IMG/VR virus record: IMGVR_UViG_3300030107_004877
Location: 1-22,727 of that record
Length of the DNA: 22,727 nt
Strand: one strand, 5' to 3'
Source of the DNA: a virus
Part shown: positions 1 to 22,727 of the stretch, piece after piece
How positions within the stretch are numbered: the stretch's first letter is position 1
Layout of the letters: each line of letters starts with the position of its first letter
Translations under genes and position numbers: made by a program
Notes under the pieces: generated by a model
Told to the model about the DNA's origin: nothing
Databases searched by the model: none
Seen by the model: the letters and a program-made list of their open reading frames with translations, nothing else

Positions 1-1
1 T

Positions 2-574
2 GAATTGAAGGGATTTAAAGTAAATGAATACGTTATAATGGAACATGGTTTTGATTATAAACCTTTTAGTAAATTTGAAAAGGTTTATTCGGGACACTTC
101 CATACTAGATCTAATCAGGAGAACATTTATTATTTGGGGAATCCTTATGAGATTTATTGGAATGATGCTCAAGATATAAGAGGATTTCATATTTTTGATA
201 CAGAGACTTTAGAACATAGTCCTATTAATAATCCATATAGGATGTTTTATAAAATTTATTATGAAGATAATGATCATCAATTATTTGATGTAAGAGAATA
301 TGAAAATAAGATAGTTAAAGTTATTGTACGTCAAAAAACTAATCCCATACAATTTGAAAAATTTATTGATAAGTTGATTGTTGGTGGAGTTGCTGATTTA
401 AAGATTGTAGAAAATTTCCAACTTATAGAGGCTGAAGATTTTAAAATAGAAGAATCGGAAAATACTCTTTCTATTTTGGATAGATATATTGGAGAGTCTG
501 AGACAGAATTAGATAAGTCAAAAATTCAGACTATAATAAGAAGAGTATATCAAGAATCTTGTGAGTTGGTTTGA
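2..574 (+). CDS. gp47: Recombination endonuclease subunit gp47, 3' part (Mre11/SbcD-like)
   Basis: This is the C-terminal 190 residues of a T4 gp47-type nuclease; the start lies before the window, because the frame is open through the first bases. In T4, gp47 pairs with gp46 as a Mre11-Rad50-like complex that resects DNA ends for recombination-dependent replication. The block VYSGHFHTRS near the start is the conserved gp47 stretch carrying phosphodiesterase metal-ligand histidines (GHxH type). It is followed by a region with FHIFDTET, similar to T4 gp47 (T4 protein 339 aa). The gp46 gene follows after one small gene, as expected for the pair. The catalytic N-terminal motifs (D-x-H, GDxxD, GNH) are outside the window. 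Identification is by remembered similarity and synteny. Confidence 0.9.
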   Translation, partial: ELKGFKVNEYVIMEHGFDYKPFSKFEKVYSGHFHTRSNQENIYYLGNPYEIYWNDAQDIRGFHIFDTETLEHSPINNPYRMFYKIYYEDNDHQLFDVREYENKIVKVIVRQKTNPIQFEKFIDKLIVGGVADLKIVENFQLIEAEDFKIEESENTLSILDRYIGESETELDKSKIQTIIRRVYQESCELV

Positions 575-849
575 TGTTTATTATCACCGTGAATGGGAAG
601 GAAAAAGATGGGGCTTATTCAGTAATAGATGATGATGGAGAGCAAGTTCTTTATCTTTTTCATCAAGAAGATGATGCTATGAGATATTCTATGCAATTGG
701 AAGAAATGGGATATCCAGAGATGCATGTTATTGAAGTAGAAGATGAGGTAATGATAAAAACTTGTGAAATGCATGATCATAGATATGCCATTATTGATAG
801 AACAGATATTGTGATCCCTCCTCAGAATGCTCTTGATTTTATAAAATGA
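574..849 (+). CDS. DUF3110-like small protein between gp47 and gp46
   Basis: The 91-residue product has the look of DUF3110, a family of unknown function found in cyanobacteria and their phages. It has a short beta-rich start (FIITVNGKEKDGAYSV), then a central segment YLFHQEDDAMRYSMQLEEMGYP, matching the family pattern of an acidic 'E/D-E-D-D-A-x-R-[YF]' helix followed by 'LE..G[YF]P'. I place the start at ATG 574, which overlaps the gp47 stop (TGATG); a TTG three bases upstream is less likely. The 3' end overlaps gp46 by ATGA, so translation is probably coupled across all three genes. The function is unknown. Its presence points to a cyanobacterial host. Confidence 0.75.
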   Translation: MFIITVNGKEKDGAYSVIDDDGEQVLYLFHQEDDAMRYSMQLEEMGYPEMHVIEVEDEVMIKTCEMHDHRYAIIDRTDIVIPPQNALDFIK

Positions 850-2558
850 TTTTATTTGAAAATATATCTTGGAAGAATTTTTTATCTACTGGTAATACTC
901 CAACATGCGTCTGTCTTAATGAAAATGATACCACTTTAATTGTAGGTCAAAATGGAGCAGGTAAGTCAACTATTCTCGATGCTTTAACTTTTGTCCTTTA
1001 TGGAAAATCTTTTCGTAGAATTAATAAATCTCAACTTATTAATAGTTCTAATGAAAAGGATTGTTTAGTTGACATTGAATTTTCTATAAGTGGAGTTAAA
1101 TGGAAAATTATAAGAGGAATAAAACCTAATATTTTTAAAATTTATAGAAATGGTGAAGAATTAGATCAATCTCATTCTGCTCTAGATCAACAGAAATGGT
1201 TAGAGCAAAGTGTTCTTAAGATGAATTATAAATCTTTCACTCAGATTGTAATTTTGGGAAGTAGTACCTTCGTCCCATTCATGCAATTGCCACCAGGGAG
1301 TAGAAGAGAAGTGGTGGAAGACTTATTGGATATTAAAATATTTTCATCTATGAATGTTTTAATTAAAGAAAAGATAAGAGGAGTAAGAGAAGAAATTAGA
1401 ACTCTAGATTTGAAGAAAGAATCTCTTAAAGATAAAGTAGAGATGCAAAAGACTTTTATTGAAGAAGTAGAGAATAGAGGTAAGAAAAATATAAAAGAAA
1501 AGAATGATAAGATTAAAACTTTAGATATAGAAGTTGATACTTGTATGGAAAGAAATAATCTTACAGAAGTGGATATTTCGGACCTTATAGAGAAGCAAGA
1601 AAAGGTAACTGGAGCAGGAGAGAAGTTGGTAAAACTAAACAATTTAAAAGGAAAAATCTCTCAAAAAGTAACTACCATTACCAAAGAGCATAAGTTTTTC
1701 ACAGAAAATAAGGTTTGTCCTACATGTACACAGGATATTGAGGAGGATGTTAGAATAAATAAAGTTGCTGACGCTCAATCTAGAGCAAAGGAGTTGCAAT
1801 CTGGTTATAAAGAACTAGAAGAAGCAATTAAAACAGAGGAAGAGCGAGAGCGTCACTTTACAAATTTATCTAAGGAGATTACTACATTAACGCATGGCAT
1901 TTCTAAAAACAATACTCAGATCTCTGGATGTCAACGTCAAATCCGGGATTTGGAATCGGAAATTCAGAAACTTACCGACCAACTTGCAAATAGAAATACT
2001 GAGCATGAGAAGTTAGAATCTTTTAGAGATAGTCTTCAAGATACTTATCAGAAATTATCTGAAAAGAAAGAGACTATTTCTTACTATGATTTTGCTTATG
2101 GACTTCTGAAAGATGGAGGAGTCAAGGCAAGCATAGTTAAAAAATATTTACCTTTGATTAATCAGCAAGTTAACAAGTACTTGCAGATTATGGACTTTTA
2201 TATTAATTTTAAATTGGATGAGGAGTTTAATGAGACTGTAGAGTCTCCTATCCATGAAGATTTTTCATATGCTTCTTTTAGTGAAGGTGAAAAGTCTAGA
2301 ATTGATTTAGCACTAATTTTTGCTTGGCGAGAAGTTGCAAGATATAAAAATTCTGTTAATACTAACTTGATGTTATTTGATGAAGTTTTTGATTCTTCAC
2401 TTGATGGTTACGGAACAGATGAGTTTATGAAGATTATTAGATTTATTGTAAAGGATGCTAATATTTTTGTTATCTCCCATAAAGAATCTCTACATGATAA
2501 GTTTGCAAAGTTATTAAGATTTGAAAAAGTAAAAGGGTTTAGTAGGATGTTAAGTTAA
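846..2558 (+). CDS. gp46: Recombination endonuclease subunit gp46 (Rad50/SbcC-like ATPase)
   Basis: This 570-aa protein is close to the 560 aa of T4 gp46 and has every Rad50-type landmark. The Walker A motif GQNGAGKST is at residues 34-42. A long charged coiled coil (about 170-430) is split by a CPTC zinc hook at C291/C294. The ABC signature FSEGEKS is at 478-484, Walker B LMLFDE ends at D512-E513, and an H-loop VISHKES lies near the C-terminus. With gp47 it forms the SMC-like nuclease that processes DNA ends and helps degrade host DNA. The ATG overlaps the preceding stop as ATGA, and the stop overlaps the next start as TAATG. No missing residues are seen. Confidence 0.96.
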   Translation: MILFENISWKNFLSTGNTPTCVCLNENDTTLIVGQNGAGKSTILDALTFVLYGKSFRRINKSQLINSSNEKDCLVDIEFSISGVKWKIIRGIKPNIFKIYRNGEELDQSHSALDQQKWLEQSVLKMNYKSFTQIVILGSSTFVPFMQLPPGSRREVVEDLLDIKIFSSMNVLIKEKIRGVREEIRTLDLKKESLKDKVEMQKTFIEEVENRGKKNIKEKNDKIKTLDIEVDTCMERNNLTEVDISDLIEKQEKVTGAGEKLVKLNNLKGKISQKVTTITKEHKFFTENKVCPTCTQDIEEDVRINKVADAQSRAKELQSGYKELEEAIKTEEERERHFTNLSKEITTLTHGISKNNTQISGCQRQIRDLESEIQKLTDQLANRNTEHEKLESFRDSLQDTYQKLSEKKETISYYDFAYGLLKDGGVKASIVKKYLPLINQQVNKYLQIMDFYINFKLDEEFNETVESPIHEDFSYASFSEGEKSRIDLALIFAWREVARYKNSVNTNLMLFDEVFDSSLDGYGTDEFMKIIRFIVKDANIFVISHKESLHDKFAKLLRFEKVKGFSRMLS

Positions 2559-3190
2559 TGGCGGTATTTAAACATTTAGACACTGGTAAAAAATTTCTTT
2601 TTGTTCATATACCTAGAACAGGAGGAAGATTTATTGAATCTAATTTAGAATCAAGGGGATGGAGATGTGAACCTATAGAGTATTGTGGTATTCCTCACTA
2701 TAATCATTCTTTTATAGATGATTGTGAGATTACTCATTTTCCTAGAACTTTGTATGAGAAATATTGCAATGCAGAGGATATTCCTCATATTTCAATTATT
2801 AGAAATCCCATAGATAGATTTTTTTCATTATCCATTTATTTGACAGAGGCTTATGGTAGGAACATTCAGGAGGATGCTGAAGATGAAGATCAACTTAACG
2901 AGATGTTGAATGCTTTTCCTCTTCCAGAGTCTTTGGGGTGGTGGAGATCACAAGTAGATTATCTTTCAGATAAAACGAAGATTTGGAAATTTGAAGATGG
3001 ATTAGGAAGAAAGTTTTCTAAGTGGTTTAGTGGTATATTAGGAGTTAAATTTCAAACTGATGTTTTTATGTATTACCCTTCTAATAAAAGGGAGGGAGTT
3101 ACTCAACTTCGGAGAACTGATAAACTTATAGATAATATTAAAAAAATTTTTAGTAAAGATATAGAACAACTTTATCCTGAATTGATATGA
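2558..3190 (+). CDS. Sulfotransferase-like protein, copy 1
   Basis: This 210-aa protein has the two hallmarks of the PAPS-dependent sulfotransferase fold. A 5'-phosphosulfate loop FVHIPRTGGRF is at residues 15-25 (family pattern [IV]-P-K/R-T-G-G). A 3'-phosphate-binding segment SIIRNPIDRFFS is at 79-90, with R82 and S90 in the expected places. These enzymes move a sulfuryl group from PAPS to a hydroxyl of a sugar, lipid or protein; the acceptor cannot be told here. No signal peptide or membrane segment is visible, so it is probably cytoplasmic. It starts at ATG 2558, overlapping the gp46 stop by one base. A paralog with almost the same first 25 residues lies at 3339. The family call is good; the activity is inferred. 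Confidence 0.75.
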   Translation: MAVFKHLDTGKKFLFVHIPRTGGRFIESNLESRGWRCEPIEYCGIPHYNHSFIDDCEITHFPRTLYEKYCNAEDIPHISIIRNPIDRFFSLSIYLTEAYGRNIQEDAEDEDQLNEMLNAFPLPESLGWWRSQVDYLSDKTKIWKFEDGLGRKFSKWFSGILGVKFQTDVFMYYPSNKREGVTQLRRTDKLIDNIKKIFSKDIEQLYPELI

Positions 3191-3339
3191 TGGCAAGTGC
3201 CAAACAATACAAGGGTCAACCTCAAAAGGATTGGACTCAGAAGCAATGGTTACAACATGCGTGGGTTCAATCTCATAATCCTTGGATTGCAGAGGATGAT
3301 AGAGAGTATTGGAAAGATAAAATTAAGGAGTTGATGTAA
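3187..3339 (+). CDS. Small hypothetical protein between the sulfotransferase paralogs
   Basis: This 50-aa ORF opens with two consecutive ATG codons (3187 and 3190) overlapping the upstream stop, and its TAA shares a base with the next ATG at 3339. This perfect packing is the main evidence that it is a gene. The product is hydrophilic and tryptophan-rich (five Trp), with a KxWxxHAWxQSHNPW core. I recognise no family and no function. Its place between two paralogs suggests that the duplication carried, or later received, this small gene. Confidence 0.6.
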   Translation: MMASAKQYKGQPQKDWTQKQWLQHAWVQSHNPWIAEDDREYWKDKIKELM

Positions 3340-4055
3340 TGGCAGTATTTAAGCATGTAGACAGTGGAAAGAGATTTCTTTTTGTACACATTCCTAGGAC
3401 TGCTGGTAGATTTGTAGAACAGAATTTAGAAGCACAGGGGTGGGAATGGGAAAAGATTGATGAAAAAATAAAGTTAAGTCGTCGTCATGATGAATCAAAA
3501 GTAAGAATGTATGATAGTGTTGATGGAATAGAAATAGCTCATTTCCATAAAGAATACTATGAAAAGTATTTGGAGGTAAAAGATATTCCCCATGTTTCTA
3601 TTGTTAGAAATCCTATTGATAGATTTATTTCAGCATCAATTTGGTTGACAAGACTTTATGGTGACGAGATTCAAGAATCAATGGAAGATTCAGTAATGTT
3701 TAATTCAATGCTTTTTAATTTTCCTATGCCAGAATCTGTAAATTGGTATAGACCAATGGTAGACTTTATGTCAGATAAAACTGAGATATGGAAGTTTGAA
3801 GATGGTATGGGAAATAAGTTTTCCAATTGGATAAGTGGCATAGTGGGGGTAGACATCCATATGGATCAGTACTTAGAATATAGAACGGATCCTAGGATGA
3901 GAGAAGAAAGATCTGATAGTAGATTAAAAAAGACAGATGCTCTTATAGATAATCTTAGGGTTTTTTATAGGAAGGATTTAAACAAATTCTATCAAGACAA
4001 TGAAAGTACCAAATTGGATTCATCACTCCAAAAAGGAGAGAAAACGAAAACTTAG
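3339..4055 (+). CDS. Sulfotransferase-like protein, copy 2
   Basis: This 238-aa paralog of the 2558-3190 product has an N-terminus (MAVFKHVDSGKRFLFVHIPR) that matches copy 1 with a few conservative changes. The PAPS loop is HIPRTAG (residues 17-23), with Ala replacing the second Gly position of copy 1. The 3'-phosphate segment SIVRNPIDRFIS is at 87-98. The middle carries an insert of about 8-10 residues (around 43-60) relative to copy 1, and the C-terminal tail is longer and lysine-rich. The family suggests PAPS-dependent sulfation of an unknown acceptor. The start overlaps the preceding stop (TAATG). The pair arose by tandem duplication and has diverged considerably. Confidence 0.75.
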   Translation: MAVFKHVDSGKRFLFVHIPRTAGRFVEQNLEAQGWEWEKIDEKIKLSRRHDESKVRMYDSVDGIEIAHFHKEYYEKYLEVKDIPHVSIVRNPIDRFISASIWLTRLYGDEIQESMEDSVMFNSMLFNFPMPESVNWYRPMVDFMSDKTEIWKFEDGMGNKFSNWISGIVGVDIHMDQYLEYRTDPRMREERSDSRLKKTDALIDNLRVFYRKDLNKFYQDNESTKLDSSLQKGEKTKT

Positions 4056-4131
4056 ACCACAAGCTCTAAGACAAGCAAAAGTTAGGAGACAAGCACTTAA
4101 GAGGAAACTCAAAGGTGCTTTTTTTGTATAA
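4000..4131 (+). CDS. Possible small, very basic 43-aa protein
   Basis: This short ORF starts at ATG 4000 inside the end of the second sulfotransferase gene, in another frame, and ends at TAA 4129-4131. The product is rich in Lys and Arg (runs such as KKERKRKLR and KVRRQALKRKLKG) and resembles a small nucleic-acid-binding peptide. Its last third is the terminator hairpin at 4091-4125, so the amino-acid pattern may partly reflect hairpin sequence. No good Shine-Dalgarno is visible. It may be a true gene or a chance reading frame. Confidence 0.35.
   Translation: MKVPNWIHHSKKERKRKLRPQALRQAKVRRQALKRKLKGAFFV
4091..4125 (+). terminator. Rho-independent terminator after the sulfotransferase genes
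   Basis: The arm AAGCACTT (4091-4098) pairs with AGGTGCTT (4113-4120) with one G-T pair. An inner GAG/CTC stem is closed by a GAAA tetraloop, and a run of T follows to 4125. It ends the gp47-sulfotransferase transcript just before a late promoter. Confidence 0.75.
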
Positions 4132-4134
4132 ATA
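4127..4134 (+). promoter_or_regulatory. T4-type late promoter, exact TATAAATA
   Basis: The octamer TATAAATA is identical to the T4 late promoter -10 consensus used by the gp55/gp33-modified RNA polymerase. It sits directly after a terminator and about 23 bases before the ATG of the AsnRS-like gene, so transcription would begin around 4140 and leave a very short leader. It implies late expression of the AsnRS-like gene and probably of the following tRNA. Confidence 0.75.
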
Positions 4135-4156
4135 ACTCAGTTTGTTAAGAAATAAA

Positions 4157-4954
4157 ATGACCTCTTTGATTGACCCAAAAAAGTATAGTGAGACTGTTGA
4201 CCTATTGAGGTCATTTTTTTTGTCTAAAAATTTCCTTGAAGTCCACACACAGAATCGTTTAAGCATCCTTGCTGCATGTGAAGATCCAGAAACAGTAGCA
4301 ACCTATGAATACAATGGTCAGATTTGGCCATTACCACAGACTGGACAAATGTGGTTGGAATATGAACTTCTTTCTAATCCTTCAGCAGAAGGATTTTTTT
4401 GTGTCTCCACTTCATATAGGGCAGAACCAAACCCTGTAGAAGGAAGACATGAAACTATCTTCCCTATGTTTGAGTTTGAAATGAAGGGAGGTGTAAAAGA
4501 ACTAGAAGAAATGGAAGTGGAGTTGTGTGAATGGTTAGGAATACCATTAGACACAATTAAGATTAAAAAGTATGATGACTGGGCAGACAATTATAAGGTA
4601 CGTGAGTTAGATCATGGACATGAATCTGCCATAGGTCGTGGGATGATTACTCATTTCCCTGAATGGACATCACCTTTTTGGAATATGGCAAGGAATAATG
4701 ATGGAACCAGTAAGAAGATTGATGTGATCCTAGGGGGTATGGAAACCATTGGTAGTGCAGAACGCAGTACTGATAAGGAACAGATGCGTAACACTTTCCA
4801 TACTATTTCAGATGGTGGATATGCTGAACTACTCTACAAATTATTCGGAAAGGAAAGAGTGGAGAAAGAACTTGAAGAGTTCCTCTCCTTTGATTTCTTC
4901 CCTAGAAGTGGTGGAGGGATAGGGATGCAACGTCTAATGACAGCCCTTTCATAG
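4157..4954 (+). CDS. Free-standing class II aminoacyl-tRNA synthetase core (AsnRS/AspRS type; asparagine synthetase-like)
   Basis: This 265-aa protein consists only of a class II synthetase catalytic domain of the Asp/Asn/Lys subgroup. A motif 1-like helix-strand (LRSFFLSKNFLEVHTQ) is at 17-32. Motif 2 has SYRAE at 86-90 and GRHETIFPMFEFE at 96-108. The segment GGMETIGSAERS (193-204) corresponds to the AsnRS/AspRS strand before motif 3, and motif 3 is GGGIGMQRL at 252-260 with R259. The N-terminal OB-fold anticodon-binding domain (about 100 aa) is absent. Family knowledge offers two readings: an AsnRS-derived ammonia-dependent asparagine synthetase, as known in archaea, or a tRNA-acting enzyme without anticodon recognition. 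ATG 4157 is preferred over TTG 4142. A tRNA with GUU anticodon starts 10 bases downstream. Codon use is somewhat less T-ending than in neighbouring genes. Confidence 0.8.
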   Translation: MTSLIDPKKYSETVDLLRSFFLSKNFLEVHTQNRLSILAACEDPETVATYEYNGQIWPLPQTGQMWLEYELLSNPSAEGFFCVSTSYRAEPNPVEGRHETIFPMFEFEMKGGVKELEEMEVELCEWLGIPLDTIKIKKYDDWADNYKVRELDHGHESAIGRGMITHFPEWTSPFWNMARNNDGTSKKIDVILGGMETIGSAERSTDKEQMRNTFHTISDGGYAELLYKLFGKERVEKELEEFLSFDFFPRSGGGIGMQRLMTALS

Positions 4955-4963
4955 GGCATTCAT

Positions 4964-5049
4964 TGTGAGGTGACGAAACTGGTAAACGTGTCAGTCTGTT
5001 TAACTGATGTTCCTGGCGGGACTTGTAGGTTCGACTCCTACCCTCACAG
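4964..5049 (+). tRNA. tRNA with GUU (Asn) anticodon and long variable arm
   Basis: An 86-base cloverleaf can be drawn. The acceptor TGTGAGG (4964-4970) pairs perfectly with CCTCACA (5042-5048), and the discriminator is G5049. The D arm is ACG/CGT with GG in the loop. The anticodon stem TCAGT/ACTGA (4991-4995, 5003-5007) closes the loop CTGTTTA, with anticodon GTT at 4998-5000. The variable arm GTTCC-TGGC-GGGAC (5009-5022) is five pairs long. The T arm GTAGG/CCTAC has loop TTCGACT, and CCA is not encoded. GUU, U1-A72 and G73 agree with bacterial tRNA-Asn, but tRNA-Asn normally has a short variable loop; the long arm belongs to Ser/Leu/Tyr tRNAs. Base 37 is T instead of the usual purine. The RNA call is strong; the amino acid is uncertain. 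Confidence 0.85.
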
Positions 5050-5126
5050 TTTAAAAAAAATATTTAGGTATAAGTTCGTAGGCAATAATTTTTGTAAAAT
5101 ATAAGTAATATATTGGTATTTCCTGA

Positions 5127-5133
5127 CTAAATA
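5127..5133 (+). promoter_or_regulatory. Late promoter-like CTAAATA
   Basis: The heptamer CTAAATA lies 25 bases before the ATG of the 56-aa gene at 5158, after about 75 AT-rich bases without coding potential downstream of the tRNA. It differs from the T4 late consensus TATAAATA mainly at the start and recurs in other gaps of this window. It is a plausible late promoter. Confidence 0.4.
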
Positions 5134-5157
5134 GATATAGGTGAATGGAGGTACAGT

Positions 5158-5328
5158 ATGCACAATCTGGTATCACATAATGAGCTTGCAAGCTGGAAGT
5201 GGGATGAAAAAATCACCCAAGATGAAAAATATACTCAAGTATCCGACTATTTCCAGTGCATTTCAGAATGTGGTATAGTAGACCATCAAGCAAGGAGATT
5301 CTGTAGACACATCTTAACTGTCGATTGA
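5158..5328 (+). CDS. Small hypothetical protein (56 aa)
   Basis: The 56-residue ORF starts at ATG 5158 behind a very good Shine-Dalgarno (GGAGGTA at 5148-5154), which supports it as real. It has a hydrophilic N-terminal part (MHNLVSHNELASWKWDEK) and a C-terminal part with three cysteines and a CGIVDHQARRFCRH segment, but no clear CxxC pairing. It is monocistronic, with a late promoter-like motif upstream and a GC-rich hairpin downstream. I do not recognise the family. Such stand-alone small late genes in marine T4-like phages have mostly unknown roles. Confidence 0.7.
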   Translation: MHNLVSHNELASWKWDEKITQDEKYTQVSDYFQCISECGIVDHQARRFCRHILTVD

Positions 5329-5355
5329 TTATCAAACCAACCAAGGAGAATTAAC

Positions 5356-5391
5356 ACCAAAGTCCCCTCTGATGAAAAGGAGGGGATTGGT
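5356..5391 (+). terminator. GC-rich hairpin, possible terminator
   Basis: ACCAA (5356-5360) pairs with TTGGT (5387-5391) and CCCCTC (5364-5369) with GAGGGG (5380-5385), enclosing a 10-base loop. Only a weak T-rich stretch (TCGTTT) follows, so termination may be partial, or the hairpin may stabilise the 3' end of the 56-aa gene's mRNA. Confidence 0.5.
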
Positions 5392-5398
5392 TCGTTTA

Positions 5399-5406
5399 GA
5401 TAAATA
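5399..5406 (+). promoter_or_regulatory. T4-type late promoter GATAAATA
   Basis: GATAAATA matches the NATAAATA form of the T4/cyanophage late promoter. It lies 22 bases before the ATG of the basic protein at 5428 and just after a hairpin, so it probably drives that gene alone up to the terminator at 5747. Confidence 0.6.
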
Positions 5407-5427
5407 ATAATTAGGGTTTATATAAAG

Positions 5428-5733
5428 ATGAAAAGTTTTTCTCAATTCATAAACGAAGCAGAAGATAGAACTGCTCAACAAGCAGCAGTATCTGCTCATC
5501 AGGCCAGGACAGGTGGAATGAGAAGAACGACTTCGGGTACTGTAGGAGGAAGGGGAAAACAATTTAAGAAAAGACCTGCTACTGGGGTAGGAAAATTTAT
5601 TAGAGATAAAGTAAAGTCCTCATTGAAAAAACCAACATCTTCTAAAAAATCTACCCAAAAACCCACACAAACTATAGAACCTAAGACAAAGCCCAACCCA
5701 ATAACAAAAGGATTAGGAGCAAGACCCGCTTAA
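5428..5733 (+). CDS. Basic low-complexity protein with MKSFSQFINEA leader (possible virion protein)
   Basis: This 101-aa protein starts MKSFSQFINEAED, a type of N-terminus I associate with several T4-like marine phage virion or late proteins. The rest is a disordered, Lys/Arg/Ser/Thr/Pro-rich chain with a GG-rich segment around residue 40, a basic amphipathic stretch (VGKFIRDKVKSSLKK, about 53-67) and a KPT repeat region. High positive charge suggests binding to DNA or to acidic capsid parts. It is a single-gene transcription unit: late promoter GATAAATA upstream and a strong terminator 14 bases downstream. The function is not known. The leader could be a processing or packaging signal, but that is inference. 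Confidence 0.7.
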   Translation: MKSFSQFINEAEDRTAQQAAVSAHQARTGGMRRTTSGTVGGRGKQFKKRPATGVGKFIRDKVKSSLKKPTSSKKSTQKPTQTIEPKTKPNPITKGLGARPA

Positions 5734-5746
5734 AAAAGTGTCCACT

Positions 5747-5772
5747 ACCTCTCCACTTGGGGAGGTTTTTTT
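5747..5772 (+). terminator. Strong rho-independent terminator
   Basis: ACCTCTCC (5747-5754) pairs with GGGGAGGT (5759-5766), eight pairs with one T-G pair and an ACTT tetraloop, followed at once by six more T. It ends the basic-protein unit and insulates the HExxH/VWA gene that follows. Confidence 0.85.
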
Positions 5773-5801
5773 GTATGATGGGAGGGTAGAAACAAAAAAG
5801 C

Positions 5802-7913
5802 ATGGTCAACTACGAGATTAAATCCCAACTTGCTAAGTTGCTTGCAACTGAAGATTTGGTAGTTGAACATAAGAATATTTCTACTGCTCAATTTAATGTT
5901 GAGTCCAGGGTTCTTACTTTACCTTTATGGAAAAAGGCTACTAATATTGTTTATGATTTGTTAGTTGGTCATGAAGTTGGACATGCACTTTATACTCCCA
6001 ATAGATGGGGGTTTAAAATTCCACAACAATTTGTTAATGTTGTGGAGGATGCACGTATTGATAAATTAATGAAGCGTAAGTATCCAGGACTTTCAAAAAC
6101 TTTTTATTATGGTTATCAGGAGTTAAATGACAATGATTTCTTTGACATTGATGGTGAAGATCTTACTACTCTTAATCTTGCTGATAGGGGTAATTTATAT
6201 TTCAAGGTGGGTAACTTCGTTGATATATCTTTTTCAACTGTTGAAAAGAAGATTATCTCGTTAATAGAATCTTGTGAAACTTTTGATGATACTCTTGTCG
6301 CTGCAGCAAAACTTTATGAGTATTGTAAGGAAGAAGTAAAACAGAAGGAAAAGAGTGTAGAAGTTATATCTAATAAAGATATATCTCCTGATCCAGATCA
6401 AGGTAATGAAACTTTTGAAGAAGAATTTTTTGATGAAGGATATCAGGATGAGGAATTAAGTGAGGGAGAGATAGAAAAGATAATAGAAAATAAAGGTGCT
6501 TCTAATTCATCACCAGAACCTGAAGTCTCAACTGATACTGCTTTTCATGAAAGAACTCAAGAGTTAAATGATTTTAGACAACATAGGGAAAATGTATACC
6601 TAGAACTTCCTAAGCTTATTTTAGATAATGTAATTGCATCTAATTCTGAAATTCATAGTGTTTTAGAAGAAAGTTGGAAGACTCAATCTATTCCTATGGA
6701 GCAAGAAGATCCTTATACTGGAAGGAAGGTACTTTATAAAGCTGATTTTGATTATGTGGATGAAGAATATAATGAATTTAAGAATAATGCTAAGAAAGAA
6801 GTAAATTATTTGGTAAAGGAATTTGAATCTAAAAAAGCAGCAGATTCATATGCCCGTGCTGCTACTTCTAAAACTGGAATTTTAGATTGTTCTAAACTTC
6901 ATACTTATAAGTATAATGAAGATCTTTTTAGAAAAGTAACTACTCTAGCTGATGGTAAAAATCATGGATTAATATTCATGTTGGATTGGTCTGGATCAAT
7001 GCATTATACTATGCATGATACTATTAAACAGTTATTCAATCTTATATGGTTTTGTAATAAAGTTAATATTCCTTTTGAGGTTTATGCTTTTACTAATGGT
7101 TATGAGAACTGGAAAGAAGGGAACTCTCTCCCTAGAATGGAAAAAGAAGAATATAAGTTAGTTGTAAATGAAGATTTTACATTAATGAATTTTCTTACTA
7201 GTAAGGTAAGTAAAAATGTATTAGAAAAGCAAATGAAATCTTTATGGAGGGTAGTGTATGCTTTTAAAGAATATGGAGTACAATATACTCTTCCTGGGCA
7301 ATTTCATTTAGGTGGAACTCCTTTTAATGAAGCTTTAATTTCTTTACATCAAATCATTCCTCATTTTCAAAAGGAAACTAAAATACAAAAAGTCCAGTGT
7401 ATACTTTTAACAGATGGAGAAGCAAATGTTTTACCTTATCATAAATGGGTAAGCCGGGCTTGGGAAATGGAACCTTTTATGGGATGTCGTAATATTCATC
7501 CTCAATCTTCCTATATTCGTAATCGTAAAACTGGACATATCTATCAAGTTGATTATCAATTTTGGAAGTTTGGTGAAATTCTTTTAAAAGATTTAAAACA
7601 ATCTTTTCCTGATACTAATTTTATTGGAATTAGATTAGTTTCTAATAGGGATTTTGGATCTTTTATTCGTAGATATCAACCTCTAGATGATAAAGAAATG
7701 AGACAAGCTAGAAGAGAAAAGTCTTATAACATTACCACTGGGGGATATGATTCTTATTTTGTAATGAATGCTTCTTCTTTATCTTCTGATGATTCATTTG
7801 AGGTGGAAGAGGATGCATCTAAAGCAAGGATTAGAAATGCTTTTTCTAAAAGTCTTAAATCTAAAGCGTTAAATAAAAAAGTCTTAAGTAAGTTTATGGA
7901 TTTGGTATGTTGA
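5802..7913 (+). CDS. HExxH metallopeptidase-like and VWA (CobT-like) protein
   Basis: This 703-aa protein has two recognisable parts. Near the N-terminus a zincin helix GHEVGHAL gives H57-E58-x-x-H61, followed by NVVEDARIDKLMKRKYP (79-95), where E82 or D83 may be the third ligand, as in other VWA-linked peptidases of this type. An acidic, low-complexity linker spans about 180-250. A von Willebrand factor A domain begins at FMLDWSGSM with the MIDAS motif D395-x-S397-x-S399; later LLTDGEAN fits the VWA fold. A CobS-type AAA+ ATPase follows after 79 bases, matching the MoxR/VWA and CobS/CobT partnership. In cyanophages such a gene is often named peptidase or CobT-like. No cobaltochelatase CobN is seen, so a role in cobalamin is doubtful. 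Whether it cleaves peptides is unknown. Confidence 0.85.
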   Translation: MVNYEIKSQLAKLLATEDLVVEHKNISTAQFNVESRVLTLPLWKKATNIVYDLLVGHEVGHALYTPNRWGFKIPQQFVNVVEDARIDKLMKRKYPGLSKTFYYGYQELNDNDFFDIDGEDLTTLNLADRGNLYFKVGNFVDISFSTVEKKIISLIESCETFDDTLVAAAKLYEYCKEEVKQKEKSVEVISNKDISPDPDQGNETFEEEFFDEGYQDEELSEGEIEKIIENKGASNSSPEPEVSTDTAFHERTQELNDFRQHRENVYLELPKLILDNVIASNSEIHSVLEESWKTQSIPMEQEDPYTGRKVLYKADFDYVDEEYNEFKNNAKKEVNYLVKEFESKKAADSYARAATSKTGILDCSKLHTYKYNEDLFRKVTTLADGKNHGLIFMLDWSGSMHYTMHDTIKQLFNLIWFCNKVNIPFEVYAFTNGYENWKEGNSLPRMEKEEYKLVVNEDFTLMNFLTSKVSKNVLEKQMKSLWRVVYAFKEYGVQYTLPGQFHLGGTPFNEALISLHQIIPHFQKETKIQKVQCILLTDGEANVLPYHKWVSRAWEMEPFMGCRNIHPQSSYIRNRKTGHIYQVDYQFWKFGEILLKDLKQSFPDTNFIGIRLVSNRDFGSFIRRYQPLDDKEMRQARREKSYNITTGGYDSYFVMNASSLSSDDSFEVEEDASKARIRNAFSKSLKSKALNKKVLSKFMDLVC

Positions 7914-7992
7914 CCACTTTCCATAGCGTCTACTTCATTCATCCAATTACTTTATTATCAGTTATACTAAGATCATTGAAAAGAACACCACT

Positions 7993-9090
7993 ATGTTTGA
8001 GATTAAAATGACCAGAGAGCAAATTATCGAAGGTCTGAAATCCAACTATGGAACAGAATTCACTGCTGCAGATGTAAAGGGGTTTTGTGCAATGAATGAC
8101 ATTGCTTATCAGACGGTTACTAAAAAAATTGAACAATTTAAAGTTGGGAGAGGTAAGTGGAATCTACAAGTAACTACTAAAGTAGTTGAAAATATTGAGA
8201 ATTCTTTTGCTGCACCAGCTGTTGATCCTAGATTAGAAGAGAATCTTATTCCAGAACAGGATGAGACTTTCATTAAGTTTGGTTCTTTTAATGATATAAA
8301 GACTATTATTAAAACTAAACAATTTTACCCTAGTTTTATTACAGGTCTTTCAGGTAATGGTAAAACTTTCAGTGTAGAGCAAGCATGTGCTCAACTAAAT
8401 AGAGAGTTAATTAGAGTTAATATTACAATTGAAACAGACGAAGATGACCTTATTGGTGGGTTTCGCCTTATTGATGGTAACACTGTATGGCATAATGGAC
8501 CAGTTATCGAAGCACTGGAAAGGGGAGCTGTCCTCCTTTTAGATGAGATTGATTTAGCATCTAATAAGATTTTATGTTTACAGCCAGTATTAGAAGGGAA
8601 GGGAATTTTTCTTAAGAAGATAGGTAAGATAGTAAAACCTTCTCCTGGATTTACAATAGTTGCTACTGCTAATACAAAAGGTAAAGGATCTGAAGATGGA
8701 AGATTCATTGGAACTAATATTCTCAATGAAGCATTTCTTGAAAGATTTCCTGTAACTTTTGAACAAGATTATCCAGCACCTAGTATTGAAACTAAAATTT
8801 TGAAAAAGGTTTCTTCTACTTTGGGGGTAGAGGATAATGATTTTTGTAAGAAATTGGTAGATTGGGGTGATATTATTAGAAAGACTTTTTATGATGGTGG
8901 TATAGATGAAATAATTAGTACTCGTAGATTAGTTCATATTATTCATGCTTATAGTATCTTTAATGATAAATTAAAAGCAATCTGTGTATGTATTAATAGG
9001 TTTGATGAAGAGACTAAACAATCTTTTTTAGAGTTATATGATAAAGTGGATTCTACTGTGCAATTACCTGTACAAGAATCTGGACAATAG
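7993..9090 (+). CDS. cobS: CobS-type (MoxR-class) AAA+ ATPase
   Basis: This 365-aa protein has a short N-terminal region, possibly with a helix-turn-helix-like fold (about 10-60), and an AAA+ core. The Walker A motif GLSGNGKT is at 118-125, ETDEDDLIGGF at 147-157 is typical of the CobS/MoxR class, Walker B VLLLDEID has D184-E185, sensor 1 is ATAN with N227, and the arginine finger region is FLERF (249-252). CobS is a subunit of aerobic cobaltochelatase in bacteria; T4-like cyanophages widely carry this gene, but no CobN is found here. The VWA/HExxH protein upstream is the probable partner, so the pair may act as an ATP-driven remodelling or maturation machine. A second in-frame ATG at 8008 is also a possible start. 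Confidence 0.88.
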   Translation: MFEIKMTREQIIEGLKSNYGTEFTAADVKGFCAMNDIAYQTVTKKIEQFKVGRGKWNLQVTTKVVENIENSFAAPAVDPRLEENLIPEQDETFIKFGSFNDIKTIIKTKQFYPSFITGLSGNGKTFSVEQACAQLNRELIRVNITIETDEDDLIGGFRLIDGNTVWHNGPVIEALERGAVLLLDEIDLASNKILCLQPVLEGKGIFLKKIGKIVKPSPGFTIVATANTKGKGSEDGRFIGTNILNEAFLERFPVTFEQDYPAPSIETKILKKVSSTLGVEDNDFCKKLVDWGDIIRKTFYDGGIDEIISTRRLVHIIHAYSIFNDKLKAICVCINRFDEETKQSFLELYDKVDSTVQLPVQESGQ

Positions 9091-9104
9091 AGGACATTGG
9101 TGTT

Positions 9105-9788
9105 ATGATTAATGCATGGAGCTTACTTTATGAAGAACTTAATGGGACAATGGATGAGACCTATCCAATTAAAAAGGAGGGTAAAATGACTAATGAAAAG
9201 AAAAATGATGATGTAGTAGTCTTGGGAGATACCAAAGATTATGATTGTGGAATGGATGGATATGATTGGGGTGATGATGGATTTAGTATAACTGGTAATC
9301 CTAATGCTTCTCCAGACACTTTAAACTTTGGGGTTATGCCTGGAGGTTTAGGTGAAGATCATCTTAATTTGAGTCCAGGTGCTGGAAATACTGCATGGGA
9401 TGATAATAAGTATTATGCTGATGGGTATGATCCTTATCCTACCTGTGGAAGTGTGACAAAACCTCAACCAGATTTAAAAAGTGGATCCACTCACAAATAC
9501 CAAGAAGATAAAGGTATTGCTGATTTAAAAGATTATGTCATTTCCACCTATAAGGGACATTATACAAATAACAATTCAGATGTCCAGACTCTTGATCTTA
9601 TTCATTCTGTGGGTGATGCTGAGTCCTTCTGTCGATCAAATGCCATTAAGTATTTGAGTCGTTATGATAAGAAGGGATCAGCAAAGAATGATATACTAAA
9701 AGCAATGCATTATTGCTTACTCCTTTATTATTTCAGCGGCAACACTCAAGAACCTGATTACACTAACACTCGTTATGAAACTTTCTGA
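9105..9788 (+). CDS. Protein with C-terminal DUF3310-like domain
   Basis: This ORF encodes 227 aa. The C-terminal 60 residues, with HSVGDAESFCRSNAIKYLSR and YDKKGSAKNDILKAMHYCL, match the DUF3310 pattern (FCxGNAIKYLxR..KKG...DLxKAxxYL) seen in many phage proteins of unknown function and sometimes loosely labelled nucleotide kinase. The N-terminal part is acidic and Gly/Asp/Tyr-rich (a run like DYDCGMDGYDWGDDGF) and probably disordered. The start is ambiguous. ATG 9105 follows cobS closely, but a very strong Shine-Dalgarno at 9174-9180 points to ATG 9186, giving 200 aa. The 3' end overlaps gp45 by 14 bases, suggesting coupled translation. Confidence 0.75.
   Translation: MINAWSLLYEELNGTMDETYPIKKEGKMTNEKKNDDVVVLGDTKDYDCGMDGYDWGDDGFSITGNPNASPDTLNFGVMPGGLGEDHLNLSPGAGNTAWDDNKYYADGYDPYPTCGSVTKPQPDLKSGSTHKYQEDKGIADLKDYVISTYKGHYTNNNSDVQTLDLIHSVGDAESFCRSNAIKYLSRYDKKGSAKNDILKAMHYCLLLYYFSGNTQEPDYTNTRYETF
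9174..9180 (+). promoter_or_regulatory. Strong Shine-Dalgarno AAGGAGG favouring an internal start at 9186
   Basis: AAGGAGG followed by GTAAA and ATG 9186 is one of the best ribosome binding sites in the window, yet it lies 70 bases inside the longest reading frame of the DUF3310-like gene. Either translation starts at 9186, or two forms are made. Confidence 0.6.
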
Positions 9789-10440
9789 TAAAACAATTTT
9801 ACTTCTCAAGAATTTCTCTTCTATTAATCAATCTATTCTTTTTAAACAGGGAAATAAATTACGCACTATTAGTGTGATGAAGAACATCTTAGCAGAAGCA
9901 ACTATTTCTGAAGATCTTCCTAGAGATTTTGGTATCTATGATTTAAATCAATTCCTTAATGGATTATCTCTTCATCAGAGCGCAGACTTAGATTTTGCTA
10001 AGGATGAACATGTGGTGATTAAAGAAGGTAAGATGCGTTCTAAGTATTTCTTTGCAGATCCTTCTGTTATTGTTTCTCCACCAGAAAAGGAGATTACACT
10101 ACCTTCTGAGGATGTATCTTTTGTTATTACTAGTCAACAACTGGAAAAACTTAAGAAAGCAGCATCCATTTATCAATTACCTGATATTTCTGCCATTGGG
10201 GAAGCAGGAGTAGTGAAATTAGTAGCCAGAGATAAGAAGAATAATACTTCTAATGATTTTTCTATTGTAGTTGGTGAGACAGATAAAGAATTTGTTTTTA
10301 ATTTTAAGGAAGAGAATTTGAAGATTATTCCTGGATCATATGATGTAGTGGTTTCTTCTAAACTTTTATCTAAATTTACTGCTCAGAATTATGAGTTAAC
10401 CTATTACATAGCATTAGAACCTGATTCTACATTTGAATAA
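9775..10440 (+). CDS. gp45: Sliding clamp, DNA polymerase accessory protein gp45
   Basis: This 221-aa protein corresponds to T4 gp45 (228 aa), the trimeric processivity ring that tethers gp43 to DNA and also activates late transcription with gp33/gp55. The N-terminus MKLSDKTILLLKNFSSINQS parallels T4 (MKLSKDTTALLKNFATIN). Conserved segments IYDLNQFLNGLSL (54-66), FADPS (about 94-98) and the C-terminal YYIALEPDSTFE agree with T4 IALEADSTHDF. The ATG lies 14 bases inside the preceding gene, and the stop overlaps the next start (TAATG). In T4 this mRNA is a RegA target; a regA homolog is present at 16996. The late promoters in this window fit its second role. Confidence 0.95.
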   Translation: MKLSDKTILLLKNFSSINQSILFKQGNKLRTISVMKNILAEATISEDLPRDFGIYDLNQFLNGLSLHQSADLDFAKDEHVVIKEGKMRSKYFFADPSVIVSPPEKEITLPSEDVSFVITSQQLEKLKKAASIYQLPDISAIGEAGVVKLVARDKKNNTSNDFSIVVGETDKEFVFNFKEENLKIIPGSYDVVVSSKLLSKFTAQNYELTYYIALEPDSTFE

Positions 10441-10670
10441 TGAAACCAACTGAAAATTTAGAGCAACTCTTAGAAAGATTTACTAAGAGAATTGCACAGA
10501 TAGAAATAGAAGCAGATGGTCCTGTTCGAGAGGCATATCTGCACCCTACTGAACAACTTCATTATCTTAGAGGATGTAAAGATACGGTGGTGTATCTTAT
10601 GACTGGTAAATTACCTAATGATGGTAATCATGATGGTATGAAGGATCATAAACCACCATCTGATGATTAA
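10440..10670 (+). CDS. Small hypothetical protein after gp45
   Basis: The 76-residue product has a helical N-terminal half (LEQLLERFTKRIAQIEIEADG) and a hydrophilic, Asp/His/Pro-rich tail ending KPPSDD. The start overlaps the gp45 stop by one base, and the stop overlaps the next gene by 8 bases. No motif is recognised. Its position between the clamp and the clamp loader suggests expression with the replication genes, but a function cannot be stated. Confidence 0.75.
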   Translation: MKPTENLEQLLERFTKRIAQIEIEADGPVREAYLHPTEQLHYLRGCKDTVVYLMTGKLPNDGNHDGMKDHKPPSDD

Positions 10671-10902
10671 GTTTCAAGTTGGTGGTAAAGAATTTGATGA
10701 TTGGACACTTGCACAAGATCAAGCTGTTCAATTGTTAGAGGATGGTGTAGAGTATGTAACTATAATGCAATGGAATGATGAAAGAAAGACTTGGGGGTTG
10801 CTTCAAGAATTGAACTTAGAGAGGGGGATTATGCCGAATCCAAATTTCGGCACCACTTCTCTTACACCACACTATGTGAAATTGAGAAATTATGAGAGAT
10901 GA
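10663..10902 (+). CDS. Small hypothetical protein before gp44
   Basis: This 79-aa protein begins MIKFQVGGKEFDDWTLAQDQAVQLLEDG, a mixed beta-alpha segment; the pattern suggests a small compact fold. The C-terminal part (NFGTTSLTPHYVKLRNYER) is basic. It starts 8 bases inside the preceding gene and overlaps gp44 by 11 bases, so it is tightly coupled to the clamp loader gene. I do not recognise a family. Confidence 0.75.
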   Translation: MIKFQVGGKEFDDWTLAQDQAVQLLEDGVEYVTIMQWNDERKTWGLLQELNLERGIMPNPNFGTTSLTPHYVKLRNYER

Positions 10903-11836
10903 ATTCCTGTGGGTTGAAAAATATAGACCCAAGACAATTGAAGAATGTATTCTCCCAGAAAGTACTAAGAAAACTTTTCTTGAATTCTTAAATAAAGGGG
11001 AGGTGCCTAATCTTCTTCTTTCTGGACCTGCTGGTTGTGGAAAGACTACAGTTGCTAAAGCACTTTGCAATCAACTAGGAGTTGATTATTATGTTATCAA
11101 CGGATCGGATGAGGGAAGATTCCTCGATACAGTCCGAAATAATGCAAAAAACTTTGCCTCAACAGTCTCCCTTACCTCCGATAGTAGACATAAAGTCATT
11201 ATCATTGATGAGGCCGATAACACCACCCCAGACGTCCAGTTACTCCTTAGGGCCAGCATTGAAGAGTTTTCCCGTAATTGTAGGTTCATCTTCACTTGCA
11301 ACTATAAGAATAAAATTATCGAACCATTACATTCCAGGTGTGCTGTGGTCGAGTTTGGCATTCGTGGGAAAGAAAAACAAGAGGTTGCGGCTTCTTTCTT
11401 CTCCAGACTTAACTTTATCTTGGACCAAGAACGGTGCCAAGCTGATAAGAGGGTCCTAGCTGAACTTATCAACAAACACTTTCCAGATTGGCGTAGGGTG
11501 ATCAATGAGTGTCAAAGATATTCAGTAGGTGGACAAATAGATTCTGGAATTCTTGCAACTTTTACCGAAGTAAAAACAAATGATCTCATTAAAAACCTCA
11601 AAGAGAAGAATTTCCCGGAAGTACGTAAGTGGGTCGTTAATAATTTGGACAATGATTCTTCTGTACTTCTTAGGCGTATTTACGATGCTCTTTATAGCAC
11701 CCTTGAAAACCATAGTATCCCTGCTGCTGTTCTCATTATTGCTAAGTATCAGTATCAAATTGCCTTTGTGGCCGACCAAGAAATAAATATGTTAGCATGT
11801 CTAACTGAATTAATGGTAGAGTGTGAATTCAAATAA
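10892..11836 (+). CDS. gp44: Clamp loader large subunit gp44 (AAA+ ATPase)
   Basis: The 314-aa product corresponds to T4 gp44 (319 aa), the ATPase of the gp44/62 complex that opens and loads the gp45 ring. The opening FLWVEKYRPKTIEECILP is the typical clamp-loader N-terminus. Walker A GPAGCGKT is at 45-52, Walker B IIIDEAD has D106-E107, sensor 1 is FTCNYKNK (134-141), and the SRC arginine finger motif is at 148-150. The collar domain follows to the C-terminus. Between about 11100 and 11500 the codons are more often C-ending and the GC content is visibly higher than in the flanking genes, which may reflect recombination with a related phage. In T4 gp62 follows directly, but here it is 4.8 kb downstream. 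Confidence 0.96.
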   Translation: MRDEFLWVEKYRPKTIEECILPESTKKTFLEFLNKGEVPNLLLSGPAGCGKTTVAKALCNQLGVDYYVINGSDEGRFLDTVRNNAKNFASTVSLTSDSRHKVIIIDEADNTTPDVQLLLRASIEEFSRNCRFIFTCNYKNKIIEPLHSRCAVVEFGIRGKEKQEVAASFFSRLNFILDQERCQADKRVLAELINKHFPDWRRVINECQRYSVGGQIDSGILATFTEVKTNDLIKNLKEKNFPEVRKWVVNNLDNDSSVLLRRIYDALYSTLENHSIPAAVLIIAKYQYQIAFVADQEINMLACLTELMVECEFK

Positions 11837-12236
11837 AGTTTTTGTTAATGGGACATTCGATGTCCTTCATAGAGGACATCTTGAACTTTTAAATTATGCA
11901 AAAACCTTTGGGTATGTTATTGTTGGGATTGATACTGACGAATGTGTAAGAGAAAAGAAAGGACAAGGCAGACCCATATATAATCAATATGAGAGAAAAT
12001 TTCTTCTTGAAAACTTAAAATCAGTTGATGAAGTAATATTCTTTTCTAGTGAACTAGAATTTGAAGAGTTGATAAAATCACTCAATCCTGATATAATTAT
12101 AGTAGGTTCTGATTGGAAAGAGAAATCCACTATTAAATCTTATTATGATGGTAATCTAATTTTCTTTGATAGAATGGAGGATTATTCTACAACTAATATA
12201 ATTTTAAAAATTCTGGACACCTATAAAAATGATTGA
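11823..12236 (+). CDS. Cytidylyltransferase-like nucleotidyltransferase (HldE-C/TagD type)
   Basis: This 137-aa protein is a short HxGH-type nucleotidyltransferase. NGTFDVLHRGH at 9-19 gives H16-x-G18-H19, the nucleotide-binding signature. RPIYNQYERKFLLENLKSVDEV (50-71) and DIIIVGSDW (90-98) follow in the family order, and YSTTNII (121-127) resembles the S/T-T-x-I motif that closes the active site. Relatives make ADP-heptose (HldE C-domain), CDP-glycerol or similar activated compounds from a phosphate substrate and ATP or CTP. The true substrate cannot be read here. The start is GTG 11823, inside the end of gp44. It may supply a donor for a surface glycan together with the glycosyltransferase at 14742. 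Confidence 0.8.
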   Translation: MNSNKVFVNGTFDVLHRGHLELLNYAKTFGYVIVGIDTDECVREKKGQGRPIYNQYERKFLLENLKSVDEVIFFSSELEFEELIKSLNPDIIIVGSDWKEKSTIKSYYDGNLIFFDRMEDYSTTNIILKILDTYKND

Positions 12237-12390
12237 AAAGCAAGATCAGATTGTTCAAAGAATTAAGGAATTAGCATTATTTCTTGGTTCTGAAGCAGAA
12301 ATAGTGACTTGCTCTGATCATAGTGGTGCTTTTTGGAAAAAAATTGTTATAGAATATAATAAAGGAGAAAAAGATGAAAAAAATAATTAA
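12229..12390 (+). CDS. Small hypothetical protein (53 aa)
   Basis: ATG 12229 overlaps the end of the nucleotidyltransferase gene by 8 bases. The 53-residue product has an amphipathic helix (QDQIVQRIKELALFLG), then a probable beta segment (SEAEIVTCSDHSGAFWKKIVIEY) and a charged tail ending KDEKNN. The next gene starts 17 bases before its end. No family is recognised; packing is the main support. Confidence 0.55.
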   Translation: MIEKQDQIVQRIKELALFLGSEAEIVTCSDHSGAFWKKIVIEYNKGEKDEKNN

Positions 12391-12505
12391 ATGGATAAAA
12401 GAACATCTTCCCAGATGGTTAGATATTAATGAATCTAAACCTTGGGAGAAAAAATCCTCCACATGGGAGGATACCGCCCCTTCTGAATATGAACCAAATG
12501 ACTAA
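12374..12505 (+). CDS. Small hypothetical protein (43 aa)
   Basis: ATG 12374 follows a usable Shine-Dalgarno (AAAGGAGAAA) and overlaps the preceding small gene. The 43-aa product starts MKKIIKWIKEHLPRWLD, a basic amphipathic helix that might touch membranes or nucleic acid, and ends in an acidic tail (WEDTAPSEYEPND). No family is recognised. Confidence 0.55.
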   Translation: MKKIIKWIKEHLPRWLDINESKPWEKKSSTWEDTAPSEYEPND

Positions 12506-12749
12506 AGATTTTTATAGAGTAGTTGCATCTGCTCAAACTCGTGATCCTTATCCAGTTTATAAGTACTTTGAAGATCCTGAAGAATGGATTGGGAGGGGAA
12601 CTGTTGTAGTTTCTTGCAAAGATGGTAAGGTTGATGTTAAAATAATGGAGAAGGATTCTATCAAGATCCATCATATACATGTACATACAGATGATGGTCC
12701 TGTTAAAACAATAGTTACTGAACAATTCGAACATCCAGAAAAACCATGA
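12489..12749 (+). CDS. Small hypothetical protein (86 aa)
   Basis: The ORF can be read from ATG 12489 (or 12498, or further upstream at 12429). I choose 12489 because it keeps only a 17-base overlap with the preceding gene. The product MNQMTKDFYRVVASAQTRDP continues into a likely beta-rich half (GTVVVSCKDGKVDVKIM, IKIHHIHVHTDDGP). The histidine-rich IHHIHVH strand is notable but does not form a motif I can name. The stop overlaps the next ATG (ATGA). Confidence 0.65.
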   Translation: MNQMTKDFYRVVASAQTRDPYPVYKYFEDPEEWIGRGTVVVSCKDGKVDVKIMEKDSIKIHHIHVHTDDGPVKTIVTEQFEHPEKP

Positions 12750-13024
12750 GTACAATTATGACTAAATTATCAAAAAAGAAAAGGCATCAAGTAAAATCTA
12801 GATGGTATTATATTTTCTGGGGTGCTGCTACTTTATCAGTATTTGCAGGACAGATGTATGTTGGTTCTGGATATCGTAGGATGTCAAAAAGTTTTGATAG
12901 AATTGTTAATACTGTTATAATAGAAGTGGAAAAACTAAATCCACCTGCTCATGGAGGTATGTCACCAGAGGCATGGGAAGATGAATTAAGAAATCCTATA
13001 CAATATCTTAATGATTCTAATTAA
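12746..13024 (+). CDS. Small single-pass membrane protein (92 aa)
   Basis: The N-terminus is strongly basic (MTKLSKKKRHQVKSR), followed by one hydrophobic segment (WYYIFWGAATLSVFAGQMYVG, about residues 20-40) and a soluble C-terminal part (MSKSFDRIVNTVIIEVEKLNPP). The charge distribution suggests an N-in, C-out membrane anchor. It overlaps its neighbours on both sides and is followed by another one-helix membrane peptide. No family is recognised. Confidence 0.7.
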   Translation: MSTIMTKLSKKKRHQVKSRWYYIFWGAATLSVFAGQMYVGSGYRRMSKSFDRIVNTVIIEVEKLNPPAHGGMSPEAWEDELRNPIQYLNDSN

Positions 13025-13181
13025 TATAATACCTCATGGAAATTTTCCTGGACTTGGCCCCAGTGGACAAGTGGTTGCTATTGCTATTGCTATTCTTTTT
13101 AGTGGAGTAGCAGCAGGTATTTGGTTTTCTTTTGGCCCAGGTAATGAGAAATTGGCAGATCCTTGGGATGACGACGATTAA
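13011..13181 (+). CDS. PsbN-like single-helix membrane peptide
   Basis: This 56-residue ORF overlaps the preceding gene by 14 bases and its stop overlaps the next ATG (TAATG). It has a Gly/Pro-rich start (HGNFPGLGPSGQ), one transmembrane helix (VVAIAIAILFSGVAAGIWF, about 22-40) and the tail FGPGNEKLADPWDDDD. This arrangement closely resembles photosystem II PsbN of cyanobacteria, whose helix is followed by FG-x-PS-x-x-L-x-DPF and a run of acidic residues. PsbN assists photosystem II assembly and repair. The phage copy has a longer N-terminus and Trp in place of Phe after DP. The call rests on my alignment by eye of a short protein; a structureless membrane peptide is the alternative. Confidence 0.55.
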   Translation: MILINIIPHGNFPGLGPSGQVVAIAIAILFSGVAAGIWFSFGPGNEKLADPWDDDD

Positions 13182-13381
13182 TGGATCCATATGGAATGAG
13201 TAGAGGAATAATCATGGATTATTTGAAAGAGATTGAACTTTATTCTTTAGAAAGAACTTTCGAGTTTGAAAAGATTTGTAGAGAAATTGACAATCTTACA
13301 GAAGAAGATGCTAAACTAATGGCTAAATGCTATTGCAAACTTTATCTTAGTAAAATGGAGAATTTAGATGAAATCTCTTAA
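13181..13381 (+). CDS. Small alpha-helical protein, possibly NblA-like
   Basis: This 66-aa protein starts at ATG 13181, sharing a base with the preceding stop, and overlaps the methylase gene by 14 bases. After a short leader, IELYSLERTFEFEKICREID (about 18-37), LTEEDAKLMAKCYCKLYLSK (39-58) and MENLDE form two helices. The order and spacing resemble NblA, the roughly 60-aa adaptor that directs phycobilisomes to Clp protease (pattern SLEQ.F....F......LS.EQ...L...LY...M). Some cyanophages carry nblA. The match is weak and could be chance similarity of two-helix peptides. Later ATG codons at 13196 and 13214 are alternative starts. Confidence 0.45.
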   Translation: MDPYGMSRGIIMDYLKEIELYSLERTFEFEKICREIDNLTEEDAKLMAKCYCKLYLSKMENLDEIS

Positions 13382-14273
13382 AACTCCTTTAAGATATCCT
13401 GGTGGAAAGTCTCGTGCGTGTACCAAGATGGATCAATATTTTCCTGATCTGCGTGAGTATACTGAGTTTAGGGAACCTTTTTTAGGTGGAGGAAGTGTAG
13501 CACTTCATGTAACAAAGAAGTATCCTAATTTAAAGATTACTGTAAATGACTTATATGAACCTTTAATAAATTTTTGGGTTCAGTTGCAACAGTTTGGAGA
13601 TGAATTAACAGAGAAGTTAAGGCAATATAAATCTACTCATCCTGATCCTGAAAGCGCGAGAGAACTTTTTAATAATTCTAAGAAACAAGTTAATAATACT
13701 AGTTTAGATATTATAGAACGTGCTGCAGCATTTTATATCGTTAATAAGTGTTCTTTTAGTGGACTGACAGAGAGTTCATCCTTTTCTGCTCAAGCTTCCA
13801 CTAATAACTTTTCTATGAGGGGAATAGAAAAGTTGCCTGGGTATTCAAGTTTAATTTCACATTGGCATATCAATCAATATTCTTATGAACATTTAATGGA
13901 GTATAATGTACATGATACTTTATTCATGTATCTAGATCCTCCTTATGATATTAAAGATAATCTTTATGGGAGAAAAGGATCTATGCATAAGTCATTTGAT
14001 CATGATAAGTTTGCTCAAGATTGTGACAAGTATAAGATTGATATGATGATTAGTTATAATTCAGATCAACTTGTAAAGGATAGATTCAAAAATTGGAATG
14101 CGGCAGAGTTTGCGCATACATATACATTAAGGTCTGTTGGCGAGTATATGAGGGAACAACAACAAAGAAAAGAATTATTGTTATTTAATTACAGTAAAGA
14201 ACCCAAAATTAAATTAAATTTTGATGGGTGTTATAATTATGATAAACTAAAAAAAGAAGGTCTGGTCTCATGA
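13368..14273 (+). CDS. dam: DNA adenine-N6 methyltransferase (Dam/D12 class)
   Basis: This 301-aa protein has the alpha-class adenine methylase layout. Motif X is TPLRYPGGKSRA (6-17), the SAM-binding motif I is FREPFLGGGSVAL (34-46), a variable target-recognition region lies about 70-180, and the catalytic motif IV is LDPPYD with D190-P-P-Y193. The enzyme transfers a methyl group from SAM to the N6 of adenine; Dam-type members act on GATC, which cannot be proved here. GATC is frequent in the window, so the methylase is not avoiding its likely site. Likely roles are protection against host or phage nucleases. It is slightly longer than T4 Dam (259 aa). No cognate restriction enzyme is visible. 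Confidence 0.88.
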   Translation: MKSLKTPLRYPGGKSRACTKMDQYFPDLREYTEFREPFLGGGSVALHVTKKYPNLKITVNDLYEPLINFWVQLQQFGDELTEKLRQYKSTHPDPESARELFNNSKKQVNNTSLDIIERAAAFYIVNKCSFSGLTESSSFSAQASTNNFSMRGIEKLPGYSSLISHWHINQYSYEHLMEYNVHDTLFMYLDPPYDIKDNLYGRKGSMHKSFDHDKFAQDCDKYKIDMMISYNSDQLVKDRFKNWNAAEFAHTYTLRSVGEYMREQQQRKELLLFNYSKEPKIKLNFDGCYNYDKLKKEGLVS

Positions 14274-14563
14274 CAGAAAAACCCTATGATGATTCTAAGT
14301 GGAGGACAGAATTACAGGGATCCAAGCGGTTGTCTAAACTTCAAGTGGAAATATTGGAGAATGGGCCTAAGAGTCTCGCACAAAGCTGGTTGATGCAAGC
14401 GATGCACAATGATTGGAAGAAGATGAAAGGTATTAAAGAACCTGAACCACCTGATTGCTCCTCTTCTCTTAAGGAGTGGGAGGAAATTGCCAAAAAGTAT
14501 GAGAATCCTAGACCAGAGGAAAAGATATATGATGAATTTAATGATCCATATGGAGGATATTAA
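14270..14563 (+). CDS. Hypothetical protein (97 aa)
   Basis: The start overlaps the methylase stop (ATGA), and the TAA shares a base with the next ATG. The product is hydrophilic and mainly helical, with the segment SKRLSKLQVEILENGPKSLA and an acidic C-terminus. No catalytic motif, membrane segment or known family is recognised. It looks like a phage-specific small soluble protein. Confidence 0.7.
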   Translation: MTEKPYDDSKWRTELQGSKRLSKLQVEILENGPKSLAQSWLMQAMHNDWKKMKGIKEPEPPDCSSSLKEWEEIAKKYENPRPEEKIYDEFNDPYGGY

Positions 14564-14742
14564 TGGCTGATCCAGATGAAAATCCTTACTGGGGTGAACC
14601 AACTCCTACTGATCTGTGGGAGGATATGAAAAAACTTGATCTTCTTTATGAAAAACTGGATTGGGATCATAGGGATTATCTACACTTTGCAATTGAAGGA
14701 AATCATATTACAATTAGAAATAGATCAAGAGAGGGTCGCTAA
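14563..14742 (+). CDS. Small acidic hypothetical protein (59 aa)
   Basis: This 59-aa ORF fits exactly between two genes, sharing single bases with both (TAATG at each end), which is its main support. It is acidic and aromatic-rich (WGEPTPTDLWEDMKKLD, KLDWDHRDYLHFAI), ending with a basic tail RNRSREGR. No family is recognised. Confidence 0.6.
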   Translation: MADPDENPYWGEPTPTDLWEDMKKLDLLYEKLDWDHRDYLHFAIEGNHITIRNRSREGR

Positions 14743-15599
14743 TGAGTGAAAATATAGTATATTATTCATATAAGATGAATAAACATTCTCATATTAATCA
14801 ACATGAGATGGACCGTTTTGAACATAGCATTTCTTCATTGAGGGATTTTAATAATGAAATACCTGTTTATCTTTTTTGCGATGATCCTGATTATATTCCC
14901 GATTATTTTAGGACTGAATATAATGTAAGAATTAGACCCTTTGAAGAACAACCAGATCATGGGATGTTATTCATTTATAGATGGTTTAACTTGCAGTATT
15001 TTGACGATGCTGATGTTAATCTTTTATATGTGGATTCTGATACTATTTTTTATGATGATGTTCAATATCTTTTTGATCATTATAATTATGCAGAGGTCTT
15101 TGGTAGGGAGGAGTTTGGATTCCGTCATGACCCCAATATTGGTGGTGGAAGGACAATAAGAGAGTCTCTCGATTTTGTTGATAGGTGTATTATAGAAGCA
15201 GGAGGAAAAGTTCATACCTACAAGTATTGTTGTGGAGTTATACTCTTCAATGATAATCTTCATTTGGATATCATCGATCACTTAGGGGAATTAGTGGAGT
15301 TGATGTGTAAATTAAAAGATGGTAAAATACCTTATCCAGTTCCTAATCCTAGGATAGTAGATGAATATGCTTTCTGGATAATTTTAAGCAGAATAGGAGC
15401 ATATTCTTCTTTATTTGGCGCTCAAGATGTAACACATGGGTGGATAGAACCAAAGCATCAAGAATTTTTTAATCCTGTAGTGTGTCATTATACTACTAAA
15501 AAAGAGCAAGAATTTGCTACTTCAGACAAAAAGTATAGTAATCTTTTGAGAGATGTAGATGAATTGAGTGAAGACATTGATCCCTGGACAGTAGAGTGA
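14742..15599 (+). CDS. GT-A type glycosyltransferase (family 8-like)
   Basis: This 285-aa protein has a GT-A, nucleotide-sugar-binding look. The N-terminal ENIVYYSYKMN strand and the EIPVYLFCDDP strand (about 39-49) come first, then YRWFNLQYFDDADVNLLYVD leads to the metal-binding DxD motif YVDSDT (D98-x-D100). A later segment with CCGVILFND fits the acceptor-side region, and a C-terminal VCHYT histidine could be the additional metal ligand. No membrane segment is visible. It probably adds a sugar to a phage or host surface glycan, or to DNA as in T4, but the substrate is unknown. Context: the nucleotidyltransferase at 11823 and the sulfotransferases at 2558 and 3339. Confidence 0.7.
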   Translation: MSENIVYYSYKMNKHSHINQHEMDRFEHSISSLRDFNNEIPVYLFCDDPDYIPDYFRTEYNVRIRPFEEQPDHGMLFIYRWFNLQYFDDADVNLLYVDSDTIFYDDVQYLFDHYNYAEVFGREEFGFRHDPNIGGGRTIRESLDFVDRCIIEAGGKVHTYKYCCGVILFNDNLHLDIIDHLGELVELMCKLKDGKIPYPVPNPRIVDEYAFWIILSRIGAYSSLFGAQDVTHGWIEPKHQEFFNPVVCHYTTKKEQEFATSDKKYSNLLRDVDELSEDIDPWTVE

Positions 15600-15691
15600 A
15601 CTGTTTTGGGTTTTTAGCAATTCTTTTAATTATTAGTGGACTGGCTTCGACTGTTATTGCTGTTTATGGTATAATAGATATGTTAAAATGA
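15596..15691 (+). CDS. Membrane micro-peptide (31 aa)
   Basis: GTG 15596 overlaps the glycosyltransferase stop (GTGA), and the TGA overlaps the next ATG (ATGA). The product is a single hydrophobic helix (CFGFLAILLIISGLASTVIA) with almost no flanking sequence. Overlaps on both ends argue that it is translated. Its size is like that of small photosystem or cytochrome subunits, but I see no matching signature. Confidence 0.45.
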   Translation: MNCFGFLAILLIISGLASTVIAVYGIIDMLK

Positions 15692-15828
15692 AAAAACTCA
15701 CGGGATTGGATTTTGCTATTCTTCCCCTTTTATATTTGGAATACTTTGTCCAAAAATTCTTATGTGGAATATACTATACTTGGCAAAAATTTGAGTACTG
15801 GAACTTCAATAGGAAACTACCGAAATGA
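15688..15828 (+). CDS. Small aromatic-rich peptide (46 aa), possibly membrane-associated
   Basis: ATG 15688 and the TGA at 15826-15828 are in ATGA overlaps with both neighbours. The peptide has a moderately hydrophobic, Tyr/Phe/Trp-rich stretch (LDFAILPLLYLEYFVQKFLC) and a basic end (FNRKLPK), suggesting membrane association. No family is recognised. Confidence 0.5.
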   Translation: MKKLTGLDFAILPLLYLEYFVQKFLCGIYYTWQKFEYWNFNRKLPK

Positions 15829-16019
15829 CTGCAGAAGAATTAGAAAAAGAAAGATGGATAGATGATGATTGTAATGTAGTCAATCATTATTATCGTGCCA
15901 AAAGAATGCATCCTAATATACCTTTTTATCTTCAAGATGAAAAGGGAGAAACTTTTGAGTTTGGGTGGAGTTTAATATATCAATATATTGGAAACATTTC
16001 ATATTATCCTGAGTGGTGA
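15825..16019 (+). CDS. Small hypothetical protein (64 aa)
   Basis: The start lies in an ATGA overlap, and the next gene follows after 3 bases. The product begins MTAEELEKERWIDDDCNVV and contains the segment PFYLQDEKGETFEFGWSLI, probably a small beta-hairpin domain. No motif is recognised. It is cotranscribed with the oxygenase gene that follows. Confidence 0.65.
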   Translation: MTAEELEKERWIDDDCNVVNHYYRAKRMHPNIPFYLQDEKGETFEFGWSLIYQYIGNISYYPEW

Positions 16020-16022
16020 ATA

Positions 16023-16628
16023 ATGGAAAATTATAATAAACCGGATACTAAATTAGAAGACCTTATTTTTATAAAGGAGGGAGCTATTCCTTCTTATGTT
16101 TGTGATAGGGTTATTAGAGATATTAATAAGAAAGAATGGAAACCCCATGAGTGGTATGATGGTTTCAGCAAGGACAGTTATTCTGAAGAAACTATGGAAC
16201 TGGATGTGCAACCTGCAACACCAGATTTGCAAAAATTATTATATCCAGCTGTTAGAAAAACAATGGATGAATATACTTATAATTATAATTTTAATACTAA
16301 GGAAGAGAACAATCACAAAATGGATGGAGTGATTAGAGTGATGTCTTCTATTCGTTTTAATCGTTATGCTCCTGGGCAAATTATGAGACAACATTATGAT
16401 CATATCCACGCTCTTTTTGATGGAGAACAAAGGGGAATACCAATTTTAAGTTTTATACTTAACTTTAATGATGATTATGAGGGCGCTCATCTTTACTTTT
16501 GGGATAATGAAGTGATAGAGTTAGGTAAAGGAGATATTGTTATATTTCCTTCTTTATTCTTCTTTCCTCATGGTGTAACTGAAGCCACGAAAGGAGTACG
16601 TTATTCTGGAGTATGTTGGGCTTGGTAA
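16023..16628 (+). CDS. 2-oxoglutarate-Fe(II) oxygenase (prolyl 4-hydroxylase-like)
   Basis: This 201-aa protein has the full facial triad of the 2OG-Fe(II) dioxygenases. RQHYDH gives H124-x-D126, and FFPHGVTEATKGVRYS gives the distal H183 and the 2OG-binding R193, ten residues later. The jelly-roll strands LSFILNFNDDYEGAHLYF (142-159) and LGKGDIVIFPS (167-177) are typical. Such enzymes hydroxylate prolines or other groups using O2 and 2-oxoglutarate, giving succinate and CO2. They are common in T4-like cyanophages, where the substrate is unknown; control of 2-oxoglutarate as the nitrogen signal has been suggested. It overlaps gp62 by one base (TAATG). Confidence 0.88.
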   Translation: MENYNKPDTKLEDLIFIKEGAIPSYVCDRVIRDINKKEWKPHEWYDGFSKDSYSEETMELDVQPATPDLQKLLYPAVRKTMDEYTYNYNFNTKEENNHKMDGVIRVMSSIRFNRYAPGQIMRQHYDHIHALFDGEQRGIPILSFILNFNDDYEGAHLYFWDNEVIELGKGDIVIFPSLFFFPHGVTEATKGVRYSGVCWAW

Positions 16629-16999
16629 TGACAGAACTAAAAGATTGGTTAAATTCTATTAATTTTAATAAGGAAGATCTTTCTGATAACATTGGAGAAT
16701 ATTCACCGTATATTATTAATCGTTGTTTAAGTGGACATTTAGATACAGTTCTTTTTGCTAATGAAATGAACAAATTTCATTTTTTAGATAAGGTCATGCA
16801 ATATAATTTTTATCTAAATAGTGTGAGGAAAAGGAAGAGATTCTCTCCTTGGATTAGAAAAGATAAAGTATCTGATCTAGAGTATGTGAAAAGTTACTAT
16901 GGTTATAGTAATGAGAAAGCATCTCAAGTCATGAAAATTTTATCTCATGAACAAATAGAATTTATTAAACAACGACTTGAAACTGGTGGTACAAAATGA
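16628..16999 (+). CDS. gp62: Clamp loader small subunit gp62
   Basis: The 123-aa product is the expected small, ATPase-less partner of gp44, recognised mostly from its place directly before regA and from segments such as NEMNKFHFLDKVMQYNFYLNS and KRKRFSPWIRK. T4 gp62 is longer (187 aa), so this is a short marine-type version. The start is ATG 16628, sharing a base with the oxygenase stop; an upstream in-frame ATG at 16613 would lie inside that gene. The end overlaps regA (ATGA). With gp44 it loads the gp45 clamp. Confidence 0.8.
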   Translation: MTELKDWLNSINFNKEDLSDNIGEYSPYIINRCLSGHLDTVLFANEMNKFHFLDKVMQYNFYLNSVRKRKRFSPWIRKDKVSDLEYVKSYYGYSNEKASQVMKILSHEQIEFIKQRLETGGTK

Positions 17000-17433
17000 A
17001 TCAAACTGTTGAACCTCAAGTAAATTGGTCTCAGGACAAAATGATTGAGGTTAGATTGAATGAACCTGATGATTTTCTTAAAGTCCGAGAAACTCTTACA
17101 AGGATTGGTGTAGCGTCAAGAAAGGAAAAGAAACTTTACCAATCCTGCCATATATTGCACAAACAGGGTAAATATTACATAGTGCATTTTAAGGAGTTGT
17201 TTGCTCTGGATGGGAAGTACGCTAACCTTACTGTTAACGATGTTCAGCGTAGGAATCGTATTACTCGTCTCCTTGCTGATTGGGGACTCATTAATGTAGT
17301 AAAGGAAGATACCATCGGAGATATTGCTCCACTTAATCAGATTAAAGTGTTACCGTATAAAGATAAACATGATTGGATTTTAGAACAGAAGTATAATATA
17401 GGAAAGAAAACTAAAACAGAGGAAACAGAATAA
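16996..17433 (+). CDS. regA: Translational repressor RegA
   Basis: This 145-aa protein is clearly related to T4 RegA (122 aa). The segments MIEVRLNEPDDFLKVRETLTRIGVAS and LYQSCHILHKQGKYYIVHFKE follow T4 almost residue by residue, with the later RRNRITRLLADWGLI block also conserved. RegA binds AU-rich ribosome binding regions of early phage mRNAs, including clamp and clamp-loader genes, and blocks their translation. The chosen ATG 16996 overlaps gp62 (ATGA) and adds 15 residues before the T4-equivalent methionine at 17041, which itself has AGGA at a good distance. The shorter form may be the real product. Confidence 0.95.
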   Translation: MNQTVEPQVNWSQDKMIEVRLNEPDDFLKVRETLTRIGVASRKEKKLYQSCHILHKQGKYYIVHFKELFALDGKYANLTVNDVQRRNRITRLLADWGLINVVKEDTIGDIAPLNQIKVLPYKDKHDWILEQKYNIGKKTKTEETE

Positions 17434-17434
17434 A

Positions 17435-19825
17435 TTGAAAAATAATCTTTATAATGGTATCAGTGAAAGACTTTTCTTTACTTTAGGTAAACGCCCAGAA
17501 ATTGCTACGACCCATGATTTTTATATGGCATTGAGTTATGCTGTGAGAGATCAGATGATGACCTATTGGTTAGATAGTAAAAAAGAAGTTGATAAGGAAA
17601 TTGCTTATCTTTCAGCAGAATTTTTAATAGGACCTCAACTTAATAATAATTTAGTTAATTTGGGTATCAGGGAAGAAGCGCAAGAAGCATTAAAGGAATA
17701 TGGATATACTTTAGATCAGATTTTAGATGTAGCAGAGGAACCTGGACTTGGTAATGGTGGTCTAGGACGTCTGGCTGCTTGTTATATGGAGTCTCTAGCA
17801 AGTCTTAAAGTACCTGCTACTGGATATGGTATAAGATATAAGTACGGCATCTTTAAGCAGTTAATTAAGGACAATCAGCAGATTGAGATTACTGATAATT
17901 GGCTACATGGAGAATGGCCATGGGAATTATGTCAACCTGATGAGTCTGTATTTGTAGGATTTGGTGGTAGAGTTGAAAATTATGTATCAGATAGAGGTAA
18001 TTATAGAGTAAGGTGGGTTCCTGAGGAGCAAGTGGTTGCTGTTCCTTATGATGTATTGCAATTAGGATATAGAGTTAATAGTTGTAATAGGTTGAGATTG
18101 TGGAGAGCAGATGCCACAGAAACCTTTGACTTCTATGCATTTAATATTGGTGATTACCTTGGTTCAGTAGAACAAAGTGTTTCATCTGAGACTATTTCTA
18201 AGGTATTGTATCCCAATGATGGTACAGATCAAGGAAAGACTTTAAGGTTGAAGCAGCAGTATTTCTTTGTAAGTGCTTCCCTTCAGGATATGATGAATAG
18301 TTTGGATAAGAGGGGATATGATATAGAAGATTTTCCCCATCATTGGCAAGTGCAATTAAATGATACTCATCCATCTATTGCAGTAGCAGAATTGATGAGA
18401 CTTCTTGTGGATGAAAGGCATATAGAGTGGGAAGATGCATGGGAGATAACCACTAAGTCTATTGCTTATACTAATCATACTCTTCTACCAGAGGCATTGG
18501 AGAAGTGGGATCTCAAACTCTTTAAGACTTTACTTCCTCGTCACATGGAGATTATCTATGAGATTAATCGTAGATTCCTTCAAGTAGTAAGACTTAATTA
18601 TCCTGGAGATGATTCCATTTTAGAAAAGTTATCCATTATTGATGAGAATGGTGGTAAGTCTGTGCGTATGGCACACCTTGCAACTGTAGGTTCTCATCAT
18701 GTAAATGGTGTTGCTGCATTACATTCTGAGTTAATTAAGACTCAATTGATGCCAGAGTTTTATGATTTATGGCCACATAAGTTTACTAATGTGACTAATG
18801 GTGTCACCCCAAGAAGATGGGTAGCATCTGCCAATCCTGCATTAGCAGAAGTTCTTGATGAATATGTTGGTATGGATTGGATTACTCATATGGATTCTCT
18901 GAGGAAATTAGAAAGTAGGAGAATGGAACCAGAACTTCTAGAAAAAATTGCAAGTACTAAAATTATTGGAAAGCATCATCTTGCTACTTATATTTTTGAT
19001 ACTTTGGGGGTATCAGTAGATCCTTCTAGTATGTTCGATGTACAGGTTAAGAGAATTCATGAGTATAAGAGACAACATTTACTTGCTCTTTGGGTTATAG
19101 CACAATATCTTCGTATAAAGAATGGACATGATATAGTTCCGAGGACTGTAATCTTTGGTGGCAAAGCAGCTCCTGGATATTATATGGCTAAGATGATAGT
19201 TCAATTTATTTGTCATATTGCAGATGTGGTTAATAATGATCCTGATATGGATGGTAAGTTACGTGTAATATTCTTACCAAACTATAGTGTCAAGTTAGGT
19301 GAACTTGTCTATCCTGCTGCTGATCTTTCTGAACAGATATCAACTGCTGGTAAAGAAGCATCTGGTACAGGGAACATGAAGTTTCAAATGAATGGTGCTG
19401 TTACTATAGGAACTCTTGATGGTGCTAATGTTGAGATACGTGATTTAGTGGGTGAGGAGAATTTCTTCTTGTTTGGTAATGATGAAACTGGTATAGCAAA
19501 ACTATGGAAAGATGGTTATAATCCTCAACATCACATATCTGAGGAACTGTGGGAAGTAATTCACCTTGTTAGGGGTGGTCACTTTAGTCATGGTGATCGT
19601 AATATGTTTGAACCTTTAATAAGTAATCTTTTGAATCATGATCCTTTCTGTGTATTGGCAGATTTTTCTGATTACTTAGATGCTCAGGATAGGGTAAGTA
19701 GTGCATGGAAAGATAGAGATAGTTGGAATAGAATGTCTCTTTTAAATATTGCTAGGTCTGGGTTCTTCTCTTCAGATAGATCTATTAGGGATTACTGTAA
19801 TAAAATATGGGGTATTCCCCACTGA
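17435..19825 (+). CDS. glgP: Glycogen/alpha-glucan phosphorylase
   Basis: This 796-aa protein spans the whole glycogen phosphorylase family (about 800-840 aa). Family blocks in order are YLSAEFLIGPQLNNNL, EPGLGNGGLGRLAACYMES, GYGIRYKYGIFKQ, WEYTNHT-like IAYTNHTLLPEALEKW, the FDVQVKRIHEYKRQ phosphate/PLP region, and EASGTGNMKFQMNGAVTIGT with the PLP-binding lysine at K649, then LDGANVEI. It splits alpha-1,4-glucans with phosphate to give glucose-1-phosphate. The start is TTG 17435, two bases after regA; no upstream ATG fits and the next in-frame Met is inside the conserved region. No frameshift is seen, so the gene looks functional. It is not a T4 core gene, and codon use matches its AT-rich neighbours, so it is well ameliorated. 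It probably mobilises host glycogen during infection. Confidence 0.96.
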   Translation: MKNNLYNGISERLFFTLGKRPEIATTHDFYMALSYAVRDQMMTYWLDSKKEVDKEIAYLSAEFLIGPQLNNNLVNLGIREEAQEALKEYGYTLDQILDVAEEPGLGNGGLGRLAACYMESLASLKVPATGYGIRYKYGIFKQLIKDNQQIEITDNWLHGEWPWELCQPDESVFVGFGGRVENYVSDRGNYRVRWVPEEQVVAVPYDVLQLGYRVNSCNRLRLWRADATETFDFYAFNIGDYLGSVEQSVSSETISKVLYPNDGTDQGKTLRLKQQYFFVSASLQDMMNSLDKRGYDIEDFPHHWQVQLNDTHPSIAVAELMRLLVDERHIEWEDAWEITTKSIAYTNHTLLPEALEKWDLKLFKTLLPRHMEIIYEINRRFLQVVRLNYPGDDSILEKLSIIDENGGKSVRMAHLATVGSHHVNGVAALHSELIKTQLMPEFYDLWPHKFTNVTNGVTPRRWVASANPALAEVLDEYVGMDWITHMDSLRKLESRRMEPELLEKIASTKIIGKHHLATYIFDTLGVSVDPSSMFDVQVKRIHEYKRQHLLALWVIAQYLRIKNGHDIVPRTVIFGGKAAPGYYMAKMIVQFICHIADVVNNDPDMDGKLRVIFLPNYSVKLGELVYPAADLSEQISTAGKEASGTGNMKFQMNGAVTIGTLDGANVEIRDLVGEENFFLFGNDETGIAKLWKDGYNPQHHISEELWEVIHLVRGGHFSHGDRNMFEPLISNLLNHDPFCVLADFSDYLDAQDRVSSAWKDRDSWNRMSLLNIARSGFFSSDRSIRDYCNKIWGIPH

Positions 19826-19833
19826 CTTTTTTT
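19808..19833 (+). terminator. Weak terminator-like hairpin at the end of glgP
   Basis: TGGGG (19808-19812) pairs with CCCCA (19817-19821) around TATT. A run of seven T begins five bases later. The gap between stem and T-run is larger than ideal, so termination may be partial. It lies just before a late promoter-like motif. Confidence 0.4.
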
Positions 19834-19843
19834 GGTATTTGTG

Positions 19844-19851
19844 GTTAAATA
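19844..19851 (+). promoter_or_regulatory. Late promoter-like GTTAAATA before hsp20
   Basis: GTTAAATA differs from the late consensus TATAAATA at the first two positions. It sits 60 bases before the hsp20 ATG, after a hairpin and T-run, leaving room for a leader with the Shine-Dalgarno AAAGGAG (19896-19902). It suggests that Hsp20 is made late. Confidence 0.45.
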
Positions 19852-19910
19852 GTACTGGATGCCGTAAGGGTCCACAAATCACAAACTCGCTTAGTAAAGG
19901 AGCTACTATC

Positions 19911-20342
19911 ATGGGAAACCTATCACGTTATAGCACGGCTGATCTTGAAGGTTTAATGGAGAAGATTGCGAAGAATAGTATTGGAGTAGATAGTTATTTT
20001 GATAACTTCTTCAATTTGACTACACAACAAAGTTATCCGCCTTATAATCTCATTCAGATAAACAATGTAGAATCTAGATTAGAGATTGCTCTAGCAGGAT
20101 TTAAAAAGAATGAAGTTAAGGTCTACACTGAACATGGTAAATTATTTGTTAAAGGATCAAAGGAAGAAAAATCAGAAGAAGTTCAATATGCTCATAGGGG
20201 ATTAGCTAATAGATCCTTTGAAAGACAGTGGACTATTACAGATGATGTTGAAATTAAGGAAGTTATTTTTGAGGATGGACTTCTTACTATTAATCTAGGT
20301 AAAGTAGTTCCTGAACATCATGCTCGCCATGATTGGCTCTAA
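19911..20342 (+). CDS. hsp20: Small heat shock protein Hsp20 (alpha-crystallin domain)
   Basis: The 143-aa product has the Hsp20 layout: an N-terminal region ending SYFDNFF, then the alpha-crystallin domain from PPYNLIQINNVESRLEIALA through GFKKNEVKVYTEHGKLFVKG to RGLANRSFERQWTITDDVE and DGLLTINLGKVVPE. These ATP-independent chaperones hold unfolding proteins; T4-like cyanophages commonly carry one, possibly for virion assembly or photosystem protection. The frame is open back to 19749, but ATG 19911 with AAAGGAG upstream and the typical start MGNLSRY fixes the start. The usual C-terminal I-x-I motif is missing; the chain ends HHARHDWL. It stands as its own unit between a late-type promoter and a terminator. 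Confidence 0.93.
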   Translation: MGNLSRYSTADLEGLMEKIAKNSIGVDSYFDNFFNLTTQQSYPPYNLIQINNVESRLEIALAGFKKNEVKVYTEHGKLFVKGSKEEKSEEVQYAHRGLANRSFERQWTITDDVEIKEVIFEDGLLTINLGKVVPEHHARHDWL

Positions 20343-20345
20343 ATA
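20339..20345 (+). promoter_or_regulatory. CTAAATA motif over the hsp20 stop codon
   Basis: CTAAATA covers the hsp20 stop. If used as a late promoter, transcription would start near 20355 and meet the terminator at 20367 at once, giving only a very short RNA. It could also be chance, since TAA is part of the stop. Confidence 0.2.
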
Positions 20346-20366
20346 ATGATGAGTTCGAGATGGGAA

Positions 20367-20399
20367 AGAGGACCGCCACCTTGACGGTTCTCTTTTTTA
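20367..20399 (+). terminator. Strong rho-independent terminator after hsp20
   Basis: AGAGGACCG (20367-20375) pairs with CGGTTCTCT (20385-20393), nine pairs with one G-T pair and a nine-base loop, followed by TTTTTAT. It ends the hsp20 unit. Confidence 0.85.
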
Positions 20400-20417
20400 T
20401 TGCTAAAATATAAAAAG

Positions 20418-20424
20418 GTAAATA
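20418..20424 (+). promoter_or_regulatory. GTAAATA motif before the pre-gp43 genes
   Basis: GTAAATA lies between the hsp20 terminator and the ATG at 20432, only 8 bases from the start codon. It resembles the late motif but would give a nearly leaderless mRNA, so it is weakly supported. Confidence 0.2.
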
Positions 20425-20431
20425 GAAAACC

Positions 20432-20611
20432 ATGGCAGATCCTTATCCCGCAGTAGGTAGTGATTATAGAGATCCTATAGTGCCTTCCACCACCAATAGA
20501 GGACTTACTCTTACCAAAGAACAAGTAGTGGTATTAAGAGATATATTGTCCCATATTCCAGATCCTAGTAAAGAAGTAGTTGAACTTTATGATAAGGTAA
20601 AATTGTTATGA
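20432..20611 (+). CDS. Small hypothetical protein (59 aa)
   Basis: ATG 20432 begins a 59-residue ORF that ends in an ATGA overlap with the next gene. The first half is disordered and Pro/Tyr/Asp-rich (MADPYPAVGSDYRDPIVPST). The second half is a likely helical hairpin (TLTKEQVVVLRDILSHIPDP, VVELYDKVKLL). It is the first gene of the group leading into gp43. No family is recognised. Confidence 0.6.
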   Translation: MADPYPAVGSDYRDPIVPSTTNRGLTLTKEQVVVLRDILSHIPDPSKEVVELYDKVKLL

Positions 20612-20964
20612 CTATTAAATTGGCATTGCTAAAATCTGGAGAAGATGTTATTGCTGATATCGCTGAAATGGTGGTTGAAGAGAAAGTAGTAGGATATGTA
20701 TTTGAGCAACCTGGAGTAGTAAAACTAATTGGAGATCAAGTTAAAGAAGGAAAACGTAAATCTCCTTATAAGATTCAAATTACTCCTTGGATGCCATTGA
20801 GTAGGGATCAGAAAATTCCAGTGGTAGCAGATTGGGTTATTACTATTACTGAACCCATTGAGCAATTAAAAGAAATGTATCAAAAAGGAATCAAGAAAAA
20901 TGGAAATCAAGAACCTGAAGTTGTTAGTTCTGGTGAACAATCAGATGATTCTGAGTCAGATTGA
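20608..20964 (+). CDS. Conserved hypothetical, copy A of a tandem pair
   Basis: This 118-aa protein has a beta-rich first 85 residues (IKLALLKSGEDVIADIAEMV, VVGYVFEQPGVVKLI, PYKIQITPWMPL, KIPVVADWVITITEP), then a helix (EQLKEMYQKGI) and an acidic disordered tail ending SDDSESD. The small beta-barrel look is reminiscent of Sm/Lsm-like folds, which is only a guess. The next gene encodes a diverged copy with the same order of elements. It sits just upstream of DNA polymerase, so a role around replication is possible but not shown. Confidence 0.75.
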   Translation: MTIKLALLKSGEDVIADIAEMVVEEKVVGYVFEQPGVVKLIGDQVKEGKRKSPYKIQITPWMPLSRDQKIPVVADWVITITEPIEQLKEMYQKGIKKNGNQEPEVVSSGEQSDDSESD

Positions 20965-21196
20965 AGAAGTTTCATCTGAACTAGGAGAACCTGATTGTAA
21001 GTTGACTGAACCATTTGTGGTTAGTACATCAGATAATAAAATTACCATACAGGAGGGAATGTTAGTTCTCTCTCCTTGGTTATTAAATGTGACCAATCAG
21101 AATGTTTTTATGGTAAGTTCTGACAAAATCTTGACTATTGTGGATCCCAATACTAAACTAACCAAAAAGTATGAGGAGATGTTAGATAAAGAATGA
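20900..21196 (+). CDS. Conserved hypothetical, copy B of a tandem pair
   Basis: This 98-aa protein aligns by eye with copy A. The start NLKLLVLVNNQMILSQIEEV corresponds to IKLALLKSGEDVIADIAEMV, EPFVVST to QPGVVKL, LVLSPWLL to IQITPWMP, MVSSDKILTIVDP to VVADWVITITEP, and LTKKYEEML to LKEMYQKGI. This alignment supports ATG 20900 (Shine-Dalgarno AAGGA) over ATG 20945, even though 20900 makes a 65-base overlap with copy A in another frame. The end overlaps gp43 (ATGA), so translation of the polymerase is probably coupled to it. The function is unknown. Confidence 0.7.
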   Translation: MEIKNLKLLVLVNNQMILSQIEEVSSELGEPDCKLTEPFVVSTSDNKITIQEGMLVLSPWLLNVTNQNVFMVSSDKILTIVDPNTKLTKKYEEMLDKE

Positions 21197-22727
21197 GATT
21201 CTATACTAATGTTCAGATGGTTGGAAACAACTTTTTGGTACGTGGATATGAAAATGGAGAGAAGGTAATCTTCAAAGAAGAGTATTCTCCTACATTATTT
21301 GTTAAATCAAAGAAACCTAGTAAATATAAAACTCTTGAGGGGGATAGTGTAGAACCTATTCGTCCTGGTCTCGTTAGAGATTGTAGAGAATTTTATAAGA
21401 AATATGATGATATTGAGGGGTTCGATATCTATGGGAATGAGAGATATGTATACCAATATATTTCAGACAAATATCCAGATGAAGAAATAAAGTTTGATAT
21501 TAGTAAGATCAAACTAGTAACAATGGATATTGAGGTCCAAGCTGAACATGGTTTCCCTGATCCCGAATCATGTTCTGAGGAAATGCTTACTATTTCCATT
21601 CAGGACTATACTACTAAAGAAATTACTACATGGGGAAGAAAACCATATACTCCCACTCAAGATAATGTAACTTATTATCATTTTGAGGATGAGATTACTA
21701 TGCTAAACTCATTCTTATATCATTGGTCTAAGAATCCTCCAGATGTTATTACTGGATGGAATGTACGTCTTTATGATATTCCATATTTGTGTGGAAGAAT
21801 TGACAGAATTATGGGACAGAAGAAGACTAAACTTCTATCTCCTTGGGGTTTGGTTACTCATGAAGAAGTCTATATTTCAGGTAGACCGTTTAATGTTTAT
21901 GATATTGCTGGATTAACAACTTTAGATTATCTAGAGTTATATAAGAAGTTTACTTATAAGGCACAAGAATCATATAGATTGGATTATATTGCTCAGATTG
22001 AACTAGGTCAGAAGAAATTAGATCACTCTGAGTTTGATACCTTTAAGGATTTTTATAGGGGGAATTGGAAAAAGTTTGTTGATTACAATATAATTGACGT
22101 GGAACTTGTTGACCGTTTGGAAGACAAGATGAAATTAATTGAATTAGCTTTGACAATGGCTTATACTGCTAAGGTTAATTACATTGATGTGATGTTTCAA
22201 GTTAGAACTTGGGATACCATAATATATAATTATTTGAAGAAGAGGAATATTGTTATTCCTCCGAAGAATAGGTCACAAAAGAATGATAAGTACGCAGGTG
22301 CATATGTCAAAGAACCAGTTCCGGGAAAGTATGATTGGGTTGTTAGTTTTGACCTTAACAGTCTCTATCCTCATCTCATTATGCAATATAATATCAGTCC
22401 AGAGACCCTCAGGGAGACTAGACATCCCAGCGCGAGCGTTGAGGGGTTTTTAAATAAAGAGACTGATATTGATAGACAATATGCTACTTGTGCCAATGGA
22501 GCACAGTATAGGAAGGATATTAAAGGATTCCTTCCAGAATTAATGGAGAAGATGTACAACGAGCGTGTAATTTTCAAGAAGAGGATGATCGATGCCAAGA
22601 AGAAATACGAGAAGACACCCACGCCTGATCTTGTCAAAGAGATTGCCAGGTGTAACAACATCCAAATGGCAAAGAAGATATCTCTTAATTCTGCTTATGG
22701 TGCTATCGGCAATCAGTACTTCAGGTA
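21193..22727 (+). CDS. gp43: DNA polymerase gp43, 5' part (family B)
   Basis: An open frame from ATG 21193 to the window end gives 511 residues without a stop; T4 gp43 has 898, so the 3' part lies beyond the window. The 3'-5' exonuclease domain shows Exo I MDIEV (D112, E114), Exo II GWNVRLYD (N190 to D195) and Exo III YNIID (Y298 to D302). The polymerase domain shows motif A DLNSLYP (D387 to P393) and motif B KISLNSAYG (K495 to G503), reached just before the window ends. Motif C (DTDS) is outside. It is the replicative polymerase working with gp45 and gp44/62. From about 22400 on, the codons are more C-ending than before, similar to the patch in gp44. Confidence 0.97.
   Translation, partial: MRFYTNVQMVGNNFLVRGYENGEKVIFKEEYSPTLFVKSKKPSKYKTLEGDSVEPIRPGLVRDCREFYKKYDDIEGFDIYGNERYVYQYISDKYPDEEIKFDISKIKLVTMDIEVQAEHGFPDPESCSEEMLTISIQDYTTKEITTWGRKPYTPTQDNVTYYHFEDEITMLNSFLYHWSKNPPDVITGWNVRLYDIPYLCGRIDRIMGQKKTKLLSPWGLVTHEEVYISGRPFNVYDIAGLTTLDYLELYKKFTYKAQESYRLDYIAQIELGQKKLDHSEFDTFKDFYRGNWKKFVDYNIIDVELVDRLEDKMKLIELALTMAYTAKVNYIDVMFQVRTWDTIIYNYLKKRNIVIPPKNRSQKNDKYAGAYVKEPVPGKYDWVVSFDLNSLYPHLIMQYNISPETLRETRHPSASVEGFLNKETDIDRQYATCANGAQYRKDIKGFLPELMEKMYNERVIFKKRMIDAKKKYEKTPTPDLVKEIARCNNIQMAKKISLNSAYGAIGNQYFR

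Follow-up and report, generated by a model that had tools for sequence, protein, structure and literature searches.

AsnRS is a class IIb synthetase in which an OB-fold accompanies the catalytic core. Archaeal asparagine synthetase A (AsnA, AS-AR) consists of the AsnRS core alone, with about 270–290 aa, and its function is metabolic and not translational. The CarAB-PyrB-PyrC route delivers dihydroorotate to PyrD, PyrE and PyrF. Bacterial tRNA-Asn has a U1-A72 pair, G73 and the anticodon GUU; U1-A72 is the determinant for GatCAB, and the anticodon and G73 confer Asn identity (PMC4206432; PMC9976931). Large phages are also known to carry tRNA and synthetase genes.

The window, i.e., the whole stretch of viral DNA that we analysed (22,727 nt, IMG/VR record IMGVR_UViG_3300030107_004877), contains a gene, here called X, that partly resembles each of these systems. 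X shares with AsnRS the core fold (1x54), the motif 2 and 3 residues and the TGQMWLE and ETIGSAER type motifs, but it has no OB-fold, the X family obtains only 17–33 bits with the NCBIfam asnS model (cut-off 342.6), and it coexists with a real AsnRS and sits in pyrimidine clusters. It has the layout of archaeal asparagine synthetase A and, as proposed below, also a metabolic role, but it stays far under the NCBIfam cut-offs for that enzyme, has another genomic context and does not have the Asp-binding lysine motif of AspRS. Compared with the CarAB-PyrB-PyrC route, one AsnRS-like protein would supply the same predicted product to PyrD-PyrE-PyrF, and the amide nitrogen of asparagine would become N3. 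The tRNAs associated with X have U1-A72, G73 and GUU in common with bacterial tRNA-Asn, but differ from it in a Leu-like body, a usually long variable arm, U37, a variable position 33 and sometimes GUC. Like the sets of large phages, the locus combines a phage-borne synthetase-like gene with a tRNA gene; unlike them, it is one fixed pair that occurs with pyrimidine genes, with 7–11 nt between gene and tRNA in the cyanophage clade. On balance, we favor the explanation that X derives from AsnRS and acts in de novo pyrimidine synthesis, where it yields dihydroorotate in place of CarAB, PyrB and PyrC, and that in marine T4-like phages it is coupled to a dedicated Asx-tRNA. No description of this gene-tRNA pair, of AsnRS-like pyrimidine routes or of Midichloria pyrimidine genes came up in a search of open-access text.

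Gene X Encodes an AsnRS-Type Catalytic Core

The product of gene X (4157..4954, + strand) is 265 aa long, an AsnRS-type class IIb catalytic core that lacks an anticodon domain. PF00152 is the sole Pfam match of this ORF (55.2 bits, cut-off 25) and the alignment with AsnRS begins past the N-terminal OB-fold, which confirms the free-standing core of the preliminary description. The class II motifs 2 (SYRAE...GRH...FEFE) and 3 (GGGIGMQR) that had been recognized there are present as well; across 21 diverse homologs their key residues, among them the arginines R88, R203 and R259, do not vary. The ATP-binding residues, whose loss had been considered, are intact. A structure prediction had been suggested as a check, and the AlphaFold2 model of X (pLDDT 91) had AsnRS with bound Asn-AMP as its top PDB match (1x54, E=5.8e-18), followed by other class IIb enzymes; archaeal AsnA (3rex; TMq 0.72, TMt 0.66) ranked below AsnRS for the predicted fold. 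AsnRS again came first in a profile search (2xgt, E=8e-12). Aligned with AsnRS, X keeps the motif 2 and 3 arginines and has TGQMWLE (SGQL..E in AsnRS) and the AsnRS-type ETIGSAER motif, and the lysine of the AspRS motif SPQLFKQ is replaced, so that the motif is of the Asn type rather than the AspRS type.

X did not reach the equivalog models for AsnRS (TIGR00457; 17.3 bits, cut-off 342.6), for asparagine synthetase A (PRK06462/AS-AR; 21.3 bits, cut-off 389) or for EpmA/GenX of EF-P lysylation (15.0 vs 286.9 bits and 19.9 vs 264 bits). It matches phrog_29758 (E=2.5e-162), a family without annotated function, and corresponds to T4-GC 194, which is listed as ‘tRNA ligase’ by Sullivan et al. (2010; PMC3037559). 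The homologs in the Prochlorococcus phages P-SSM7, P-SSM2 and P-SSM5 are 79–81% identical to X and are annotated in the same way.

A tRNA Gene Is Paired With X in Phages

A tRNA gene (4964..5049, + strand) follows the stop codon of X after a spacer of 9 nt, and not of 10 bases as first described. ARAGORN and Rfam RF00005 (51.3 bits) both call it at this position with the anticodon GUU, and thus the unusual GUU tRNA that had been reported after the gene is genuine. It combines Asn identity (U1-A72, G73, GUU) with a Leu-like D arm and a 17-nt variable region, and CCA is not encoded. The anticodon loop CUGUUUA is located at 4996..5002 (+ strand), with GUU at 4998–5000 and U37 at 5001. The long variable region (5008..5024, + strand) contains the stem GUUCC/GGGAC, which is paired in 95% of cells in an alignment of 16 diverse tRNAs.

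The tRNA follows X in 84/84 loci (the window, three isolates and 80 IMG/VR loci, among the matches listed) at a distance of 7–11 nt from the X stop codon, with partial tRNAs in loci at contig ends. A converse scan for the tRNA pattern gave 70 copies preceded by gene X among the matches listed; eight real tRNAs without X all lay less than 125 nt from a contig end, and the other matches had no tRNA structure. These two results, for the matches listed, rule out chance adjacency, and the co-occurrence across marine phages that had been proposed for examination supports a dedicated pair among near relatives. When all X loci were pooled, a tRNA of this kind was encoded within 500 nt downstream in 253/376 (among the matches listed). 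The opposite expectation, that the gene would occur mostly without the tRNA, holds for the cellular homologs but fails for those of phages. A few phage X loci have no tRNA (e.g., L363, L365, L417, L452 and L466), and the X homologs of two huge phages (735 and 484 kb) are without a dedicated tRNA; a scan seeded with the homolog of the 484-kb phage found no relatives.

What the tRNA Conserves and What Drifts

In the cyanophage clade, all 51 unique tRNAs have U1-A72, G73, GUU and U37, and the variable arm measures 14–29 nt. In the alignment of 16 diverse tRNAs 99% of cells were paired and 20/25 pairs had double changes, which indicates an RNA under strong structural selection. Two further viral scans gave distant relatives, the majority of them with a tRNA, and this wider set contained 82 unique tRNAs (among the matches listed). 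In this set U1-A72 was retained in 81/81 and G73 in 80/80 scorable tRNAs, CCA was encoded in 79/82, and all four bases occurred at position 33 as well as at position 37. The anticodon was GUU with two exceptions (L348, 4859–4954; L359, 3868–3963), which have the Asp anticodon GUC and yet retain U1-A72 and G73. The length of these tRNAs ranged from 74 to 108 nt, which implies that the long arm is dispensable. The long variable arm noted in the preliminary description is therefore real in the window tRNA but inconstant, as the tRNAs of other relatives are class I-sized (74–76 nt). The idea that the enzyme reads this arm is not supported, since the arm varies in length within the cyanophage clade and is lost in relatives that retain the gene; recognition of the variable arm as a general rule was rejected on these grounds. 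Nearly all X-associated phage tRNAs outside the cyanophage clade encode CCA and those of the clade do not, a difference that probably reflects different hosts.

Decoding constrains positions 33 and 37 of a tRNA, and position 37 of tRNA-Asn is normally A. The U33 and A37 of this decoding loop are not preserved in X-associated tRNAs, as position 37 is U in 51/51 cyanophage tRNAs and both positions vary in the wider set. Judged by its sequence, the tRNA looks like one that keeps what Asn charging and amidation need and not what decoding needs. Since the identity set is kept but the variable arm and loop positions 33 and 37 change, we read it as a dedicated, largely non-decoding Asn-tRNA. The GUUU loop, however, is invariant in the cyanophage clade (51/51), which suggests some use of the loop and counts against a non-decoding tRNA.

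Cellular Homologs and Pyrimidine Genes

Relatives of X were found in at least 125 cellular contig loci, of which the best 80 are 50–69% identical, have the same active site and belong to Patescibacteria, Bacteroidota, Alphaproteobacteria, Pasteurella, Dependentiae, DPANN archaea and others. Phage and cellular X have about 80 conserved residues in common and few clade-specific changes. In a quick tree with many weak forks, the phage X group (91 rows) is sister to the clade of X-pyrF-pyrE cassettes, and the distribution of the tRNA over its branches agrees with few gains and scattered losses. Most cellular X loci have no such tRNA nearby, and a covariance search for a hidden copy in 14 whole cellular genomes and the two huge phages gave a tRNA-Leu as best match each time. 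A full AsnRS scored over cut-off in 16/23 X genomes, and this separate enzyme rules out that X is the cell’s own AsnRS in most of them.

pyrD, pyrE or pyrF adjoin X in 25/80 cellular loci (best 80 of at least 125), and the pyr-clustered loci span Bacteroidota, Alphaproteobacteria, Pasteurella, Dependentiae, Myxococcota and CPR. The four-gene cassette X-pyrF-pyrE-pyrD', of a Rickettsiales type, is present in Bandiella and Midichloriaceae (L237, L240, L249) and in a Rhodospirillaceae MAG (L207). Pasteurella atlantica encodes pyrD in addition to X-pyrF-pyrE, and Aureispira encodes pyrEF, pyrD and X. The pyrE and pyrD' genes of the four-gene cassettes (L237, 1–3000; L240; L249; L207) are short and divergent, and pyrD' is a weak PF01180 match.

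Among annotated isolates (461 cyanophage-named records with a T4-like clamp loader were compared), PyrE (at least 48% identity) is limited to P-SSM2, P-SSM5 and P-SSM7, and X to these three as well; PyrE is also encoded on some single-cell marine virus fragments. One phage has the gene order X-tRNA-pyrE-purM (L047), pyrE and pyrF are located near X in L425–L429 and L437, and pyrD' was found in the phage-like L204 and L212 (also L387 and L390). Overall, pyr genes lie near viral X in 22/299 loci and in 0/46 viral loci without X (among the matches listed), a difference that is weak by itself. A 595-kb phage (LR756511.1) encodes PyrE and PyrD' homologs at 212059–212520 and 248256–248942, and X was not detected in it.

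In X-bearing genomes, many of which are incomplete MAGs, CarB was over cut-off in 2/19, PyrC (TIGR00857) in 2/19 and PyrB in 2/19, with no PyrB match in 15/19, as opposed to CarB and PyrB over cut-off in 14/14 control genomes. PyrD was present in 18/21 X genomes. With the E. coli-type PyrC model, no protein of 27 genomes (21 X-bearing) reached the cut-off. Two MAGs still have enzymes of the standard route, one PyrB and PyrC (G006) and one all three (G012). The sub-threshold PyrB- and PyrC-like matches that were checked are ornithine carbamoyltransferases (737 and 373–450 bits) and allantoinases (529–530 bits); accordingly, the residual carbamoyltransferase of P. atlantica was rejected as PyrB and the residual PyrC-like protein of Aureispira as PyrC. 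In 199 Saprospiraceae, all four X genomes fall within the 16 without a PyrB match (hypergeometric p ~3e-5), with the limitation that X is identical in two of them; one of the four genomes is a single 7.3-Mb contig. Both features expected of a pyrimidine enzyme, pyr clustering in the cellular loci and, in the genome profile searches, missing steps that it would replace, were thus found for X.

Proposed Reaction and Alternative Explanations

Where CarAB, PyrB and PyrC are absent and X alone among the cassette genes is unassigned, X is the natural candidate for dihydroorotate synthesis. A pyrimidine role of X is likely. Asn (C4H8N2O3) plus CO2 minus H2O equals dihydroorotic acid (C5H6N2O4) exactly, which means that an active site forming Asn-AMP could reach dihydroorotate via an N-carboxyanhydride. 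In the reaction that we infer as the likely one, X would convert L-asparagine, HCO3- and ATP in one step to dihydroorotate, AMP and PPi. Like AsnRS, X would activate asparagine as Asn-AMP; an N-carboxyanhydride would be closed by CO2, and attack of the side-chain amide on the carbamate carbon of this intermediate would give the six-membered ring. PyrD, PyrE and PyrF would carry dihydroorotate on to UMP. An ATP-dependent dihydroorotase acting on carbamoyl-aspartate seems unlikely because PyrB is missing.

In phages, host AspRS with GatCAB, or AsnRS, would load the phage tRNA with asparagine, and X would take the asparagine from this dedicated tRNA so that the translation pool is not taxed. The use of the tRNA as a dedicated Asx-tRNA that spares translation is proposed only tentatively and is less certain than the pyrimidine role. 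The same reserve applies to the complete tRNA-dependent pathway, in which Asn on a non-decoding phage tRNA and CO2 would possibly be converted to dihydroorotate by X in place of CarAB, PyrB and PyrC. Dependence on a tRNA is not general, since cellular X and the huge-phage homologs have no dedicated one. This would also agree with a pyrimidine enzyme that uses free asparagine while the tRNA stays outside the reaction and replenishes the Asn-tRNA that would run low as X uses asparagine, resists a host anticodon nuclease or aids mRNA 3' processing; the altered anticodon loop would fit escape from such a nuclease. However, the coupling of gene and tRNA is near-absolute over hundreds of phages, and conservation of U1-A72 and G73 with drift of U33 and position 37 in the wider set is the reverse of what a decoding tRNA needs. 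We consider the free-asparagine explanation rather unlikely.

The preliminary description envisaged a phage translation module, and the predicted AsnRS fold and pocket of X, the GUU anticodon and the conserved adjacency could indeed point to an orthogonal pair, in which X, reading the acceptor end, would load Asn onto a tRNA that serves AAU/AAC codons. This seems improbable, because the same enzyme with the same conserved residues is found in tRNA-less cells, beside a full AsnRS and in pyr clusters of genomes without CarB, PyrB and PyrC, because the phage-specific residue changes are few, and because the tRNAs have U37, C37 or G37, C33, A33 or G33 and even GUC. It had also been suggested that X is an asparagine synthetase that uses ammonia, like archaeal AsnA (AS-AR), which has the same domain layout and a similar fold (3rex, see above). 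This is nevertheless very improbable: cellular X scores 21–27 bits with the AsnA models (cut-offs 322–389), TGQMWLE replaces the lysine-containing SPQLFKQ of AspRS as in AsnRS, and the source of dihydroorotate would stay unexplained in genomes without CarB, PyrB and PyrC.

If X is a dihydroorotate-forming enzyme, it would explain UMP synthesis in organisms that have PyrD, PyrE and PyrF but no carbamoyl-phosphate synthetase, aspartate carbamoyltransferase and dihydroorotase, and it would give phages an entry step to pyrimidines that is not subject to the feedback by which the host controls CarAB and PyrB. Without a dedicated tRNA, the enzyme would amount to another, so far unrecognised way of making UMP in Patescibacteria, Bacteroidota, Rickettsiales-type symbionts and Pasteurella. 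If the tRNA participates, nucleotide synthesis would count among the few biosyntheses that depend on a tRNA. The pair of X and tRNA in addition represents a natural tRNA module selected for charging and apparently not for decoding.

Promoter Element and Other Observations

Upstream of X and the tRNA, the window contains a single exact copy of the T4-type late promoter element TATAAATA (4127..4134, + strand), which by comparison with the T4 consensus may function as a late promoter. The exact element described earlier is thus present, but it does not extend to most relatives: TATAAATA was found within 120 nt of gene X in just 25/80.

The tRNA-Asn annotation of P-SSM2 (L002, NC_006883.2) at 164094–164179 is misplaced, and the true site is at about 162083–162168, directly after the ‘tRNA ligase’ gene. 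In L209 (~5866–5888) the tRNA after X is cut to acceptor stem, discriminator and CCA (TCCGGGG-TC-CCCCGGA-GCCA). The closely related L326 keeps the full tRNA, and the form in L209 could be a deletion, a misassembly or a real microhelix. The window further encodes a 796-aa ORF (17435–19825) similar to glycogen/alpha-glucan phosphorylase, which is unusual in a T4-like phage. Just 5' of the X-tRNA unit lies a tandem pair of paralogous ORFs (2558–3190 and 3339–4055) with a sulfotransferase-like start (FLFVHIPRT.GRF).

Follow-up and report, generated by a model that had tools for sequence, protein, structure and literature searches.

A long-arm tRNA with an asparagine anticodon and an adjoining AsnRS-type enzyme in marine viral contigs, with a possible role in pyrimidine supply

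The window, as we call the whole stretch of viral DNA analysed here (22,727 nucleotides), carries an 86-nt tRNA that joins the anticodon and acceptor end of a tRNA-Asn to the long variable arm of a class II tRNA. Just upstream lies a gene for a stand-alone catalytic core of the asparaginyl-tRNA synthetase (AsnRS) type. The RNA is conserved and adjoins the enzyme in viral contigs, and the enzyme's relatives are linked with pyrimidine genes in cells and in phages. No account of such a pair was found in the open-licence papers searched, and it appears to be an undescribed combination of synthetase-like enzyme and tRNA that is common in marine viral contigs. The explanation that we prefer, and to which we would give a little less than an even chance, is that the RNA is the dedicated partner of this AsnRS-derived enzyme in a pyrimidine-supply cassette, is charged by it with asparagine, and serves as a carrier, source or sensor more than as a decoder. 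The features of the window on which the argument turns are as follows.

4142..4954, + strand: AsnRS-type class II catalytic core, 270 aa (PF00152, 5e-15; phrog_29758, 2.7e-162; AF2 pLDDT 91.7; top fold match AsnRS, Z 25.6)
4955..4963, + strand: 9-nt spacer between the enzyme stop codon and the tRNA (7-11 nt in 80/80 full copies)
4964..5049, + strand: long-arm tRNA, 86 nt, with Asn anticodon and Asn-type acceptor end on a tRNA-Leu-like body (ARAGORN; Rfam RF00005, 51.3 bits; covariation in 23 homologs)
4964..4970, + strand: 5' strand of the acceptor stem, with U1 (U1-A72 in 22/22 scorable sequences; U1 in 176/176 intact stems among the matches listed)
4996..5002, + strand: anticodon loop CUGUUUA, with GUU at 4998-5000 and U37 at 5001 (GUUU at 34-37 in 54/54 distinct enzyme-selected homologs; U37 in 0/125 other tRNAs)
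5009..5022, + strand: variable arm, a 5-bp stem GTTCC/GGGAC with loop TGGC (covarying helix 4; 61 distinct regions, all with a stem of 2-11 pairs)
5042..5049, + strand: 3' strand of the acceptor stem (A72) and discriminator G73, with CCA unencoded here (G73 in 54/54 distinct homologs and in 178/178 among the matches listed)

A tRNA of mixed identity

ARAGORN predicts a tRNA-Asn(gtt) at 4963-5050, and Rfam RF00005 scores 4964-5049 well above its gathering threshold of 29 bits, with the variable arm as an insertion; no better fold with a different anticodon was found for this segment. Read from the sequence, the acceptor stem (4964-4970/5042-5048) makes 7/7 pairs, including U1-A72, and is followed by G73 at 5049; the anticodon loop runs C4996 T4997 G4998 T4999 T5000 T5001 A5002, and five pairs (5009-5013/5018-5022) form the variable-arm helix. 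A preliminary description of the window had drawn this same tRNA, with GUU, U1-A72, G73 and U37, and had pointed to the clash between its Asn features and its class II arm. Its anatomy holds and so does the contradiction, the arm being real and base-paired; what it overlooked is the synthetase-like gene upstream.

Homologs were gathered in two ways. Selection by the enzyme gave 86 loci (85 homolog loci plus the window), with some phages represented more than once (both L059 and L081 come from P-SSM7). Two scans in which the tRNA pattern was the sole criterion gave at least 187 loci; requiring GTTT, they offer no fresh test of U37. The 54 distinct enzyme-selected tRNAs all have GUUU at positions 34-37, U1-A72, G73 and full pairing in the acceptor stem (7/7) and the anticodon stem (5/5), and their stems vary by compensation: in intact copies G73 and U1-A72 are invariant, and covariation is seen in the remainder of the acceptor stem. 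C occupies position 33 in 16/80 copies. For the 125 other tRNAs of the fetched loci the corresponding figures are 3/125 with C33 and 0/125 with U37 (99 A, 24 G, 2 C). In a 23-sequence alignment standard pairs fill 98.6% of the paired cells, versus 40-51% in slid controls, two-sided changes occur in 21/25 pairs, and the observed score was reached by 0/500 shuffles. The variable-arm helix shares in this conservation and covariation, being 93.9% paired with two-sided change in 4/5 pairs. Homologs lacking a paired long arm did not turn up: all 61 distinct variable regions among the matches listed, 13-39 nt long, form a stem, with a mean of 5.7 uninterrupted pairs against 0.78 when shuffled.

ARAGORN calls other anticodons in some homologs (Lys(ttt), four-base, two-base), which are misplacements due to the long arms; parsed by hand, all homologs show GUU and an anticodon stem with all five pairs formed. 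The reading of AAAY as a four-base codon by GUUU was considered and put aside, the anticodon loop being one of 7 nt. Action of the queuosine or GluQ type on the anticodon loop was also discounted: it requires a UGU context, which C33 breaks in the 16/80 copies that have it.

The tRNA genes apparently follow two conventions for the 3' end, with a chargeable end kept in both. CCA is encoded in 61/64 scorable contigs of the second tRNA-pattern set, from which it seems that a charged 3' end is needed, and was not found in the common 3' ends of the first set among the matches listed. It is also encoded in five further copies, found in genome bins (L089, L090, L098, L140 and L163). The copy of the last of these, from a Methylophilaceae bin (6077-6167), shows mismatching at its acceptor end, has A as its discriminator base, and is possibly decaying. 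As a separate matter, the annotated tRNA-Asn of P-SSM2 (L082 7825-7910; AY939844.2 164094-164179) lies ~2 kb from the sequence that matches the long-arm tRNA (162082-162172), and the annotation seems to have shifted between versions of the record.

The closest other tRNAs, by covariance model (among the matches listed) and by alignment score, are tRNA-Leu, and the two bases left unpaired behind the variable arm resemble tRNA-Leu as well. The bacterial Asn determinants given in PMC9976931 include G73, G34, U35, U36 and A37. The phage RNA has the GUU anticodon and G73, but 54/54 distinct homologs replace A37 with U37, and in place of the short variable loop of class I all homologs have a paired arm in a region of 13-39 nt, a base-paired long variable arm being the mark of class II. 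The same source places C72 among the bacterial Ser determinants, where the phage RNA has A72, and names G73, invariant here, as a LeuRS antideterminant. Bacterial GatCAB is reported to need U1-A72 on tRNA-Asn (PMC4206432). By these identity rules U37 would weaken recognition by host AsnRS, G73 by LeuRS and A72 by SerRS, and we therefore infer a tRNA that is private from the host synthetases.

The AsnRS-type enzyme and its linkage to the tRNA

The ORF at 4142-4954, which probably starts, going by homologs, with the ATG at 4157, stops 9 nt 5' of the tRNA. Its product has PF00152 (class II tRNA synthetases D, K and N) as sole Pfam domain and falls in PHROG 29758, a group annotated as of unknown function. 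Relatives in Prochlorococcus phages P-SSM7, P-SSM2 and P-SSM5 are labelled 'tRNA ligase', and a 2010 comparison of cyanophage genomes has T4-GC 194, 'tRNA ligase', in two cyanophages (PMC3037559). We reject an RNA ligase identity: there is no RNA ligase domain, and PF00152 is the only Pfam domain present.

The match of the predicted structure (pLDDT 91.7) to AsnRS (Z 25.6, rmsd 2.6, 247 aligned) is followed by matches to AspRS (Z 24.5), archaeal asparagine synthetase (23.3) and EpmA (22.7); since the Foldseek and VIA lists include AspRS, LysRS and EpmA at Z 22-24.5, the fold alone does not name the substrate. The 270-aa model aligns with the catalytic part of human AsnRS (residues 225-528), and in this alignment the N-terminal anticodon-binding domain is absent. 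The family motif QxxQ[LM]xLE (QTGQMWLE) aligns with SSQLYLE of AsnRS, unlike SPQLYKQ of AspRS. Positions invariant in the family include R93, E95, R102, H103, R208 and R264, which we take to be intact residues of motifs 2 and 3. The enzyme misses the curated cut-offs for asnS (TIGR00457; 17.3 vs 342.6 bits) and for archaeal asparagine synthetase A (PRK06462; 21.3 vs 389 bits).

A full tRNA lies 7-11 nt past the enzyme stop codon in 80/86 enzyme-selected loci; four others are cut by the contig end, and two, in huge phages, have no tRNA nearby. Conversely, the enzyme is found less than 600 nt upstream of the tRNA in 173/187 tRNA-selected contigs among the matches listed, the remaining 14 having less than 450 nt of upstream sequence, too short to tell. 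In the testable contigs among these matches the tRNA is never seen without the enzyme. The preliminary description had offered three fates for the RNA, and it is on account of this constant company of an AsnRS-type core that the first, charging with Asn by an unusual route, now looks the best supported.

There are also enzyme genes that lack the tRNA: those of most cellular genomes, and those of phage-like contigs such as L091 and L094. When the huge phages LR756501 and LR756508 were searched for a long-arm GUUU tRNA, a covariance model (R1) gave ordinary tRNAs only, Leu at the top; with the LR756508 protein as query no viral relatives were found. Applied to 17 genomes or bins, the same model exceeded 76 bits, among the matches listed, only for the five copies already linked to an enzyme (the anticodon was checked only in fetched loci), and among the matches listed no such tRNA was found in the 12 searched genomes that have a cellular homolog and no adjacent copy. 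Since cellular homologs have the same conserved pocket and do without such a tRNA, the chemistry of the family need not use tRNA. In the enzyme tree the tRNA-linked members lie in two separate clades among unlinked ones, and comparison of the family revealed no residue near the pocket that separates linked from unlinked members. Two tRNA-linked groups that share their pocket with the rest suggest that the reaction of the phage enzyme is most likely that of the family as a whole, and that the RNA was added to it and is retained by phages.

Pyrimidine genes around the enzyme

A scan of genome contigs gave 114 relatives of the enzyme, of which 80 were kept, from Patescibacteria, Bacteroidota, Rickettsiales-type endosymbionts, Pasteurella atlantica and others. 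The 74 neighbouring ORFs that were scanned contain OMPdecase (8), DHO_dh (7) and Pribosyltran (4). In the order of Aureispira the enzyme is carried by 7/119 genomes; PyrB is present in 101 of the 119 and lacking in 18, among them 7/7 carriers, an exclusion with a probability of ~6e-7 by a hand hypergeometric calculation that ignores kinship and incomplete assemblies. Among 14 carriers CarB is missing in 13, PyrB is above cut-off in one, and normal AsnRS is present in 11, so the enzyme family is not a stand-in for it. PyrC-like genes remain in several carriers, and 114/119 genomes in the order of G003 have matches. A bypass of pyrC alone was considered and dropped, PyrC-like matches being common, also in carriers, and the exclusion of PyrB and CarB firmer. 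TIGR00856 found no match in the 14 carriers, but only 3/14 controls match it. The cellular AsnRS-like core family is, judged on these neighbourhoods and gene inventories, a candidate early pyrimidine enzyme.

Stand-alone AsnRS-like cores were also noted beside pyrD/pyrE/pyrF in L133 (4959-6892), L092, L096, L122, L132 and L135, and the same core family in genomes G003, G004, G005, G006, G007 and G010, mostly without CarB and PyrB. In Patescibacteria (L095, L102, L105, L107, L108, L109, L132, L136 and L167) a tRNA-Gln(TTG) gene is repeatedly found a few kb 3' of the enzyme, and genes like those for DNA polymerase III subunits are among the neighbours; this is probably chromosomal synteny.

Relatives of the P-SSM7 PyrE were found in 14/50,697 phage records at E 1e-5 (a gp23 relative, for comparison, is in more than 2,500), and the six Prochlorococcus phage records with PyrE are exactly the six with the enzyme, representing only two phage lineages. 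In five distinct viral contigs the enzyme has a phage-type PyrE gene on its own strand at a distance of 207-597 nt. A gene for a dihydroorotate-dehydrogenase-like (DHODH-like) protein (PF01180) lies 69 nt upstream of the enzyme in L089, L378, L379, L380 and L414, and ~1 kb downstream of it in L098. Most of the 271 enzyme-bearing viral loci (median 6 kb, many overlapping) show neither gene, and no PyrE was found in the window's 22.7 kb.

Other neighbours deserve a word. In many marine viral contigs (L361, L362, L364, L376, L382, L384, L402, L407, L409, L412, L415, L424, L428 and L429) a gene for a PnrA-like substrate-binding protein (BMP, PF02608), perhaps for nucleoside uptake, occurs some 290-710 nt away from the enzyme. 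In the window the enzyme is closely preceded by two related genes in tandem (2558-3190 and 3339-4055) that match a galactose-3-O-sulfotransferase PHROG; at 17435-19825 the window encodes a full-length glycogen/carbohydrate phosphorylase (PF00343, 1033 bits).

What the pair may do, and its relation to known systems

On the explanation that we prefer, the enzyme, with its catalytic core and Asn-type pocket, most likely aminoacylates the adjacent RNA with asparagine. The RNA would have the body of a tRNA-Leu, remodelled to carry U1-A72, G73 and GUU, and U37, the long arm, A72 and G73 would let host AsnRS, SerRS and LeuRS charge it only poorly and leave the pair largely private. The pair would act in a phage pyrimidine-supply cassette, some phages having PyrE or a DHODH-like enzyme nearby. 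The enzyme family probably supplies dihydroorotate, replacing CarAB/PyrB, with asparagine as a plausible precursor, and the RNA would be the enzyme's asparagine carrier, source or sensor and not mainly a decoder. In an atom mapping of our own, asparagine that is carboxylated on its amino group and activated by ATP could close its ring through the amide and yield dihydroorotate directly; the formation of threonylcarbamoyl-AMP is a precedent for such an activation. A more explicit version, which we hold to be doubtful, makes the RNA a non-decoding aminoacyl carrier: the enzyme would load and unload Asn and, with bicarbonate and ATP, feed dihydroorotate to the DHODH-like enzyme and PyrE, bypassing CarAB, PyrB and PyrC. 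The last of the fates offered by the preliminary description, a non-decoding RNA, gains weight from U37, C33 and the pyrimidine context. There are counterpoints. GUU is kept though the enzyme lacks a domain for binding the anticodon, a pattern that fits an RNA which decodes or is recognised by a host synthetase; we know of no chemical reason for dihydroorotate formation to need Asn-tRNA; and a pyrimidine gene is close by in a minority of viral contigs only, the viral contigs being mostly fragments.

It is the retention of GUU that makes an orthogonal decoding pair the main rival. The AsnRS-type core would charge the long-arm tRNA with Asn for the decoding of AAC/AAU in phage mRNAs, which is possible though somewhat unlikely, as is a use such as sustaining Asn decoding when defence nucleases cut host tRNA-Asn. 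The strictly kept GUU, the Asn-type acceptor end and the obligate AsnRS-type neighbour all fit, and phage tRNAs with altered anticodon loops are described as resisting anticodon nucleases (PMC10264068). It accords poorly with U37 in all copies and C33 in 16/80, both rare in decoding tRNAs, and with the linkage of the enzyme to pyrimidine genes in cells and phages; moreover, P-SSM2 is listed with one tRNA in total (PMC3037559), so that a general supply of codons is improbable.

It is unlikely that the enzyme is a small-molecule pyrimidine enzyme only, and the RNA an ordinary phage Asn tRNA, charged by host AsnRS and travelling with the gene. Cellular relatives work without such a tRNA, the pocket residues do not differ, and G34, U35, U36 and G73 are AsnRS determinants (PMC9976931). 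However, the RNA is never without the enzyme in the 173 testable contigs among the matches listed, the linkage occurs in two clades that lie apart in the enzyme tree, the Asn determinant A37 (PMC9976931) has become U in every copy, and the long arm is kept although a class I tRNA-Asn would suffice.

Less credible still is the idea that the enzyme mRNA carries a tRNA-like element at its 3' end, there for RNase P to cut just past the stop codon or for the enzyme to bind its own message. The fixed spacing of 7-11 nt after the stop codon would suit it, but the spacing exceeds 200 nt in L163 and is about 170 nt in L090, CCA is encoded in many non-cyanophage copies, and the invariant GUUU and intact tRNA core exceed what a processing signal needs. 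Least of all can we credit the remaining proposal of the preliminary description, that host SerRS charges the RNA with Ser through the long arm and G73 and AAC/AAU is recoded: these two features and G2-C71, R4-Y69, C11-G24 and G30-C40 of the window copy do match bacterial Ser determinants (PMC9976931), but A72 and not C72 is present in all intact copies, pairs 2-71, 11-24 and 30-40 are not conserved across homologs, and the body is Leu-like, as are the two bases that stand unpaired behind the variable arm.

The long-arm tRNA breaks the rule that tRNA-Asn is class I, and it may have been recruited into nucleotide making or into a separate, private route for asparagine. Should the pair prove private, genetic code engineering would gain a natural orthogonal system built on a sense anticodon. 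If the link with pyrimidines is true, bacteria without CarB and PyrB would have an early pyrimidine route new to science, which viruses have adopted, possibly with a tRNA used in nucleotide synthesis.

With bacterial tRNA-Asn (GUU) the phage RNA has in common its anticodon, U1-A72 and G73, and it differs in the class II arm, in U37 for A37 (class I tRNA-Asn in the same data have the loop CTGTTAA) and in its Leu-like body. U1-A72 is also shared with the tRNA-dependent Asn synthesis by ND-AspRS and GatCAB (PMC4206432), but neither an amidotransferase nor an AspRS is seen in the phage cassette. Bacterial tRNA-Leu is closest in D-arm, variable-arm base and overall sequence, whereas GUU, U1-A72 and the LeuRS antideterminant G73 set the phage RNA apart from it. 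The enzyme has the catalytic fold, class II motifs and Asn-type pocket motif of asparaginyl-tRNA synthetase, but at ~270 aa it lacks the N-terminal anticodon-binding domain and scores far under the asnS cut-off. With archaeal asparagine synthetase A, which is AsnRS-related (3p8t/3rex), it shares a stand-alone class IIb core of similar length (Z 23.3); it is far under the NCBIfam cut-off for that family and is tied to a tRNA and to pyrimidine genes. PylRS and tRNA-Pyl are a dedicated synthetase/tRNA pair, and there too a synthetase-type enzyme and an odd tRNA, apparently private, are encoded together; the phage pair is set apart from them by a different synthetase subclass, a sense anticodon, its location in phages and its pyrimidine context.
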